A stretch of 64,000 bases of DNA from positions 742,001 through 806,000 of the forward strand of contig NZ_CP118747.1 of NCBI RefSeq assembly GCF_030996345.1. Direction: 5' to 3'. The position numbers and the translations under genes are program-made. This DNA is from Acidithiobacillus sp. AMEEHan (GTDB lineage Bacteria; Pseudomonadota; Gammaproteobacteria; Acidithiobacillales; Acidithiobacillaceae). Of the stretch, positions 1 to 64,000 are shown in pieces; the stretch's first letter is position 1, and every line of letters starts with the position of its first letter. The notes under the pieces are model-generated. The model did not search any database. It saw nothing but the letters and a program-made list of their open reading frames with translations, and had not been told where the DNA came from.

Positions 1-401
1 CGAGCTACTGGCGCCAAATGACCGCCGCCCAGAAAAAGGAATTCACCGAGCTCTTCCAGGAATTGCTGGTCAAGACCTACAGCAACGCGCTGAACCAGTA
101 CCACGGGCAGGAGGTGCGGGTGGAGGGCAGCCAGCAAATTTCGCAGAATCCTCCGGTGGCGCAGGTCAATATGGACATCGAGCAGGAGCAGGGGAAAACC
201 ATCCCCGTCATCTACGCCCTGATCGAGAACGGCAAGCAATGGCAGATCTACAACATCTATGTGGATGGCGTGAGTCTGGTCCTCAACTATCGCCAGGCCT
301 TCGGCAATATCGCCGGGCAACGGGGTATTCCCGCTCTCCTGCAAGAACTGAAGCACAAGGTAGCGGATGCCGGCAACACCAGTAGTGCCCATGCCAGCTG
401 A
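1..401 (+). CDS. mlaC: MlaC-type phospholipid-binding ABC transport protein (5' end cut by window)
   Basis: This is the C-terminal 132 residues of a Ttg2D/MlaC protein, the periplasmic shuttle that moves phospholipids between the outer-membrane MlaA side and the inner-membrane MlaFEDB transporter. The open frame runs in from base 3 (S-Y-W-R-Q-M) with no start in view, so the gene begins upstream. The family signature is the helix YWRQMTAAQKKEF followed by the LLVKTYSNAL segment and the beta strands ending VDGVSLVLNYRQAF. The end [10 protein letters not shown] is a short non-conserved tail. It overlaps the following STAS gene by 11 bases, as expected for an mlaC-mlaB operon. Identification rests on recognisable family sequence; function is by homology. 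Confidence 0.9.
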   Translation, partial: SYWRQMTAAQKKEFTELFQELLVKTYSNALNQYHGQEVRVEGSQQISQNPPVAQVNMDIEQEQGKTIPVIYALIENGKQWQIYNIYVDGVSLVLNYRQAFGNIAGQRGIPALLQELKHKVADAGNTSSAHAS

Positions 402-702
402 AGCAAGCTGGGAGCGGGACAGCGCGGGCGGGCTGCTGCTGCGCGGTGACTGGCGTCTGCGTCCCCTTGATCAAAGGCTGCGTCGCGATGCCGCGAGTCT
501 TCTTCGGCAACGCTGGGAATATCTGTCCCTCGCCAAGGTCACGGCGCTGGATAGTGCCACATTGGCCTTCGTAATCGATTGGCAAAGTATCCAGCGCAGC
601 CTGGGCAGCTCGGCAGAACTCCGCAACCCGCCCGCGACGCTTCTCGATCTGGCAAAGCTCTATGGCCTGACCCAACTCTGGCAGGGAGATTCCCATGCCT
701 GA
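391..702 (+). CDS. mlaB: STAS-domain protein, MlaB-like
   Basis: Small cytoplasmic STAS-domain protein (103 residues from ATG 391; an in-frame ATG at 367 would add 8). MlaB binds the MlaF ATPase and is needed for Mla transporter activity. Visible features are the strand [11 protein letters not shown], the helix-strand [15 protein letters not shown] that corresponds to the conserved D-S-x-G/A-L STAS motif, and the C-terminal helix [14 protein letters not shown]. It starts inside the end of mlaC and ends 8 bases into the ABC ATPase gene, so the three are translationally coupled. The start is uncertain because neither ATG has a strong ribosome binding site; I prefer 391 because homologues begin close to the first strand. 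Confidence 0.75.
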
Positions 703-1625
703 GGCAATGGCGGTCCACGTTCGCAGCCTCCGCAAGACCTATGGCACGGGTTTCCTCGCCTTGGCTGGCGTCGACCTGGACGTGGCACCGGGGGAATTTT
801 TTGGACTGCTCGGTCCCAACGGGGCAGGAAAATCCACCCTGATCAATATCCTCTCCGGCGTGGTGCATCGTTCCAGCGGGGTCGCGGAGGTGTTTGGCTA
901 CGATGTGGAACGTCAGTATCGCCAGAGCCGGCAACTACTGGGCGTGGTACCGCAGGAACTTGCCTACGACCCTTCTTCTCCGTCCGCGAGTTTCTGCGCT
1001 GGCAATCGGGATACTTTGGCCTGCGCCGCAATGACGACTGGATCGACGAGCTGATGGCCGAACTGGACCTGACGGACAAGGCCGATACCAACCTGCGCGC
1101 GCTCTCCGGCGGTATGAAACGCCGGGTGCTCATCGCCCAGGCGCTGGTACATCAGCCGCCGGTAGTGGTTCTCGATGAGCCGACAGCAGGGGTCGACGTA
1201 GAGCTGCGCCAGAGTCTTTGGCGTTTCGTACGACGTTACAATGGCCTCGGCCATACTGTCATCCTGACGACCCATTATCTGGAGGAGGCGGAAGAGCTCT
1301 GTGAACGTATCGCCATCCTGCAACATGGGCAGGTCATTGCCCTCGACCGAAAGGAGCGTCTGCTCGCCAAAAATCGGCGCAAACGCACGCTGACCATCGA
1401 ATTTGACCGCGACCCTGGGAATTGCCCAGCAGTCTCAATGAGGTGTTGCTGGGCGCCAGTGGCAACACTCGGGTCCTGCAGGTCGATGATGAATTGCACC
1501 CCATGAGCAAAGTGCTGCACAGCCTGCAGGGACTGCCCGCACAGATCATCGATCTGCATCTGCAAGAGCCGCGGCTGGAGGAGGTCTTCACTGACCTCTT
1601 GCAGGAGGCCCGCGGCAATGGCTGA
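695..1625 (+). pseudogene. ABC transporter ATP-binding protein (YadG type), two frameshifts
   Basis: ATPase subunit of an ABC-2 type exporter, similar to YadG. Three consecutive reading frames each carry part of one protein. Frame one (from ATG 695, preceded by AGGGAGA) has the Walker A region [12 protein letters not shown] and the Q-loop VVPQELAYD. Frame two resumes near 973 and carries the signature LSGGMKRR, Walker B VVVLDEPTAGVD and the H-loop LTTHYLEEAEE. Frame three resumes near 1421 with the C-terminal domain ending LEEVFTDLLQEARGNG. Each switch is explained by loss of one base: a C at 971-972 (CCC to CC) and a G at 1417-1419 (GGGG to GGG). With both restored the product is about 310 residues with every motif present. 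No matching permease gene follows, which is unusual for this family. It could be a recent pseudogene or two sequencing errors. Confidence 0.85.
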
Positions 1626-1881
1626 GGGCCAGCGCCTCGATCTGTTTTTGAAGATGTCGCGCCTGATCAAACGGCGCAGTGTCGCCAAGACACTCTGCGA
1701 CGCCGGACGAGTGCAGCTCAACGGGCGCACTGCCAAGGCGGGGACCCTGGTGCAAGCTGGCGATCGCCTGCGCCTGGACCTGCCGCAAGGCTTGGTCGAG
1801 GCGGCGATACTCCGTCTACCAACGCGGGTGGAGGGGCCGGACGGCGTGGTCAGCATTCTCGGCACAGCGGACTCGGCATGA
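1618..1881 (+). CDS. S4-domain RNA-binding protein (Hsp15/RqcP-like)
   Basis: An 87-residue protein consisting almost entirely of an S4 RNA-binding fold: RLDLFLKMSRLIKRRSVAKTL, then DAGRVQLNGRTAKAGTLV and the closing strand DRLRLDLP. Stand-alone S4 proteins of this size include HslR (Hsp15), which binds stalled 50S-nascent chain complexes, and the RqcP group; I cannot tell which this is. The ATG overlaps the end of the ABC ATPase frame by 8 bases and its stop overlaps the pdxA start (ATGA), so it is coupled to both. It lacks the basic C-terminal tail that Hsp15 normally has, so an RqcP-like role is at least as likely. Confidence 0.8.
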   Translation: MAEGQRLDLFLKMSRLIKRRSVAKTLCDAGRVQLNGRTAKAGTLVQAGDRLRLDLPQGLVEAAILRLPTRVEGPDGVVSILGTADSA

Positions 1882-2879
1882 AGCAAGCGCGACTCCTGCT
1901 GCATGTTGGCGAACCCGCGGGCATCGGACCGGATCTATGCGTCGCCCTCGCGCAGCATGCGTTGCCACCTCTGGTGTTGATTGGCGACATCGATTGCCTG
2001 CGTCACCGCGCCCTGCAACTCGGGATGCCGACAGCACTGGTCCCTTGGCATCCCGAAGAGGAGTGGCCCGAAAACAATCGGTCTCTCTCCGTATGGCCGA
2101 TCCAGCTGCCGCATTCTTGTCGCGCCGGACAGCTCGATCCGTTCAATGCCCCTGCCGTTCTCGAGGGACTGGATCGCGCCGTATCCTTGTTACAAGCCGG
2201 GCTGGCCGACGCGCTGATTACTGGCCCGGTGCACAAGGGCGTGATCAATGACGCGGGTATCCCCTTCAGCGGCCACACCGAGTACCTCGCCGCTCGTTGT
2301 GGACAAAGCGAGGTATTGATGCTCTTGGCCGGACGCGGCTTGCGCGTAGCCCTGGCCACCACCCACCTCCCCCTGCGGGACGTTGCTGCCGCCATCAATG
2401 CCCGCGATCTCGAACGCAGCCTGCGCCTTTTGCAGCAGGGTCTGCGCCAGGATTTCGGTGTGGCCGAGCCGCGTATCCGCGTCACGGGGCTCAATCCCCA
2501 TGCGGGCGAGGGCGGTCATCTGGGAAGAGAGGAAATTGAGGTCATCGCCCCGGTGATCCACAAACTGCAGGGCGAAGGCTGGGCCATCACTGGCCCCTGG
2601 CCCGCCGATACGCTTTTCACACCGCGCTTTCTGGAAGACACCGACGCCGTACTGGCGATGTACCATGACCAGGGCCTGCCAGTGCTGAAATATCATGCCT
2701 TCGGGGAAGCCGTAAACATCACCCTTGGCTTGCCGATCGTGCGTACCAGCGTCGACCATGGCACTGCCTTGGAACTCGCCGGCACTGGCCGGGCCGAGAT
2801 CCACAGCCTGCTGCATGCCATTCAAGCAGCGGCGGAAATCGTGCGTCAGCGCCGGCTGAATATGACGCCGGAAGCCTAG
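1878..2879 (+). CDS. pdxA: 4-hydroxythreonine-4-phosphate dehydrogenase
   Basis: Cytosolic NAD-dependent enzyme of pyridoxal 5'-phosphate synthesis; oxidises 4-phosphohydroxy-threonine to 3-amino-2-oxopropyl phosphate. The 333-residue length is normal. Conserved blocks are GEPAGIGPDLCVAL near the N-terminus, ITGPVHKGVINDAG, the metal-ligand regions GHTEYLA, NPHAGEGGHLG and YHDQGLPVLK, and the closing GLPIVRTSVDHGTALELAG. The three metal-binding histidines known from the E. coli enzyme appear to be present in those blocks. It starts at an ATGA overlap with the S4 gene and its last 4 bases overlap the convergent HNH gene. In many gammaproteobacteria pdxA is directly followed by rsmA; here the HNH gene separates them. 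Confidence 0.95.
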   Translation: MKQARLLLHVGEPAGIGPDLCVALAQHALPPLVLIGDIDCLRHRALQLGMPTALVPWHPEEEWPENNRSLSVWPIQLPHSCRAGQLDPFNAPAVLEGLDRAVSLLQAGLADALITGPVHKGVINDAGIPFSGHTEYLAARCGQSEVLMLLAGRGLRVALATTHLPLRDVAAAINARDLERSLRLLQQGLRQDFGVAEPRIRVTGLNPHAGEGGHLGREEIEVIAPVIHKLQGEGWAITGPWPADTLFTPRFLEDTDAVLAMYHDQGLPVLKYHAFGEAVNITLGLPIVRTSVDHGTALELAGTGRAEIHSLLHAIQAAAEIVRQRRLNMTPEA

Positions 2880-3430
2880 AAGACGTGCTGCCGCGAAACC
2901 GGTACCTGGGCCAGCAAGAACTCCATCTGGTCGGCAAGAATCCGACGATTGCTGAGCAGCAGGTACTCCGCCCAAGTGGGAGTGAACGGCACGGCCAGCA
3001 GGGGCATGTTGGCCTCCTCCGGCGTGCGGTTGTCCTTGCGACTATTGCACCAGCGGCAGGCGGTGACGACGTTGGTCCAAACATCCCGACCCTTGCGCGA
3101 CAGCGGTATGACGTGATCGCGGGTGAGATCCCGCTGGGGAAAACTGCCGCCACAGTAGAGACAGAGATGGCGGTCGCGATGAAACAGGGTAGGATTGTTG
3201 AGGGCAGGGGGACGAATCTTGCCCTGGTGGCGTCCGCGCACTGCGATCAGCGGGTGGATATCGAGCAGGGAGATCTCCCCACTGTGCCGCGACATACCAC
3301 CATGCGCGGTGAAAAAAGGATCTCCCAATGTCCAGGCAACATTGCCGCGGGCATAATGGGCAGCAGCTTCTTCCCAGGTTTCCCAAGCCATGGGGCGGCC
3401 GCTGACGTCGAGACGAAGCACGAGATGCAT
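2876..3430 (-). CDS. HNH endonuclease family protein
   Basis: 184-residue protein with a complete zinc-ribbon HNH nuclease motif in its middle: CLYCGGSF, then LTRDHVIPLSRKG (the DH pair), then NVVTACRWCNSRKDNRTP (Asn, second CxxC and His-position helix). This is the stand-alone HNH family (COG1403) common in bacterial chromosomes, whose role is largely unknown; members are not part of mobile introns. N-terminal residues 1-80 contain MAWETWEEAAAHYARGNVAWTLGD, typical of the family. The gene lies on the strand opposite pdxA and rsmA, is read divergently from rsmA, and overlaps the pdxA stop by 4 bases. Substrate and biological role cannot be told from sequence. Confidence 0.85.
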   Translation of the reverse strand: MHLVLRLDVSGRPMAWETWEEAAAHYARGNVAWTLGDPFFTAHGGMSRHSGEISLLDIHPLIAVRGRHQGKIRPPALNNPTLFHRDRHLCLYCGGSFPQRDLTRDHVIPLSRKGRDVWTNVVTACRWCNSRKDNRTPEEANMPLLAVPFTPTWAEYLLLSNRRILADQMEFLLAQVPVSRQHVF

Positions 3431-3495
3431 TGGCTTTCCGTTGCTTAGCGCCCGCTGGGGGCGTTACTGCAATATACCATGAAGGACGGCAAGAA

Positions 3496-4314
3496 TTGCA
3501 AGTAGCCAAACTGCCCCAGGCAAAAAAACGTTTCGGTCAGAATTTTCTGGTACAGCCGGCGATCGTCTCGCGCATCGTGGCGGTCATCGCACCGCGCCCG
3601 GGCGACGCTCTCGTCGAGATCGGACCCGGGCCGGGCGCCCTGACCCAAGCACTGCTGGCAGCACAAGCGGATGGCACGGGTCCTTTGCGGGTCATCGAGC
3701 TCGATCGCGATCTTCTGCCCAATCTGCATGCCTTGGCCACGCCCGAGCAGCTACAAGTGATTGCCGGCGATGCCCTGCAGGTCGATTTTGTTCAACTTGC
3801 CACAGAGGCAGGCGCGGCCCTGCGGGTGGTCGGCAACCTGCCCTACAATATCTCGACGCCACTGCTGTTTCACCTGCTGGCGCAGAAGGATGCGATTGTC
3901 GACATGCATTTCATGCTGCAGAAAGAGGTGGCCGATCGTCTGGCCGCCGGCCCGGGCAGTTCCGCCTATGGCCGCCTGTCGCTGATGGTCCAGGCGCAAG
4001 CCCAAGTCGAGGTGCTGTTTCCAGTAGCGCCCGGTAATTTTCGTCCAGTGCCAAAGGTGGATTCCGCCTTTGTCCGCCTCAGCCCCTGCCGCCCTTCCCG
4101 TTTGCCGTCAGAGCTCTTGCCGCATTTTACCCGGGCTGTCAGTCTCGCCTTTGCGCAACGACGCAAGACGCTGGCCAATAACTTCAAGGGCATTCTCGAT
4201 AGCGCTATGCTGGAGGCCTTGGCCATTTCCCCCTCGGCCCGTGCCGAGACCCTGGATTTTACAACTTTTGTCCGCCTCGCCGAGGCACTCGCGCAGAAAG
4301 GAGCGACATCGTGA
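3496..4314 (+). CDS. rsmA: 16S rRNA (adenine1518-N6/adenine1519-N6)-dimethyltransferase
   Basis: KsgA/RsmA dimethylates two adjacent adenines in the 3'-terminal hairpin of 16S rRNA during 30S assembly. The start QAKKRFGQNFL is the family hallmark; SAM motif I is LVEIGPGPGALTQAL, and the catalytic motif IV is NLPYNIS. I place the start at TTG 3496 (272 residues), because AAGGA lies 9 bases upstream and nothing before it is conserved; the frame itself is open back to 3430. The stop overlaps the next gene's GTG by 4 bases (GTGA). The protein ends LAEALAQKGATS, a normal end for the family. Confidence 0.93.
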   Translation: MQVAKLPQAKKRFGQNFLVQPAIVSRIVAVIAPRPGDALVEIGPGPGALTQALLAAQADGTGPLRVIELDRDLLPNLHALATPEQLQVIAGDALQVDFVQLATEAGAALRVVGNLPYNISTPLLFHLLAQKDAIVDMHFMLQKEVADRLAAGPGSSAYGRLSLMVQAQAQVEVLFPVAPGNFRPVPKVDSAFVRLSPCRPSRLPSELLPHFTRAVSLAFAQRRKTLANNFKGILDSAMLEALAISPSARAETLDFTTFVRLAEALAQKGATS

Positions 4315-4775
4315 AGCATCTGGAGGCCGCCGAGGCCTTGTTTCGTCATCTTGGCTGGAACGCCAAGACCCTGCAGGACTATCCGGTCATCACCTGCGCC
4401 GTGGCGGTACCCAACGGTACCCTCGACGTGTTCTGTCATGTCCATGCCGAGCTGGAGCGGATCCTGTTCTATGTGCGTCCACAGGGTCTGGAGATTCCGG
4501 CGGCACGCCTACCGGCAGTCGCCGAATTTTTGACCCGCGCCAACTATGGACTCCCGCTCGGGAACTTCGAGCTCGATTGGGAAGATCTGGAACTCAACTG
4601 CAAGAGTAGCGTGCAGGTTCCGGAGTCCTGCGTTAGCGCCGAACTGCTGCGAGGGTATCTGCTATCGGCAGTAGAAACCTGCAATCATTACCTTCCCGGC
4701 CTGCGGGCGGTGGCCGATGGCAAGCAGAGCGCCGCGGCAGCGATCAAGGCGCTGGAGGCGCCGACGGCGCACTGA
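4311..4775 (+). CDS. YbjN-like / type III chaperone-fold protein
   Basis: 154-residue acidic cytosolic protein with the alpha-beta fold of the YbjN (sensory transduction regulator) family: TCAVAVPNGTLDVFCHVHAELERILFYV, then ARLPAVAEFLTRANYGLPLGNFELDWEDLELNCKSSV (a helix followed by the 'no worse than earlier' strand pattern of the family) and a C-terminal helical part ending in the alanine-rich KQSAAAAIKALEAP. The biochemical role of this family is not established. GTG start overlaps the rsmA stop, so it is expressed with rsmA. Its last 32 bases overlap the convergent SPOR gene. Confidence 0.65.
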   Translation: MKHLEAAEALFRHLGWNAKTLQDYPVITCAVAVPNGTLDVFCHVHAELERILFYVRPQGLEIPAARLPAVAEFLTRANYGLPLGNFELDWEDLELNCKSSVQVPESCVSAELLRGYLLSAVETCNHYLPGLRAVADGKQSAAAAIKALEAPTAH

Positions 4776-5544
4776 GGGCAGGGCTGACGGGCTGCAACAG
4801 GGGTGTCACGCCCATGCCGCGAATCTTCGCCAGAGCCGTCTGCGCATCGGCGGGAGAGGCATAGCGGCGGGTGAATACCTGGTAGTAGATGGCACCGTCA
4901 TTGCCGCGCAGCTTTTCCACATGGCTGGGGATGCCGAGCAGCTCCAGACGTTCCTGGATCACTTGTGCGCCAGCCAGATTATTCAGCGCCCCCACCTGTA
5001 TGCGCACGGGTGCTCCGGTAACTGCGCTGCTGGTCGGCGCGCTGGGGATGCCCGGCCCGCTGCCGAGAATATCAGCGGGAATATCCACCTTCATTTGTGG
5101 CAGGATGCGGTAAAAGTTGAAGTGCACGGTACTCTGCGCGGAAGCGGTCGCACTGCTGACCGGGGCGGCGACTGCGTTGCTCAGCGCCGCCGGCGTGTTG
5201 TTCGAAGATTTCGCCGCCGCCATGGCGCTACGCGCGGAGAATGCCGGCGGAGTGGCAGGGGAGTTGGCAGAGCTCGTCGGCGGCGTGGCAACCCCGGGGA
5301 GCAGACCCAGTTGGCCGCTGGCCATGGGCAGGCTGGCCACCCACCACCAGACCGCGCCGCTGAGCAGCAGAAACGCGATCAACAGCAACCAGATCCAACC
5401 ATGACCAGAGCGGCGCGTGGCGAGGGCTAGGTCTGCGTCATCGTCGGTTTCTGCCGCTAGCGGAGCGCGCTCCGCGCGTGGAATGGGGGGGCGATGCTCT
5501 TCTGCTTGCGGCTGGCGACTACTATGGCCCTTGTAATCACGCAT
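4744..5544 (-). CDS. SPOR-domain membrane protein (FtsN/DedD-like)
   Basis: 266-residue bitopic inner-membrane protein. Residues 1-47 are a charged cytoplasmic tail, residues about 50-70 (WIWLLLIAFLLLSGAVWWWV) form one transmembrane segment, then comes a long Ala/Ser/Pro-rich periplasmic linker, and the last about 80 residues are a SPOR domain (VRIQVGALNNLAGAQVIQERL ... YYQVFTRRYASPADAQTALAKI). SPOR domains bind septal peptidoglycan lacking stem peptides, which places this protein at the division site; FtsN is commonly encoded just after argS, as here (6 bases after the argS stop). I cannot see the essential FtsN E-domain with confidence, so DedD/DamX-like roles are possible. Confidence 0.8.
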   Translation of the reverse strand: MRDYKGHSSRQPQAEEHRPPIPRAERAPLAAETDDDADLALATRRSGHGWIWLLLIAFLLLSGAVWWWVASLPMASGQLGLLPGVATPPTSSANSPATPPAFSARSAMAAAKSSNNTPAALSNAVAAPVSSATASAQSTVHFNFYRILPQMKVDIPADILGSGPGIPSAPTSSAVTGAPVRIQVGALNNLAGAQVIQERLELLGIPSHVEKLRGNDGAIYYQVFTRRYASPADAQTALAKIRGMGVTPLLQPVSPALSAPSAPPAP

Positions 5545-5550
5545 TGCCGA

Positions 5551-7293
5551 TCACATTGTCTCCGGCGCCGAGACCCCCAAGAGGGTCAACCCATTTGCGA
5601 GGGTCTGCGCAACCGCGTCGGCAAGGCTCAGGCGCGCCAGGCGCAACTCATCTTCCTCCACCAGAATGCGGGTGGCGTTGTAGTAGGTGTGGAAGCTCGC
5701 CGCCAAGTCTTTGAGGTAGAAAGCGATTTGATGCGGCTCGCGGTCACGGGCCGCACTGGCCACCTGCTCCGGAAAACGCCAGAGCAGATCCGCGAGGTCC
5801 AGTTCGCGTGGATCACTCAAGCTGGCGAGATCAGGGAGCTGTGCGGGCCGCGATAGTCCTCGCTCCGCCGCCTGCCGGCGCAGAGAATGCACGCGCGCAT
5901 GCGCGTACTGAATGTAGAAGACCGGATTTTCCTCGGAGTGCTTGGTCGCGAGTTCCAAATCGAAATCGAGATGCTGATCGGCGCGCCGCAAGACGTAAAA
6001 AAACCGTGCGGCATCATTTCCCACTTCTTCGCGCAACTGGCGCAGGGTGACAAACTCGCCAGCTCGGGTCGACATCGATACCTTTTCACTGCCGCGATAG
6101 AGAATGGCGAATTGCACCAGCAATACTTCGAGGGCGTTCGCATCCGCACCGAGGGCCTGCAGGCTCGCCCGTACCCGAGGGATGTAGCCGTGATGATCGG
6201 CGCCCCACATATCGATGAGCTGGGTGAATCCGCGAGTGGTCTTCTCGAAGTGGTAGGCCACGTCCGAGGCAAAGTAGGTGTACGCACCATTCTCGCGCCG
6301 CAGGACGCGATCCTTGTCGTCACCGAAGGCGGTGGAGCGAAACCACAGGGCGCCCTCGGCATGATAGCAGTGTCCGCCATCTTCCAGCCGTGCAATCGCC
6401 CGCTCGACCGCGCCCTGCTCCATGAGGGAACGCTCGGAGTACCAATTCTGGTAGACGACGCCGAACTCAGCGAGATCGTCGCGGATGTCCGCGAGGATTT
6501 CCTGCAGGCCTGTGGCATGCAATCTTCCGTAGGCTGTCGCCCCCAGAGCGTCTTTCAGATGGGCAATCAGCTGGTCGATGGCCGCGTCGCCATCGGCAAT
6601 GACCGCCAGATCGGGCATGCTTTTGGACGCAAACAGCAGGGCATCGCCTTCGCTGGTCAGGAGATGGGCGGCGATTTCGCGAACATACTCGCCGCGATAG
6701 GCACTCTGCGGGAAATCCCAGGGTAGGGGGTGGCCAGCGGCCTCCAGGTAGCGCAGATAGACACTGGCGGCAAGGATATCCATCTGCCGTCCAGCATCAT
6801 TGACATAGTATTCGCAGAACACCTCATAGCCGCAAAAACGCAGGATCTCTGCCAGACTGGCGCCATAGGCGGCGCCACGACCGTGCCCCACATGCAAAGG
6901 GCCGGTGGGGTTGGCCGAAACGAACTCCAGATGCAAACGCTGCCCCGCGCCAAGTTTCTGGCGCCCGAAATCCCTCCCCTGTTCCAGTACCTGAGCAATG
7001 ACCGCGTGAAAGGCAGCCGGACGCAGAAAAAAATTGAGAAAGCCCGGGCCGGCAATTTCCACCCGCTCGATCCAGGGCGATTCCGGTAAGGCAGCGAGAA
7101 TACGGTTCGCGAGATCCCGGGGTTTTTTACCGGCACTCTTGGCAAGAAGCAAAGCGACATTGCTGGCCAGATGACCATGCTCGGCCTGCCGCGGACGGTC
7201 GAAGTCTACTTGGCTGGGGACATCCTGTAGCAAGCCTTGCTGCTGCAGGGCCTGCAAAGCCCGTAAAAGGGGTTCGGCAACGAAGTTTTTCAC
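5551..7293 (-). CDS. argS: Arginyl-tRNA synthetase
   Basis: Class I aminoacyl-tRNA synthetase charging tRNA-Arg, 580 residues. The N-terminal additional domain (start [13 protein letters not shown]), HIGH motif HVGHGRGA in the Rossmann fold, the KMSKS counterpart [11 protein letters not shown] and a C-terminal anticodon-binding helical domain ending [13 protein letters not shown] are all present. I start at GTG 7293, which has AAGG eight bases upstream; the frame stays open to a TTG at 7311 but the extra six residues are not conserved. The divergent mscS gene starts 78 bases away, and a SPOR-domain gene follows in the same direction. Confidence 0.96.
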
Positions 7294-7355
7294 AAAACAA
7301 ACCTTGAGCAAAAAGAATTTTTGCTGCAGTGTAGCGCATGCACGCGCGTTTCGTC

Positions 7356-7369
7356 AGGGGTTGACCCCT
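7356..7369 (+). promoter_or_regulatory. Inverted repeat covering the mscS ribosome binding site
   Basis: AGGGGT-TG-ACCCCT is a perfect 6-bp inverted repeat with a 2-base gap. Its left arm is also the only purine-rich ribosome binding site candidate for mscS (ATG at 7372). The loop is too short for a stable full stem, but partial pairing, or binding of a protein dimer, could limit mscS translation or transcription. Whether it acts is not shown. Confidence 0.3.
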
Positions 7370-7371
7370 TC

Positions 7372-8277
7372 ATGATCCAATTGCAAACGATTTGGGATTG
7401 GTTTCGCAGCCCGATCCACTTTCCCGGCGGAATTTCTATCGAGCCTCTAGGGGTGATCGAGATGATCGTCCTGCTCGTCCTCCTCCTCTGGGGAGCAAGA
7501 TGGCTGCGACGCAGTGCGCGGATTCTCCTCAGTCGGCGCCTCGACCCTGCCCTCGCCTACGCGATCTCGCGCATTGGCTACTATCTCTTCCTTGCCCTGG
7601 GTGCCCTCATCGTTCTGCAGACCATGGGCGTCAACCTGAGCAGCCTGTCCATCCTTGGCGGCGTGGTGGGTGTGGGCCTCGGCTTTGGTCTGCAAAACAT
7701 CTTCAGCAACTTTGCCTCGGGCTTGATCCTGCTCATGGAACGGAGCATCAAGGTGGGGGATTACATCCAGATCAAAGAGAACGGTCCCCACGGTGAAGTC
7801 GTACACCTCGGGGTTCGCTACACCCAGGTACGCAGTAACGACAATGTCGATTATCTGATCCCCAACTCCCAGTTCGTCAATGGCGAAGTCATCAACTGGA
7901 GCCTGAGCGACAGCACCATGCGCCTGCACATCCCCTTTCGGGTGCCCTACGGCACCGATCGCGAGGCCCTGCGCGATCTGGTCATCGCCGCTGCCAAACG
8001 CTCCCCCCATACCCTGGATGTCGAGGGCAAAAGGCCCGGGCTCTGGGTCACTGCCTTCGGCGATGCCGGCTACGACTGCCAGCTGATCGTCTGGGTCGAA
8101 CGCAATGCCCTGGTACGCCCGGGAGGAACCCATGCCGAGTACCACTGGCTCCTCGCCGACGCTCTTGAGCAGGCAGGGATCGAAATCCCACGGCCACGTC
8201 AGGAGATCAGTTTTGCACGGTCCGATGAAGCCAAAGCCTACGCCGAGGCGCTTTCACGCTCCTCCTCTTCGACATAG
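7372..8277 (+). CDS. MscS-family small-conductance mechanosensitive channel
   Basis: 301-residue inner-membrane channel that opens under membrane tension to release solutes on hypo-osmotic shock. Hydrophobic segments near residues 20-45, 65-90 and 95-125 match TM1-TM3; the pore-lining TM3 with Gly/Ala/Ser packing is GGVVGVGLGFGLQNIFSNFASGL, followed by the beta-domain MERSIKVGDYIQI and the alpha/beta cytoplasmic vestibule. I use ATG 7372; the frame is open upstream to 7321, but those residues are not membrane-like. The 3' end overlaps the convergent MFS gene by 40 bases, so the two stops are interleaved. Length fits the short MscS class rather than the large MscK/MscM type. Confidence 0.9.
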   Translation: MIQLQTIWDWFRSPIHFPGGISIEPLGVIEMIVLLVLLLWGARWLRRSARILLSRRLDPALAYAISRIGYYLFLALGALIVLQTMGVNLSSLSILGGVVGVGLGFGLQNIFSNFASGLILLMERSIKVGDYIQIKENGPHGEVVHLGVRYTQVRSNDNVDYLIPNSQFVNGEVINWSLSDSTMRLHIPFRVPYGTDREALRDLVIAAAKRSPHTLDVEGKRPGLWVTAFGDAGYDCQLIVWVERNALVRPGGTHAEYHWLLADALEQAGIEIPRPRQEISFARSDEAKAYAEALSRSSSST

Positions 8278-9743
8278 CTGCTTGCCGCGGAAACTGCCAG
8301 CCGGCGTGGCGAGATGAGGAAGAGATAGGCCACTGCCGCAGCGGCCAGGGCAATCCACATCGACAGGCGCAGTAGATTGTCGAGACTCAAGGTGGCTGCC
8401 AAGCTTTGTAGATGCTGCACGAGCACCGACAAGGGCAGGCCCGGACGAGGTCGTACATCGGCACGCAGATGCGCCGCTGCCAGCGCCGTGCCACGGGTCC
8501 AAAGGACCTCCAGCAAGGTGACGCCGATATTGGCACTGAAGACACGAATGAAGTTACTAGTGGTGCTGGCGGCGGGGATTTCTTCTTTGTCGACGCCCGA
8601 GAGGATGATGAGAGTAAGGGGTACGAAGAGCGCGCCAACGCCCAAGCCGAGCAGAAAAATTGGCCAGAAGAGATCTCCCAGACTCATCATTGGACTGAGG
8701 TAGGCGGTTCCGTAGGCAAGAGCAAAGAGCAAGAAACAGGCGCTGGCCAGGCGCCGCAGCCCCACGAGCCCATGCAAGCGGTCCATCAGGGTCGAGACGG
8801 GTACCGCGGCCAGGCCGATGGGAATGAGGATGCTACTGCCCCACCAGCCATTGAAGCCCAGGTTTTCCTCCGCCCAGAGCGGCAGCAGGGATGCCCAGCC
8901 CATGAACAGCGCCCAACCGAAACAGAGCAAAAGTAGCCCAAGCCAATAGTTGCGCTGGCGCAGGTAGTGAAAACGCAGGAGGGGATGGCGAGCGGTCGCT
9001 TCGCGCCAAGCAAAGAGAGAAAGACAGGCGACAGCCACCAGGGTCGTTTGCAAAATGAAACGCGAGTGCCACCAACCGTACTGCTCGCCATTGTCGAGAA
9101 CGATCTGCAGGGCCATCAGACCTGCGTAGAGAAGGAGAAAGCCTGGAAGATCGAAACCTGGCGGTCGCGGCCTGCGCTCTTCCCGAATCTGTCCACTGCC
9201 GATCCAAGCGGCGAGCAGCCAAATGGGGACCGACAGGGCAAAGATCCAGCGATAGGTCAAGGTGACTGCAAGATAGCCACCCATGGCTGGGCCGACGAAG
9301 AAAGGCACCAACATGGCGTTACTCCACAGCACCGTGACCAGGCCGTGTCGCGCCGGCGGGCTGGCGCGGAGAAATAAACTTTGGCTGAGGGGAACCAGCA
9401 AACCGGCCGCCATCCCTTCCATCGCACGGCTGAGGAGCAAAATCCACAGGTTGCTGGTACTGGCGCTGATCACACTGCCCAGGGCAGCCAGAGAACAGGC
9501 ACCCAGAAACACCCGCCGCGCACCAAAGCGGGCATTGGTCCAGGGCATCAGGGTAATGCCCACCGACCAGTTGACGATGAAATACGTCAGCGCCCAGAGC
9601 GCGTGGTTGCTGCTGGTGGCAACGCCGCCCGCAATATAGGGAAAGATGCCCTGCACCGCAGCGCCGTCGAAAGACCCCAGGGCAAGAGCCAGACCCACCC
9701 CGAGAAACAACATCCACGGCATCCCTTCACTGCGCTGCGTCAT
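8238..9743 (-). CDS. MFS transporter, DHA2 (EmrB/HsrA-like) family
   Basis: A 501-residue inner-membrane proton-driven exporter with about 14 hydrophobic segments, the count that defines the DHA2 subfamily. The start region MPWMLFLGVGLALALGSFDGAAVQGIFPYIAGGV matches TM1 with the D of motif D1, and LLLSRAMEGMAAGLLVPLSQSLFL is the family motif C-like region (R...G...G). Members expel drugs, acids or other hydrophobic compounds, usually with an EmrA-type adaptor; none is visible nearby. Start chosen at MTQRSEG (9743) rather than the M four codons earlier. The LysR gene at 9834 is transcribed divergently and is the obvious candidate regulator. Confidence 0.85.
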   Translation of the reverse strand: MTQRSEGMPWMLFLGVGLALALGSFDGAAVQGIFPYIAGGVATSSNHALWALTYFIVNWSVGITLMPWTNARFGARRVFLGACSLAALGSVISASTSNLWILLLSRAMEGMAAGLLVPLSQSLFLRASPPARHGLVTVLWSNAMLVPFFVGPAMGGYLAVTLTYRWIFALSVPIWLLAAWIGSGQIREERRPRPPGFDLPGFLLLYAGLMALQIVLDNGEQYGWWHSRFILQTTLVAVACLSLFAWREATARHPLLRFHYLRQRNYWLGLLLLCFGWALFMGWASLLPLWAEENLGFNGWWGSSILIPIGLAAVPVSTLMDRLHGLVGLRRLASACFLLFALAYGTAYLSPMMSLGDLFWPIFLLGLGVGALFVPLTLIILSGVDKEEIPAASTTSNFIRVFSANIGVTLLEVLWTRGTALAAAHLRADVRPRPGLPLSVLVQHLQSLAATLSLDNLLRLSMWIALAAAAVAYLFLISPRRLAVSAASSYVEEEERESASA

Positions 9744-9789
9744 CGCTCTCCCCAAAGTTCAACTAGGCAACCGTAGCGCCGCGTCTTAT

Positions 9790-9800
9790 ATTGGTCCAAT
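9790..9800. promoter_or_regulatory. Candidate LysR-type operator between the MFS and LysR genes
   Basis: ATTGG-T-CCAAT is a perfect 5-bp inverted repeat centred in the 90-base divergent intergenic region 9744-9833. LysR-type regulators typically bind partial dyads in exactly this position, between their own gene and a divergent target. A further TTGG...CCAA pair (9810-9833 region) flanks the regulator start. No consensus promoter hexamers were convincing. Confidence 0.35.
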
Positions 9801-9833
9801 GGATTTGTTTGGCTTTATTGATCGGTATTTCCA

Positions 9834-10775
9834 ATGAAAATATCCCCAGAAGATCTGCTGAGTTTTCTGGAGGTAGCGGAGCAAGGCGGTGTGGCACACG
9901 CCAGCGAACGACTGCATCGCAGTCAACCGACTATCTCCGGTCGCCTGCAACGGCTCCAGCGCATCGTCGGCGAGCCTTTATATCTGCGCGAGGGGCGTGG
10001 TATTCGCCTCAGTCCCGCAGGCGAGGCCCTTTTGCCGCTGCTGCGCAGCCTGCGTAGCGATTTGCAACGCATCGAGGACTGGGTCAGTCGTCGGCAACAG
10101 CAGCAGGAGGGCCAACTCCGCATTGCCGCCAGCAGTACCGTCGCCAACTATTTTCTGATGGAACACCTGGCGCGCTTTCGCAGTCTCTACCCCGGTGTCG
10201 AGCTACGTCTACAGACCGGCGCCCTGGCCTGGGAGGACTGGAACTGGAAGGATTGGGATCTGCTCTTTACCGAAGAAGCCATCGCAGCAGAGCAGCTACC
10301 CGAAGACTTCTGCCAGAGTCCCTGGCGCGAGGACGAACTGGTAGCGATCCTGCCCCTGCAACACCCATGGGTGCTGGCGGGAAAACAGAGCGCCACCTGG
10401 ACGGAGATCCTGCAGGAACCCATTGTCTGGCGCGAGCCACATTCCGGCATTCGCCGACGCGTTGCGGCGGCGTTGCGCGCCGCCGGCCTCAAGCCCAGTT
10501 ACACGGTCGAAGTCACCGGGGTGGAGGCCCTGCGCGAGGCGGTCGCCGCCGGGCTGGGGATTGGTTTCGCCTCGGTCGAGGCCCTGGACAAGGTACGCTG
10601 GCCGCTGGCCTCCCTGCGCCTGGAGCCGCCGCAAGGATTATTCTGGACCCTCTATCTGGTGCATCCGCAACCGGCCCTTGCCTCGCACGCCCTGCGCGCC
10701 TTTCTCCAGTTGCTCGCACCAGCGGGCGTCAATTACTGCGCCGATTCGTCGGCGAGGAGGAGGCAGGCTCCGTAG
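9834..10775 (+). CDS. LysR-family transcriptional regulator
   Basis: 313 residues with an N-terminal winged helix-turn-helix (residues 4-62: DLLSFLEVAEQGGVAHASERLHRSQPTISGRLQRLQ, then the wing GEPLYLREGRGIRLSPAGE) and a C-terminal periplasmic-binding-protein-like effector domain from about residue 93 (GQLRIAASSTVANYFLMEHL ... ). NhaR-like N-terminal features (KISPEDLLSF rather than DLRQLRYF) are visible, but the effector is unknown. It is read away from the MFS exporter gene across a 90-base gap, consistent with control of that exporter. Its 3' end overlaps prmB (minus strand) by 43 bases. Confidence 0.9.
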   Translation: MKISPEDLLSFLEVAEQGGVAHASERLHRSQPTISGRLQRLQRIVGEPLYLREGRGIRLSPAGEALLPLLRSLRSDLQRIEDWVSRRQQQQEGQLRIAASSTVANYFLMEHLARFRSLYPGVELRLQTGALAWEDWNWKDWDLLFTEEAIAAEQLPEDFCQSPWREDELVAILPLQHPWVLAGKQSATWTEILQEPIVWREPHSGIRRRVAAALRAAGLKPSYTVEVTGVEALREAVAAGLGIGFASVEALDKVRWPLASLRLEPPQGLFWTLYLVHPQPALASHALRAFLQLLAPAGVNYCADSSARRRQAP

Positions 10776-11638
10776 CCTCCCGCGGGATGCTCCAACCAGA
10801 TCAAGGGAAGGTCCGGATATTGGCTCAGCAAAGCCTCCTCCGCATCGCCGGTCTCCAGCACCAGAACTCCGCCGGGGCGCAAGTGCGCCGGAGCAGCCTG
10901 CACTAGAGGCAGGAGGCAAGCCAGACCGTCGTCGCCAGCAGCCAGGGCCAGGTGCGGTTCCTGGCGATATTCCGGCGGCAGTTCTGCCATGGCGGCGGCG
11001 TCGACATAGGGAGGATTGCTGACAATCAGGTCGTAACGCTCGCCGGGGAGGGCGGCAAAGAGGTCAGATTCGAGCAAACGGATGCGCTCTTCAAGACCAT
11101 GGCTGGCGATGTTGCGCATAGCGACGGCGAGGGCAGCGGGAGAGATATCGACAGCATCGACTTGCGCCTCGGGAAAGCGCTGCGCCAATGCCACCGCCAT
11201 ACAGCCGGAGCCGGTGCCAATTTCCAGGATCCGATGTACGCGCTGCTCATCCACCCAAGGGGCAAAGCCCTCTTCGATGAACGGTTCGAGCAGGCTGCGA
11301 GGGATCAGGACCCGCTCATCGACAAAGAAACGCAAGCCGGCGAACCAGGCCTCCTGCAGGATATACGCCGTCGGCCGGCGCAGGATCTCCCGCTGATAGA
11401 AGGCATCGAGAACGGCTTCCCGCTCCAGCGCAGTGAGCCGGGCGGCACGCAGCTCCGGCAGATCCTCGGGCTCCAAGGCGAGGCGACGGGCGATAAGGGC
11501 AGCCGCCTCGGCCCGCGGGGTCTGGTATCCCTGACTGCAATCGATGCCCGCCTGAGAGAAACGACTCTGCCCATAGCGCCAGAAATCCTCGATGCTCTCC
11601 AACCCTGCTGCGAGTTCCCGATATTGCTGCCAACGCAT
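10733..11638 (-). CDS. prmB: Protein-(glutamine-N5) methyltransferase, ribosomal protein L3-specific (PrmB)
   Basis: SAM-dependent methyltransferase that modifies the glutamine of a GGQ-like site; PrmB acts on ribosomal protein L3, PrmC on release factors. The helical N-terminal domain is followed by VLIPRSLLEPFIEEGF, SAM motif ILEIGTGSGCMAVALA (about 135-150) and the catalytic IVSNPPYVD. The IPRS-L-EPFI stretch and the N-terminal SIEDFWRYGQSRF resemble PrmB rather than PrmC. The 301-residue length is normal. AGGAGA precedes the ATG at good spacing. It is the last gene of the run rlmJ-small protein-exoIII-prmB; two of the four are ribosome methyltransferases. Confidence 0.85.
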   Translation of the reverse strand: MRWQQYRELAAGLESIEDFWRYGQSRFSQAGIDCSQGYQTPRAEAAALIARRLALEPEDLPELRAARLTALEREAVLDAFYQREILRRPTAYILQEAWFAGLRFFVDERVLIPRSLLEPFIEEGFAPWVDEQRVHRILEIGTGSGCMAVALAQRFPEAQVDAVDISPAALAVAMRNIASHGLEERIRLLESDLFAALPGERYDLIVSNPPYVDAAAMAELPPEYRQEPHLALAAGDDGLACLLPLVQAAPAHLRPGGVLVLETGDAEEALLSQYPDLPLIWLEHPAGGYGACLLLADESAQ

Positions 11639-11647
11639 GGCTTTCTC

Positions 11648-12409
11648 CTAGTCGATTTCCAGCCAGACCGGGCAGTGGTCCGAGCCCTGGACCTCCGTAG
11701 CGATGCCGGCGCCACGCAGACGTGGTAACAGACTACGGTGTACCCAGAAATAATCGAGACGCCAGCCGACATTCCGCTCCCGTGCCGCGGTGCGCTGACT
11801 CCACCAGGAGTAGCGCTGCGTTTCCGGATGCAGGTAACGAAAGCTGTCCACCCAGCCGGCGGCCTCCCAGCGGTCGAGCCAAGCCCGTTCCTCCGGCAAG
11901 AAACCCGAAATTTTGGCGTTTTCGGCGGGCCGAGCAAGATCGATGGGATGATGGGCAGTGTTCACATCACCGCAAAATATGACTGGCCGGCCGGCGGCCA
12001 CCCGCGCCTCGATCTGGGCGAGAAAATCGGAGTAAAAATCGAGCTTGTAGGCCAGCCGCCCAGCGTCTTTTTTGCCGTTGGGAAAATACACGTTGTAGAG
12101 GTCGAAATCACCACAGTCATGCACCAGGACGCGCCCTTCCCGGTCATAGCGGGGATTTCCCAAGCCCCCTTGCAACAGGGGAAAGCCATCGCGGACGAAG
12201 GTGGCAACACCGCTGTATCCTGCGCGCTCGGCGACAGCCCAGTCACCCTGATAACCCGGTAACTCGCGCTCGTTTGCCGCAAGTCGTACGGGGTCCGCCT
12301 TAGTCTCCTGCACGCAGAGAATGTCGGGTTGGCTCGCTGCTACCCACTCCCGCAGGCCTTTGCGCAGGGCCGCACGCCAGCCGTTGACGTTCCAGCTATA
12401 GAGACGCAC
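11648..12409 (-). CDS. Exodeoxyribonuclease III / AP endonuclease
   Basis: 253-residue EEP-fold enzyme acting on abasic DNA. All family blocks are present: LYSWNVNGWRAAL (metal-binding Asn), ILCVQETK (catalytic Glu), LYNVYFPNG, FCGDVNTAHHPIDL (Asp and Asn) and the end GSDHCPVWLEID. The IDLARP and YSWWSQRT segments are nearer to the Bacillus ExoA type than to E. coli XthA. It starts with GTG directly after the TGA of the small upstream gene, so it is translationally coupled. A second, distinct family member is encoded at 14263-15036; both are plausible members of the base-excision pathway. Confidence 0.92.
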   Translation of the reverse strand: MRLYSWNVNGWRAALRKGLREWVAASQPDILCVQETKADPVRLAANERELPGYQGDWAVAERAGYSGVATFVRDGFPLLQGGLGNPRYDREGRVLVHDCGDFDLYNVYFPNGKKDAGRLAYKLDFYSDFLAQIEARVAAGRPVIFCGDVNTAHHPIDLARPAENAKISGFLPEERAWLDRWEAAGWVDSFRYLHPETQRYSWWSQRTAARERNVGWRLDYFWVHRSLLPRLRGAGIATEVQGSDHCPVWLEID

Positions 12410-12685
12410 TCAGCGCTGCACTCGCACGGCAAGAAATTCCCCGCGATCCAGCACGCCCTGGAGTAGCGCCCGGGCGTCCGTGGCCTCCGCCACCGCCGGC
12501 AATTCCGCCAGAGTTTCGCGCGCACCGCTGGGGCTGATGACGCCATGACGGAGCGCGAGCTGATAGAGTACCTGAATGGACAGGCGATTGTCGGGCCGCT
12601 GCGGCAGAGACAACTGCAATTCTGCCTTGGGCCCGCCGTAAAAATGCAGGGTGCGGATCTGATCGACGGGGGGCAACGGATTCAT
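12410..12685 (-). CDS. Uncharacterised small protein in the rlmJ-exoIII operon
   Basis: 91 residues, not recognised. The sequence has no signal peptide or membrane segment, begins MNPLPPVDQIRTLHFYGGPKAELQLSLP and looks like a small alpha/beta fold with a C-terminal helical half (TLAELPAVAEATDARALLQGVLDRGEFLAVRV). It is likely real: it starts in a 4-base ATGA overlap with the rlmJ stop and ends immediately before the GTG of the exonuclease gene, with codon use like its neighbours. A role in rRNA or DNA maintenance is only suggested by position. Confidence 0.6.
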   Translation of the reverse strand: MNPLPPVDQIRTLHFYGGPKAELQLSLPQRPDNRLSIQVLYQLALRHGVISPSGARETLAELPAVAEATDARALLQGVLDRGEFLAVRVQR

Positions 12686-13548
12686 TTCCTTTTCTTTCCT
12701 AAGGTTTCACTTGGGGCGTGCGTACGACGGGCTAGCTGCGGCAAGCCTCGCAGCTGTACCGACCACTCCCCCTGCAGGGCAAGCAAGGGCCCCATGCGAC
12801 TCAAGGCCGCAGCCAAAGGCTCAACGAAGCCCCACACCGGCCGCAGGATCAGGAGCCCAGAACCGCGCAGCCGTTCTTGCCCGGCGTCAGCTTCCCACAG
12901 CAGCTCTGCGCTCTGTAGCGCCGAATGCGCTTGCAACTGCAGTAGCAGGCGCGAAATCTTACCGCGGATCTTGATGGGGTACCACACCAAGAAACTCGCC
13001 AGCGACCAGTGCTGCAGCGCAGCAATCAGAGCTTCCGCCAACAACTCCCATTCATTCGCTGCCTCGAAGGCGGGATCGACCAAGACCAGACCCCGTCCCG
13101 CCGCCGGTGGCGCTGGCCGGTGGAGAAACCGATAGGCGTCCTCCTGGAGAATGCTCGTCTGCTCCCGGCCAGCCAGTGCCTGCCGCAATTCCTGCGCGAT
13201 GCCCGGCACCTTTTCCAACAGAAAGAGAGGATCCTGGGGACGCAGCAGGCGGGCGGCGAGGACCGGCGAGCCAAGATAGTGCTGCAGTTCCTTGCCCGGA
13301 TTGTCCGGCAGCAGGAGGTCGAGCCAAGGACGCAACTCCGCCAGCTCCCGCCGCTGCGGCCAAAGGCGATGGATGCCGTCCTGCGCTTCGCCATCTGCAG
13401 GCAGACCATAGCGGCCGGCCCCTGCGTGGGTATCGACAAAATACAGCGGCCGATCTTTCTGCAGTAACCGGGTCAAGGCCAGCACCAACGCTAGGTGCTT
13501 CATACAATCGGCGGCATTGCCCGCATGAAATTGATGTCGGTAATTCAT
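12682..13548 (-). CDS. rlmJ: 23S rRNA (adenine2030-N6)-methyltransferase
   Basis: RlmJ (YhiR family) methylates A2030 of 23S rRNA. The start MNYRHQFHAGNAADCMKHLALVLAL is the family signature, and the D-P-x-(F/Y)-E catalytic loop appears as VLVDPAFEAANEW. 288 residues from ATG 13548, a normal length; the frame continues upstream but that part is not conserved. The YFVDTHAGAGRYGL block is the SAM-binding region. It heads the four-gene minus-strand run and is separated from the divergent GST gene by 110 bases. Confidence 0.92.
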   Translation of the reverse strand: MNYRHQFHAGNAADCMKHLALVLALTRLLQKDRPLYFVDTHAGAGRYGLPADGEAQDGIHRLWPQRRELAELRPWLDLLLPDNPGKELQHYLGSPVLAARLLRPQDPLFLLEKVPGIAQELRQALAGREQTSILQEDAYRFLHRPAPPAAGRGLVLVDPAFEAANEWELLAEALIAALQHWSLASFLVWYPIKIRGKISRLLLQLQAHSALQSAELLWEADAGQERLRGSGLLILRPVWGFVEPLAAALSRMGPLLALQGEWSVQLRGLPQLARRTHAPSETLGKKRK

Positions 13549-13658
13549 AGGCGAGGATGTTGCGACATTCGTGGGCGTGTGGGAAGGGCCGCGCACTTGG
13601 CTTGCCGGCAGGCATTGGTCATCATAGGGACAAGCCCATTGCGCACAGGAACACTGCC

Positions 13659-14252
13659 ATGCGACTCCTCAGCACGCCCACCAGTCCTTACGCCCGCAAG
13701 GTACGCATCGCCCTACGGGAAAAGAATCTCTCCTGCGAGGTCGAAACTGTCGATCTGCGCGACCCGGCACATGCTGGCAAGGCACAAAATCCACTGGGCA
13801 AGATCCCTGTCCTGCTGCGCAACGACGGCGAGGCGATCTATGACTCGGCGGTCATCCTGCAGTACCTGGAGCTGTTTCATCCGCAGCCGCCGCTGCTCCC
13901 CAGCGATCCTGCGGAGAAGATCCGCTGTTTGCGCCTGGAGGCCCTCGCCGACGGCATCATGGATGCAACCATTGCCTGGGTGCAGGAGCATCGTCGCAGC
14001 AAGGATTGTCAGGATCCGGGTCTGCTGAAGAAGCAGCGCGACAAGGTGCAGGATGGCTTGGCCTTTCTGCAGACGCAAAGCCGGGATTGGCGCCACGACA
14101 GCGCTCTCGATCTGGGCCAGATCGGGGCCATTGCCGCCATTGGCTATGTTGATCTGCGCGCCCCCGAGCTGCTCGTTCCCTATGTCGATCTGCATCGCTG
14201 GTATCAATCCCTGCGCGATCGGCCCAGCGTCGCCGAAACCGCTCCGCAATGA
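13659..14252 (+). CDS. Glutathione S-transferase family protein
   Basis: 197-residue cytosolic GST-fold protein: thioredoxin-like N-domain (residues 1-80: MRLLSTPTSPYARKVRIAL, NPLGKIPVLL, YDSAVILQYLE with the cis-Pro and the Glu-Ser-like glutathione site) followed by an all-helical C-domain. The SPYARKVR segment places a serine at the usual catalytic region. AGGA lies 8 bases before ATG 13659. The function may be glutathione conjugation or reduction of disulfides; substrates cannot be predicted. It is followed 10 bases later by the second exonuclease III gene and then hemH. Confidence 0.85.
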   Translation: MRLLSTPTSPYARKVRIALREKNLSCEVETVDLRDPAHAGKAQNPLGKIPVLLRNDGEAIYDSAVILQYLELFHPQPPLLPSDPAEKIRCLRLEALADGIMDATIAWVQEHRRSKDCQDPGLLKKQRDKVQDGLAFLQTQSRDWRHDSALDLGQIGAIAAIGYVDLRAPELLVPYVDLHRWYQSLRDRPSVAETAPQ

Positions 14253-14262
14253 GCATGCTCGC

Positions 14263-15036
14263 GTGAAAATTGCCAGCTGGAACGTCAATTCCCTGAAGGT
14301 ACGCCTGCCACAGGTGCTCGATTGGCTGCAGGCAGAAGGGGTTGACGTGCTTTGCCTGCAGGAAACGAAACTTCCCGACGATCGCTTTCCCGCGGCGGCG
14401 CTGCAGGAGATCGGCTATCAGAGTCTGTACCACGGACAAAGCACCTATAATGGGGTCGCCATCCTCAGTCGCCTGCCGCTGCATGATCCGCGTTGTGACT
14501 GGCCGGACGACAGTGACGGGCAAGCGCGCATCTGCGCAGCCACCATCGGCGATCTGCGCATCGTCGACGTCTATGTCCCCAACGGCCAAGCGGTGGGCAG
14601 CGACAAATACCAGTACAAGCTCGACTGGCTGGCCCGACTCCAAGACTATCTCCGCGCCGAGCTGGGGCGCTGGCCGCGCCTGCTTCTACTGGGGGATTTC
14701 AATATCGCCCCCGGCGACCTCGATGTGCACGATCCGGCGGCCTGGGCCGGGGAAATCCTCTGCTCCGATGCCGAGCGCGCCGCCCTTCGCGACCTGCTCG
14801 GGCTTGGACTGACTGACCTCTTTCGCCATCGCCATCCCGATGCCCAAGAATGGAGCTGGTGGGACTATCGTGCCGCCAGTTTTCGCCGCAACATCGGTCT
14901 GCGCATCGATCTCATCCTCGGCAGCGCTGCCCTCCTTCCCGCCATCGAGGAAGTCCACATCGATCGCAGTGCCCGCGCCGTCGAGCGCCCCTCGGACCAC
15001 GCCCCCGTAGTCCTGCAGATCAAGGAGCCCTCATGA
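14263..15036 (+). CDS. xthA: Exodeoxyribonuclease III (XthA-type)
   Basis: 257-residue EEP-fold AP endonuclease/3'-5' exonuclease. It has IASWNVNSLKVRL, VLCLQETKLPDD, the substrate loop YNGVAIL, LLGDFNIAP, DLDVHDPAAW and the terminal SDHAPVVLQIK. This pattern (DVHDP, ASFRRNIGLRIDLIL) is the E. coli XthA type, unlike the paralogue at 11648-12409. GTG 14263 is the only sensible start, as the upstream ATGs at 14249 and 14255 are in another frame. The stop overlaps the hemH ATG by 4 bases. Confidence 0.92.
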   Translation: MKIASWNVNSLKVRLPQVLDWLQAEGVDVLCLQETKLPDDRFPAAALQEIGYQSLYHGQSTYNGVAILSRLPLHDPRCDWPDDSDGQARICAATIGDLRIVDVYVPNGQAVGSDKYQYKLDWLARLQDYLRAELGRWPRLLLLGDFNIAPGDLDVHDPAAWAGEILCSDAERAALRDLLGLGLTDLFRHRHPDAQEWSWWDYRAASFRRNIGLRIDLILGSAALLPAIEEVHIDRSARAVERPSDHAPVVLQIKEPS

Positions 15037-16007
15037 TTGGCATTCTCCTCGTTAACCTCGGCACCCCCGAGGCCCCTACCGCCCCGGCCCTACGCCGCTA
15101 CCTGCGGGAGTTTCTAAGCGACCCACGGGTGGTGGAAATTCCCCGCATCGTCTGGTGGCCCATCCTCAACGGTCCCATCCTGCTCACCCGCCCCGCCCGG
15201 TCCGCCCGTGCTTACCGCAGCATTTGGCTCGACGAAGGCTCGCCTTTGCGGGTGTATAGCGAGCGACTGGCCGCAGGCCTGCAAGCACTCTACGACGGCG
15301 AGCAGCCGGGCCGGGTGCTGGTGCGTCTGGCCATGCGCTACGGTCAACCTTCGGTTGCGGCGGGCTTGCGCGCGCTGCGCGATGCAGGATGTCAGGAGAT
15401 CCTGGTAGTGCCCCTGTATCCCCAGTATTCCGCGACGACGACGGCCTCGATTTTCGATGCCGTGGCAGCAGAGTTGCGTAGCTGGCGCAACTTGCCGGAG
15501 CTGCATTTCCTGCGCGACTGGCACCAGGATCCCCGCTACATCGGCGCCCTCGCCCGTTCGGTGCAGCAGCAGTGGCAGGAACGCGGACGAGCAGAGCGGC
15601 TGCTCATCTCCTTCCATGGTCTACCCGCCCGTAACGTCGCCCTCGGTGATCCCTACCGGGGCGAATGCGAAAAAACTACGGCACTCCTGGTGGCAGCCCT
15701 GGGCCTCCAGGAAGGCGAGTGGGTGCAGACCTTTCAGAGCCGTTTTGGGCCGGCGCGCTGGCTCGAACCCTACACCGCCGTCACCCTGGAGGAGCTGGGG
15801 CGCCAAGGCGTTGACAGCATCGACTGCCTCTGCCCCGGCTTCGTCACCGACTGCCTAGAGACCCTGGAAGAGGTCGCCATCGGCGGCAAGGAAATTTTCC
15901 TCCACGCCGGCGGCAAGCAGTTGCATTACCTCCCCTGTTTGAATGACGATCCGGCGTGGATCGCCGATTTTCGGCAGATCATCGACGAACACCTGCCGGC
16001 CCGTTGA
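15033..16007 (+). CDS. hemH: Ferrochelatase
   Basis: Last step of protoheme synthesis: inserts ferrous iron into protoporphyrin IX at the cytoplasmic membrane. 324 residues. The N-terminus MIGILLVNLGTPEAPT, the catalytic histidine in LLISFHGLPARNV, YRGECEKTT and the conserved CPGFVTDCLETLEEV with the active-site Glu region are all present. Starts in an ATGA overlap with xthA. In an iron- or sulfur-oxidising host heme supply for cytochromes would be a heavy demand, which fits the system II cytochrome c genes at the end of the window, but no direct link is visible. Confidence 0.95.
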   Translation: MIGILLVNLGTPEAPTAPALRRYLREFLSDPRVVEIPRIVWWPILNGPILLTRPARSARAYRSIWLDEGSPLRVYSERLAAGLQALYDGEQPGRVLVRLAMRYGQPSVAAGLRALRDAGCQEILVVPLYPQYSATTTASIFDAVAAELRSWRNLPELHFLRDWHQDPRYIGALARSVQQQWQERGRAERLLISFHGLPARNVALGDPYRGECEKTTALLVAALGLQEGEWVQTFQSRFGPARWLEPYTAVTLEELGRQGVDSIDCLCPGFVTDCLETLEEVAIGGKEIFLHAGGKQLHYLPCLNDDPAWIADFRQIIDEHLPAR

Positions 16008-16067
16008 GCTGCTTGGGTTCCGGCGTGGTTATGGCGGAGGTAGAAACCCGACCTGTCCGTGTCGGCC

Positions 16068-17576
16068 CTACGCCTCGCTCCCCAGGTCCCCCGCCATCTC
16101 CCGCAGCTGGGCCAGCGCTCCTTCCAAGTCTTCCATGATCTCTTGCAGGATCAACTCCGGAGCAGGCAGATTCTCGGCATCCTCTAGGGATTCGTCCTTG
16201 AGCCAGAAAATGTCCAGACTTGCCTTGTCGCGGCTGAGCAGTTCCTCGTAGTCGTAGGCGCGCCAGCGGCCAGAGGGCTGGTCGGAGCTCCAGGTGGGAG
16301 AACGTCCGCCGGTACCTGCGTTCTGCATCCCCTTTCCGTTTAACGCCAGATAGCAGGACACGAAATCACCCAAGTCTTCGCGCTGCAGCGGATCGGTCTT
16401 GAGGGTGAAGTGCATGTTGGTGCGCAAGTCGTAGATCCAGAGCTTACGGGTCCACGGGGTCTCGGAGGCAGGCTTTTTGTCGAAAAAGAGTACGTTCGCC
16501 TTCACGCCCTGGGCATAGAAGAGGCCAGTAGGCAGGCGCAGCAAGGTGTGTACGTCGCAGTCGTGGAGGAGTTTGCGGCGGATGGTTTCGCCAGCGCCGC
16601 CTTCGAAGAGCACGTTGTCGGGCACGACCACGGCGGCGCGGCCGTTCTGCTTGAGTAGGGTTTTGACGTGCTGGACGAAGTTGAGCTGTTTGTTGGAGGT
16701 GGTAGTCCAGAAGTCACCGCGCTCGACGATGTCGCGCTCCTTGCTGACCTTGCCCTCCTCGCCGACGATGGTGGTGCTGCTCTTCTTACCAAAAGGCGGA
16801 TTGGTGAGCACTAGGTCGAAGCGCTCACCGGGGTCGGCGGCCAGGGCGTCACCCACCACGACGGGCTCGAAGTCCTGACTGCCAATGCCGTGCAGCAACA
16901 AGTTCATGGCGCAGAGCCGCGCCGTCGCCTGCACCAGTTCCCAGCCCTTGAAAGTTTCTTCCTTCAGTTTCCGGCGCTGGTCCTTGGTCATGTGCGGGTT
17001 GTGGGCGACCACATAGTCGTGGGCTGCGAGTAGAAAACCGCCAGTGCCGCAGGCCGGGTCGCAGACGGTCTCACCGGGCCTGGGGGCCATGACATCGACG
17101 ATTGCCTGGATCAGCGGGCGCGGCGTGAAGTACTGCCCCGCGCCGGATTTGGTGTCCTGGGCGTTCTTCTCCAGCAAGCCCTCGTAGGCGTCGCCTTTCA
17201 CGTCGGCGCTCATGGACACCCAACTTTCCTTGTCGATGAGGTCCACGATCAGCCGCCGCAGCTTGGCGGGGTCCTGAAACTTGTTCTGCGACTTGCCAAA
17301 GATAAGCCCCAGGAGCCCTTTCTCGTTGCCAAGCCGCTCCAACACATGGCGGTAGTGGTCAAAAAGCGCATCCCCATCCAGCCGGCGCAGACTCTCCCAG
17401 TCGTAGCCCGGCGGCACCGGACTGGGCTGCCTGTGCAGGCCCTTGCTGCGCTCGTCAGCCATCTTCAGGAAGAGCAGATAGGTGAGCTGCTCGACGTAAT
17501 CGCCATACGACATGCCGTCGTCCCGCAGAACGTTGCAGTAGTTCCAGAGTTTTTGGACGATGGAGGCGGTGTTCAT
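16068..17576 (-). CDS. hsdM: Type I restriction enzyme modification subunit (N6-adenine methyltransferase)
   Basis: 502-residue HsdM. It methylates adenine in the sequence chosen by HsdS and is also part of the restriction complex. N-terminal HsdM_N helical domain (residues 5-130), then the SAM-binding motif DPACGTGG at 173-180 and the catalytic NPPFG at 259-263, and a C-terminal tail for HsdS contact. The ATG is preceded by GGGAAA and a well-spaced candidate promoter (17590-17618), so hsdM can be transcribed separately from hsdS, as is common for protection before restriction. The rest of the system lies 3 kb upstream behind other genes. Confidence 0.95.
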   Translation of the reverse strand: MNTASIVQKLWNYCNVLRDDGMSYGDYVEQLTYLLFLKMADERSKGLHRQPSPVPPGYDWESLRRLDGDALFDHYRHVLERLGNEKGLLGLIFGKSQNKFQDPAKLRRLIVDLIDKESWVSMSADVKGDAYEGLLEKNAQDTKSGAGQYFTPRPLIQAIVDVMAPRPGETVCDPACGTGGFLLAAHDYVVAHNPHMTKDQRRKLKEETFKGWELVQATARLCAMNLLLHGIGSQDFEPVVVGDALAADPGERFDLVLTNPPFGKKSSTTIVGEEGKVSKERDIVERGDFWTTTSNKQLNFVQHVKTLLKQNGRAAVVVPDNVLFEGGAGETIRRKLLHDCDVHTLLRLPTGLFYAQGVKANVLFFDKKPASETPWTRKLWIYDLRTNMHFTLKTDPLQREDLGDFVSCYLALNGKGMQNAGTGGRSPTWSSDQPSGRWRAYDYEELLSRDKASLDIFWLKDESLEDAENLPAPELILQEIMEDLEGALAQLREMAGDLGSEA

Positions 17577-17589
17577 GGTTTTCCCGGTC

Positions 17590-17618
17590 TAAATATCCGC
17601 GCTTGGCGCCGTCAACAA
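17590..17618 (-). promoter_or_regulatory. Predicted promoter of hsdM
   Basis: On the minus strand, -35 TTGTTG (17613-17618) and -10 TATTTA (17590-17595) are separated by exactly 17 bases and lie just upstream of the hsdM ATG at 17576. Sequence match only. Confidence 0.45.
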
Positions 17619-17665
17619 GCTCCGCATGCGCGTTTCCCAAGCAGGTAGATTGAAACCATCCATGT

Positions 17666-17694
17666 TTGCGGTGCCCGTCACATATTCGTACGAT
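17666..17694 (+). promoter_or_regulatory. Predicted promoter of the DUF1778 antitoxin gene
   Basis: -35 TTGCGG (17666-17671) and -10 TACGAT (17689-17694) with a 17-base spacer, followed by AAGGAGG (17707-17713) and the ATG at 17719. Toxin-antitoxin operons of this type are usually autoregulated by the ribbon-helix-helix antitoxin binding over such a promoter. Confidence 0.45.
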
Positions 17695-17718
17695 TTGAGT
17701 ACCCACAAGGAGGCCAAT

Positions 17719-17997
17719 ATGCCCCGCGCCATCGTTGAAAACAATAACCGGCTCGATCTGCGCATTCGCCCGGACGACAAGACGCTCCTCATACGCGCAG
17801 TGGCCCTCGAACATACCAACATGACTGATTTCGTTTTGCGCCATGCGCTGGACGCGGCCCGCAAGGTCATCGCACAGGCTGAGCACCTGACCCTGTCCGA
17901 GCGCGACAGTCTGCGGGTGCTCGATGTGCTGGAGAACCCACCAGCGCCCAATGCCAAACTCCTAGCGGCGGCGCGCCACCTGTCTGAAAGCATATGA
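17719..17997 (+). CDS. DUF1778 ribbon-helix-helix antitoxin (TacA-like)
   Basis: 92-residue antitoxin of the GNAT-type toxin-antitoxin class. The N-terminal strand-helix-helix NNRLDLRIRPDDKTLLIRAVALEHTNMTDFVLRHALDAA is the DNA-binding RHH unit, and the C-terminal HLTLSERDSLRVLDVLENPPAPNAKLLAAAR is the toxin-neutralising segment with the typical LSERD and P-x-P-x-x-L patterns. Start at 17719 follows AAGGAGG at ideal spacing; the frame stays open upstream without coding character. The toxin gene begins in an ATGA overlap but is cut short after 30 codons, so this antitoxin has lost its partner. Confidence 0.88.
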   Translation: MPRAIVENNNRLDLRIRPDDKTLLIRAVALEHTNMTDFVLRHALDAARKVIAQAEHLTLSERDSLRVLDVLENPPAPNAKLLAAARHLSESI

Positions 17998-18086
17998 ACC
18001 TGCCCGATTGGCAGGACGCGCCCATCTCGCAGGCCCGCGACCGCGCGGCTTTCGACTGTAGCGAGGTGGGACTTAATGATGTTTAG
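17994..18086 (+). pseudogene. Truncated GNAT acetyltransferase toxin (TacT-like), first 30 codons only
   Basis: The 30 codons after the ATGA overlap read MNLPDWQDAPISQARDRAAF then DCSEVGLNDV and stop at TAG 18084. The opening matches the N-terminus of TacT/AtaT-type acetyltransferase toxins, which normally continue with the cysteine-rich xFDCGxxxLNxYL motif and about 130 more residues that hold the acetyl-CoA site. The conserved F-D-C-x-x-x-x-L-N is present, so the break falls just after that motif, near 18076-18086. The next 20 bases lead straight into the convergent GIY-YIG gene, so the rest of the toxin was probably lost when that module joined. It cannot be an active toxin. Confidence 0.85.
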
Positions 18087-18105
18087 CGATCCCACACCCG
18101 TTCAC

Positions 18106-18978
18106 TCACATCTTCGCCTCCAAATCCTGCAGCGCCTTCAAGGTCCGACCGTCCGCATCCTTCCACTCTAGCCGGCCATTTGCGCTACGCCCAAGTATCA
18201 CTGCGGCTGCAGTGGAGGGCGAGCTGAATACGTAGTCCTGGGTAAAACGAAGATGGTCGGTATCGCGCTGCAACACACCGTTTGCAATCAACTCCTGACG
18301 CAGGTCAAACATACCGCGCACATGCTGCTGCATGGAAGGCACCGTCTCGGCCACCCCTTGGGAGCCAGCTTGGACCACAAATCCCTGGGTGGCTTCATAA
18401 CCACTGGCGGTCACGCCTTTACCCCTGCAAAAAAGCAGCGCCTGAGCCGCGGCAGCGGCTACCGGCGCAATCTGTTCAAAGGCATGGACGCCCAAAACCG
18501 GCAGCATGCCCAGCAGGTTTTCCAGAAACACCTGCATGTCGGCGTGGTCCGCTTCCGAGAGACTCGGCTCGGTGGGCTGATTGGCGTTATCCAAAGGTAA
18601 TCGCTTGGCGGATTTCGCCAGACGAATCAATTGGGCCTCCAGAAACTGCACATGCGCCTTGTTGAGCTGGCCCGGCGCCGCCATGAAACACACGGCCCGG
18701 TTCCAAAAGTCCTTTTGCGCATAATGACTTTCTAGCCGAGCACGCACGGGATCTCCTTCGCCGATATACAGCATCTCACCCTCGCCATCCTCCCGCGGCC
18801 CCAGCAACAAGTAGACACCAGCCTGATCCAGTTCCTGACGCTGCTTGATCTTGGGCAACAAAGCACGTGGAAAGACGATTGCCTTGCCGACCCAATTGGA
18901 GCGCTCTACCAGACGTAGGCCATCCGGATCACCATCGGCGACAAAGATGCGGAGAGAAAAAGGCTTTGCGGAATTCAT
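18106..18978 (-). CDS. GIY-YIG nuclease family protein with C-terminal DUF4357 domain
   Basis: 290 residues. An N-terminal GIY-YIG nuclease domain is complete: GVY at 54-56, YIG at 71-73, arginines 79/81 in DPVRARLESH, catalytic-type glutamate 114 in FLEAQLIRLA and asparagines 131/133. The C-terminal part (about 185-290: GKGVTASGYEATQGFVVQAG ... DYVFSSPSTAAAVILGRSANG) matches DUF4357, a domain often found with type I restriction genes and GIY-YIG proteins. Family members are annotated but mostly uncharacterised. The ATG at 18978 overlaps the DUF3037 stop (ATGA), so it is the last gene of the hsdS-kinase-DUF3037 run. A role in defence is inferred from context. Confidence 0.8.
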   Translation of the reverse strand: MNSAKPFSLRIFVADGDPDGLRLVERSNWVGKAIVFPRALLPKIKQRQELDQAGVYLLLGPREDGEGEMLYIGEGDPVRARLESHYAQKDFWNRAVCFMAAPGQLNKAHVQFLEAQLIRLAKSAKRLPLDNANQPTEPSLSEADHADMQVFLENLLGMLPVLGVHAFEQIAPVAAAAAQALLFCRGKGVTASGYEATQGFVVQAGSQGVAETVPSMQQHVRGMFDLRQELIANGVLQRDTDHLRFTQDYVFSSPSTAAAVILGRSANGRLEWKDADGRTLKALQDLEAKM

Positions 18979-19832
18979 CCTTCTTCCCTGCGCCATGCAG
19001 TAGCGGCAAAACTCAGGATGCGTTGCTTATCCACAAAGGGCAGAATGGCAACGTTGGCCTGCCGGAGTTCTTCGACAGCTTCCTCATAAGCCTCAAATCT
19101 GCTGCGGCCCTCGTCCTCCGGTCCTTGTACGGCAAAGAGCAACTCCTGCGGCAACCGCTGGCGCCTGCGGAGTCGGGCCACGCGTAAAGCCCACTGTCCG
19201 CCATGATCGATGATCCTGCTAGGATCATCCTGGCCCAGATACAACGGTTTGATCGCCTTCAGCGGACGATCGGGGCCACCCTCGACAAAGGGGAATCTTG
19301 CCCCATAGGTCTCATCCCCCAAGCGCTCGGAATGGAAACGATCGGCGAGTCGGGCTTCGACCAGCCAACCGCGCAACCCCCTTTCCATCAGGGCTTCCTG
19401 GTATTCCTGGGTGGCAAAGTTTCGCTCTACATAGAAACCGTACAGCGCTTTCAATTGCTCTTTCGGGTCCGCAGCGAGGACTGATCTAGGCTCGCTGAAC
19501 TTGATGATGGTCTCCCGCGGTCGAATGATTTCCGCAAAGAGGCTCCTGCCGAAGTCCGTGTCGAGATTCAGCACCCGATCGCGATCTTGCTCTCGCAGCA
19601 AGACGGCAACACGCTGTAACTCCTCGCGTAGCTTGCGCATGCTGGTGTTGAAGATTCCGGGTTTCAACTCCGCAAAGAAGCGAGTGACGCGGGCATGTCG
19701 TCGGTCAAGCAACCGGAAATCAAAATATTGCTCCGTCGGAGCAAGGAGGACAATGCCGACATTGGCAAATTCCTCCGTCTCCACAAAAGGGGCGAAGCGA
19801 ACAATGGCATAGAGGCAGGGAATCTTCTTCAT
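18975..19832 (-). CDS. DUF3037 family protein
   Basis: 285 residues of the DUF3037 family, function unknown. The start MKKIPCLYAIVRFAPFVETEEFANVGIVLL is the signature (Y-A-I-V-R-F-x-P-x-x-x-x-x-E-F-x-N-V-G-I-V-L), followed by FDFRLLDRRHARVTRFF. No membrane segment, signal or known catalytic motif is visible. DUF3037 genes are very often found directly next to a HipA-like kinase gene, as here: its ATG overlaps the kinase stop by 4 bases. I infer that DUF3037 is the partner, regulator or substrate of that kinase. Start at 19832 fits the overlap and the conserved N-terminus. Confidence 0.85.
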   Translation of the reverse strand: MKKIPCLYAIVRFAPFVETEEFANVGIVLLAPTEQYFDFRLLDRRHARVTRFFAELKPGIFNTSMRKLREELQRVAVLLREQDRDRVLNLDTDFGRSLFAEIIRPRETIIKFSEPRSVLAADPKEQLKALYGFYVERNFATQEYQEALMERGLRGWLVEARLADRFHSERLGDETYGARFPFVEGGPDRPLKAIKPLYLGQDDPSRIIDHGGQWALRVARLRRRQRLPQELLFAVQGPEDEGRSRFEAYEEAVEELRQANVAILPFVDKQRILSFAATAWRREEG

Positions 19833-20563
19833 GTGAGTGTCCAGAAATTGTCCGTCCGGTATCGCATTAGCCATTGGCCGATGGCATGGAAATCAAAATC
19901 CGTGGGCAGTGTCTGCTCGTCATCCAGAAAACGCCATTCGGACGGCACACTAGCACAGATCGCCTCCCAGTCCAGCATTGCCTGCTGAAAGCGCTCGGCA
20001 TAGCCTTGCTCTACCACCCAGTCATGGAAGAGCATCGGGGCTTGGCCCCAGAACGCATGTTTACCCAAAAATTCCTGTGCTGAGCAGCAAGGATCGAAAG
20101 CCTGATTGTGATCGATAACCACCAACTGGTCATGCGCTATGTCCCAAAGCAGGTTGGGATTACCGCCTCGTTCTCCCAAGGTACGGTCACTATTGCAGAC
20201 CCACCAGTCAAAGGCGAGGACGTCACACTGTTGGTCGACGGGTACTTGAGCGATCTGAGACGCGCTCAGCTCCACTGCTGGCAGTTTGCGGGAGGCAAAG
20301 GCATTGCCCACACCCAGATCGCGTAGATCTTCCCGCATCGCGATGGACACCAGTTCGGGAGGAATGTATACGATCTCGAAGGGCGCGATGGGCAGGCCGA
20401 GCCGCAAAGCCAACTGCCCCGCCACCCACTCACAGATGAGGCTGCGTCTACCGGCGTTGCGGCCCTTGACGAAATACACATGATTGTCGTCGCCTCGGCA
20501 AATGAAGGGCCTGGTGATGCCCTGCTCCGAGCGACCAATGATCTCAATTAGTTCAATGGTCAC
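19829..20563 (-). CDS. HipA-like kinase domain protein
   Basis: 244-residue protein made of a HipA-like kinase fold without the N-terminal subdomain or HipB-type partner of classic HipA (about 440 residues). Visible kinase elements: the phosphate-binding region and ATP-contacting lysine 33 in HVYFVKGR, catalytic-loop N-S-D-R-T at 124-128 with N135/N137 in GGNPNLLW, and the metal-binding aspartate 151 in VVIDHNQAFD. Classic HipA phosphorylates glutamyl-tRNA synthetase; targets of these short relatives are unknown. It begins in a 4-base overlap with the hsdS stop and is followed by DUF3037 in another overlap, so it is translated with the specificity subunit. Confidence 0.85.
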   Translation of the reverse strand: MTIELIEIIGRSEQGITRPFICRGDDNHVYFVKGRNAGRRSLICEWVAGQLALRLGLPIAPFEIVYIPPELVSIAMREDLRDLGVGNAFASRKLPAVELSASQIAQVPVDQQCDVLAFDWWVCNSDRTLGERGGNPNLLWDIAHDQLVVIDHNQAFDPCCSAQEFLGKHAFWGQAPMLFHDWVVEQGYAERFQQAMLDWEAICASVPSEWRFLDDEQTLPTDFDFHAIGQWLMRYRTDNFWTLT

Positions 20564-21978
20564 GCCACCTCTCCGACCGATTCTTCTGATAGCTTCAACC
20601 TGCCGAAAAACGCCTGGGCGAGGATGGACTGGCGCAGCCGCTCGGCGCGCTGGAGGTTGGCGTCGACCTGGGCCTCGGTTGTGCGAATGAGGGAAAGGCG
20701 GCGGTCGACTTCGGCGACGATGCGACGTTGCTCGGTGAGGGGCGGCAGCGCAATGTACACAGAACGTATGTCATCAAGACCCAAGCCTGCTTTGGTTGCA
20801 CCTCGGCGAAGCAATTCGAGTTGTTTCTTGCCTCCGTGTTCACAAGCGAAATACCAACCGATGTAGTTCTTATCGACCAAGTCTGTGGACCTAGCGATTG
20901 CAACGTGTTGGTTGATGTATGCATCACCAAGGTTCTCGGGTACAACGGCGACCATGCCTAATTCCGCTGTAATGGAAATTAGAAGATCCCCCGACCTTAC
21001 CCGCGACCGGTCTGCTTCAGGATTCGCAGGCGGTGTCACGTGCTGTATCTCCGAAAGATCGAGGTCAATGGTTCCGTGATCGAGATTTCCCACACGTAGA
21101 AAAATCGATCCGGAATCCGAATAGTGTTGTGCCCATCCTCGTGAGCCACTGGTAACAAAGTCGAAGATCGCCCCAGAAACGGCCCACACCCACCCCTCCG
21201 GCAATTCGGGCAGGCCGGTGGTGTCGGGCGCGGCGGGCTCTTTGTATTTGCCCTTGCCTTGCCACTGGCTGCGGCGGGTTTCGAGGATGCGTTTCAGGAG
21301 TTGGGCGCCGGTTTCGTAGCTGCGGCCTTCGCGGCGGGCGCGTTGGGCTTCGGTTTCGACAAGACGGCCTTCGACGGCGGCTTTGAGGACGGCGGCTTTG
21401 TAGCGCTTGAGGTTGGCCTTGACGCGCTTGAGGCTGGCGACAGTTTCGTCAAGGCGGGAGAATTGTTTTTCAATTTCCGCGACAATGCGTTTTTGTTGGT
21501 CGAGGGGCGCGATCGGTATCGGTAGTTGCTTTGCCTTTGCACCGGATAGTTCAAGAAACGTTGTGCCATTTGCCATGCTCTCGGCTAATTCCTTGTTCCC
21601 CTTCAGCCACCAGTACGCGTAGTCCGGTAAAACACCGTCCTTGAGCACGAAGCTCTTGAAGCCTTGGTTGGTACAGACTGGATTCGATGCGATTGCGACG
21701 TAGCCAATTGGTGCGCGAGAAGTAAACAGAACCGTGCCAGCAGGCATCATTTTGGCAGATGACGTGTCGAGCCCCTTCTGTGTTATGAATCTACTGCCGT
21801 GACCTATGGTTTTTGCGGTGTAGCCGGAGAGATCGGCGGGAGTCAGCCAAGAAATTGAGCCATCTTCGTAGTTGCTGGGGTCATTGGTTTTTGGTGTACC
21901 GCCGCCCACGACGTCGGCAATTTCGCCCATTGTCTTCCACTCCCAACTTGGCGGAAGTTTCATTTTTTCGATCTTCAT
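20560..21978 (-). CDS. hsdS: Type I restriction enzyme specificity subunit
   Basis: 472-residue HsdS, which selects the bipartite DNA target for both methylation and restriction. Two target recognition domains are separated by conserved helices: TRD1 (about 1-165, with SRAPIGYVAIAS and the end LSGAKAKQLPIP), the central spacer LDQQKRIVAEIEKQFSRLDE ... LKAAVEGRL, TRD2 (about 255-400, LLISITAELGMVAVV ... INQHVAIA) and the terminal repeat LTEQRRIVAEVDRRLSLI ... LAQAFFGRL. The duplicated QxRIVAE helix is intact in both halves, so the subunit looks functional. Its ATG overlaps the stop of the hsdR remnant by 4 bases, showing the ancestral hsdR-hsdS junction. Confidence 0.95.
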   Translation of the reverse strand: MKIEKMKLPPSWEWKTMGEIADVVGGGTPKTNDPSNYEDGSISWLTPADLSGYTAKTIGHGSRFITQKGLDTSSAKMMPAGTVLFTSRAPIGYVAIASNPVCTNQGFKSFVLKDGVLPDYAYWWLKGNKELAESMANGTTFLELSGAKAKQLPIPIAPLDQQKRIVAEIEKQFSRLDETVASLKRVKANLKRYKAAVLKAAVEGRLVETEAQRARREGRSYETGAQLLKRILETRRSQWQGKGKYKEPAAPDTTGLPELPEGWVWAVSGAIFDFVTSGSRGWAQHYSDSGSIFLRVGNLDHGTIDLDLSEIQHVTPPANPEADRSRVRSGDLLISITAELGMVAVVPENLGDAYINQHVAIARSTDLVDKNYIGWYFACEHGGKKQLELLRRGATKAGLGLDDIRSVYIALPPLTEQRRIVAEVDRRLSLIRTTEAQVDANLQRAERLRQSILAQAFFGRLKLSEESVGEVA

Positions 21979-22133
21979 GCCGCCAACGTCTCGTTCAGTT
22001 CTGCAATCATCGCTGTCTGCATGCCATAAAACCGTTGATGCACTTTGCCCAATACGCCATACCGCAAGAACGGCGCATGCCCGAAGTCCTCTGATTTGAT
22101 GCCCAGGTTCGCGGCGAAATGGTTGCGGATCAC
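21975..22133 (-). pseudogene. 3' remnant of a second, diverged hsdR gene
   Basis: 52 codons from a GTG at 22133 read VIRNHFAANLGIKSEDFGHA, then APFLRYGVLGKVHQRF and end in AELNETLAA. They align without gaps to the last 53 residues of the full-length HsdR encoded at 22709-25660, with 25 identities by my hand count (for example IR-H-AANL, APFL, GLG-like and LNE-LA). This is the C-terminal subunit-contact end of HsdR. The stop still overlaps the hsdS ATG, as in intact hsdR-hsdS operons, and the 5' side is joined directly to the relE stop. At under 50 percent identity it is not a recent duplication of the present hsdR. Confidence 0.85.
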
Positions 22134-22417
22134 TTCACCCTCCCTCTGGCCTTGCGGTACACCGCGCTGTCCTCCCGCTTGCCCACGGCCACGACGACGA
22201 CCACGATCCTTTCGTCGAAGACCTGATACACCAGCCGGTAGCCGGCGGCGCGCAGCTTGATCTTGTAGCAGTCGGGCAGGCCGGATAAGCGCGCGGATTC
22301 GACGCGGGGGTTTTCCAGCCGCTCCAGCAGCTTGGCCTTGAACTGCTCGCGCAGGGGGCGGTCGAGCTTCTGCCACTCCTTCCAGGCACTCTGTCGGAAT
22401 TCCAGGCTATAGCTCAT
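22130..22417 (-). CDS. RelE-family mRNA interferase toxin
   Basis: 95-residue RelE/ParE-fold toxin: SLEFRQSAWKEWQKLDRPLREQFKAKLLERL (two helices), RLSGLPDCYKIKLRAAGYRLVYQVFDERIVVVVVAVGKRE (the three-strand core with basic residues K, R and Y of the RelE active site) and a short C-terminal tail. RelE cleaves mRNA in the ribosomal A site. The gene overlaps its antitoxin by 11 bases and its TGA overlaps the GTG of the hsdR remnant. The antitoxin partner is of the Phd/YefM-StbD type. Active-site residues look intact, so the pair is probably functional and may stabilise the island. Confidence 0.9.
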   Translation of the reverse strand: MSYSLEFRQSAWKEWQKLDRPLREQFKAKLLERLENPRVESARLSGLPDCYKIKLRAAGYRLVYQVFDERIVVVVVAVGKREDSAVYRKARGRVK

Positions 22418-22652
22418 TCGGGTCGACTTTGACCGTGGGCTCGTGCTCACGGTCCTTGACCAGCCGGGCCAGTTCGATGTCATCGAGCTTTTCCATCATG
22501 GCCTCGAAGGCAGCAGCGGGCACCAGGTAAGCGGCGGGCTTGTTGTGGTTGAGGACAGCAACGGGGAAGCCGTCTGCACCCTCTATGACGGCGCTGGGGT
22601 TCTTCTTGAGCTCGCTGATACTGACCGAGGCGTTGGTATAGAGCAGTTCCAT
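22407..22652 (-). CDS. Phd/YefM-family antitoxin (RelB/StbD-like)
   Basis: 81-residue antitoxin from ATG 22652. The N-terminal DNA-binding fold is NASVSISELKKNPSAVIEGADGFPVAVLNHNKPAAYLVPAAAFEAMMEKL, the hallmark of the Phd/YefM group (S-x-S-E-x-K-x-N-x). The acidic C-terminal tail (DREHEPTVKVDPNEL) would wrap the toxin. It precedes relE with an 11-base overlap. A perfect palindrome immediately upstream (22668-22683) is the likely operator for autorepression by the antitoxin-toxin complex. The frame also has a GTG/ATG five codons upstream, but those lie in the operator region. Confidence 0.9.
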   Translation of the reverse strand: MELLYTNASVSISELKKNPSAVIEGADGFPVAVLNHNKPAAYLVPAAAFEAMMEKLDDIELARLVKDREHEPTVKVDPNEL

Positions 22653-22667
22653 GGCGGACCCCCTCAT

Positions 22668-22683
22668 GAGCCATAATTGGCTC
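22668..22683. promoter_or_regulatory. Palindromic operator of the Phd/RelE pair
   Basis: GAGCCA-TAAT-TGGCTC is a perfect 6-bp inverted repeat with a 4-base centre, 16 bases upstream of the antitoxin ATG. A possible -10 (TAGAAT on the minus strand, about 22689-22694) lies next to it. This arrangement is standard for autoregulated toxin-antitoxin operons. Confidence 0.65.
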
Positions 22684-22708
22684 CATATTCTAGTCAGAAT
22701 GGTGGGCG

Positions 22709-25660
22709 TTACGCCACCAATGCTTCGTTCAACTGGTCAAGCAGGGGCTGTTGTGCCTCGCCAAAGAGCTGTTCCATCCGCCCCAGCCCACCCCGTTGCA
22801 GAAAGGGGGCATATTCGAAGTCATCCGGCTCGGTGCTCAGGTTGGCGGCGATGTGGTCGCGGATCATTTCCAGCCAATGCCGCTGCTCCGCACTGAATCG
22901 CTTGCCGCCACGCTCCTGACTGGCCAGCCATACCTTGAAGTTGGCGTTGACGCGCTCGGGGTAGGGGATGAGCTCGTTGTCCTGATGGATGGCGAAGCGC
23001 ACCAGCGACACGAGGTCGGTGAGGATGCGGCGGCCCGAGGCGCCCCGGACCCTGGATTTTTCCAGGGCAGCGTAGGCGCTCCAGAGCTGGGATTCGTTCC
23101 ACAGGTAGGGCGGCTCTTGAATGACAGCGGCAAGTTCCTGCACCGCCTCGAAACTGAGGCGCTGTTTGTAGGGCTTGCTGTAGAGCACCTGTAGGGCGGT
23201 GATTTCGTCTTTGTGGTCCTGAATGAACTGCTCGAAGGATTGCACCATGCCACGGGCGCGGTCGAGGGCGTCCTGGGAAAAACCTGCTTCGAGGACTTCG
23301 TCGGCGCTCACGTGGTCGATGACGATTTCGTTTTTTCTCTTGATCTCGTCAATGGCCGCCCGCAGTTCCGGGTCGTGCAGGGGCCGCACGGCATCGAGGA
23401 TAATCTTCTGCCGCGCATTCTGGAGGGCGAGTTCGGAAATAGGGCTGTCGTCGTCGGGCGCCATGCCCAGCTCAACCTTGGCCGCTTCGAGATGGCGGTC
23501 GGGATCGAGGGCGGCGATGATGCGATGACTGAGTTCCTTGATGCCCAAACCATCGGCAAGCGCGCGGATGCGCTTGTCGTCCTCGGCGCTGATACGGTGC
23601 TCCATGCGGGCCAGTCGCCCGGCGAGGGAGCTGAGCACGTCGTCTTCGGTGTTGCCGAAAGCGACGGCCTGCAGGAGCTTGGCGAAGCTGACGGTGGGCT
23701 TCTGCTCCATGGGGCGGGAGTCGGTCTTGTCCTGCTCGCAGACACCCACGGCGTCGACAATGACGAAGTGGTCCTTGGCGCGGGCGTCGGGGGTGACGCT
23801 CTGCAGGTCGTCCGGCGCAATCACACGCACGCCGCGGCCCTTCATCTGCTCGAAGAAGCCGCGGGACTTGACGGCGCGCAGGAACATGACGACTTCCACC
23901 GCTTTGATGTCGGTGCCAGTGGCAATCATGTCCACGGTGACGGCGACCCTGGGCATGGGGCTGGTGCGGAATTCGTTGATGAGGTCCTTGGGCTTGGCGC
24001 CGGTGGTACGGTAGGTGATCTTCTGGGCGAAGGCGTTGCCCTTACCGAATTCCTCGCGCACGATTTCGACGATGTTTTCGGCGTGGGCGTCGTCCTTGGC
24101 GAAGATGAGGGTCTTGGGCACCCACTCGCGGCCGGGGAAAATTTCGGTGAAGAGCTTGTCGCGGTAGGTCTGGATGATTTTGCGGATCTGGTCCGGGGCG
24201 ACGACATCCCGGTCGAGCTGGTTGGGGTCGTAGCTAAAGTCGTCGTCGAGCTGTTCCCAGCGCTTCTTGCGGGTGTCGCGTTCCTGGATCTGTACCGAAT
24301 AGCCGGCCTCGACCTTGCTGCCCTGCTCGGTGATGGCGGTGCGGATGCGGTAGACGTCGTAGTTGACGTTGACGCCGTCAGCCACGGCCATTTCGTGGCT
24401 GTATTCCATCACCAGGTTCTGATGGAAGAAGCCAAAAGTCTGCTTGCTGGGTGTGGCGGTAAGGCCGATGAGGCTGGCGTCGAAATACTCCAGCACCTGG
24501 GCCCAAAGGTTGTATATGGAGCGGTGGCATTCGTCGGTGACGATGATGTCGAAGGTCTCGATAGGAATGGCCTGGTTGTACTCGATGGGCTCAACGGGGC
24601 CTGGCAGGCTGCCGCCATGCGGCGTTGCGGCGCTCGCTGCGCTGTTCATTGCGCCACCAGGCAACTCCGCTGTTCGCTCACTCTGCGCCTCGTCTGGCGA
24701 CCCCCTGCGTTGCCCGTTCCTTCCGAACAGGTTACCGAGATCATCTACGGACACTTCATCGAGATCATCGGGCAGGTCACGACCTTTGAGCATGGCGTAC
24801 AGGCGCTGGATGGTGCAGATGCAGACGCGCGCCGTCTGGTCGATGGTGTTGCTGCTCAGGCGCTGAACGATGTACTCCTCGCTGAACTTGAAATTGTTGT
24901 AGGGCGAGGTGTACTGCTGGAATTCCTTGAGGGTCTGGTCCGCCAGATTGCCGCGATCCACCAGGAACAGTACACGGCGGACACCGGCAAAACGCAGCAG
25001 CCGATAGATGAAAGAAATGGCGGTGAAGGTCTTGCCCGAGCCCGTGGCCATCTGGATGAGGGCGCGGGGGCGGTTCTCCCGGAGCGAGTGTTCCAGGTTG
25101 CGGATGGCGGTGCTTTGCGCGGGCCAGAGCCCCTCTGCACGGAGCGGCGGCATGTGCTGGAGGCGTTCCAGGACGGTGCGGCCCGCCACGTCATAGCGTC
25201 CCCGCATATCGGCGACCTGCGCCAGGTCGGCCCTGGCGGCATCCCCCAGCCATTCCGCCAGCGTTTCCGGGCGGTGGAAGGCGAAGACCGGCCGCGCGCG
25301 AGGTTCCGGGTCCAGGCCGTTGGTGAAGCGGGTCTCGACTCCGGTGGACTGGTAGGCGAAAGGCAAGGGGTTGTGCCAGGCAGGCAGACCGGGCGGCAGC
25401 CCTTCCCTATATTTCGTCGCCTGGACCTCAACGCCGGAGAGAGTCACGCCCTGCCTCTTGGCCTCGATGACCCCGGCGGCCTTGCCATCCACATAAAGGA
25501 GATAGTCGGCAAAGCCGTGGCCGGATTTGAGTGGGAATTCGCGAACCGCCACTCCGCGGGCGGCATGGATGTTGACTGCAGCGGCATCGCAGACCTGCCA
25601 GCCAGCCCCCTGAAGGAGTTGGTCGATGCTCTGACGGGCGTCCTGCTCCGGATTGCTCAC
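22709..25660 (-). CDS. hsdR: Type I restriction enzyme endonuclease/translocase subunit
   Basis: 983-residue HsdR, which translocates DNA and cuts it at a distance from unmodified sites. N-terminal PD-(D/E)xK nuclease: D52 in GFADYLL and E66-A-K68 in VIEAKRQG. Helicase: Walker A ATGSGKT at 205-211, DECH box 376-379, TATPS after it, and motif VI region FFEQMKGRGVRV. The C-terminal helical part contacts the methylase. I start at GTG 25660 behind GGAGG; the frame runs far upstream over slyD but has no coding character there. Residues about 314-352, rich in Gly/Ala/Ser/Arg, form an insertion just before the DECH box that is not part of the fold. GC and codon use match neighbours. Confidence 0.93.
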   Translation of the reverse strand: MSNPEQDARQSIDQLLQGAGWQVCDAAAVNIHAARGVAVREFPLKSGHGFADYLLYVDGKAAGVIEAKRQGVTLSGVEVQATKYREGLPPGLPAWHNPLPFAYQSTGVETRFTNGLDPEPRARPVFAFHRPETLAEWLGDAARADLAQVADMRGRYDVAGRTVLERLQHMPPLRAEGLWPAQSTAIRNLEHSLRENRPRALIQMATGSGKTFTAISFIYRLLRFAGVRRVLFLVDRGNLADQTLKEFQQYTSPYNNFKFSEEYIVQRLSSNTIDQTARVCICTIQRLYAMLKGRDLPDDLDEVSVDDLGNLFGRNGQRRGSPDEAQSERTAELPGGAMNSAASAATPHGGSLPGPVEPIEYNQAIPIETFDIIVTDECHRSIYNLWAQVLEYFDASLIGLTATPSKQTFGFFHQNLVMEYSHEMAVADGVNVNYDVYRIRTAITEQGSKVEAGYSVQIQERDTRKKRWEQLDDDFSYDPNQLDRDVVAPDQIRKIIQTYRDKLFTEIFPGREWVPKTLIFAKDDAHAENIVEIVREEFGKGNAFAQKITYRTTGAKPKDLINEFRTSPMPRVAVTVDMIATGTDIKAVEVVMFLRAVKSRGFFEQMKGRGVRVIAPDDLQSVTPDARAKDHFVIVDAVGVCEQDKTDSRPMEQKPTVSFAKLLQAVAFGNTEDDVLSSLAGRLARMEHRISAEDDKRIRALADGLGIKELSHRIIAALDPDRHLEAAKVELGMAPDDDSPISELALQNARQKIILDAVRPLHDPELRAAIDEIKRKNEIVIDHVSADEVLEAGFSQDALDRARGMVQSFEQFIQDHKDEITALQVLYSKPYKQRLSFEAVQELAAVIQEPPYLWNESQLWSAYAALEKSRVRGASGRRILTDLVSLVRFAIHQDNELIPYPERVNANFKVWLASQERGGKRFSAEQRHWLEMIRDHIAANLSTEPDDFEYAPFLQRGGLGRMEQLFGEAQQPLLDQLNEALVA
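24605..24722 (-). repeat. In-frame insertion in hsdR, possibly a small repeat element
   Basis: About 39 codons (NGQRRGSPDEAQ ... MNSAASAATPHGGSL) separate the conserved LYAMLKGRDL segment from EPIEYNQAIPIETFD and the DECH motif. The DNA is unusually rich in short GC inverted repeats (GCCGCCATGCGGC and neighbours) and does not look like helicase sequence, so a small palindromic element that inserted in frame is plausible. The gene stays open through it. Confidence 0.4.
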
Positions 25661-25687
25661 GGCACCTCCGCGGCGGTTGTTTTTTCC

Positions 25688-25716
25688 ATTATCATCCAGA
25701 TCACCTCTCGTGCCAA
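25688..25716 (-). promoter_or_regulatory. Predicted promoter of hsdR
   Basis: On the minus strand, -35 TTGGCA (25711-25716) and -10 GATAAT (25688-25693) are 17 bases apart, 28 bases upstream of the GTG start of hsdR. This is one of the best sigma70-type matches in the window. Confidence 0.6.
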
Positions 25717-25739
25717 AAGTACTGCAGCAATACAGAGTT

Positions 25740-25768
25740 TTGCACCCTCCTACGGCAACGGCTACACT
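25740..25768 (+). promoter_or_regulatory. Predicted promoter of slyD
   Basis: -35 TTGCAC (25740-25745) and -10 TACACT (25763-25768) with a 17-base spacer, 37 bases before the slyD ATG. It is back to back with the hsdR promoter. Confidence 0.55.
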
Positions 25769-25804
25769 GCGCCAAGGACACCCCGCCACCAAGGAAACCC
25801 CGTC

Positions 25805-26290
25805 ATGAAGATCGCCAAAGACACCGTCGTAACCCTGGACTACACCCTGACCGACGAGGATGGCGAAATCCTCGACAGCTCCGAAGGCGATGAACCTTTG
25901 GTCTACCTGCATGGCCATGGCGACATCGTGCCCGGGCTGGAACGCGCCCTCAATGGTCATCAGGTTGGCGATCAGGTCGAAGTGGACGTGAGCCCGGAAG
26001 ATGGCTACGGCGACTGGGACGAGGATCTGGTCGACGTCGTGGGCAAGGAGGATTTCGACGATCCCGAAGAACTCGAGGTCGGTGCGCAGTTCGAGGTCGA
26101 CACCGACGAGGGCGTGCGGATCGCTACAGTGATCGAAATGGAAGGCGAGGACATCACCGTCGATCTGAACCATCCCCTGGCTGGTATGAACCTGCATTTT
26201 GCCGTCAAGGTGCTCGACGTGCGCGCCGCCAGTAGCGAAGAACTCGCGCACGGCCACGTGCATGGTCCGCACGGTCACGAGCACGACTGA
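25805..26290 (+). CDS. slyD: FKBP-type peptidyl-prolyl isomerase, SlyD-like
   Basis: 161-residue cytosolic SlyD: an FKBP prolyl isomerase domain split by an IF chaperone flap. Key blocks are VVTLDYTLTDEDGEILDSS, VYLHGHGDIVPGLERALNG (FKBP core), VSPEDGYGDWDEDLVDVV (start of flap) and DLNHPLAGMNLHFAVKVLDVR. The end has a short histidine-rich tail (HGHVHGPHGHEHD), a weaker version of the metal-binding tail that lets E. coli SlyD deliver nickel. AAGGAA lies 9 bases before the ATG. The gene is divergent from hsdR and is followed by anmK; it marks the end of the restriction island. Confidence 0.93.
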   Translation: MKIAKDTVVTLDYTLTDEDGEILDSSEGDEPLVYLHGHGDIVPGLERALNGHQVGDQVEVDVSPEDGYGDWDEDLVDVVGKEDFDDPEELEVGAQFEVDTDEGVRIATVIEMEGEDITVDLNHPLAGMNLHFAVKVLDVRAASSEELAHGHVHGPHGHEHD

Positions 26291-26311
26291 TCGGGGATCC
26301 GGGGAACGCCT

Positions 26312-27448
26312 TTGCTGATCCTGGGGATGATGTCCGGCACCAGTGCCGATGGCATCGACGCCGCTCTCCTGGAATTTTCTGCCCTGAGCGCGGGGGAGCC
26401 CCGCGGTCATTGGCACTACTCCTATCCGCCCGAACTGCAGGAGCGGCTTTTCCGCCTGCAGGAGTCTGACGCTGCCCGCCCGCTGCTCGCCATCGACCGG
26501 GAAATCGGGCGATTGCATGGCGAGTTCGCGCAGCAGATCCGTAGCGCCGGGGTGCAGTTCGATCTGCTAGCCCTGCATGGGCAAACTGTCGCCCACCAGC
26601 CCAATGGACCCGACGGCTATACCTGGCAGGTCGGCTCCGCCTATGACGTCGCACAGGCAACGGGATGCACGGTGGCCCATGACTTTCGCCGCGCCGATGT
26701 CGCTGCCGGTGGACAGGGTGCGCCATTGGTTCCCCCCTTTCATGAAGCTCGGCTCGCCACTGATCGGCCCCTGCTGGTCCTCAATCTTGGGGGGATGGCC
26801 AACCTGACCTGGGTTCCCGCGCGGGGCAGCCGACAAGCGACTCGCGCCTTCGACAGCGGACCGGGCAACGTACTGATCGATGCCGCGGTGCAAGTCCTAA
26901 GCCGCGGAGAACTGCGCTATGATGCCAACGGTGACTGGGCGGGGCAGGGACAAGTTCAGGAAAATGTCGTGCAGGAGTGGCTTGCCCTGGACTACTTTCA
27001 CCGCCCGCCACCCAAAAGCACCGGTCGGGAGTTGTTCAACGCCCGCTGGGTAGAGGCGCAATGGTCGGCGTGGCAGCACGGGAAGGCGGATTTTCTCGCC
27101 AGTCTCTGTGCCCTGACCGCCACCAGCATCGCCCAGGCGGCCCAGCGCTGGCTGCCGCCGGCAGCGCGGATGCTGGTCTTTGGCGGTGGCGCCTACAACC
27201 GCACCCTGCTTAGCAGCCTGCAGACCGCTCTGCCGGATGTCGCGGTGGAAATGGGTGAACAGGTGAGCGGCATCCCCAGTGCCGCCATGGAAGCCCTGGC
27301 CTTTGCCTGGCTGGGTGGACAGTGTCTGCTCGGCCGTACTATCGATCTACACGGAGTTACCGGACAACGCGAAGCCGTGGTTCTCGGCAGCCTGTACCCC
27401 GGGAAAAACTGGTCGCAGCTCCTTAGCCTGCGCGCGCAGCTATGCTGA
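26312..27448 (+). CDS. anmK: Anhydro-N-acetylmuramic acid kinase
   Basis: Cytosolic kinase of peptidoglycan recycling: converts 1,6-anhydro-MurNAc to MurNAc-6-phosphate. 378 residues. The family start LGMMSGTSADGIDAALLE (ATP phosphate site with D), LHGQTVAHQP, VAHDFRRADVAAGGQGAPLVPPFH, NLGGMANLT, FDSGPGNVLIDA and VFGGGAYN are all visible. TTG 26312 is the only start that keeps LILGMMSG intact, with GGGGA upstream. The last 7 bases overlap aroE. Confidence 0.94.
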   Translation: MLILGMMSGTSADGIDAALLEFSALSAGEPRGHWHYSYPPELQERLFRLQESDAARPLLAIDREIGRLHGEFAQQIRSAGVQFDLLALHGQTVAHQPNGPDGYTWQVGSAYDVAQATGCTVAHDFRRADVAAGGQGAPLVPPFHEARLATDRPLLVLNLGGMANLTWVPARGSRQATRAFDSGPGNVLIDAAVQVLSRGELRYDANGDWAGQGQVQENVVQEWLALDYFHRPPPKSTGRELFNARWVEAQWSAWQHGKADFLASLCALTATSIAQAAQRWLPPAARMLVFGGGAYNRTLLSSLQTALPDVAVEMGEQVSGIPSAAMEALAFAWLGGQCLLGRTIDLHGVTGQREAVVLGSLYPGKNWSQLLSLRAQLC

Positions 27449-28296
27449 AACCCAGTGGCGGAGCCATGGTCTGCGGTATCATCGGCGATCCCCTGCAGCA
27501 CAGTCTGTCGCCCTGGATGCAGCGACAATTTGCCGAACAACTCGGACTGGACTTTCTCTACGCCCCCTTTCCCGTCGCCACGGAGCATCTGCCCAGCGCC
27601 ATCGCTGGACTGCAGGCCCTGGGGGTGCGCGGCGTCAATGTCACCATTCCGCACAAGGAGGCGGTACTGCCAATCGTCAATGAGCTCTCGTCTCGCGCCG
27701 CCGCCATCGGTGCGGTCAATACCTTGCTCTTCGAGCACGGGCGTATTTTGGGTGAAAACACCGATGTGACTGGCTTCGCTCGTGCTTTGCGCCGCCACGC
27801 CGGAGCGATCAGCGGCCCCAGCCTGGTGATTGGGGGAGGAGGTGCAGCGCGAGCCATTCTGCACGCCCTGGCCAACGAGGGCGCCGCCCCCATCTATCTG
27901 GCCAACCGTACCCTGGCCCGTGCCGAGGCCCTGGCGGCCGAGTTTCCCGCCCTGCAGCTCCGACCCCTGGCCTTGTCCCAAAGTGCTCTCTCCCCAATCC
28001 TGGGCGATATCCAGCTACTGGTGAACACCAGCAGTCGGGGTCTGCGCGGCGAGGATCATCCAGAAATCGACCTGGAGCGCTTACCCCAATCCGGCATTGT
28101 TTGTGATATCGTCTATAAACCCTTGCAGACCCCCTTGCTGGCGGCGGCCAAGGCCCATGGGTTGCGTTGTGTGGACGGTCTGGGCATGCTGGTGGAGCAG
28201 GGGGCGGAAAGTTTTCGTATCTGGACCGGTCAGTTGCCAAACGCCGGAGCTGTGGAGGAAACCCTGCGGACATGGCTGCAAACCTCGAAGCTATAA
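27442..28296 (+). CDS. aroE: Shikimate dehydrogenase
   Basis: NADP-dependent reduction of 3-dehydroshikimate in aromatic amino acid and chorismate synthesis. 284 residues from ATG 27442; MVCGIIGDP at 27466 is an alternative start closer to the conserved core. Motifs are GDPLQHSLSP (shikimate site), VNVTIPHKEAV (catalytic lysine), GENTDVTGF (catalytic aspartate), the nucleotide fold VIGGGGAARAILHAL and NRTLARAEAL. It overlaps anmK upstream and pilB downstream (25 bases). Chorismate made by this pathway is the substrate of the chorismatase at 36214-37218; aroQ at 56853-57293 is another pathway gene in the window. Confidence 0.95.
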   Translation: MLKPSGGAMVCGIIGDPLQHSLSPWMQRQFAEQLGLDFLYAPFPVATEHLPSAIAGLQALGVRGVNVTIPHKEAVLPIVNELSSRAAAIGAVNTLLFEHGRILGENTDVTGFARALRRHAGAISGPSLVIGGGGAARAILHALANEGAAPIYLANRTLARAEALAAEFPALQLRPLALSQSALSPILGDIQLLVNTSSRGLRGEDHPEIDLERLPQSGIVCDIVYKPLQTPLLAAAKAHGLRCVDGLGMLVEQGAESFRIWTGQLPNAGAVEETLRTWLQTSKL

Positions 28297-29972
28297 CCTT
28301 GACCCCCCTTTTGCGTGGGCTCGTCGGGGCAGGCTTGGCAGATGAGAACTCTCTTCGCGCCCTGCTGAACGATCCCACACGCGGCAAGCAGCCGCTGCTT
28401 CCTTTTCTGGTAGAGAAGAAAGCGATTTCGGCAATCGCCTTGGTGGAATATCTCTCCGAACGCTACAAAATGCCGATGCTCGACCTGGATGCCGTGCAAC
28501 TGGACGAGACCGTCATTCGTCGCATCGATCGAGCGCTTCTGGAGCGGCATCAGGTCCTCCCCATTTCGTTGCATCGCGACGCGCTCTATCTGGCCATGGC
28601 CGACCCCACCGATGTCAAGGCTACCGAAGACATCCGCTTCAATGCTGGCGGTCTGCAGATCAATCCCATTCTGGTCGAGGCCAACAAGCTGGCCAAGGCG
28701 GTTGCGGAATTCTCGGGCGGGTTCAAGAATCAGCTCGAAGAATTTTTCGCCCCCGATGACGCCCAGCAAGAACAGGATGAATTTGATCTGGCCGGTGATG
28801 CCCGCGGGGAGGACGCCCCCGTCGTCCGCTTTGTCCAGCAGCTCCTCCTCGATGCGATTCAAAAGGGCGTATCGGACATTCATATCGAGCCCTACGAACG
28901 GGACATTCGCGTGCGCTATCGCCTTGATGGCGTGCTGCAGGACATGCTCCACCCCCCGATCGGTCTGCGCGATGGCATCACATCTCGGCTGAAGATCCTC
29001 TGTCGTCTCGATATTTCCGAACGGCGCCTGCCCCAGGATGGACGCCTGCGGGTTCGCATCCCCCCGGCACGAATCATCGATTTCCGCGTCTCTTTCTTGC
29101 CCACCAACTTCGGCGAGACCATTGTGCTGCGTCTGCTCGATCCGGCCAGCTCGAAGGTGCCCATCGAAGCGCTGGGCTTCCTGCCACAGCAATTGCGCGC
29201 CTTTGACGATGCCATCCACCGGCCCTACGGGATGATCCTCGTTACCGGTCCGACCGGATCCGGCAAAACCACGACCCTGTATACCGCGCTCAACATCCTC
29301 AACACCGGCGACGTCAATATCAGCACGGCGGAGGATCCGGTAGAAATCCCCGTTTATGGCATCAATCAGGTGAACATCAACGAGCGCATCGGGCTCAACT
29401 TTGCCGCGGCCCTCCGCTCCTTTCTGCGTCAGGATCCCGATGTGATCATGGTCGGCGAGGTGCGCGATCTGGAAACCGCCGAGACCGCCGTGAAGGCGGC
29501 CCAGACCGGACACTTGGTGCTCGCCACCCTGCACACCAATGACGCGCCGCAAAGCCTGACCCGCTTGGAAAATATGGGAATTCCGACCTACAACATCGCC
29601 GGCAGCGTGCATCTGGTCATGGCACAGCGCCTAGTACGAAAGCTTTGTGTCGCCTGCAAAAAGCCCGAAAAAATCCCGGAGGCGGCGCTCTTGGAAGCAG
29701 GCTTCGCGCCCGAGGATCTCCCAGGTCTGCAGCCCATGGGACCGGTCGGCTGCGAACAGTGCAACGGCGGCTATCGCGGCCGTATGGGTCTTTATCAGGT
29801 CATGCCCATCAGCGAGGCCATGCGCGAGGTCATTCTGCAGGGGGGGTCGGCCATGGATCTGTCCCGTCAGGCCGCGGCGGAAGGCATTCTCAGCATGCGT
29901 CAGTCCGGTCTCTTGCGGGTAAAGGAAGGCATCACCAGTCTTGAAGAAGTCCTTCGCGTCACCAACCTCTGA
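28272..29972 (+). CDS. pilB: Type IV pilus assembly ATPase PilB
   Basis: 566-residue hexameric cytoplasmic ATPase that powers pilus extension. N-terminal N1 domain (residues 1-150, T2SSE_N), Walker A GPTGSGKT at 326-333, Asp and His boxes, Walker B-like DPDVIMVGEVRD with the catalytic Glu, and the zinc-binding tetracysteine CVACKK ... CEQC near the C-terminus. ATG 28272 lies inside the aroE end, so the genes are coupled. pilS starts only 7 bases after the stop; the usual pilC is not between them. Together with pilS, pilR and pilD it suggests a surface-attachment pilus. Confidence 0.95.
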   Translation: MAANLEAITLTPLLRGLVGAGLADENSLRALLNDPTRGKQPLLPFLVEKKAISAIALVEYLSERYKMPMLDLDAVQLDETVIRRIDRALLERHQVLPISLHRDALYLAMADPTDVKATEDIRFNAGGLQINPILVEANKLAKAVAEFSGGFKNQLEEFFAPDDAQQEQDEFDLAGDARGEDAPVVRFVQQLLLDAIQKGVSDIHIEPYERDIRVRYRLDGVLQDMLHPPIGLRDGITSRLKILCRLDISERRLPQDGRLRVRIPPARIIDFRVSFLPTNFGETIVLRLLDPASSKVPIEALGFLPQQLRAFDDAIHRPYGMILVTGPTGSGKTTTLYTALNILNTGDVNISTAEDPVEIPVYGINQVNINERIGLNFAAALRSFLRQDPDVIMVGEVRDLETAETAVKAAQTGHLVLATLHTNDAPQSLTRLENMGIPTYNIAGSVHLVMAQRLVRKLCVACKKPEKIPEAALLEAGFAPEDLPGLQPMGPVGCEQCNGGYRGRMGLYQVMPISEAMREVILQGGSAMDLSRQAAAEGILSMRQSGLLRVKEGITSLEEVLRVTNL

Positions 29973-29979
29973 CGGCACT

Positions 29980-31563
29980 ATGCAAGCTGAGCACCAGCAT
30001 CGTCTCCAGATGGGGGTTTGGAGCCTCGCCCTTTCGCGCCTGCTGGTGAGCACCGCGTTGGTCCTGGTCAGCACGCTCTCCAGCAAGCCCCTGATCCTCG
30101 AGCCTGCCGGGCCAAGCGATGCGGTGCGCGCTACCAGTGTCATCGCCCTCCTCTGGAGTCTGGGCATTCTCTTCACGTTGCAGTTGTGGCCGGGCTTCTG
30201 GCGGGAAGGAAGCAAACTTTTTACCAGCACCATCGATATGGCATTGGTCCTGACCCTTTTTGCCCTCACCGGCGGCTTGTCAGGAACCCTCGTCATACTT
30301 CCTCTGCTGCTGCTCATTGCCAATGCCTATCAATTGCGCGGCAAAGCGGCTCTCGCCTTTGTCTGGATCCTGATCCTGCTCATTTTTTTGATCAGCGGCT
30401 GGCAGGATATCGAATGGTTTTCCAGCCGCACGCTGATTTACCTGGTTGCCCTGCTCACCGTTGCCTTCCTCGCCGACAACCTGGTGCGCAATCGTGAGCG
30501 TGCGGCCATCTGGAATGCCGCCAGAGAACAGGAAATTCTCGATTTAAACACGCTGAATCAAGAAATCATTCAACAAAGTGATGTCGGGATTCTGGTCCTC
30601 GACCGGCAACATCGCACGTTATTCAGCAATCCCGTTGCCCGCGCCATGATCAACCTGCCGCAGGATTCTGGATTACCGGAGGCACTCGATCTGTTGCGCC
30701 CGGAGTTCGCAGATTTCCTCAACGCGCAGGCGCCGCAGAGCGAAAAGGAACTGATCCTTTCGGCACCGGATGGCGGCAAACGAAGCTTTTGGGTGCAGAG
30801 TATTCCGCTTCCCAACACACCCTATACGATCTTGACGTTGCGTGATGCAACGATTATTTGGGAAAGGCAGCGGGAAATACAGATGGCGGCGCTGGGGCGT
30901 CTCGCGGCGAACATTGCCCATGAGATTCGCAATCCGCTCAGCGCCATCCGCCACGCCGCACAATTGTTGGGGGAACGAACGCTGAAGGAGAGCGAAAACC
31001 GTCTGCTGAGCATCATCGATCGCGAGTCGCAGCGTCTGAACCGCATCGTCGACTCCGTGCTGGAAATGGCGCGCCCGCGGGCGGCCCATCCGGAACCCAT
31101 TTCGCTCAACGCCTGGTTACCTGTGGTCCTGAATCAATTACGCGAGGATCCATTGTTAAAAGATCTCCAGGTGAAACTCGACATCCCCAATAATCTCCCT
31201 CTGGCCAGCTGTGATCCAGAGCAACTTCAGCAGATTTTCGCCAATCTGCTGGTGAATGCGGCGCGCCATGGACAAGGCGAAGACCATATCCTGCAAGTGG
31301 ATATCTCGGTGGAGTCTGCACGTGACCGGGAAGAGCTGGAAATTCGCGTACGCGATCATGGGCAAGGCATTCCGGAAGAAAACCTGGAGCGTATTTTTGA
31401 ACCCTTTTTCACGACGGAATCCCAAGGCACGGGGCTGGGCCTGCCTTTGGTGCGCGAATTGCTCCGCGCCAACCGCGGGGATATCGGTGTCCAGAATCAC
31501 CGTGACGGCGGCGCGGAGTTTTGGTTCCGGCTGCGTGAGTGGCATCTGGGCACGCCGTTATGA
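29980..31563 (+). CDS. pilS: Sensor histidine kinase PilS
   Basis: 527-residue membrane histidine kinase. About six hydrophobic segments occupy residues 20-175 (for example LSRLLVSTALVLVSTL and LVILPLLLLIANAYQL), then a PAS-like region (DLNTLNQEIIQQSDVGILVLDRQHRTLF), the phosphoacceptor H-box LGRLAANIAHEIRNPLSAIR, and a complete catalytic domain (EQLQQIFANLLVNAARHGQ N-box, VRDHGQGIPEENLERIFEPFFTT, GTGLGLPLVRELLRANRGDIGV). In Pseudomonas, PilS senses PilA and controls PilR to switch on pilin genes. Ends in an ATGA overlap with pilR. No periplasmic sensor domain is visible, in agreement with PilS. Confidence 0.92.
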   Translation: MQAEHQHRLQMGVWSLALSRLLVSTALVLVSTLSSKPLILEPAGPSDAVRATSVIALLWSLGILFTLQLWPGFWREGSKLFTSTIDMALVLTLFALTGGLSGTLVILPLLLLIANAYQLRGKAALAFVWILILLIFLISGWQDIEWFSSRTLIYLVALLTVAFLADNLVRNRERAAIWNAAREQEILDLNTLNQEIIQQSDVGILVLDRQHRTLFSNPVARAMINLPQDSGLPEALDLLRPEFADFLNAQAPQSEKELILSAPDGGKRSFWVQSIPLPNTPYTILTLRDATIIWERQREIQMAALGRLAANIAHEIRNPLSAIRHAAQLLGERTLKESENRLLSIIDRESQRLNRIVDSVLEMARPRAAHPEPISLNAWLPVVLNQLREDPLLKDLQVKLDIPNNLPLASCDPEQLQQIFANLLVNAARHGQGEDHILQVDISVESARDREELEIRVRDHGQGIPEENLERIFEPFFTTESQGTGLGLPLVRELLRANRGDIGVQNHRDGGAEFWFRLREWHLGTPL

Positions 31564-32923
31564 ATGAGAAGGCCGCTTCCTGGGCACTGGTCCTGGATGA
31601 TGAACAGACGATTACGGAATTGCTCGATATCACCCTCACGGAGATGGGCTTCTCGGTACAAGTTGCGCACAGTCTACGCAGCGCACGCGAAGCCCTGGAA
31701 CTGCACAGCTACGCATTGTGCCTGACCGACCTGCGCCTACCGGACGGCAGTGGGCTGGACTTTGTCCGCCATATCCACCGCCATGCGCCGCAAGTTCCAG
31801 TTGCCGTCATCACCGCCTACTCGTCAACAGAGGGTGCGGTGGAGGCAATGCAGGCCGGCGCCTTCGACTTCATGACCAAACCCATCGACCTCAAACGGCT
31901 GCGCCGACTGGTCGAGCAGGCGCGGGCGCTGGCCGTGCTGGAGCCCGATGGATCGGACAGTGGTAGCGAGCGCCTGGTGGGTGACAGCGAGCCGATGCGC
32001 GCCTTGCGCCAGCAGATCCGACTCTTGGCGCGCAGTAACGCGCCGGTCTTTCTCTCGGGTGAATCGGGCACCGGCAAGGAGCTCAGCGCCCGTGCCATAC
32101 ACGACGCAGGACCACGTCGTGACAAGCCCTTCATTGCGGTGAACTGCGCGGCCATTCCGGAAGGACTGCTGGAAAGTGAACTGTTCGGGAGCGAGAAAGG
32201 GGCATTCACCGGCGCCAACCAGAAGCGCGAAGGCCTCTTTCTCGCCGCTGATGGTGGCACCCTGTTTCTCGACGAAATCGGCGATGTCCCCATGGCGATG
32301 CAAGTCAAACTGCTACGCGCGTTGCAGGAACGCAGTATTCGACCGATCGGCGCGAGCAGCGAAATTCCCGTCGATATCCGCCTGATCAGCGCTACCCACC
32401 GGAATCTGCAAGAGATGGTCCATGCCGGCACATTCCGGGCGGACCTCTACTATCGCATCCATGTGGTACCCTTGCAGATTCCCCCTCTGCGGCAGCGCCA
32501 GGGCGACATACCCCTGCTCGTCACCGCTCTGTTACGCAAAATCGCCCAACGTCAGGGGAAGACCCTGCCGGGCATCGAAGCGAGCGCTCTTCACTGGCTC
32601 GCGCAGCAATCCTTCCCGGGAACGTGCGCGAACTGGAAAACCTCCTCGAACGCGCCTTCGCCCTCCATACCGGTCCGGAAATCACGCTGCAGGATCTGAG
32701 CGCGGAGGATACGAGCCGCCCAAGGCCGACCCCCAGCAGGGTGGGTCTCTCCCCTCTGGCGCAACGCCTACGCAGCGCCGAGCAGGAATTTCTGCGCGCG
32801 CAGCTCGCGGCCGTCCGGAACGATGCAGCGGCCTGCGCACAAAACCTGGGCATCAGCCAACGCTCTCTGGACCTACGTCTGCAACTCTGCGAGAAGAGAG
32901 GTTTGCATGCCGACGACACTTGA
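31560..32923 (+). pseudogene. pilR: Sigma54-dependent response regulator PilR, one frameshift
   Basis: NtrC-family activator of pilin transcription. The receiver domain (residues 1-115) has phosphoacceptor D57 in CLTDLRLPDGSG. The AAA+ domain (from about 140) has Walker A GESGTGKE, the sigma54-contact GAFTGA at 214-219 and Walker B TLFLDEIGD. Reading frame one fails after LAQQSFPG: at 32618-32620 the run CCCGGG lacks one G compared with the expected CCCGGGG, so the frame runs into CANWKTSSNAP. The other frame carries NVRELENLLERAFALH onward and the C-terminal Fis-type HTH ([19 protein letters not shown]). Restoring one G gives a normal protein of about 455 residues. pilD begins 17 bases before the end. 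Confidence 0.88.
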
Positions 32924-33710
32924 GCCCCTGGCCTGGGTCTTGGTGACCATTGTCGGTCTCTTGGTCGGCAGCTTTCTCAATGTGGTCATCCATCGCTTGC
33001 CGCGACAGGAGTCGATCGCGTTCCCCGGCTCCCATTGCCCCAGATGTGGACACGCACTGCGTCCCTGGGACAATATTCCCCTATTGAGCTGGCTGCTCCT
33101 GCGCGGTCGTTGTCGCTACTGTCAGGCTCCCATCTCCTGGCGCTATCCCCTGGTCGAGCTTTCTGCCGCTCTGTTGGCTCTCCTCGCCGCTGCGGCCCTG
33201 GGCTGGCGTGGACAGCTCCTGCCCGCATTGATCCTGCTCTGGGCCTTGCTCGCCCTGACGCTCATCGACCTCGAGACCTACCTTCTCCCCGACCGCATCA
33301 CCAAACCGGGGATGCTCCTTGGTTTGCTCATCAACGCCACGGCGCTGATTACGCCGGATTTTGCCCTGACCCGCCCCGTCGACGCCCTCCTCGGGCTGTT
33401 GCTCGGCTACGGACTACTGCGCGGTCTTGCAGAAATCTACCTGCGTCTGAGTGGACGGGAAGGAATGGGGCATGGCGATTTCAAACTTCTCGGCATGATC
33501 GGCGCCTGGCTGGGGTGGCAGGACATGTTTCTGGCGCTTTTCCTCGCCGCCCTGAGCGGGGGGCTGGTGGCGATCATCTTCCTTGCCGCCGGCAAGGGCC
33601 GCGATTACGCCATTCCCTTCGGTCCCTACCTCGCTCTCGGCGGGGCGATCCTGCTGCTCTGGCCGCAAGCCGTGATCGAGCAGTTCCTGCATCTGGCCGC
33701 ACCAGGATGA
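32907..33710 (+). CDS. pilD: Prepilin peptidase / N-methyltransferase
   Basis: 267-residue inner-membrane bifunctional enzyme that cleaves leader peptides of prepilins and N-methylates the new N-terminus. N-terminal methyltransferase-related part has the two zinc CxxC pairs [19 protein letters not shown] and [13 protein letters not shown]. Peptidase aspartates are in [16 protein letters not shown] and [16 protein letters not shown]. About eight hydrophobic segments. GAGAGG lies before the ATG. It is the gene needed both for type IV pili and any type II secretion system in this host; the next gene, coaE, overlaps its stop. Confidence 0.95.
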
Positions 33711-34303
33711 GCCGTCGTATCGGCCTGACCGGCGGCATTGCCTGTGGCAAAAGCCTCGCTGCAAATTTTCTCGCGTCGCTGGGAGCGAAAATCCTGGATG
33801 CCGATCTATTTGCGCGAGAGCTGGTGAAACCTGGCCATCCCAACCTGGAACGGATCGCCGAGCATTTTGGTTCGCATATCCTGCACGCGGATGGCAGTCT
33901 CGATCGCGCCCAGCTGCGCCAGGTCATCTTCGCCAATACCCAAGCCAAACGGTGGCTCGAAGAACTGCTACATCCACAGATCCGGCAGCGCTTTCTGGCG
34001 GAGAGCCTGGCAATTGGCAAGCAGGATCCGGGGGCGCTCATCCTTTGGGTTGTCCCCCTACTGGTGGAGAGCCACTACACCGAGCTTGTCGATGGAGTGT
34101 TGTTGATCGATTGCCCGGCCTGGCTGCAGATCAAGCGATTGGTGGCGCGCGGTTGGGACCAGAAGACGGCGCAAGCGGCGATTGCGCAACAGATTCATCC
34201 AGAAGAACGCCGCCGGGCTGCCACCTGGATCATTCCCAACTGGCAAACTCCAGCCGATTTACAGCTCCATTTGCAACGCTGGTGGCAAGCCCTCTACCCA
34301 TAA
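33707..34303 (+). CDS. coaE: Dephospho-CoA kinase
   Basis: Final step of coenzyme A synthesis: phosphorylates dephospho-CoA. 198 residues. P-loop [12 protein letters not shown] at the start, the [11 protein letters not shown] substrate segment, [22 protein letters not shown] and the lid with [23 protein letters not shown]. The P-loop GGIACGKS differs slightly from the usual GGIGSGKS. ATGA overlap with pilD, followed by zapD; the pilD-coaE-zapD order is common in gammaproteobacteria and supports the calls. Confidence 0.94.
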
Positions 34304-34366
34304 GGCTTTTTGCTTCGCGGCGGGGCTTGTGGCACTCTCGCCCAAGAAACTGGAAAGAAAATTGTG

Positions 34367-35116
34367 ATGGCCTTATACGAAACTGCGCTGCAAGAAAGAA
34401 CGAGGTCTTTGCTGCGCCTGGAAACTCTGTTTCAGTGTCTGGATCAGGATTTTTCTGCGCCGGAGGGCCTGCGCGCCCTGCTCCGGACCTTTCTGGAGCT
34501 TCTCGATTTTTGCCAGCGACCCGAGTTGCGCGTGGATTTGCTTCTCGAGCTGGACCGTCTGATCCAGGCCTTGCATGCATGGAAAGCTTCACAGCTGGTC
34601 GATCAAAGCGCGTTGAGCGCCTGGGAAGATCGCCTACACGCGCAACAGCAGGCCCTGCGCAGTGGTCCGCAAAACTTCGCCGAGGGCTTGCGTCACCAAG
34701 AGTTGTTACAGCTGGCTCGGGGGCGCCAGGCCGTGGCTGGCGGCCTAAGCGGCGCCGATCTGCCCTTGTTGGCTTTTTGGGAGCAACAAGAGGCGACCTT
34801 TCGCGTCACTCAGTTGCAACGCTGGCGCGCCCACTTCGGCCTACTGGAGGAAAGCACTGCCCTCGTCCTTCTTTTTTTGCGGGAATCTCTCGATTGGAGT
34901 TTCCAAACTGCCGAACATGGACGCTTTGGAACACCACTCAACCCTAGACAACCCGTTTCCCTCCTGCAGATAGAAGTGCAGACGCCGGAGGTCTATCCCA
35001 AAATCAGTGGTGGCATGCATCGTTTGCACATTCAGTTTCTCCAATGGATGGACCCTGGACCGAGCCGCGCGCTAGAATCCACCATCCCATTTCGTCTGGC
35101 GCTCAGCGCCTGTTGA
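34367..35116 (+). CDS. zapD: Cell division protein ZapD
   Basis: 249-residue cytoplasmic protein that cross-links FtsZ filaments at midcell. The start [22 protein letters not shown] and the following helices ([26 protein letters not shown]) match the ZapD (formerly DUF1342) family, as do the C-terminal beta strands [30 protein letters not shown]. Start at 34367, with GGAAAG upstream; 63 bases follow coaE. Usually a zinc-ribbon gene (yacG) follows zapD, but here fbp does. Confidence 0.92.
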
Positions 35117-35139
35117 ACCGAGCCAAAGGATCTCCAAGC

Positions 35140-36144
35140 ATGCAGATCGGTACCACCCTCAGCCAATTCATCATCGAAGAAACCCGTTTGTATCCGCAGG
35201 CTTCCGGAGATTTTGCGGCATTGCTCAATGACCTCACGGTCGCCTGCAAATTCATCGGCTCGCAGGTCTATCGTGGCGCCCTGGTCGGAGCCCTCGGCAG
35301 CGCCGATACTGGTAATGTGCAGGGCGAGGTGCAAAAGAAGCTGGATGTGATTGCCAATGACGCCATTCTCAAATCCATGGACTGGACCGGGCATCTGGCG
35401 GGCATGGTCTCCGAGGAAGAGGATGGCCCCTACGCGATCCCGGCGGGGGTACCGCGTGGCAAGTACCTCCTGCTCTTCGATCCGCTGGATGGCTCCAGCA
35501 ACATCGATGTCGGTATCAGTGTCGGTACCATCTTCAGCATCCTGAAGGCGCCGGTGGCCGGGCGCGACGCGCGGCTCGAGGACTTTCTGCAGCCGGGCAC
35601 CCAGCAGGTCTGTGCCGGCTATGCCCTTTACGGATCCAGCAACATGCTGGTGTACAGCACGGGTTTCGGGGTAAATGGCTTCACCCTGCTGCCGGAGGTG
35701 GGCGAGTATGTCCTTACCCACCCGCAGATGCGCATTCCCGAAGACACCAGCGAATACGCCATCAACATGAGCAATCATCGGCACTGGGAGGCACCCGTTC
35801 GCCGCTATATCGATGAGCTGAATGCCGGCAAGGAAGGTCCCCGCCAACGCGATTTCAATATGCGCTGGGTGGGTTCGATGGTGGCCGACGTGCATCGTAT
35901 CCTGTGCCGCGGTGGCATTTTTCTCTACCCCTTCGACACCAAGGATCCCAGAAAGCCGGGCAAATTGCGCCTGCTTTACGAGGCCAATCCCATGGGCTTT
36001 TTGATTGAGCAGGCAGGCGGCGCGGCCAGCACTGGGCGCGAGCGCATCCTCGATATTCCGCCCCAGGGACTGCATCAACGGGTTCCGGTAATCCTGGGTG
36101 CCAAAAACGAGGTCGAGCGGGTGATGCAGTATCATCATCAATGA
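35140..36144 (+). CDS. fbp: Fructose-1,6-bisphosphatase, class I
   Basis: 334-residue metal-dependent sugar phosphatase of gluconeogenesis and the Calvin cycle. The metal-binding signature [16 protein letters not shown], the acidic [26 protein letters not shown], and [24 protein letters not shown] with the end [17 protein letters not shown] are all normal. AAAGGA lies 9 bases before ATG 35140. In an autotroph this enzyme regenerates fructose-6-phosphate for the reductive pentose cycle, but carbon-fixation neighbours are not visible here. The gene ends near a hairpin (36167-36197) that separates it from the convergent chorismatase gene. Confidence 0.94.
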
Positions 36145-36166
36145 CACCCGACTTGTGGTGGTACAG

Positions 36167-36197
36167 ACGGATTATGGGTGATTCGCCCGTAATCTGT
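36167..36197. terminator. Hairpin between convergent fbp and chorismatase genes
   Basis: An imperfect inverted repeat (ACGGATTATGGG, loop TGATTCG, CCCGTAATCTGT) can form a stem of about 12 pairs including two G-T pairs. It lies between the stops of two convergent genes, the right place for a two-way terminator, but no clear U tract follows on either strand, so it may only be a weak or factor-aided terminator. Confidence 0.4.
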
Positions 36198-36213
36198 GTT
36201 ACGTCTGGGCTTG

Positions 36214-37218
36214 CTAGCGAGTCCGCGCCAAGCCAACAGCCTCGATTTCTACTAAGAGATCCTTTCGGCAGATGTCTGCCTGCAGAAACAGGGCGTCAAC
36301 TGGCCCGCCAATAACTCTTTCCATCTCCTCAACCACGGCCGGCAAGTCCGAACGGAAGCGGACATACACTTTCAATTCCAAGTCTGACAATGTCCATATC
36401 TTTCCGTATTGCATGCGAGTCTCGTCCAACAACACCTGGATATTGCGAAGGGTCTCGCGCGTCTGGGCCCGACAGTCGCCTTGGTGCCGGGTCTGATGAC
36501 CGACAATGCTCGCCGTCCCAGACACGAATAACGTTCCGCCACCAATATCTACCAGATTCGCGCGGGAAAAGAGGGGTGCTCGCGGCCCATACTCTGCGGG
36601 GTAGTGGTAGGCACTGGTTTGGCGGGGATTTTCTATCGCAACGGCTGGTAGTCCCGCGCTCAAAGCAAACACGTCAAGAGCGCTCGCGCTTGCTCCCAGG
36701 GCGCTGGCTGCTGGCACACTCGCACCGGCTAGGGAACGCCCCGTTCCGACAAAGGCTTGCTGCCGACCGATATTGAATTGTCGGTAGCGTTCCAGGCCCG
36801 CAGAATCGTCATTGATTTCGCCGACATGGTTCCAGACCCGTATCAAGTGGTGCTTTTGGAAATGTACAGCAGAAAATAGCGCATGATAAGCATCTTCAGT
36901 AACATTTGCCAGTCCGGAACCTTCCGTATCTACTTGGTCCCAGCTCAAAAATGCCACCATGCCATTGTTACGCCAGTGGACATCCTCTGTTCGCCCTTCC
37001 TGGGTTGGCAGAGACGATTGCCAAATCTCACAGATGCCATCCGGCGCGTTGAGGGGTAGCACGGGAATTTTGGCCAAAGGAATACCAAGTTGGCGCAGCC
37101 CCATGTCGGTCGCACCTAATCCATACTGCACGATGCCAAGAATCCGTGCGACATTCTCCTGTGGCTGACGAAATAATACCTCGGGCATCACCCTTAGAAG
37201 TTGCAAAGCCCCACGCAT
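36214..37218 (-). CDS. Chorismatase of the XanB2/FkbO-Hyg5 family
   Basis: 334-residue enzyme of the chorismatase family. It has the fold-family core ENPRQTSAYHYPAEYG, PRAPLFSRA, an IGGGTLFVSGTASIVGH block near the C-terminal half and the end segment DICRKDLLVEIEAVG, which are typical of RidA-fold chorismatases. In Xanthomonas XanB2 splits chorismate into 3-hydroxybenzoate and 4-hydroxybenzoate, the first used as starter of xanthomonadin and the second for ubiquinone. Start at ATG 37218 has AAGGA 8 bases upstream. Facing away from the aryl polyene genes that start 139 bases away, it very likely supplies their aromatic starter. Whether it makes 3-HBA, 4-HBA or dihydroxy products cannot be read from sequence. 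Confidence 0.85.
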   Translation of the reverse strand: MRGALQLLRVMPEVLFRQPQENVARILGIVQYGLGATDMGLRQLGIPLAKIPVLPLNAPDGICEIWQSSLPTQEGRTEDVHWRNNGMVAFLSWDQVDTEGSGLANVTEDAYHALFSAVHFQKHHLIRVWNHVGEINDDSAGLERYRQFNIGRQQAFVGTGRSLAGASVPAASALGASASALDVFALSAGLPAVAIENPRQTSAYHYPAEYGPRAPLFSRANLVDIGGGTLFVSGTASIVGHQTRHQGDCRAQTRETLRNIQVLLDETRMQYGKIWTLSDLELKVYVRFRSDLPAVVEEMERVIGGPVDALFLQADICRKDLLVEIEAVGLARTR

Positions 37219-37356
37219 ATTATTCTTCCTTGCATTCCCGTGTCTGCCGCTAGAGCAAAGCCCCAAGTATGCCACAGCCCGACAAGGGGCACAGCGACCA
37301 CCCGACACTGGAACTGGCACTGGCGCTACCGATCAGAAACCGTTACCCTAATTGCT

Positions 37357-37656
37357 ATGATTATGCGTAGATTTGTCTTGATTACTTTGGTTTGTCTGGC
37401 TTGCGCGGCGTGTGCGCAAACCGATACTTATGACCATCGCGCTGCGGTCCAGGCGCCCTCTGATTCAGCAAGGCCCGCCCCAGCAGCAGGTTCCCCCAAC
37501 ACTGGCAGCGTTTCCCAACAGTTTAGCGAGGGCGCCAGTCGTGTGGGCCAGGGTGCCACACAAATCGGGCACGGGATTGCGAATGGAGCCATTATGACGT
37601 GGGATGCCATGAAAGCGGGGGCAAAGGAATTCTCCAGGAAGATTGCCGGGGACTAA
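37357..37656 (+). CDS. Small lipoprotein-like protein at the head of the polyene cluster
   Basis: 99 residues, not recognised. The start MIMRRFVLITLVCLACAACA is a typical export signal with a cysteine cluster at its end, suggesting a lipoprotein although the lipobox (L-A-C-A-A-C) is unusual. The mature part is a short Pro/Ala/Ser linker then a Gly/Ala-rich amphipathic segment (FSEGASRVGQGATQIGHGIANG) ending AMKAGAKEFSRKIAGD. Comparable small lipoproteins exist in aryl polyene clusters but I cannot assign a role. ATG 37363 is an alternative start; neither has a clear ribosome binding site. Confidence 0.6.
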   Translation: MIMRRFVLITLVCLACAACAQTDTYDHRAAVQAPSDSARPAPAAGSPNTGSVSQQFSEGASRVGQGATQIGHGIANGAIMTWDAMKAGAKEFSRKIAGD

Positions 37657-37798
37657 TCTCGCAGCTAGGTGTTATCATGACACGAAGCGTTTCTTAAGAT
37701 GGGAGGCTCTGGATTTTGGGTTCAACGAAGATTGTCAGCGTGCTCAGGGAGTGTGATTGGATAACTGTCCATCTAATGGCGCGGGATGGCCAGCAAAC

Positions 37799-38071
37799 AT
37801 GAGCTGCAAGGATCTCACCAATGAGGAATTGGCCCTTGCCAACCTCATTGTGAAAACACTCAATCTGGACGTCTCTGGGGATCAAATCGACCCTTCAGCC
37901 CCACTTTACGGCGAGGGACTCGGATTGGATTCCATCGACATGTTGGAGGTCGCTCTGGTGGTAGCGCAAAACTACGGCGTGAAATTGCAAGCAGGCAATG
38001 AGAACAATGCCGAAATTTTCAGCTCCCTACGTAACTTGAATCGATACATCCAAGACCATCGAGGTAGCTGA
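37799..38071 (+). CDS. Acyl carrier protein
   Basis: 90-residue acidic carrier protein. The phosphopantetheine serine is S45 in the motif GLGLDSIDMLEVALVV. It should hold the growing aryl polyene as a thioester. I start at ATG 37799; a TTG at 37757 would add 14 residues. It is directly joined to the next gene (TGA then GTG). Characterised aryl polyene clusters often carry two ACP genes; only one is visible here. Confidence 0.9.
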   Translation: MSCKDLTNEELALANLIVKTLNLDVSGDQIDPSAPLYGEGLGLDSIDMLEVALVVAQNYGVKLQAGNENNAEIFSSLRNLNRYIQDHRGS

Positions 38072-38638
38072 GTGAGCGCGGCCTCACCCGAACGTCGACA
38101 ACTTTATGTTTTGCTCGCAGTGGTCTTCGTTCCCGTTTGCATACATCTCGCTATCCTTGCAACCGCGTCCATACCGTTAACACTGGGCTGGAGTCCATGG
38201 GTGCTTGCAAAGCTTGCCCTTGTATCAGCAACGGCGATCATGCAATGGGCGATATATATCAGTCTACTGCTGACTTTTGGACTGACATTGCGTTCGGGGC
38301 GCCAACCACTCATTACGAGTATGGTACAGCGCATGCATGGAAACCTCGATCCTGCATTGATCCAGTACACACGGAAGGTAACCATAGCTTGGACGCTTTT
38401 CTTTGCGACGCAATTAATTGTTTCCATTTCTTTACTCTTATTTGCGCCATTGGTTATATGGTCTTTTTTTGTCAACATACTAGACCTTCCCCTGGTACTT
38501 ACCATGTTCGCCATAGAATACCTGGTTCGTCAGCGCTGCCTGGAGCATCCACCGCGCCATTCCTTCGCAGAGATTTTGGCCATGATTTCCAAGCCCATGC
38601 AGGAGACAGCGGCAGCCTCAACAACGGAATCTTCCTGA
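38072..38638 (+). CDS. Multi-pass membrane protein of aryl polyene clusters (COG4648-like)
   Basis: 188-residue integral membrane protein with about four to five hydrophobic segments (LYVLLAVVFVPVCIHLAILATA, LAKLALVSATAIMQWAIYISLLL, IAWTLFFATQLIVSISLLLF and VIWSFFVNILDLPLVLTMFAIEYLVR). Similar proteins with an R-H and E-Y pattern near the last helix lie next to the ACP gene in many aryl polyene clusters, which is the basis for the call. GTG 38072 directly follows the ACP stop. Function is not known; a role in membrane assembly or lipid attachment is plausible. Confidence 0.65.
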   Translation: MSAASPERRQLYVLLAVVFVPVCIHLAILATASIPLTLGWSPWVLAKLALVSATAIMQWAIYISLLLTFGLTLRSGRQPLITSMVQRMHGNLDPALIQYTRKVTIAWTLFFATQLIVSISLLLFAPLVIWSFFVNILDLPLVLTMFAIEYLVRQRCLEHPPRHSFAEILAMISKPMQETAAASTTESS

Positions 38639-38645
38639 CGACGGT

Positions 38646-39983
38646 ATGATAGCGCAGGACGGTATGACAAAGGCATTTCTTTTCGCGCAACACGGCGATA
38701 ACAGTGTCATCGCCAGGCGAGGAGAGCAAAGCTGGACCATAGAACAATTCCAGCAGGATGTGGCAGCACTGGCAAAATGCTTACCAGAATGTACGTATAT
38801 CATCAATATCTGCGCTGACCGCTATCGCTTTCTGGTGAGTTTCGCTGCCGCTCTGGTGCGGCAACAGGTGACCATCATGCCAGCGTCCATCGCCCCCGAG
38901 GCATTGCGATTGCTTAGTCAGACCTACAGGGACACCTACGCCATTACGGACAGAGGCGATTTACCGATTCCTCACCTGATCTTCCCGAAAGATCTCCACG
39001 CCTCAGGCGCAGTCCCAAAGCTGCAGATCCCCGGTCAACAAGTCGCTTGCATACAATTCACCTCTGGGTCGACCGCAGATCCAAAGCCTGTGCAAAAAAC
39101 GTGGTCGACCCTCGTACATAGCGCGCGTGCAGCAGGAGAGCGGCTTGCCATCCATTCGTTGGGCGGTGGCAATGTCGTCAGCACCGTTCCACATCAGCAT
39201 AGTTACGGCCTAGAGTCGAACATCCTGCTTGCACTACAATACGGCCTAGCCGTGGAAGCAGGGACGCCCTTGTATCCTGCGGACGTTCTTGCAATCCTCT
39301 CCAGGACGCCGCGGCCACGCATTTTGGTAACGACGCCCGTGCATCTGCGCGCCTTGGTAACGGAACAAGGTGAGATACCGGTAGCAGATTTATTGCTGTC
39401 GGCAACTGCAGCTTTACCGACCTCTTTGGCGATCGCTGCAGAAGAAAGATTTCAAGCCCCTCTCATGGAAATCTATGGCTGCACAGAAGCTGGGCAAATC
39501 GCTTCGCGAAGGACATCTCAAGGTGGTGTTTGGCATCTTTTTGAGGGAATATCGGTCTTCCAAAACGAAGCCGGGAGCTGGGCAGAAGGTCCCTCTGTGG
39601 AGGGTGTTGCACCCTTACAGGATGTCTTGGACTTCACGGGGCCTCGGCATTTTCGCCTGGGCGCCCGAGCCCAAGACATGGTAAACGTGGCAGGGAAACG
39701 TAGCTCCCTACCGTATTTGAACACGCAACTGCTGAGCATCCCCGGGGTGGAAGATGGTGTTTTCCTCATGGAGGAGGATGCGGACGGGATGGTGGTGCAA
39801 CGGCTAATGGCCGTGGTAGTGGCTCCCACATTGACAGTCGAGGCGGTGCGGAGAGGATTGCGCGATCGCCTAGACCCCGCCTTTCTTCCCCGCAAACTCA
39901 TGCTGGTAGATGCTCTACCCAGAAATGCCACGGGCAAAGTTGTCCGCAATGAGTTGTTGGCGCTACTGGCGCGAGCGCAATGA
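38646..39983 (+). CDS. AMP-dependent ligase, aryl starter activation
   Basis: 445-residue ANL-superfamily adenylating enzyme. P-loop-like A3 motif IQFTSGSTADPKPVQKTW, A5-like EIYGCTEAGQIASR, A7/A8 region FRLGARAQDMVNVAGKRSS and A10 lysine motif LPRNATGKVVRNEL are all present. Length is short because the N-terminal part is reduced, as in the aryl polyene ligases. It probably adenylates a hydroxybenzoate, made by the adjacent chorismatase, and loads it on the ACP. The 3' end overlaps the dehydratase by 4 bases. The carboxylate specificity cannot be read with confidence. Confidence 0.85.
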   Translation: MIAQDGMTKAFLFAQHGDNSVIARRGEQSWTIEQFQQDVAALAKCLPECTYIINICADRYRFLVSFAAALVRQQVTIMPASIAPEALRLLSQTYRDTYAITDRGDLPIPHLIFPKDLHASGAVPKLQIPGQQVACIQFTSGSTADPKPVQKTWSTLVHSARAAGERLAIHSLGGGNVVSTVPHQHSYGLESNILLALQYGLAVEAGTPLYPADVLAILSRTPRPRILVTTPVHLRALVTEQGEIPVADLLLSATAALPTSLAIAAEERFQAPLMEIYGCTEAGQIASRRTSQGGVWHLFEGISVFQNEAGSWAEGPSVEGVAPLQDVLDFTGPRHFRLGARAQDMVNVAGKRSSLPYLNTQLLSIPGVEDGVFLMEEDADGMVVQRLMAVVVAPTLTVEAVRRGLRDRLDPAFLPRKLMLVDALPRNATGKVVRNELLALLARAQ

Positions 39984-40267
39984 CGAATTGGAACTGCGGA
40001 GAAATCTTGCTTACCGCAGACCATCCAAGCGTGGCAGGGCATTTCCCCGGTAATCCCATCGTTCCTGGGGCTCTCATGCTCGATCGGATCCTAGAAACAT
40101 TGCCGGTGCCCGGCCCCATCCTGATTCGTAGCGTAAAATTCTTGCGAATCGTGCGTCCCGGCGCAATGCTGCAGCTACGTTGGCAATCGCGGGAGGAAGG
40201 TCAAATCCACTTTTTCTGCTATGACAGAGGTGAGGTGGTATTGACTGGCACCTTGGAAAGTAAATGA
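39980..40267 (+). CDS. Hotdog-fold 3-hydroxyacyl-ACP dehydratase-like protein
   Basis: 95-residue hotdog protein. The catalytic block HPSVAGHFPGNPIVPGALMLDRI, containing the family His, matches FabZ/FabA dehydratases and especially the small ApeI-type subunit. Dehydration of the beta-hydroxyacyl-ACP after ketoreduction builds the all-trans polyene. In aryl polyene systems two small dehydratases form a heterodimer; the second is at 47957-48397. Overlaps its upstream and downstream genes by 4 bases each. Confidence 0.8.
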   Translation: MTNWNCGEILLTADHPSVAGHFPGNPIVPGALMLDRILETLPVPGPILIRSVKFLRIVRPGAMLQLRWQSREEGQIHFFCYDRGEVVLTGTLESK

Positions 40268-41166
40268 GAAGCGAGGTAAGAAGGCAAGAATGGGTCCATC
40301 GCCGTGAGCTTGGCGCGCTGCCACTGATCAAGGCTTATGTCTGGGTGGCGTTGCGCGTGGGTCGTCCTCTGATGCGCCTATTCTTGTACCCAATTTGTTT
40401 GTATTTCATGCTCTTCGCTGCCGATGCCAGGAAAGCTTCCCGCGCCTATTTGGCGCGGGTGTTTGGGCGTCCGGCAAGAACCCGGGAAGTTTTTCAACAT
40501 TTTCTGACCTTTGCTGCTTGCCTGTTAGATCGTGCCTTTCTGTTGAATGACCAGAAGCAGTGGTTTGCTATCACTGTTCATAACGAAGATCTGCTGCAAG
40601 ATATTGAAGCTACAGGCGGTGGATGCATGTTATTCGGCGCACATTTCGGTAGTTTCGAGGTTGCGCGAACGGTCGGTCGCCAGCGCGCGGACCTACCCAT
40701 CAGTTTGCTGATGTATGAAGAAAACGCGCAGAAAATTCGTGAAGTTCTGGGCGCAATAAACCCCCGACTGGCGGCGGAGGTCATTGGCCTCGGACGTCTA
40801 GACTCCCTCATTACCGTAGCAGATCGCTTGCAACGTGGACACTTCATCGGCGTCTTGGCAGATCGCAATGTTGATGGGAGAGACTTGGCCCATTGTCCAT
40901 TTTTAGGGGCAAAGGCAGCCTTCCCCAAAGGCCCTTTTCGCGTGGCAATGCTACTGCAACGGCCCATCGTCCTGATGGCCAGCGTGTACCGAGGGGGTGG
41001 AGATTATGAGGTATACTTCGAGCAATTGGCCCCCGCCCTTACACAGCGTCCCCCAGACATGGAGGCTTGGATAGATGAGGTCATGCGTCGGTATGTCCAA
41101 CGTTTGGAGTTTTATTGCCGTGATGCTCCGTTCAATTGGTTCAATTTTTATGACTTCTGGTTGTAA
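40264..41166 (+). CDS. LpxL/HtrB-like lysophospholipid acyltransferase family protein
   Basis: 300-residue peripheral or monotopic inner-membrane acyltransferase. The catalytic H-x4-E motif lies in GAHFGSFEVART, and conserved ADRNV, PKGPFRVAM and the hydrophobic stretch LMRLFLYPICLYFMLFA at about 40-60 match the family. In aryl polyene clusters such an enzyme is thought to transfer the polyene or a fatty acid to a glycerolipid or sugar. It begins in an ATGA overlap with the dehydratase and runs 17 bases into the LolA-like gene. Which lipid it acylates is unknown. Confidence 0.8.
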   Translation: MRSEVRRQEWVHRRELGALPLIKAYVWVALRVGRPLMRLFLYPICLYFMLFAADARKASRAYLARVFGRPARTREVFQHFLTFAACLLDRAFLLNDQKQWFAITVHNEDLLQDIEATGGGCMLFGAHFGSFEVARTVGRQRADLPISLLMYEENAQKIREVLGAINPRLAAEVIGLGRLDSLITVADRLQRGHFIGVLADRNVDGRDLAHCPFLGAKAAFPKGPFRVAMLLQRPIVLMASVYRGGGDYEVYFEQLAPALTQRPPDMEAWIDEVMRRYVQRLEFYCRDAPFNWFNFYDFWL

Positions 41167-41752
41167 AGCCCGCATTGGGGTTCTTGGGTTGTTGTGCCTG
41201 GCTCCTTGGCCAGCCGGGGCCCAGACCGGCCCTTGGGACCTGCAGACACTCCTGCAACAAATGGCCGAGGTCAAATCGGCGTCTGCGAGTTTCACCCAAA
41301 CGCAGACCTCGCCGTTGCTATCTAAGCCACTCACCAGCACCGGCGTACTGAGCTACAAGGCCCCTGACTATCTGGTCAAGGTGACGCTCGCTCCGATACA
41401 TGAAACCTTCATTCTTGACCATCAACGAATTACGATCAGCGGCGGCCCCCATGATCAGACACAGGTATTCAATGTTACTGACGCACCACAAATCAGTGGT
41501 CTGATAGGTGGAATACAGGCGGTTCTCTCGGGTAACGAAACGACACTGAAGCAATTGTATATCGTTAGGCTCGACGGATCTCGCAGCGCTTGGGAACTTC
41601 AACTCCTACCGCGATCAGAAAATGTAAAAAAATTGGTGCAAAGTATGACGATCTACGGCGACGGCCGCCGCCTAACGCGAATGAAAACCATAAGCCCTAC
41701 TGGCAGTGTCACGAACATGCTGATTTCGGAGACGATTACGCTTGCGCACTAA
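41150..41752 (+). CDS. LolA-like periplasmic lipid/lipoprotein carrier
   Basis: 200 residues from ATG 41150. A signal peptide (ARIGVLGLLCLAPWPAGA, cut before QTGPW) is followed by a LolA-like half-barrel: LLQQMAEVKSASASFTQTQT, GVLSYKAPDYLVKVTLAPIHETFILD and a strand ending in LLPRSENVKKLVQSMTIYGDG. LolA carries lipoproteins to the outer membrane; cluster-encoded relatives are believed to carry the aryl polyene lipid. The upstream start (41075) is less likely because it lies inside the acyltransferase. It overlaps the exporter TTG by 11 bases. Confidence 0.8.
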   Translation: MTSGCKARIGVLGLLCLAPWPAGAQTGPWDLQTLLQQMAEVKSASASFTQTQTSPLLSKPLTSTGVLSYKAPDYLVKVTLAPIHETFILDHQRITISGGPHDQTQVFNVTDAPQISGLIGGIQAVLSGNETTLKQLYIVRLDGSRSAWELQLLPRSENVKKLVQSMTIYGDGRRLTRMKTISPTGSVTNMLISETITLAH

Positions 41753-44069
41753 TCGCTGGGCACTGATACTTTGGGGGATCCTACTAATCATTGGCCTGGC
41801 CGTGGACATAACCAGTGCCTATCGCACTAAGATGACCAATTTTCTCCCACACTCCGCGCCGCTGGCGCAGCGAGTTTTGGAACGCCAAGTGAACGGCGGG
41901 GCAGCCTCGCGTCTTTTGTTATTATCTATACAGGGCGCCCCAACACCGGTGTTGGCGACCCTCAGCCAGAAATTAGCTCAGGCGCTGCGCAAAAGTCCTC
42001 ATTTTATCGATGTGATGAATGGTGATGCCCAATCAACTGAGCCGCTGCAGCAATTTGTGTGGAAAAATCGTTACCTTCTCAGTCCAACCACAATCCCATC
42101 GCAGTTTACCGTAGCGACATTGCATAATACTTTGCAACACGATGTTGGGTTACTGGCAAGCAACTTGGGCCCTCTGCTGTCGCAAAGCCTCGCCGCCGAC
42201 CCTACAAATGCCGTACTAGGGATAATGACAAATCTACGCGTATCTGGATCGGGCCCGGCGTTGCGACATGGTGTATGGACATCCGCAAACGGTGATGCAG
42301 CGCTACTGCTAGTTCACACCCACGCGTTTGGCTTCGATCTGGATGCGCAACAGCGCGATATCCAGCTCATACAGACCCGCTTTGATCAGATCCGCAGCAC
42401 TACCGCCGGTGCGCGAGAAACTCGGATCCGCCTTACCGGGCCTGGTGTCTTTGGCGTACAGACACGCGATATCATTCAACACGATGTTACCCTATTATCT
42501 ACACTGGCAATACTCGGCGTAGTTTTATTGTTGATCTATGCCTATCGTTCTCCCCGCATGCTCCTGCTCGGATTACTACCGATAATCAGCGGCGCAATAA
42601 TTGGGATTGCGGTTGTATCCCTCCAATTTGGCTACGTGTTGGGCATCACCCTAGGATTTGGTATCACCCTGATTGGCGAAGCGCTAGACTATGCTACCTA
42701 CCTGTTTACACAAACCAGTCGTCGGGAAGACACAAACGATACTTTGAAACGAATTTGGCCAACCTTACGACTAGGAGCCTTAACCTCGATCGTCGGATTT
42801 TCCGCCATGTTAGCCTCAAGTTTTTCTGGGTTTACACAGTTGGGGTTATTTTCGATTGCCGGATTAGTCACTTCTGTGTTGGTTACACGTTACGTTCTGC
42901 CGCCTTTGGTTCCGCATCAGTTTCAAGCGGTAGGAGCGGAAAACATTGCGCGTCCTGTGCGATGGTTGATTCAGCACCGCAGACCTGTCCGCGTCATCTT
43001 CCTGCTGGCGGTCGCCGCCGGGGCACTGATTTTGTTCGCCTATCGAGGTGTGACTTGGGACAAAAACCTGATGAATCTGAGCCCTATTCCGCCAGCGGCC
43101 CAAGAACTAAATACACGACTTAGCAAAGAGTTAGGGATACCTAAGCAACGTTACTTTGCGGTCTTTTCTGCCGCAAGTGCTCAGCAGGCATTACAGAAAA
43201 GTGAAGAGCTAGAGCCATTGCTGCGCCATTTACAGACTCAGAACCATATAAGATCTTTCGATCTGCCCAGTAACGTGCTCCCCAGCGATGCGACCCAACG
43301 GGCGCGCAGAGCTGCACTGCCGTCCGAACCCATCCTCCGGTCTCGTTTACGTCAGGCATTGGTGGGTCTACCTTTTCGACCTGGAGTATTCTCACCGTTT
43401 CTCAAGGATGTGGCAGCAGCTCGCGAAGCACCGCTCTTGACGCCAGACGATTTACCACCTGCGCTGGCACTACGCTTTGATTCCATGCTGGTCCATTATC
43501 GGACACAGTGGGTGGTTATCGCACCCTTATTCGGCGTCTCGCAGCCTCGAATCATTAAACAAACACTAGCTTCCAGGAAGATTGAACTGGTGGACCTACA
43601 GGAGCAAAGTACAGCTCTCCTCGCGACCTTCCAGCACGAAGCGATAATGCTTGCCATCGTCGGTAGCTTAGCGATCCTCGCGTTGTTGTGGCTGGGACTA
43701 CGTTCCATACGACGGACGCTCAAAGTTGCGGTGCCGCTCGCGTTGGCAGTGGTCTTGACGGCTGCGATAGTAACCTTCGGCGATGCGAAACTGAATATTT
43801 TCATTGTAATGGGCTTTGTGCTAACCGTCGCCACGGGATCGAACTATTGTTTGTTTTTTGAGCGTGCCGTGCCGGGGGACCCACTTTGGGAACGCGCTAT
43901 AACGTCCATCGTACTGGCCAATTTATGCACGGTTGGCGCTTATGGGCTGATGGGCTTCTCCGACATTCCTGTGCTTCATGATATTGGCGTGACTGTAGCG
44001 CTCGGCACCTTTCTCAGCCTGATTGCCGGAGCCCTTCTAAGCCTGCCAAAAGCACCGGAGATCGCATGA
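41742..44069 (+). CDS. MMPL/RND-superfamily exporter
   Basis: 775-residue integral membrane exporter of the MMPL type. A first transmembrane segment (WALILWGILLIIGLAVDIT) is followed by a large periplasmic domain, a group of about five segments (for example VTLLSTLAILGVVLLLIYAY, MLLLGLLPIISGAIIGIAVV and LITSIVGFSAMLASS-like), a second periplasmic domain and a second group near the C-terminus (LAIVGSLAILALLWLGLRSI, AVPLALAVVLTAAIVTFGD). It likely moves the polyene or its lipid out of the inner membrane to the LolA-like carrier. The start codon TTG 41742 overlaps the preceding gene; alternatives lie within the first helix. Confidence 0.88.
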   Translation: MRTNRWALILWGILLIIGLAVDITSAYRTKMTNFLPHSAPLAQRVLERQVNGGAASRLLLLSIQGAPTPVLATLSQKLAQALRKSPHFIDVMNGDAQSTEPLQQFVWKNRYLLSPTTIPSQFTVATLHNTLQHDVGLLASNLGPLLSQSLAADPTNAVLGIMTNLRVSGSGPALRHGVWTSANGDAALLLVHTHAFGFDLDAQQRDIQLIQTRFDQIRSTTAGARETRIRLTGPGVFGVQTRDIIQHDVTLLSTLAILGVVLLLIYAYRSPRMLLLGLLPIISGAIIGIAVVSLQFGYVLGITLGFGITLIGEALDYATYLFTQTSRREDTNDTLKRIWPTLRLGALTSIVGFSAMLASSFSGFTQLGLFSIAGLVTSVLVTRYVLPPLVPHQFQAVGAENIARPVRWLIQHRRPVRVIFLLAVAAGALILFAYRGVTWDKNLMNLSPIPPAAQELNTRLSKELGIPKQRYFAVFSAASAQQALQKSEELEPLLRHLQTQNHIRSFDLPSNVLPSDATQRARRAALPSEPILRSRLRQALVGLPFRPGVFSPFLKDVAAAREAPLLTPDDLPPALALRFDSMLVHYRTQWVVIAPLFGVSQPRIIKQTLASRKIELVDLQEQSTALLATFQHEAIMLAIVGSLAILALLWLGLRSIRRTLKVAVPLALAVVLTAAIVTFGDAKLNIFIVMGFVLTVATGSNYCLFFERAVPGDPLWERAITSIVLANLCTVGAYGLMGFSDIPVLHDIGVTVALGTFLSLIAGALLSLPKAPEIA

Positions 44070-44752
44070 AGGAAACCATCGCCGCACGCCTAGAGTATCT
44101 ATCGCCCGAGATTGGCGATGGCCGTGTGCTTCTGATCATGCTCCCTGGTGCCGGCATGCATGCGGCGGATTTCTTTACCCACGATATGGTTTCGCCAGTG
44201 CAGAGCCAGACTTGCCCAATAGATATTGTGGCATTGGAATTTGAACTCGGAATATACCTGGAAGACAAGACCATGGCCAGCGTGCTTCATGAACACGCGA
44301 TCCTGCCCGCACTCAATCAGGGTTACCAACGCATTTGGCTATTAGGAATCTCTTTGGGCGGCATGGGTGCACTCCTATATTCCAGCATATACTGGCGATA
44401 CGTCACCGGAATATTCTTGCTAGCCCCGTTTATCGGGACGCGGGGAACCGTGGCTGCGCTGTCGAATGCCGGCGGATTTGAATTCCCGCTCGACCGGATA
44501 GGGATGACGAATACGGAGCAATCGATACTGGAATGGGTAGCGCAGCATCTGAAAAAGAAGCAAGGCACAAACCCTCAACTATATTTAGGCTACGGACGTC
44601 AGGACCGATTTTGTTCTGGCGCAAAGTTATTGGCAAGATATTTACCATCTGGCAATATCTGTGAGCAAGATGGTGGCCATGACTGGCCGACGTGGAAAAA
44701 TCTTTGGTACGAATTTCTCAGCCGCTCACCTTTCCTGCAAAACGGCATCTGA
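44066..44752 (+). CDS. Alpha/beta-hydrolase-fold protein
   Basis: 228-residue probable alpha/beta hydrolase. The nucleophile elbow GISLGG places Ser96 after a buried strand (IWLLG); Asp180 in GYGRQDRF and His205 in DGGHDWPTW complete the likely triad. The start contains the oxyanion-type LPGAGMHAADF. No signal peptide is visible, so it would act in the cytoplasm. In the cluster it could release the polyene from its ACP, or trim a donor lipid; a cluster-specific role is inferred from its ATGA overlaps with the exporter and the following gene. Not a standard component of described aryl polyene clusters as far as I recall. Confidence 0.65.
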   Translation: MKETIAARLEYLSPEIGDGRVLLIMLPGAGMHAADFFTHDMVSPVQSQTCPIDIVALEFELGIYLEDKTMASVLHEHAILPALNQGYQRIWLLGISLGGMGALLYSSIYWRYVTGIFLLAPFIGTRGTVAALSNAGGFEFPLDRIGMTNTEQSILEWVAQHLKKKQGTNPQLYLGYGRQDRFCSGAKLLARYLPSGNICEQDGGHDWPTWKNLWYEFLSRSPFLQNGI

Positions 44753-45954
44753 TGAACCCTATGGACAACATCACGAATCGCGCACGAGAGCTCGGAAAGC
44801 ACCCAGATCAAGATAACTATGCGAGTTTTTTTCCTTATTATGCGGAATTTTCCGCTCTCTCGGAATTCCGCAAGAAGCCTGGTGTTGGCATCGAGTTGAG
44901 CAGCGGCATCGGAGGCCACTCGGTATTGTACCTGAATGGCGTCAAAGTGGATCGGACGGCTAACGGCTATCCCCTGCTCCAGGTTTGCGGCGAAGACGAG
45001 TCTCCTGCAACGGTCGGGGCCGGCATTAGCGTCAACGAACATTATCGCAATGCCAATTGGATCGCCATAGAAGGTCGTGATTTCTTCATGCGGGGCACAC
45101 TCGGTGTGGGCGAGCCTTTAACCCATGAGAACTATCTTCACACCCAAGAGCAGGCAAAAGCCTTTGGCATACTTGATGGCATAGAATTTCATTCCCAATT
45201 CTTAAACAACAAGCCTCGCGGGATGTCAACACAAGACTACATGTACGAGCTGTCGATCGCAACGGATTTCGCTGTCCGCTTTGGCCGGGATGCATATTGC
45301 GCTCGTGTACCATTAGATCGCGAGCAGATGGAAGCGGTGGTGAATTACCTAAACATGCTCAATCATCCCTACCGCGAGGGATCGAAACAATATACGTGGA
45401 AACTCTTTAATGACAACTGTGTCCATGTCGCTCATAACGCCTTGGCACAAGCCGGGATTTGGCCTGCCTGGCCAACTGGGCAATGGGCGGTGCGCGCAGC
45501 ATTCAGATTTCCCGTACCAAAAAATACTTTTGTAGACTTGGTATTGCGTACCAACGATTTGCCCCTGACCGATGCCAAATCTCTTCTGACCGATGCAAAC
45601 GTTCGAAGCAGCCTGTTGCGCTGGGGTAGTTTGCCAACGAAGCCTGGAGCACTCACCATATTTGAGCCCGCAATATTGCCAAACGATATTTACGATGTAT
45701 ACAGAAACTTGAAATTGATTTTCTACGATAACCCTTTCTGGGGCCCTTATCGGTTTCACCTGAAGAGAATTTTTAAAAGTCTCCGCTATACCCAACTCCG
45801 CGATAATCTAACTCATTTCGTTGACATTTATTCTCGGGCACAATATTTCCAAAAGCATATAGAGGAAGATTTGCGAGAATGCTACAACGCCCATATCATA
45901 CGTTTTCGGGGGGAGGCCTCGCGAATCCTTCGATATCTTGAGGAGGCAACATGA
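44752..45954 (+). CDS. Uncharacterised protein with a possible permuted papain-like His/Cys site
   Basis: 400 residues, not recognised as a named family. The visible pattern is GIGGHSVLYLNG with His56 near the start and NDNCVHVAHNALAQAG with Cys223 and His225/His228 further on. A histidine before a cysteine, with such contexts, resembles circularly permuted NlpC/P60 or LRAT-like acyltransferases and hydrolases; this is an inference. Residues from about 240 to 400 are a soluble, aromatic and charged region with no known motif. No signal peptide. It is coupled upstream to the hydrolase (TGATG) and downstream to the ketosynthase (ATGA), so it is an integral cluster gene. Confidence 0.55.
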   Translation: MNPMDNITNRARELGKHPDQDNYASFFPYYAEFSALSEFRKKPGVGIELSSGIGGHSVLYLNGVKVDRTANGYPLLQVCGEDESPATVGAGISVNEHYRNANWIAIEGRDFFMRGTLGVGEPLTHENYLHTQEQAKAFGILDGIEFHSQFLNNKPRGMSTQDYMYELSIATDFAVRFGRDAYCARVPLDREQMEAVVNYLNMLNHPYREGSKQYTWKLFNDNCVHVAHNALAQAGIWPAWPTGQWAVRAAFRFPVPKNTFVDLVLRTNDLPLTDAKSLLTDANVRSSLLRWGSLPTKPGALTIFEPAILPNDIYDVYRNLKLIFYDNPFWGPYRFHLKRIFKSLRYTQLRDNLTHFVDIYSRAQYFQKHIEEDLRECYNAHIIRFRGEASRILRYLEEAT

Positions 45955-47147
45955 CCGGCCTGGTATTTTCTGCCTTTTCCGTCGTCTCTCCCATCGGGGC
46001 CGGCCAGCAGGAAACGCTAGCCAACTTGAGAATGGGTCATAGCGGCTTGACGGCAAAACCGCTCATCCCTCTCCCGATTGCTGCTTACTCTGGGCAAGTG
46101 GATGGTCTGACGGACTCGGTATTACCCGATCCATGGTCAGCATATGATTGCCGCAATCATCGCCTTGCTTTGCGAGCATTGCTCCAAGACGATCTGATGG
46201 ATGCAGTCGAGGGCGCGAAACGTCGCTATCATCCATCGCGTATTGGTTTATTTCTGGGAACCAGCACTTCTGGGATACTGGAAACCGAACAGGCATATCG
46301 CCATAGGGATCCGGTAACCGGCGCTTTACCCAAGACCTTGCACTATGCCGAGACCCATAATACCTATGCGCTCGGCCGCTTTGTGCGTGAATTTCTTGGA
46401 TTGCAGGGACCATCGTATGTCATTTCCACCGCCTGTGCAGCGAGCGCCAAAGCATTTGCCAGTGCTGCACGCATGATCGATGCTGGCGTATGTGACGCCG
46501 CCTTGGTCGGCGGTGTAGATACCCTATGCGGCACCACCTTGTTCGGCTTCCATGCCTTAGGAGTCATCGCAGAAGGTCCTTGTCGTCCTTTCGATGCCGA
46601 GCGCAACGGCATTTCCATAGGCGAAGGCGCGGGTTTCGTGCTTCTGGAAAGACCACATGGCGGGCATCATGACAGGAGCATTCGCCTTCTCGGCGTGGGT
46701 GAGAGCTCCGACGCCTATCACATGTCTTCTCCTCACCCCCAGGGCGAAGGAGCACGCAAAGCTATGGAAAACGCTCTGCATGCCGCAGGATTGTGCGCAG
46801 AAGAAATCGACTACATCAACCTCCATGGAACAGCAACGATCATTGGCGATGCTGCGGAGGACAAAGCCGTATCCAGCCTGTTCGGCAAAACCGTACCGTG
46901 CAGTTCCAGTAAAGGGTTTACGGGCCATACCCTCGGTGCATCGGGGGTGTTGGGGGTAATCTTTGGAGCACTGGCACTGCGCGCACAGTTCATCCCTGGC
47001 AGTCCCCACACCCGCACTATCGACCCGGACTTTGTTATAAACTACCAACGCATTGGACAAACGGCGTCCGTGCGGCACGTGCTCTGTAATACCTTCGGAT
47101 TCGGCGGCGTCAATTGTAGCGTCATACTCGGGCAGGCGGGAGAATGA
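45951..47147 (+). CDS. Beta-ketoacyl-ACP synthase (elongating ketosynthase)
   Basis: 398-residue type II ketosynthase (FabF-like fold). The catalytic Cys162 (STACAAS), His292 (NLHGTAT) and His326 (KGFTGHTLGASG) are all in place, so the enzyme should be active. It should condense malonyl-ACP with the aryl-loaded acyl-ACP. In the characterised aryl polyene system an equivalent ketosynthase works with a truncated partner of the chain-length-factor type, which is precisely the next gene (4-base overlap). Confidence 0.92.
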   Translation: MTGLVFSAFSVVSPIGAGQQETLANLRMGHSGLTAKPLIPLPIAAYSGQVDGLTDSVLPDPWSAYDCRNHRLALRALLQDDLMDAVEGAKRRYHPSRIGLFLGTSTSGILETEQAYRHRDPVTGALPKTLHYAETHNTYALGRFVREFLGLQGPSYVISTACAASAKAFASAARMIDAGVCDAALVGGVDTLCGTTLFGFHALGVIAEGPCRPFDAERNGISIGEGAGFVLLERPHGGHHDRSIRLLGVGESSDAYHMSSPHPQGEGARKAMENALHAAGLCAEEIDYINLHGTATIIGDAAEDKAVSSLFGKTVPCSSSKGFTGHTLGASGVLGVIFGALALRAQFIPGSPHTRTIDPDFVINYQRIGQTASVRHVLCNTFGFGGVNCSVILGQAGE

Positions 47148-47953
47148 AACTGTTCATAGAGGGCATCGGCCTGCTGGCTCCAGGTCTCAGCGGCTGGCCG
47201 GCGAGCCAAGATGTGCTGGCGGGGATCATCCCCTATCAAGGCACACTCACCCCACTGCCCATGGCGACCCTCCTGCCTAGCAACGAGCGGCGTCGAGCGC
47301 CGGAGATCGTGCGGGTAGCGCTCGCTGTCGGCTTGGAGGCGCTCACCAGCAGCCAAAGGAACCCGGCCCAGCTCCCAGCGGTTTTTGCCTCATCTGGCGG
47401 CGAAGGGAATACGATTCACGAAATCATGTGTACCCTGGCTGATGCGGAACCAGCACTCTCTCCAACTCATTTTCACAACTCCGTGCATAATGTGTGCGCA
47501 GGCTATTGGAGCATTGCAACCGGGTCTCACCAGGCTACCACCAGCGTTTGTGCATATGACGGCAGCTTTGCGGCGGGATTGCTGGAAGCTGGGGCGCAAG
47601 CGCAGATCAGTGGTGCCGCCCTACTCATCGCGTATGACATGCCCTATCCAGCGCCATTGGGGGATATCCGCTCGATAGGTGCCCCCTTCTTCGGCATCGC
47701 TTTCGTCTTGGCATCGGCGCCGTCACCAATGAGTGTCGCCTGCCTCAGTATGGCAACCGGCACCGAGACAGAGCCGACCCTCGTTCCTAATCCGTCTTTG
47801 GAGGTGTTGCGGCGTCACACTCCGGCGGCGAGGTGCTTACCACTGCTGTGTGCCCTAGCGGAAAAGCAGCCGCAAGTGGTAGTCTTGGACTACTTGCCCG
47901 GATACTCCTTGCCTCTCGAAATATCCTTCATCAATTCGCTGGGGGAAAAGTAG
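47144..47953 (+). CDS. Chain-length-factor-like ketosynthase homologue (truncated)
   Basis: 269 residues, about two thirds of a ketosynthase. The N-terminal ketosynthase half is recognisable: IEGIGLLAPGLSGWPA, VFASSGGEGNTIHEIM, and the nucleophile-region motif TTSVCAYDGSFAAGLLEAG. The second half with the two catalytic histidines (HGT and KGxxGH) is missing, so it cannot condense alone. Such a protein is expected to pair with the ketosynthase before it and to set chain length. It is followed 3 bases later by the second dehydratase gene. Confidence 0.8.
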   Translation: MKLFIEGIGLLAPGLSGWPASQDVLAGIIPYQGTLTPLPMATLLPSNERRRAPEIVRVALAVGLEALTSSQRNPAQLPAVFASSGGEGNTIHEIMCTLADAEPALSPTHFHNSVHNVCAGYWSIATGSHQATTSVCAYDGSFAAGLLEAGAQAQISGAALLIAYDMPYPAPLGDIRSIGAPFFGIAFVLASAPSPMSVACLSMATGTETEPTLVPNPSLEVLRRHTPAARCLPLLCALAEKQPQVVVLDYLPGYSLPLEISFINSLGEK

Positions 47954-47956
47954 ACG

Positions 47957-48397
47957 ATGGGCGGCATGGCACGAGAGCAAATTTTGCGACATATTCCGCA
48001 CGCCGGGGAGATGTGCCTTCTTGACGAGGTGCTGGAGTGGGATGCCGATACTTTGTCTGCAGTTTCACAACGTTATCAACACGCGAATAACCCTTTGCGG
48101 CGCTGCGACGCCACCTTCGGCACTGCAAGCGCCATAGAAATTGCAGCGCAAGCAATGGCGTTGCACGGAGCCCTTACAGCATCTTTGGCTGAAAGCCCGT
48201 CACCCGGCTATCTGGTCAGCTTACGCAATGTCCACATTGAAGCACCCGTCCTCACCGACGCACTAGGGCCTTTGCAAATTTTGGTTCGTCGCCACGAAAG
48301 CTCCATCGCCGGCGCCCGCTACTCGTTTCTCATTAGCGCCGCCGCGAACCCCCGAGTCAGCGGTTTGGCAATGGTGATCTTTGGAGACCATCCTTGA
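47957..48397 (+). CDS. Hotdog-fold dehydratase of the ApeP/3-hydroxydecanoyl-ACP dehydratase type
   Basis: 146-residue hotdog protein. HIPHAGEMCLLDEVLEWD with the catalytic-type His and the AIEIAAQAMALHGA helix match the ApeP-like dehydratases found in aryl polyene clusters. With the 95-residue protein encoded earlier it probably forms the heterodimeric dehydratase that makes each double bond. An in-frame ATG at 47966 (third codon group) is an alternative start. ATGA-type overlap with the reductase downstream. Confidence 0.8.
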   Translation: MGGMAREQILRHIPHAGEMCLLDEVLEWDADTLSAVSQRYQHANNPLRRCDATFGTASAIEIAAQAMALHGALTASLAESPSPGYLVSLRNVHIEAPVLTDALGPLQILVRRHESSIAGARYSFLISAAANPRVSGLAMVIFGDHP

Positions 48398-49113
48398 GGC
48401 ACGCACTGGTAACCGGCGGCAGCGGTAGCATCGGTGCGGCCATTGCCAATGCCCTGGCGTCAGCGGGTAATCATGTTCATGTTCATGCCCACTCCCATCC
48501 GGATCAAGCGATAGCGGTGGTAAGACAAATTCAGAGTGCCGGTGGCTCTGCAGAAACGATATATTTTGATGTCACGGATGCGGAATCGACGCAGTCGGCG
48601 CTCACAAACCTGTTACAGAAGACGCCGATACAGATTCTGGTAAACAACGCCGGCATTCATGATGATGCGCCGTTGGCCGGTATGCGGACAGAGCAATGGA
48701 TGCAGGTAATAAACGTCTCGCTGCATGGCTTTTTCCATGTTACTCAGCCGTTACTCCTCCCGATGATCCGCACACGCTGGGGTAGAATTATCAATATCTC
48801 TTCTGTATCAGGGGTTGTGGGAAATCGCGGCCAAGCCAATTACGCAGCAGCAAAAGCGGGCCTACACGGAGCGACGCGGACTTTGGCGCTGGAGCTTGCT
48901 AGTCGTGGGATCACGGTGAACACGGTAGCGCCGGGAATTATTGCCACACCGAATACCAGCAAACTATTTTCCGACGAAGCGATACAACGCCTGGTCCCCA
49001 TGAAACGGGCAGGGACCCCGCAGGAGGTGGCAAACGTAGTTGCGTTTCTCGCCTCGGAGCAGGCGAGTTACGTATCCGGCCAACTCATTCAGGTGAATGG
49101 CGCCATGACTTAA
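48394..49113 (+). CDS. 3-oxoacyl-ACP reductase (FabG-like short-chain dehydrogenase)
   Basis: 239-residue NADP-dependent SDR. TGGSGSIGAAIANAL is the dinucleotide motif, NNAGIHDD the structural NNAG, and the catalytic Ser-Tyr-Lys are in NISSVSGVVGN and YAAAKAG. The C-terminal loop ATPNTSKLF and the end YVSGQLIQVNGAMT are normal. It reduces each 3-ketoacyl-ACP during polyene extension. The TTG start overlaps the dehydratase stop by 4 bases; its TAA overlaps the convergent glycosyltransferase by 4 bases. A further full-length ketosynthase, often present after this gene in other aryl polyene clusters, is absent. Confidence 0.92.
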   Translation: MRHALVTGGSGSIGAAIANALASAGNHVHVHAHSHPDQAIAVVRQIQSAGGSAETIYFDVTDAESTQSALTNLLQKTPIQILVNNAGIHDDAPLAGMRTEQWMQVINVSLHGFFHVTQPLLLPMIRTRWGRIINISSVSGVVGNRGQANYAAAKAGLHGATRTLALELASRGITVNTVAPGIIATPNTSKLFSDEAIQRLVPMKRAGTPQEVANVVAFLASEQASYVSGQLIQVNGAMT

Positions 49114-49838
49114 CGACGCCCGACGCCAATGCATTGCAAAAGTCTTAAGGATAACAAGCGCAGGTGCATGGCTACCAAGCGTAAATTATCACGAAGGTAG
49201 TGAAAATGAGATATTCCTCCTTCCTCGGCACTAAAATAATAAACCGGCACTACCCGGTGATGCCATGGAACTCCGCGCCAGCTCAATCGCACGACCACCT
49301 CTGGATCAAAATCATAACCACGCATATGCCGGCTTGATTCCATAACGGCACGGAGCTCTTGCACCGGATATACGCGAAACCCAAACAGAACGTCACCGAT
49401 CGGAACCCCAGATTCCAAGCGCGCCAATAAATTGGAGATCTTTCTTCCCCAAACCCGTATCCTTGGCGCTGCCTCATCAAAGCGTGGGATCCCCAGGATC
49501 ATGGCGCCTGGACACTGCTCTGCAGCAGTCATGAACGACGGAATTTCTGCGACCGGGTGCTGACCATCACCGTCCATGATCAAGACATCGTGAAAACCAC
49601 ATTCTTGGGCCGTACGGAGGCCATCCAATATCGCTGATCCTTTTCCGCCATTGACAGCGCGCCGAATGATACGTAAGCCATTTGCATCCAGATGAGAGAG
49701 GGGCAGATCACTACCATCATCGCTGCCATCAATGACCACCCAAACGTCCTGCCAGTTCTGCAAAGCGCCGACTACGGTTTCATAAAGTTTTGGGCCGGAA
49801 TTGTAGCTAGGGATTAAGACCAGCTTCATCCGCTCCAC
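49110..49838 (-). CDS. Family 2 glycosyltransferase
   Basis: 242-residue GT-A fold glycosyltransferase. LIPSYNSGPKLYETV at the start, the DGSDDGSD loop, the DxD-type DGDGQHP (nucleotide-sugar metal site) and the FRVYPV segment are typical of the dolichol-phosphate-mannose synthase-like GT2 group. A glycosyltransferase in an aryl polyene cluster is expected to add a sugar to the polyene head or to the lipid carrier. I keep the GTG 49838 start because GAGG lies 7 bases before it; ATG 49829 is possible. Encoded on the minus strand with the halogenase-like gene 10 bases upstream. Confidence 0.82.
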   Translation of the reverse strand: MERMKLVLIPSYNSGPKLYETVVGALQNWQDVWVVIDGSDDGSDLPLSHLDANGLRIIRRAVNGGKGSAILDGLRTAQECGFHDVLIMDGDGQHPVAEIPSFMTAAEQCPGAMILGIPRFDEAAPRIRVWGRKISNLLARLESGVPIGDVLFGFRVYPVQELRAVMESSRHMRGYDFDPEVVVRLSWRGVPWHHRVVPVYYFSAEEGGISHFHYLRDNLRLVAMHLRLLSLRLLQCIGVGRR

Positions 49839-49847
49839 GGCAGTGCC

Positions 49848-51137
49848 TCATCCAGGTGAAGCAGAGGTCTTGTGAACACCTCTAAGGAAATGAGAAAATT
49901 TGGTCGCATAGTAGATGGCGCGAAATAAATATAGACGAAGGCTCACTTGCCAACCCCCAGAAACGCCCCCCGCCAAAAGAAACAAAACCGCCTCCTCCAT
50001 CCGCAAGGTATTACGAGGCGACATGAAAAGGTTACGCATGGCCGGCTGACGAATGCGATAAATAAACCACGTAAACGCGCCCATCGCATGGCGAATGGAA
50101 GCCTCGTAACGCCGCATAGCGGCCTTGCTGCGCTCCGGATGACGCAGACAGGTATCTATAGTCTCCGCCGCGGAAAAGCCGCCACGCATCGCCAGATATA
50201 CCCCTGTAGAAAACACCGGATCAATAAAGCCGGTGGCGTCGCCAACCATCAGATAATTGGACCCACTCGCCATCGACGAAGTATATGAATAATTCCCGGT
50301 TGCGGATACTTTTCCTACCATCGTTGCATCTTGCAAGCGACTGCTGATCTCCGGAGACATGGCAATTATACTATAAAAAAAGCTTGTCAAATCGGTTTTC
50401 CTGGTCTTCAGAAATTCCGGGGAACAAACCGCACCGACGCTGGTGATACCGTCCGCCAGAGGAATGAACCAAAACCATCCTTCAGCGAACCACACGATGG
50501 TAATATGGCCCTCAGCTTTACCAGGCAAGCGTTGAGCGCCAGAAAAATGCGCGAAAATTGCGGCGCTCTTATTACGTTGATTTGGTTTTTTGGCACCAAA
50601 CTTCGAAGCTAGGAAGGTGTCGCGACCTGTGGCATCGACAATATACTTCGCCGTCCAATGGTGTTGCCGACCATCGACATCCTCGGTAATCACTTCAGGG
50701 AACATCCCAGAGTGAAGTTCAACGGATTTCACTTGGCAACTTTCGTAGACTTGCGTGCCACTTTTGCTAGCATTTTGCAACAGGATGTGATCGAAGGAGG
50801 ATCGCCTCACCTGAAAGGCATGGGGAAAACGTCGCCCCCAAGCCTTGGCGAATTCATATTGAACCTTTTTGCCATGAAATGGAGAAACGAACTCAATTCC
50901 GTATTTTACCATGGAGCAGGCCTCCACCTGCTCCAGAACCCCAAGCCGGTCAAGGAGCGGCACATTTTGCGGAAGCAATGACTCCCCAATATGGAAGCGC
51001 GGGTGCTGATCTTTATCAAACAACATGACTCGCCAACCCTTCTTGGCGAGCAAGGCGGCCACCGTTGACCCTGCAGGTCCACCACCGATTACCAGGACAT
51101 CAGCGTCAACCGACTGGGTATCTCCCTGCTGATTCAT
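49848..51137 (-). CDS. FAD-dependent oxidoreductase of the flavin halogenase type
   Basis: 429 residues. The N-terminal dinucleotide motif is VLVIGGGPAGSTVAALLAKKGW, followed by HPRFHIGESLLPQNVPLLDRLG, KYGIEFVSPFHG with a lysine in the region where halogenases carry their catalytic Lys, GWFWFIPLADG (the WxWxIP motif that blocks monooxygenation in flavin halogenases) and MVGDATGFIDPVFSTGV. This combination points to a halogenase or a closely related oxidoreductase. Xanthomonadins are brominated aryl polyenes, so halogenation of the aromatic head is a likely role. Start at ATG 51137 follows GGAGA. Substrate and halide are unproven. Confidence 0.78.
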   Translation of the reverse strand: MNQQGDTQSVDADVLVIGGGPAGSTVAALLAKKGWRVMLFDKDQHPRFHIGESLLPQNVPLLDRLGVLEQVEACSMVKYGIEFVSPFHGKKVQYEFAKAWGRRFPHAFQVRRSSFDHILLQNASKSGTQVYESCQVKSVELHSGMFPEVITEDVDGRQHHWTAKYIVDATGRDTFLASKFGAKKPNQRNKSAAIFAHFSGAQRLPGKAEGHITIVWFAEGWFWFIPLADGITSVGAVCSPEFLKTRKTDLTSFFYSIIAMSPEISSRLQDATMVGKVSATGNYSYTSSMASGSNYLMVGDATGFIDPVFSTGVYLAMRGGFSAAETIDTCLRHPERSKAAMRRYEASIRHAMGAFTWFIYRIRQPAMRNLFMSPRNTLRMEEAVLFLLAGGVSGGWQVSLRLYLFRAIYYATKFSHFLRGVHKTSASPG

Positions 51138-51336
51138 CAAGTCACTCTCCAGAACCACCACGCTTGGATTCACGCCGATGTTACAGGAAAGATGATTTTC
51201 AGGCCACAGCCAGCCTCTTCCGATGACGCATGAGCCAGAAGCAGAGCTTTTGGCGGCACCCTCCATTCATCGATACAAGCCGGAACCATGACGACTCCAT
51301 CCAGGCCGCCATGATTCTCGTTTTTGACGCAGCTAT

Positions 51337-52011
51337 TCAGTTGGTAGAAAACGGATCAAAAGAATCTACGACCGTGACTTTGGAGCCAGTCTTCTCTAGG
51401 GAGCTTTTGATATTGCCAAAGGTATCTTCGATAAACTTGGAAGGAGACCCCAGTCCAACAGCTTTGGTAAACACTCCGCCGAGTTCCGCACCAAGTACGT
51501 CAGGATTAGAGGAAAATCCCGACTGACTCGTATAAGAACCGATCGCGTCGACCTGGTAGCCCCCATCGTAAGGATATAGACAGAACGTATAAGTTGAATT
51601 CTTGCCATAGCGGTGAAAACTGTTGTCCACGCCTCTTGCTGTAACCGAGGCACCAGGGCAGCTAACAATATCCGGCATCACAGCACCAGACATTGAAGCT
51701 AGGGCAGACAATCCTCCCATTCCAGAAACATTCGAAAGCTGTTCATAACGAAAGCGCCCCGGCTCTTTGGGTAAGGGATACGGAGGTGGGTTCTCTTGCA
51801 CGCTGGCGTTAGATAGATATTCTTTTGTTCCGGATACGAAGGCGTGCACCACTTGTTGGTACCCAACCCCCGCGGCTGGTTTCACATTATATACGACATA
51901 GGCCATTTTGGTCGTTGTCGTTGGCGTGGTCGCACATCCCGCGAGTCCCGCCGAAATCACGAGGGCAGCGGCTATGGTTATCGCTCTACGACGTTGAGAA
52001 AATCCCTTCAT
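51337..52011 (-). CDS. Uncharacterised lipoprotein near the polyene cluster
   Basis: 224-residue predicted outer- or inner-membrane lipoprotein with a clean lipobox (ALVISAGLAGC) at residues about 14-25. The mature protein is a beta-rich single domain starting TTKMAYVVYNVKPAAGVGYQQVVHAFV, with no known motif. It is not recognised. It lies at the end of the low-GC region, 200 bases from the halogenase-like gene, in the same orientation, so membership in the cluster is possible but not required. ATG 52011 follows GGAG at a short spacing. Confidence 0.6.
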   Translation of the reverse strand: MKGFSQRRRAITIAAALVISAGLAGCATTPTTTTKMAYVVYNVKPAAGVGYQQVVHAFVSGTKEYLSNASVQENPPPYPLPKEPGRFRYEQLSNVSGMGGLSALASMSGAVMPDIVSCPGASVTARGVDNSFHRYGKNSTYTFCLYPYDGGYQVDAIGSYTSQSGFSSNPDVLGAELGGVFTKAVGLGSPSKFIEDTFGNIKSSLEKTGSKVTVVDSFDPFSTN

Positions 52012-52144
52012 ACACACTCCAGTGGTGTCTGCGACAGAAACCGCACCGTTCAGTTCGTGGAATGATAATTCCGCGAACTCCCGGCATCTTCATGACACTG
52101 GGGATTATAGAAGATAATCGCAGGGCTGCAACTTGGCGCCAAGC

Positions 52145-52172
52145 TTGTCATACTTGGCATCTGTTCTAATTT
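52145..52172 (+). promoter_or_regulatory. Candidate promoter of sspB-lytic transglycosylase
   Basis: -35 TTGTCA (52145-52150) and -10 TAATTT (52167-52172) are 16 bases apart, just upstream of the GTG at 52189. The -10 is a weak match. Confidence 0.35.
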
Positions 52173-52188
52173 ACTCAGGGAGCCAATC

Positions 52189-52602
52189 GTGAACCGAGGG
52201 ATGCAGTTGCTACCAGAATCCGCCAAGCCCTTTTTGCTGAACGCCATTCATGCCTGGTGTGTGGAGCAGGGCTTCTCCCCTTTCATCGTCGTCAAGGTCG
52301 ATTATCCCGGCGTCGAGGTGCCCTCAGGTTATGATCGTGACGGTCGTATTGTTCTCGATATCTCTCCCGCGGCGGTGGTGGGCCTGCAAATGGCCGATTC
52401 TTGGATTCAGTTTCAGGCGCGCTTTGCTGGCGTGGCCCGTCGCATTGCCGTACCAATGGCCGCAGTGCTAGCCATTTACGCCGCCGAAACCCAGGAAGGG
52501 ATGGGCTTTCCCGAACCAGCCACGCCCCCTTCCGCGCCGGAACCGGCGCCGAAAAGTGACAAGCCGGCGTCGCAAAGACCAGGTTTGCGAGTCATCAAAT
52601 GA
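52189..52602 (+). CDS. sspB: ClpXP protease specificity-enhancing factor SspB
   Basis: 137-residue adaptor that delivers ssrA-tagged polypeptides to ClpXP. The family core is KPFLLNAIHAWCVEQGFSPFIVVKVDYP, then GRIVLDISPAAVVGLQM, and QARFAGVARRIAVPMAAVLAIYAAE. The C-terminal extension is Pro/Ala-rich and ends RPGLRVIK, resembling the short ClpX-docking tail of SspB. GTG 52189 start is uncertain (an ATG lies at 52201). Its stop overlaps the lytic transglycosylase by 4 bases. Confidence 0.93.
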   Translation: MNRGMQLLPESAKPFLLNAIHAWCVEQGFSPFIVVKVDYPGVEVPSGYDRDGRIVLDISPAAVVGLQMADSWIQFQARFAGVARRIAVPMAAVLAIYAAETQEGMGFPEPATPPSAPEPAPKSDKPASQRPGLRVIK

Positions 52603-53252
52603 CCCGACGGCGGATACTGGCGCTCATCTGCTTTACGTTGCTGTGCAGTTCAGCGCACGCCGACATTTACGCATACACGGGAAGCGATGGCGTCATCCAT
52701 CTCACCAATCTGCCGCAACACAAAGAACAATATCGTCTCGTCATGCGCACGCCAAAGATGGCGACGCACATCGCCAGACAGCACGTCAATCCCATCGCCC
52801 GCAGCGAATTACAACCCCTTGTCACGGCCGCAGCAAAGCAGTACGGCCTGAGCGCAGCACTGCTCAATGCGGTGATTCGCGTGGAGTCCGGATTCAATCC
52901 GGGCGCGGTTTCGAGCAAAGGAGCGATGGGTCTGATGCAGTTGATGCCGGCCACGGCGAGTCGCTTTGGCGTGCAAAATCCTTTCGACGCTGCCGAAAAC
53001 ATCCGCGGCGGCGCTGCCTATCTGGCGGACCTGATGCGTAAATTTGGTGGCGACCTGCGTCTGGTTCTGGCGGCCTACAACGCCGGCAGTCAGGCGGTGA
53101 TCCAGGCAGGCTACCACATTCCACCATTCCAAGAGACGCAAAACTACGTACCCGAGGTTATGGAGTATTATCAAAAGTTCGCCGACGGCACCCCGCCCCA
53201 GGAGGCCAGCACGCGCTGGATAAAGCCGGTGATTCAGATCTCCAGCCCGTAA
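52599..53252 (+). CDS. Soluble lytic murein transglycosylase-like protein
   Basis: 217-residue exported peptidoglycan lyase. Signal peptide of about 21 residues (RILALICFTLLCSSAHA), then a short DUF4124-type beta region (IYAYTGSDGVIHLTN), and the SLT goose-lysozyme-like domain with catalytic Glu96 in VIRVESGFNP, KGAMGLMQLMPATASRFGV and VLAAYNAG. It cleaves glycan strands with release of 1,6-anhydro-MurNAc, the substrate chain processed further by AnmK-type enzymes. Its end overlaps the convergent fis gene by 19 bases. Confidence 0.9.
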   Translation: MTRRRILALICFTLLCSSAHADIYAYTGSDGVIHLTNLPQHKEQYRLVMRTPKMATHIARQHVNPIARSELQPLVTAAAKQYGLSAALLNAVIRVESGFNPGAVSSKGAMGLMQLMPATASRFGVQNPFDAAENIRGGAAYLADLMRKFGGDLRLVLAAYNAGSQAVIQAGYHIPPFQETQNYVPEVMEYYQKFADGTPPQEASTRWIKPVIQISSP

Positions 53253-53494
53253 TGCTGGATCTTTTTGCTGAGCGTATTGCGGTTGATTCCCAGGCTTCGA
53301 GCTGCACTGGCGCGCTGACCGGCATGTTGTAGCAGCACTTTTTCCAGTAGGGCGCGCTCGACCTCTTCCATGACTTTTTGGTACAGGTTTTGCGGCGTTT
53401 CCGATCCCAAATCGGCAAAATAGCGTCCCACCTCATGTAAAACGCAATCACGCAGACTCGGCATCTCCGTGCCTGAGGCTGGACTCTCCATCAC
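53234..53494 (-). CDS. fis: DNA-binding protein Fis
   Basis: 86-residue nucleoid protein that bends DNA and controls rRNA and growth-phase genes. The N-terminal arm is short and the C-terminal helix-turn-helix is QRASAARSLGINRNTLSKKIQHYGLEI, preceded by LLEKVLLQHAG. The gene starts in a 4-base overlap with the zinc-ribbon gene, following prmA. In enteric bacteria fis follows dusB; here it follows prmA and the zinc-ribbon gene. Confidence 0.92.
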   Translation of the reverse strand: MMESPASGTEMPSLRDCVLHEVGRYFADLGSETPQNLYQKVMEEVERALLEKVLLQHAGQRASAARSLGINRNTLSKKIQHYGLEI

Positions 53495-54135
53495 GGCAGG
53501 CTCAGGATCGTGACCTGATAGCCGGGCGCCGCTTCCAGTTGGGGACCCTGCAGAGCGAAGGACACCTTGTGCCCGGGAGCAAACCCATCACGGGGCAGCA
53601 CATTTCCGGGCAGGTACTTGTCAGGGGCGAAGGTCAGGGTACGAATCGTCGAGCCATAGGCATTGCTGAGTACTACCTGTATTTGCGGATAGGCCTGTAC
53701 CATCCTTGAGCCATTTTCCAGTTGACCACGAATCAACGCCAGGTGGTTGGGCAAGGGCGTAACTGTGCTCTGCACGATCTGGATTTCGCGATTCGGTCCC
53801 GGCCATGGGGCCTCGACCCCTAGGCCATTTGCCGCCTGAACGATCACGTTGCGAATGACGGGAGAACTCGCCAGATAGGCATAACTGCGGGTCCACCAAA
53901 GAATCTGCACGACCAAGACCAAAAACAGAAACACAATGATCGCCAGCAAAAACCAGCGACCGATACCGCCGCGGCGGGCAGATTCGGCCTCAAGAGACTT
54001 GGCCACGGCAGGTGCGGCAATGGGCACGCGAAACACCTCGCCACAGACGCTGCACTGCAACAATCCCTGATGCTGCCGTAGAGATAGCGGCTCTACTGCA
54101 AAAGTCGATTCACAACGCGGGCACTGGACTTCCAT
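53491..54135 (-). CDS. Zinc-ribbon/DUF3426 membrane protein
   Basis: 214 residues from ATG 54135, which follows GGAGGG. The N-terminal zinc ribbon has CPRC at 5-8 and CSVC at 28-31, then a charged stretch and a single transmembrane segment (FLLAIIVFLFLVLVVQILWW) near residues 71-90, then a periplasmic DUF3426 domain (VQAANGLGVEAPWPGPNREIQ ... GYQVTILSLP). Such proteins sit beside prmA and fis in many proteobacteria; function unknown. The frame also starts 9 codons earlier inside prmA, which I consider unused. Confidence 0.85.
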   Translation of the reverse strand: MEVQCPRCESTFAVEPLSLRQHQGLLQCSVCGEVFRVPIAAPAVAKSLEAESARRGGIGRWFLLAIIVFLFLVLVVQILWWTRSYAYLASSPVIRNVIVQAANGLGVEAPWPGPNREIQIVQSTVTPLPNHLALIRGQLENGSRMVQAYPQIQVVLSNAYGSTIRTLTFAPDKYLPGNVLPRDGFAPGHKVSFALQGPQLEAAPGYQVTILSLP

Positions 54136-55012
54136 CTTGCCCTCCTGGCAAACGTTCTCCAATCAGCAGTGACCAATCCTCGCGCCGCTTGCCTGGGGCA
54201 AAGGAAAAATACGGGGCGTAGGCTGCGCGCACCGATTCCTCTTGCGCATGGAGCAGGCCGGAAAGCGCAACGCGGCCCCCCGGCACGACCCGCTGCGCCA
54301 GAAGAGGTGCGAGACCGATGAGCGGCGCGGCAAGGATATTGGCGACGACAAGCGCATATTGCCGCGCTTTCTCCTCCTTCGGCAAGCACAGCGACAGTCG
54401 CTCGGCCACGCCGTTCTCTGCGGCGTTTTCACGCGCGACCTCCAAGGCAACCGGATCGGTATCCACCCCGAGCGCAGATTCCGCACCCAACAGCAGAGCG
54501 GCAATGGCCAGTATTCCCGACCCACAGCCATAGTCGAGTACCGTCTCGCCACCCGCAATGGTGTCGCTCAGAAACTCCAGACACAGCGCCGTTGTCGCGT
54601 GCGAGCCAGTACCAAAGGCGCGCCCGGGATCCAGGCGCAAAAGTAGGACATCGGCGGGAACCTCTGCCCAGTGTGGCGCCACCCAGAGTCGTCCGAATGC
54701 CTGGGCCGGAAACGCTGCCTGGATTTGCGCCACCCAGTCTTGTTCCGCCAGCGCCTCGACGCGCGGCGCAAAGCGCTGCCAGCCTGGCTGCGCCAGCAAT
54801 CCTTCGATGGCCTCGCGCCCCTCCTGGGTGCCGGGGAATAGCGCCTCGCCCTGACTGACCGGCCAGGTTTCGCCATCGACGAAGACGGGGGCCGCCGCAT
54901 CATCCTCCAGCCAGCTCACCGCCTCGGCACCTGCCGCCAGCAGCTGCTCCTCAACTCCCGCCAGGTCCTGACCCGGCACGCGCAGATGGAGCTGCCACCA
55001 TGCGGGGGTCAT
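54110..55012 (-). CDS. prmA: Ribosomal protein L11 methyltransferase
   Basis: 300-residue enzyme that trimethylates several residues of L11. The N-terminal substrate domain starts [21 protein letters not shown]; the SAM domain has [38 protein letters not shown] and [13 protein letters not shown], and a characteristic [16 protein letters not shown] block. It overlaps accC upstream by 4 bases and the zinc-ribbon gene downstream by 26 bases. Confidence 0.95.
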
Positions 55013-56355
55013 AGGTCGAGCAATGCCTCCAGGTAGTGAATATGCACTCCGCCAGCGGCAAACTGGGCATCTTCGACGATCCGCCGATGCAGGGCGATAT
55101 TACTATGAATGCCCTCGATATTGATCTCGCGTAGGGCACTGCGCAGACGCGCCAGGGCCTCCGCCCGGTCGACGCCGCTGGCAATCAGTTTGCCGATCAT
55201 CGAATCGTAATATGGCGGCACCCGGTAGCCAGCATAGATATGGCTGTCAACCCGAATCCCGGGACCACCCGGGGGGTGCCAGGCGGTGATCTGACCGGGG
55301 GATGGGACAAAACGCTCGGGATCTTCGGCATTGAGGCGACACTCGATGGCATGCCCGCGCAGTTGCACGTCGTCCTGCGTGAGCCAGAGCCTTTCTCCGG
55401 CAGCGACGCGAATCTGCGCCTTGATGAGATCGATACCGGTGATGAGCTCCGTCACCGGATGCTCCACTTGCACGCGGGTGTTCATTTCGATGAAGTAAAA
55501 GGTCTTGGCGACGGGATCATAGAGGAACTCGATGGTCCCGACACCACGATAGCCAATGTCCTGGCACGCCTGCACGACCGTAGCGCCCATAGTTCGACGC
55601 TGCTCGGTGCTGATCCCCGGGGCAGGCGCTTCTTCGATGACCTTTTGGTGACGACGTTGCACCGAACAATCGCGCTCGCCCAGGTGAATACAATTGCCAT
55701 GGCCGTCGCAAAGCACCTGAAACTCGATGTGCCGCGGCGTCTCAAGGAACTTCTCCATGTAGAGGGCAGGGTTGCCAAAGGCACGAGCCGCCTCGGCGGT
55801 GGTCAGGCTGACGGCATTCAGCAAATGCGCCTCGGTGTGCACCACGCGCATACCACGCCCACCACCACCACCGGCCGCCTTGAGAATCACTGGGTAACCA
55901 ATCTCTCGGGCCAGATGTTGGATTTCGACAGGATCCTCCGGCAGAGGACCGTCGGAGCCCGGCACGCACGGAACCCCAGCCTTGCGCATGGCGGCCTTGG
56001 CGGCGATTTTGTCACCCATCATGCGAATGCTCTCGGGACGCGGACCAATGAAAGTAAAGCCGCTACGTTCGACGCGCTCGGCAAAATCGGCATTCTCTGA
56101 AAGAAAACCGAAGCCGGGATGGATCGCCTCGGCGTCGGTCACCTCCGCCGCGGCAATCACTGCTGGGATACTGAGGTAACTCTTGTCCGAAGCTGCCGGA
56201 CCGATGCAGACCGACTCATCGGCCAGCTTGACGTGCATGAGGTCCCGGTCCGGTTCGGAGTGTACCGCTACCGTCCGGATTCCCATCTCACGGCAGGCGC
56301 GTTGCACCCGCAGGGCAATTTCGCCACGGTTGGCGATCAGGATCTTGCCAAACAT
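55009..56355 (-). CDS. accC: Acetyl-CoA carboxylase, biotin carboxylase subunit
   Basis: 448-residue ATP-grasp enzyme that carboxylates the biotin of AccB. Start [17 protein letters not shown], then [10 protein letters not shown], the glycine-rich ATP loop [14 protein letters not shown] and the catalytic block [16 protein letters not shown]. Only the core starting at ATG 56355 is conserved, so longer upstream frames are not used. One base separates it from the accB stop, and the gene overlaps prmA by 4 bases. Confidence 0.97.
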
Positions 56356-56356
56356 C

Positions 56357-56830
56357 TCAGGACTCGGGCGCAATGATGAAGAGAGGTTCGCCGTATTCCA
56401 CCGGCTGCCCATTGGCGACGAGGATCTTGAGGATTTTGCCGCTGACATCGGCCTCGATCTCGTTCAACAGCTTCATGGCCTCGATGATACAAAGAGTCTG
56501 GCCGGCCTTCACCACGCTACCCTCGTCCACGAAGGGCTTGGCCTCCGGCGATGGGGCGCGGTAAAAGGTCCCGACCATTGGCGACTTGATCATGTACCCC
56601 TCAGGCTGCGCCGGTTCCGCCTGCACCACGCTGGGGGGAGTGTCTGCCACTGGCATGGACACAGGGCCAACACTGGGCGCGGCAGGAGGCGGAGCGTAGG
56701 ACAGTGCTGCGACGGGGGCCACCTGATGCCGGGAGAGGCGTACCTTGCTCTCCCCCTCGACCACCTCGATTTCATCGATGGAGCTTTTTTCGAGCAGATC
56801 GGCCAGGCGACGAATGAATTGTATGTCCAT
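56357..56830 (-). CDS. accB: Acetyl-CoA carboxylase, biotin carboxyl carrier protein
   Basis: 157 residues. N-terminal segment [23 protein letters not shown], an Ala/Pro-rich linker (about 38-75), and the biotinyl domain with the biotinylated lysine 120 in [18 protein letters not shown], plus the thumb-like insertion [21 protein letters not shown]. It works with accC (the following gene) to begin fatty acid synthesis, and malonyl-CoA made by this complex is also the extender for the polyene cluster. Confidence 0.96.
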
Positions 56831-56852
56831 ATGCTTTCCTTTTTGGTGTCGT

Positions 56853-57293
56853 TCAGGCCGACAGACGACGGCGAATCGCCTCGAGGGCCAGAGTATAACC
56901 GTCTGCCCCCAGACCGACGATGCTTCCCTGCGCGAGATCAGAAAAGTAGGAGTGGTGGCGGAAGGGCTCCCGCGCGTGAATATTGGAGAGATGTACTTCA
57001 ATAAAGGGGATGGCGACAGCACTCAACGCGTCGCGTAAGGCGACACTGGTATGAGTGAAGGCAGCGGGGTTGATGATGATGTAATCCACTCCCTGCTGCA
57101 GGGCAGCGTGGACGGCATCGACCAGCTCGTGCTCCGCATTGCTCTGCAGCGACCGCAACTGCCAGCCCCAGGCTTCGGCCTGGCTCTGCAGGGCGGCATC
57201 GATCTGCGCCAGCGTGCTTTGACCGTAGTGCTGCGGCTCGCGTCGGCCGAGGAGATTGAGGTTGGGTCCGTGTAGGGTCAGTATGTGGGGCAC
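56853..57293 (-). CDS. aroQ: 3-dehydroquinate dehydratase, type II
   Basis: 146-residue flavodoxin-like enzyme of the shikimate pathway. Motifs are [20 protein letters not shown] (with the catalytic Tyr), [30 protein letters not shown] and [17 protein letters not shown]. The start is GTG 57293 with AAGG eight bases before it, since upstream residues do not match. It lies directly before accB in the frequent aroQ-accB-accC order. Confidence 0.94.
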
Positions 57294-57383
57294 TCGGGCA
57301 ACCTTGCGTCTGGGGTCCTTCGGTACATAGTCCAAAGTCTGCCGCAAAGCGTCCCACAAATCCAGATAATGGCGCCTTTTCCC

Positions 57384-57983
57384 TCAGAAATGATCTTTGA
57401 TCAACCAGTCGCTGCTCGTCAGACGATTGCGCTCCCAGGCATTGTCCATGCCCTTGCCGACGGCCACCATATAGCCAATCACATAATTCTTGGGAAGCTG
57501 AATGAGGCGCGCCACGGCATCGAAATCGAAGCCGTCCATCGGGCAGCTGTCGTAGCCCAGATCCTGCGCCAGCAACATGACAGCCATGCCGAAGATCCCC
57601 AGGCTGCGCATCGCCTCATCGCGCGCCACTTGCGGCTTTCCCCGGTAATATTCGTCGAGCTTGGGCAGCAGGAAGTCCTGCACCGGTTGCGGCGAGGTCG
57701 CCCAGTAGCGCTGCGGCTCTTCCTGCCAGGCATCGAGGTCGGCACAGAGGACGAGGAGCAGTGAGGCGTCGGTGACCTGCGCCTGCCCCCAGGCCACTTC
57801 GCGGATGGCTTGACGCAACTGCGGATCCTGCACATCTACGACGCGCCAATGCTGAATATTGTAGGCGCTGGGCGCGAGGGCGGCGTTTTCGAGCAGCACG
57901 CGGCGCGTCTCGGCTGACATTTTGTGCTGCGGATCAAAACTCTTGGCAGCCCGGCGCTTTTGAATGGCGGTAATGACGTCCAT
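57384..57983 (-). CDS. Nitroreductase family FMN oxidoreductase
   Basis: 199-residue FMN-dependent NAD(P)H oxidoreductase of the NfsB/nitroreductase family. The N-terminal DVITAIQKRRAAKSFDPQHKMS with the FMN-binding R-R-x-x-x-x-F region, APSAYNIQHWRVV, and the conserved loop near LGYDSCPMDGFDFDAVARLI are typical. It has no visible partner genes; substrates (nitro compounds, quinones, flavins) are unknown. Confidence 0.88.
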   Translation of the reverse strand: MDVITAIQKRRAAKSFDPQHKMSAETRRVLLENAALAPSAYNIQHWRVVDVQDPQLRQAIREVAWGQAQVTDASLLLVLCADLDAWQEEPQRYWATSPQPVQDFLLPKLDEYYRGKPQVARDEAMRSLGIFGMAVMLLAQDLGYDSCPMDGFDFDAVARLIQLPKNYVIGYMVAVGKGMDNAWERNRLTSSDWLIKDHF

Positions 57984-58047
57984 ACGACTTTCTCCCAGTT
58001 TGGCAATGTGGGTGAATCATACCAACCAGTCTGTATAATAGCAAAGG

Positions 58048-59715
58048 CTACCGGCTGATCGGCTTGAAGCGCAGTCGATGGGGACGTGCAGCCTCTTCTC
58101 CCAGGCGGCGCCGCTTGTCCTCCTCGTACTCGCGGTAGTTGCCAGTGAAGAACTCCACATGGGCATCACCCTCAAAGGCGATGATGTGCGTGGCAATACG
58201 GTCGAGAAACCAGCGGTCGTGCGAGATCACCATCACCGTGCCGGCAAATTCCAGCAGGGCATCCTCCAGCGCGCGCAAGGTTTCCACGTCGAGGTCGTTA
58301 GAGGGCTCGTCGAGCAACAGCACATTCCCACCGGTCAGTAGGGTCTTGGCAAGATGCAGACGGCCACGTTCACCGCCAGAAAGCTGCCCCACCAGCTTTT
58401 GCTGATCTGCGCCCTTGAAATTGAAACGCCCACAATACGCCCGCGAGGGAATCTCGAACTTACCGATCTGCAGGATATCCAGACCACCCGAGATCTCTTC
58501 CCAGACATTTTTTTTGGCCGCAAGGGCATCGCGCGACTGGTCGACGTAGGCGAGCTGCACCGTCGAGCCGATCTTCACCGTGCCCACATCCGGCTGCTCT
58601 TGGCCGGTGATGAGCCTGAAAAAGGTCGACTTGCCGGCGCCGTTGGGGCCGATGATACCGACGATGGCGCCCGGCGGGATCTTGAAGCTCAAATTTTCGA
58701 AGAGCAGCCGGTCGCCAAATCCCTTGGCGACATTCTCGAACTCGATGACTTCATTGCCCAGTCGCTCCGCTACCGGAATGAAGATTTCCTGGGTTTCGTT
58801 GCGCGCCTGATATTCATAGGAGCTCAGCTCTTCAAACCGCGCCAGACGCGCCTTGCTCTTGCTCTGCCGTCCCCGGGCACTCTGCCGTACCCATTCCAAC
58901 TCCTGCTTCATCGCCTTGATGCGCGAGGCCTCGGCGCGGGCTTCCTGCTCCAGTCGTTTTTCCTTCTGTTCGAGCCAGGAGGAATAGTTGCCTTTCCAGG
59001 GGATGCCTTGGCCACGGTCGAGCTCGAGAATCCACTCGGCGGCGTTGTCGAGAAAATACCGATCGTGGGTGACCGCCACCACGGTTCCGGGGAAGCGCGC
59101 CAGATATTGCTCCAGCCACTCCACCGATTCGGCATCGAGATGGTTGGTGGGTTCATCAAGAAGAAGCATGTCGGGGCGACTGATGAGCAGGCGACACAGC
59201 GCAATCCGCCGCTTTTCGCCACCAGAGAGGGTACCCACCTTGGCTTCCCACGGTGCCAGACGCAGGGCGTCGGCAGCAACCTCCATCTGCTGCTCGGCCT
59301 GATGGCCATCGCCAGCCGCCAGAATCGCTTCCAGGCGTGCTTGCTCGCTGGCCAGATGGTCAAAATCGGCATCGGGCTCCGCGTAGGCGGCATAGACCGC
59401 TTCGAGCTCGGCTCGCGCCGTCAGGATCTCGCCCAGACCTTCTTCTACGGCTTCGCGCACGGTCTTTTCCGGATCGACCTGCGGCTCCTGCGGCAGATAG
59501 CCAATTTTCAGATCGGGCATGGGCGTCGCTTCACCTTCATATTGCTTATCGACCCCGGCCATGATCTTGAGCAGGGTGGACTTCCCCGCGCCATTGAGGC
59601 CCAACACGCCAATCTTGGCGCCAGGGAAGAAAGACAGAGAGATGTCTTTGAGCAAGGCGCGTTTGGGCGGTACCACCTTGCTCAGGCGATTCATGGTGTA
59701 CACATATTGGGCCAT
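58048..59715 (-). CDS. ettA: Energy-dependent translational throttle protein EttA (ABC-F)
   Basis: 555-residue ABC-F protein that binds the ribosomal E site and slows translation when ADP is high. Two ATPase cassettes: Walker [16 protein letters not shown] and [15 protein letters not shown], signatures [15 protein letters not shown] and [15 protein letters not shown], plus the P-site tRNA-interacting arm (about 240-300, [26 protein letters not shown]). The Toe and arm regions match EttA rather than Uup. Start at ATG 59715, with an extended -10 just upstream (59748-59756). Confidence 0.95.
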
Positions 59716-59747
59716 TGGAAGTCCTTGCTGCGATCTGGATGTGCGCC

Positions 59748-59756
59748 AGTGTAGCA
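59748..59756 (-). promoter_or_regulatory. Candidate extended -10 promoter of ettA
   Basis: On the minus strand TGC-TACACT (59748-59756) reads as an extended -10 element 33 bases before the ettA ATG. No good -35 is needed or seen. Confidence 0.35.
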
Positions 59757-59771
59757 AAAACGCTGGCGCGA

Positions 59772-59800
59772 TTCCCCGCCTGCGGGCAAGCAGCTACAAT
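59772..59800 (+). promoter_or_regulatory. Candidate promoter of the small membrane ORF and panD
   Basis: -10 TACAAT at 59795-59800, with a poor -35 TTCCCC at 59772-59777 and a 17-base spacer, lies 33 bases before the ATG of the small ORF at 59833. It is divergent from the ettA promoter. Confidence 0.3.
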
Positions 59801-59832
59801 ACGCATGGTTCGCTTGGTGGAGGGGCAGAGAA

Positions 59833-59952
59833 ATGCTCAGCATGTGGGGAGAAATCGTGATCCTGGTAGGGACGCCCGTCCTGCTCTTGCTCGTCGCCGT
59901 GGGTGTCAATCGCCTCGCCCGCCATCATTCCAACGAGAAGAAGGAACGCTGA
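59833..59952 (+). CDS. Small membrane protein (39 residues) coupled to panD
   Basis: Unrecognised 39-codon frame: [20 protein letters not shown] then [19 protein letters not shown]. One predicted transmembrane helix (residues about 7-25) is followed by a basic tail, the classic form of a small inner-membrane protein. GGAGGGGCAGAG lies immediately before the ATG and a -10-like TACAAT about 33 bases upstream. Its TGA overlaps the panD ATG (TGATG), so its translation is linked to panD. It is too short for automatic calling. Real expression is inferred from start context and coupling; what it binds is unknown. Confidence 0.6.
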
Positions 59953-60317
59953 TGCTGATCACCATGCTGAAAAGCAAGCTGCACCGGGCGCGGGTGACGG
60001 CGGTAGAACTCGATTATGAGGGCTCCTGCGCCATCGATGCCGATCTGCTCGCGGCGGCCGGCATTCTCCCCTTCGAGCAGATTCAGATCTACGACGTGAA
60101 CAATGGCGAGCGCTTCACCACGTATGCCATCAGTGCCGCGCCTGGCAGTGGCTGCATTTCGGTCAATGGTGCCGCTGCCCGGCGCGTCGCCTTGGGCGAC
60201 CTTCTCATCATCGCGAGCTATCTCCAAATGAGCCCACAGGAGGCGCAGGGCTGGCTACCCAAAGTGGTCCACGTCGATACACAAAATCGGGAAATTCGCC
60301 CCTCTCTCGTAGTCTGA
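59952..60317 (+). CDS. panD: Aspartate 1-decarboxylase (pyruvoyl-dependent)
   Basis: 121-residue proenzyme that makes beta-alanine for pantothenate and CoA. The self-cleavage site is the Gly24-Ser25 bond in DYEGSCAID, exactly the position numbered in E. coli PanD, which fixes the start at ATG 59952. Further conserved parts: [31 protein letters not shown] and [18 protein letters not shown]. The gene is coupled to the 39-residue membrane protein upstream. Confidence 0.95.
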
Positions 60318-60323
60318 GCTATC

Positions 60324-61553
60324 TTGCTGCTCGCCAATGTACCTGCAAGCGCGCGCCGACTGCTGGCCGCGCGCGCAGCGCGCAGTGTGGGGCAGGGTGC
60401 TCTGGTGGTCGATTTCGCCCTGTATCTGCACGCCCTGCACTGGACGGCAGAGGCCATTGGCGCTCTCTATTCTGCCAGCCTACTGCTGGGTGGACTGGCT
60501 ACCCTGCTGGTGGGGCCCGCCAGTGACCGCTATGGGGCGCGACGTTTTTTACTGGCCTACGAGGGTGTCCAGGTCCTGGCAGCCGTCCTCGCACTGCTCA
60601 GCAGCAACCCCGCCGCGCTCGGCGTCGCCGCCCTTCTCGGCGCCTTTGGACGGGGCGCCAATGGTGGGGCGGGCCCCTTCGCACCGGCGGAGCAGGCTTG
60701 GCTGTCCCGCATCCTCGCACAGGAGATCTGGGGCCGGATCTTACCCATCAATACCGCCATCGGGCTCGCAGGGATGGGCCTGGGGGCCGCGCTTGCCGCC
60801 CTGCCGAGCTTTTTCGCAGCGGATCTTCCCGAACTGCTGGGGTACCGCAGCCTCTTCCTTCTGGTCCTCCTGGGCGCATTGACCAGCCTGTGGTTGTTGT
60901 TCCGCGCCAACGAACCAAGACCCCGGGCCGCATCCGCACCGGCCACGCAGGCAGGCACCTCGGCCCCAGCGACGTTTCGCTGGCGTCCGTTGCTTGGCTT
61001 TGGCGCCATCAACAGCCTCAACGGCCTGGGCATCGGCTTGATCGGCCCCCTGATGGCCTATTGGCTGCATCTGCGTTTTCATGCGGGTCCCGCGCTGATC
61101 GGCCCAGGCATGGCCATCGCCTTTCTGGTGGCGGCAGCCAGCTCCCTGTTCAGCATTCGCCTGAACCGGCGCTTTGGTATGGTCGGCACGGTCGTGCGCC
61201 TGCGCCTGGTCGGCCTGCTGATGTTACTGATGATTCCTCTGGCGCCAACCTTCTGGCTGGCGATGCTCGCGTACATCCTCCGCTCGGCAATGAATCAGGG
61301 CAGTATCGGTTCCCGGCAGGCCCTGTTTCTTGGCATTGTCGACCAGCGACACCGAGGTCTCGCGGCCACCATCAACAGTCTGAGCATTCAGGCACCGCGC
61401 GCCATCGGCCCGGCCATCGCCGCACTGTTCTTCGCTGCGGGGCTGCTCAGCTGGCCCTTCTACCTCGGCGCCGGGCTACAAGCGCTGTATCTACTCCTTT
61501 TCAGTCGCTTTTTCGGCAATAGCGAAGCCGCCGCGAAGGGGCCCGATTCGTAG
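60324..61553 (+). CDS. Major facilitator superfamily transporter
   Basis: 409-residue inner-membrane transporter with about 12 hydrophobic segments. The motif A of MFS carriers is LVGPASDRYGARRFLLAYEG between segments 2 and 3, and the start RSVGQGALVVDFALYLHALHWTAEAIGALYSASLLLGGLATLL is TM1-TM2. Substrate unknown. TTG 60324 lies only 6 bases after panD, so panD-MFS may be one transcript. Its stop lies 2 bases before the end of the convergent ccsA gene. Confidence 0.85.
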   Translation: MLLANVPASARRLLAARAARSVGQGALVVDFALYLHALHWTAEAIGALYSASLLLGGLATLLVGPASDRYGARRFLLAYEGVQVLAAVLALLSSNPAALGVAALLGAFGRGANGGAGPFAPAEQAWLSRILAQEIWGRILPINTAIGLAGMGLGAALAALPSFFAADLPELLGYRSLFLLVLLGALTSLWLLFRANEPRPRAASAPATQAGTSAPATFRWRPLLGFGAINSLNGLGIGLIGPLMAYWLHLRFHAGPALIGPGMAIAFLVAAASSLFSIRLNRRFGMVGTVVRLRLVGLLMLLMIPLAPTFWLAMLAYILRSAMNQGSIGSRQALFLGIVDQRHRGLAATINSLSIQAPRAIGPAIAALFFAAGLLSWPFYLGAGLQALYLLLFSRFFGNSEAAAKGPDS

Positions 61554-61555
61554 CC

Positions 61556-62734
61556 TCAGAGTTTGCCGTAGGAATGCAGGCCCGACAGGAACATGTTGAC
61601 ACCCAGGAAGCAGAAGCTCACCACCCACAGACTCAGGAAGGACCACCAGGCCATGCCGCGGCCGCGCCAGCCCTTCACCACCCGGGCGTGCAAGAAGCCC
61701 GCGTAATTGAGCCAGACGATGAGGGCCCAGGTTTCCTTGGGGTCCCAAGACCAGAAACCGCCCCAGGCGCGTGCTGCCCAGACTGCGCCCAGGATGGTTG
61801 CCACGGTGAAAAACAGGAAACCCAGAGCGATGGCGCGGTACATGACCTCGTCCATGAGGTCGGCGTCGGGCAGACGGGCAGCCAAGACCCCGCGGCGCCG
61901 GACAGATCCTTCGCGCAGCAGGTAGGCTGCCCCGATCAGGCTGGCGATGGTGAAGTTGGCGTAGCCGACAAACATCATCGGCACATGCAGCTTCATCCAG
62001 AAACTCTGTAGGGCCGGGATGAGGGGCTCGACGCGGTCCATGTGTTGCGCCAGCGTCAGCCAGAGCAAAAATGCCACGGCTGCCGCCACCAAGGGCATGA
62101 TGAAGGCGCCGAGGCCTCGGTTTTCCGCCTTTTTCTCGTAATACAGGTAAAACAATGGCGTCGTCGCACAAAAGAGGACGAAGACTTCCCACAGATTACT
62201 GACAGGAATGTGTCCCCAGCTCGGGTGGCCGAGGTAGGTCTCGCGCCAGCGCACGCCCAGACCAATGAAACCGAAGATCACACCGCCCCAGGTCAGGCGC
62301 GTCGCCCAACGCCCAATCGACTCACGCCCCGAGAAAAAATACAGCAGGTAGGCCCCGGTACCGAGAAGGAGGAGTGCTGACATCCACATTACGGCGGCGA
62401 CGCCCTGCAACACGTAGTGCAGAAGAAAATCGTTTTCTGCCGTCTGTCCGTGGGCATAGAGCCAGACCGCGCCCAATGCAGGCAAGACACTGGCTACGGT
62501 CGTCCACTGCAGCGGGCGCCAGGCAACCCCTGCCAACAAAAGGCCGACATACCAGGACAGCAGAACCACATACTGCCAATAATCGAACTGTGCGCCCCAG
62601 CGGGCCAGAATGAACGCCGCAACTGCCGTCAGACCCAGAATCCAGGCCGCTTCCTGGCGCAGGATCTCCGCCAGGGTGCGGTGCCGAAACTCCGCGGGCA
62701 GCCCTTCTGCCCAGGATTCCATGCTCTTTGCCAT
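61556..62734 (-). CDS. ccsA: Cytochrome c biogenesis protein CcsA/ResC (system II)
   Basis: 392-residue integral membrane protein that, with ResB, carries heme across the membrane and attaches it to apocytochrome c. About eight transmembrane segments. The heme-handling tryptophan-rich WWD-type motif is WGGFWSWDPKETWALIVWLNYAGFLH, near the C-terminus, and conserved histidines lie in LAQHMDRVEP and the following stretch. GAGAGGAGCG precedes the ATG. It follows resB by 28 bases on the minus strand. Confidence 0.94.
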   Translation of the reverse strand: MAKSMESWAEGLPAEFRHRTLAEILRQEAAWILGLTAVAAFILARWGAQFDYWQYVVLLSWYVGLLLAGVAWRPLQWTTVASVLPALGAVWLYAHGQTAENDFLLHYVLQGVAAVMWMSALLLLGTGAYLLYFFSGRESIGRWATRLTWGGVIFGFIGLGVRWRETYLGHPSWGHIPVSNLWEVFVLFCATTPLFYLYYEKKAENRGLGAFIMPLVAAAVAFLLWLTLAQHMDRVEPLIPALQSFWMKLHVPMMFVGYANFTIASLIGAAYLLREGSVRRRGVLAARLPDADLMDEVMYRAIALGFLFFTVATILGAVWAARAWGGFWSWDPKETWALIVWLNYAGFLHARVVKGWRGRGMAWWSFLSLWVVSFCFLGVNMFLSGLHSYGKL

Positions 62735-62762
62735 GTGTTTCGCTCCTCTCTCTCTAAATGCG

Positions 62763-64000
62763 TCAACAATTCAAAGTAGTATCTTCTTTTCCAGGCGGCG
62801 CTCGCAAGGCACGCTCCCAGGCAGCGAACTCGCGGGCAAACTCCCGCTTGTTCCGGTCAGCGCTGGCACCCAGTTCCAGATGACTGCCGCCTTCCCGACC
62901 CTCCACCCGCGCCCAGACTCGCCGCTGCGGCAGGTAAAAGAGAATGAAAATTCCCAGAACGAGGGCCACACATCCCCAGTAGATGGGCACCGTGCCGGGC
63001 CACTTGGTAACCTGCAGACCGGCCGCCCACCGATGGTCGAAGGACTGCAGATGCAAAATGAAAGGAGCGGGGTAATCCCGCATCTCTGCCAACGCATTCA
63101 GGCTCGCCTGCACGAAGCGATCCTGCTCAGCAGCAGACATATTGGGTGCGACACGCGCGGCAAGCATCGCAAAGATCTGCTGAAACACCGCCGGAGATGC
63201 CTGCGCACCGCCATGCGCCGCCACCTGCAGGGCAGCCAGATAATTCAGAAACAGGGAGATGCCGCCGTTGGGCCCAACGGGCAAATAGACATAGTGATAG
63301 GGGTCGCCGAGCGCCTGACGATATCCCTGCACGAAATACCCTTGCCCGTCGCGGGTGATGGGACTGAAATAGGTATGGAATTCCGCTGCGCCACCATGCG
63401 GATCATGGACCACATAGGTGTAACTGGGTCCCAGGTTGACCATGGGGTTTTTCGGGTCGGGCTTGTCACCCACCGCCGTTCGCGGCATGACATTGTAGAG
63501 GGAGAAGTTCTTCAACTGCACCGAATAGCCGGAATCCCCTGCCTGCAAGGTCTGGCCAACCCGACCCGAGAGCTGCCCGGGTTGCAGCGCCGGCATCCCC
63601 AAGACGTAACTTTGCAGGTGCAGGAGAGAGCCACCATCACTGAAACTCGACTGATAGATCTCCACACCATCATAGGACATCGGATGATTGACACGAATGA
63701 TGCCGCTTTCCAGCACCTTACCCGACGGGCTGTAGAGCACCACATCGGAAACGAAATCGCTGGGCATGCCGGTGGAGTAATAACTGACGTGGAAAGAGCG
63801 CAGGTGGATGCGAAACGGCAGGGGCTGCACGAGGTAGCCATCGCCGGCCAGTTCGAAGACTGCATCCGCCGTCTGCCCCTCAGGGAGGGTGATGATGCCG
63901 CGGTAAGCGGGATTGTGCAGCGGCATCCAGGCCGAACGGGGAATTTCACTGAGTGGCAGGTCGAAGTTCTTGGCCGGCTTGAGGGTGCCCGTCCATTCCG
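62763..64000 (-). CDS. resB: Cytochrome c biogenesis protein ResB (5' end outside the window)
   Basis: C-terminal 412 codons of ResB/Ccs1, the system II partner of CcsA. The reading frame runs off the window end without a stop or reliable start (visible residues EWTGTLKPAKNFDLPLSEIP). A large periplasmic domain (DFVSDVVLYSPSGKVLESGIIRVNHPMSYDGVEIYQSSF) is followed by the last transmembrane segment (VPIYWGCVALVLGIFILFYLP) and the cytoplasmic end with GREGGSHLELGASADRNKREF. This arrangement matches ResB. Start and true length cannot be seen. Confidence 0.92.
   Translation of the reverse strand, partial: EWTGTLKPAKNFDLPLSEIPRSAWMPLHNPAYRGIITLPEGQTADAVFELAGDGYLVQPLPFRIHLRSFHVSYYSTGMPSDFVSDVVLYSPSGKVLESGIIRVNHPMSYDGVEIYQSSFSDGGSLLHLQSYVLGMPALQPGQLSGRVGQTLQAGDSGYSVQLKNFSLYNVMPRTAVGDKPDPKNPMVNLGPSYTYVVHDPHGGAAEFHTYFSPITRDGQGYFVQGYRQALGDPYHYVYLPVGPNGGISLFLNYLAALQVAAHGGAQASPAVFQQIFAMLAARVAPNMSAAEQDRFVQASLNALAEMRDYPAPFILHLQSFDHRWAAGLQVTKWPGTVPIYWGCVALVLGIFILFYLPQRRVWARVEGREGGSHLELGASADRNKREFAREFAAWERALRAPPGKEDTTLNC

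Follow-up and report, generated by a model that had tools for sequence, protein, structure and literature searches.

A 39-codon reading frame overlapping panD in the Acidithiobacillaceae looks like a conserved gene for a small, predicted membrane protein

Leader open reading frames (ORFs) whose stop codon overlaps the start codon of the following gene form translational coupling systems. For the aspartate decarboxylase PanD, the helper PanM/PanZ is related to the Gcn5-like N-acetyltransferases, and the PanD of bacteria lacking PanM self-cleaves (class II), according to the available part of PMC4537548; PanZ binds a conserved C-terminal tail of PanD, KAIPVQVA, in the available part of PMC4410942. 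The small proteins AcrZ, MgtS and MgtU modulate or protect transporters, and the accessible text of the source, PMC10710835, gives no MFS partner among small-protein targets. Here we describe a small ORF directly upstream of panD in the window, the whole 64,000-nucleotide stretch of Acidithiobacillus sp. AMEEHan DNA that was analyzed.

The ORF runs from an ATG at 59833 to a TGA at 59950-59952 and comprises 39 codons, and its TGATG overlap with the panD ATG at 59952, pointed out in a sequence-only reading of this DNA, was confirmed. The strong ribosome binding site proposed in that reading also held up, as the GGAGGGG motif ends 7 nt 5' of the ATG and forms an anti-Shine-Dalgarno duplex of -9.8 kcal/mol, against a window background with a median of -2.1 and a 10th percentile of -5.9 kcal/mol. 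The last codons of the ORF contain the Shine-Dalgarno (SD) sequence of panD itself. The single helix that had been suggested is borne out as a prediction: AlphaFold2, run on the window peptide as a single sequence, placed a helix at residues 4-38 (mean pLDDT 84.6), and Kyte-Doolittle hydropathy peaks at 2.55 over 19 residues. With 39 aa and one predicted membrane helix, the product would belong among the small membrane proteins, taken as those with <50 aa and one membrane helix. Besides M1, residues W5, G6, V12, G13, T14, P15, G24 and R27 are invariant in the 14 orthologues outside one divergent group (clade D, see below), and position 27 is a conserved positive residue in 23 of 24 orthologues. 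The basic tail of the sequence-only reading is not a conserved feature, as the net charge from residue 29 onward varies among the 24 orthologues between -2 and +3. The features of the locus are collected in Table 1.

Table 1. Coordinates of the small ORF, panD, the MFS gene and their signals in the window
Feature	Position	Strand	Evidence
Shine-Dalgarno GGAGGGG of small ORF	59819..59825	+	anti-SD duplex -9.8 kcal/mol
Small ORF, 39 aa, predicted single-helix membrane protein	59833..59952 incl. stop	+	ORF list, conservation, omega
Hydrophobic helix core, codons 8-25 (I8-V25) of small ORF	59854..59907	+	conserved positions; predicted helix
panD Shine-Dalgarno AAGGA in last codons of small ORF	59941..59945	+	-5.7 kcal/mol
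TGATG stop/start overlap, small ORF/panD	59950..59954	+	sequence; overlap kept in 24/24 carriers
panD, aspartate 1-decarboxylase, 121 aa	59952..60317	+	PF02261 160.3 bits; TIGR00223 154 bits, cut-off 106
MFS transporter, 409 aa, TTG start, third gene of the cluster	60324..61553	+	PF07690 79.6 bits, cut-off 33.4

The family Acidithiobacillaceae was sampled with 29 genomes, each searched whole. panD is present in 26 of them, and the small ORF lies directly 5' of it in 24; in every one of these loci the upstream stop overlaps the downstream start, by 1 or 4 nt. All 24 full-length copies sit at panD, and the window's own genome has no second true copy, the one other match having an E value of 1.16. 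A look upstream of panD in relatives, which the sequence-only reading had recommended, recovered the frame in 24 of 26 family panD loci, with the peptide under purifying selection outside clade D; the lack of conservation that would have spoken against the gene was not seen. Two genomes (G024 and G025, loci L029 and L038) retain panD and the MFS gene and lack the small ORF. In two further genomes (G006 and G027) the whole-genome search detected neither the small ORF nor panD, and in another (G020) a 20-residue fragment of the ORF lies at a contig edge and panD was not found. A decayed remnant 5' of panD in G024 and G025 was considered and dropped: the alignment is ambiguous, and because 14 and 25 of 300 shuffles attained the same DNA similarity, and 159 and 109 of 300 the same protein similarity, no remnant is claimed.

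Profile searches outside the family covered 369 genomes of the class and 398 of the phylum, in overlapping draws, and in many of these genomes the scored set was the best 19-20 candidates. Among the candidates scored, 7 class and 6 phylum genomes gave matches at E<=0.01; apart from those in the window's own genome and in G019, every one was weak (E from 7e-4 to 0.006). In the remaining class genomes (367 of 369) and phylum genomes (397 of 398), the candidates scored yielded nothing beyond such weak matches. None of 11 weak loci that were checked carries the panD motif, and nine of the matches fall within frames of >100 codons; the two short ones are in L152 (48 codons) and L055 (39 codons), the latter overlapping, out of frame, what we take to be a CcmD-like ORF. 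Given the weak E values, the missing panD motif and the mostly long frames, none of the candidates scored was accepted as a distant relative outside the family. We also fetched 80 non-family panD loci (the order-level L061 and L062, and L065-L142, which were placed by their record titles, in some cases no more specific than 'Gammaproteobacteria bacterium'), 79 of which were readable (no motif in L095). No short ORF (<100 aa) with a peak hydropathy >=2 ends near the panD start in any of the 79, so that a coupled helix peptide was seen neither in the order-level outgroups G054 and G200 nor at the 77 other loci; the highest candidate, a 58-codon frame in L067, reaches a hydropathy of 1.87 and is unlike the peptide by eye. 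A plasmid search gave no match. Among the genomes searched, the small ORF appears confined to the family that includes Acidithiobacillus.

The peptide gave no convincing match in Pfam (22 family members searched), NCBIfam (window peptide) or the PDB. FixS was matched weakly by one of the 22 members (E=0.0091) and DUF6458 by two of them (best E=0.043), in both cases probably by chance. An RNA element at the locus was also rejected, as Rfam returned two sub-threshold matches only for 59600-60400 and three stretches, when folded, showed no gain in stability over shuffled sequences (z -0.81, -0.79 and +1.76). A promoter scan at the locus found none, and the one terminator-like site lies within expectation (1 vs a mean of 1.6). 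In the open-licence literature, judged by titles and listings, no report of this ORF was found among the papers listed.

Pairwise dN/dS could be used for 127 of the 276 pairs among the 24 orthologues of the small ORF, with a median of 0.43, and for 129 pairs of panD, with a median of 0.09; the small-ORF value conceals two regimes. When a codon model was fitted to codons 2-31 of the small ORF, omega was 0.100 in clade A (4 species including that of the window; p=2e-6 vs omega=1) and 0.097 in clade B (6 species; p=8.6e-8), and the 14 orthologues outside clade D taken together gave 0.146 (p=3.5e-22 vs 1). Clade D is a set of ten species (G002-G005, G007, G008 and G012-G015; loci L012, L017-L022, L024, L025 and L143) that belong to a single genus-level group. 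Here the panD topology gave an omega of 1.15 (p=0.64) and a free topology one of 0.96 (0.68-1.36), with peak hydropathy falling from 2.12-2.55 outside the clade to 1.39-2.04 within it. The peptide of clade D is thus neutral, yet the start, frame and panD overlap of the small ORF are intact in 10 of 10 species. In a neutral simulation that used the panD topology and a transition bias of 4.0 vs the fitted 6.2, the probability of no stop in any tip was a borderline P=0.0525; ongoing selection for an open frame in clade D is possible. On the panD topology the clade accumulated 1.03 substitutions per site in the small ORF, 0.44 in the upstream 130 nt and 0.43 in panD, although the small-ORF length may be inflated by recombination or topology conflict because the G005 peptide (L020) is unusually divergent relative to its panD distance. 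For that peptide itself, recombination or acceleration is possible. Taken together, these comparisons suggest a selected protein in 14 species that has apparently been freed in clade D. Given the conservation and the selection on it, we reject the view that the ORF is not a gene; it looks like a genuine, conserved gene for a small, predicted membrane protein.

A gene of this kind could nevertheless act on panD through its translation alone, the peptide being irrelevant and the ORF loading ribosomes onto panD by termination-reinitiation. Such a leader would account for an overlap that is kept in all 24 loci, the drifting clade included, and for an SD that is stronger for the small ORF than for panD (family medians -7.4 and -5.8 kcal/mol), the panD SD of the window being modest and near the 10th percentile of the background. 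In the two order-level outgroups, where the small ORF is absent, the panD SDs (-12.2 and -9.0 kcal/mol) far exceed those of the family in strength, and the open but neutral frames of clade D, with their borderline P, fit the same explanation. However, panD within the family retains its own SD, with a median of -5.8 kcal/mol compared with -4.3 kcal/mol at 78 other panD loci, and the panD SDs of G024 and G025 (-6.0 and -6.1 kcal/mol), which have no ORF before them, are no stronger than those of the family. Free drift of the peptide, as in a coupled leader, is confined to clade D; in the 14 other orthologues omega is 0.10-0.146 and eight residues are invariant. Because omega is ~0.1 outside clade D, a leader role is insufficient there, and as a complete account of the ORF we consider it doubtful. 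The suggestion of the sequence-only reading that the ORF simply drives panD translation therefore fails as the whole story, although it may describe all that remains in the drifting clade, and coupling of panD translation is plausible as an additional role.

The other suggestion made at the outset was a helper of PanD activation, that is, a peptide aiding PanD maturation or membrane placement as a membrane analogue of PanZ/PanM. The linkage to panD at 24 of 26 loci speaks for such a helper, as does the fact that PanZ (PF12568) was not found in the window's own genome at E<=1. In contrast, panD persists without the peptide in G024 and G025, and ten clade-D species carry a neutral peptide, with PanD constrained in both situations: panD omega was 0.085 in clade D and 0.091 in the set G024/G025/G022. 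In groups with a conserved peptide it was 0.041 (clade A), 0.088 (clade B) and 0.179 (the set G018/G019/G021). Because PanD stays constrained both without the peptide and beside a neutral one, an obligatory helper is unlikely. Moreover, none of the 79 non-family panD loci has a coupled helix peptide, the window PanD has a Gly24-Ser25 cleavage site, and self-cleavage is what the available part of PMC4537548 reports for PanD of bacteria without PanM. The helper is disfavoured by these data, and we regard it as improbable. More remote still, and very improbable in our estimation, is a role for the peptide in holding PanD, as a membrane tether or adaptor, at the adjoining MFS transporter, a device that would have arisen in the family and been given up later by two lineages; if true, beta-alanine, or its product, would be formed at the transport site by a membrane-bound vitamin-B5 enzyme module coupled both in translation and in space. 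The panC gene of the window's genome is ~700 kb distant on the same contig, and in the order-level outgroups panD follows what we take to be panB and panC.

The MFS gene lies directly 3' of panD in 25 of 26 family panD loci, the contig ending in the 26th (G004), and its frame is open to the stop in 24 of the 25, the remaining one running off its locus. No MFS relative was found by tblastn at the 80 non-family panD loci, some of them short, and the cluster of small ORF, panD and MFS gene appears only in the family that includes Acidithiobacillus. Within the family the MFS protein is a panD-linked transporter. The divergent upstream neighbour differs between lineages (presumably an ABC-F type, a TyrRS type or a P-type ATPase type protein) and the small ORF and panD remain together; because this neighbour changes, the linkage of the small ORF is with panD and the MFS gene. 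Elsewhere in the window, a 466-aa frame on the plus strand (58354-59754) is antisense to the ABC-F type ATPase gene and is probably a codon-bias by-product, and minus-strand genes at 61556-63926 read by eye like the cytochrome c biogenesis genes CcsA/ResB.

The explanation we favour, albeit tentatively, is a small single-helix protein that modulates or stabilizes a membrane partner, perhaps the MFS transporter of the cluster, with coupling to panD by the overlap. It is more probable that the peptide serves a membrane partner than that it serves PanD, and for its partner, which like its expression we infer, the MFS transporter of the cluster is the likeliest candidate. MFS omega was 0.168 (0.145-0.196) in clade D (9 species), 0.087 (0.072-0.107) in A, 0.113 (0.093-0.138) in B and 0.157 in the set G024, G025 and G022, so that the protein is constrained everywhere tested and mildly less so in clade D than in A or B. 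A partnership is favoured by the gene order at 25 of 26 loci and by the higher MFS omega where the peptide is unconstrained, panD being unchanged between D and B. Against it, the MFS gene is intact in G024 and G025, which are without the peptide, the change in rate is slight and depends on roughly two evolutionary events, and in the set with G022 panD omega is also raised beside that of the MFS gene. The MFS and panD differences may be lineage-wide shifts, and because panD omega varies as much without any change in the peptide, the MFS shift need not mean partnership. Were the partner neither PanD nor the MFS protein but, for example, a respiratory or proton-handling complex, with the peptide merely co-expressed with panD, this would agree with the loss or relaxation of the peptide where panD and the MFS gene persist, with the lack of a convincing database match and with the FixS and DUF6458 likenesses, probably chance, noted above. 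The presence of all 24 full-length copies at panD despite changed upstream neighbours, and the single true copy in the window's genome, argue against such a partner, which we consider unlikely.

For a partner within the cluster, a single mRNA would be translated from the strong ribosome binding site of the small ORF, and ribosomes terminating at its TGA would restart at the overlapping panD ATG, aided by the SD in the small-ORF tail. The peptide would insert as a single helix with its C-terminus probably inside, since R27 and nearby K/R residues come after the helix. Once inserted it would bind its membrane partner, most likely the MFS transporter of the same cluster, and may modulate or stabilize it, by analogy with what AcrZ, MgtS and MgtU do for other transporters; small proteins acting on transporters are well described (PMC10710835), which makes such a role plausible. 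Because two lineages do without a constrained copy, the peptide would be accessory.

These findings add a well-supported, family-specific gene for a small (predicted) membrane protein that lacks a convincing Pfam or NCBIfam match. The constrained, drifting and lost copies beside a retained panD and MFS gene amount to natural experiments on the role of coupled small genes, and make that role directly testable. Were the MFS protein the partner, the gene would carry more weight, since it would then bear on a panD-linked transporter of unassigned substrate.

The small ORF is real and conserved, and appears to represent a new family of an ordinary kind, the small single-helix proteins encoded in operons. 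Its product, like PanZ/PanM, is a candidate accessory factor of PanD, but the latter is kin to the Gcn5-like acetyltransferases in the available part of PMC4537548, whereas here we have a predicted membrane helix of 39 aa, and PF12568, which is GNAT-like, matches neither the window peptide nor any of the 22 family members. The PanD partner of PanZ ends in KAIPVQVA in the portion of PMC4410942 available, a tail that is missing from the window PanD, which ends in REIRPSLVV. With coupled leader ORFs the small ORF shares a TGATG or ATGA overlap and an SD inside the upstream ORF, and it differs from them in the strong purifying selection on its peptide outside clade D. The likeness to AcrZ, MgtS and MgtU lies in a length of <50 residues, a single helix, no enzymatic domain and, here, a transporter gene in the same cluster; these proteins act on other transporters, and the product of the small ORF is a candidate counterpart rather than a demonstrated relative.
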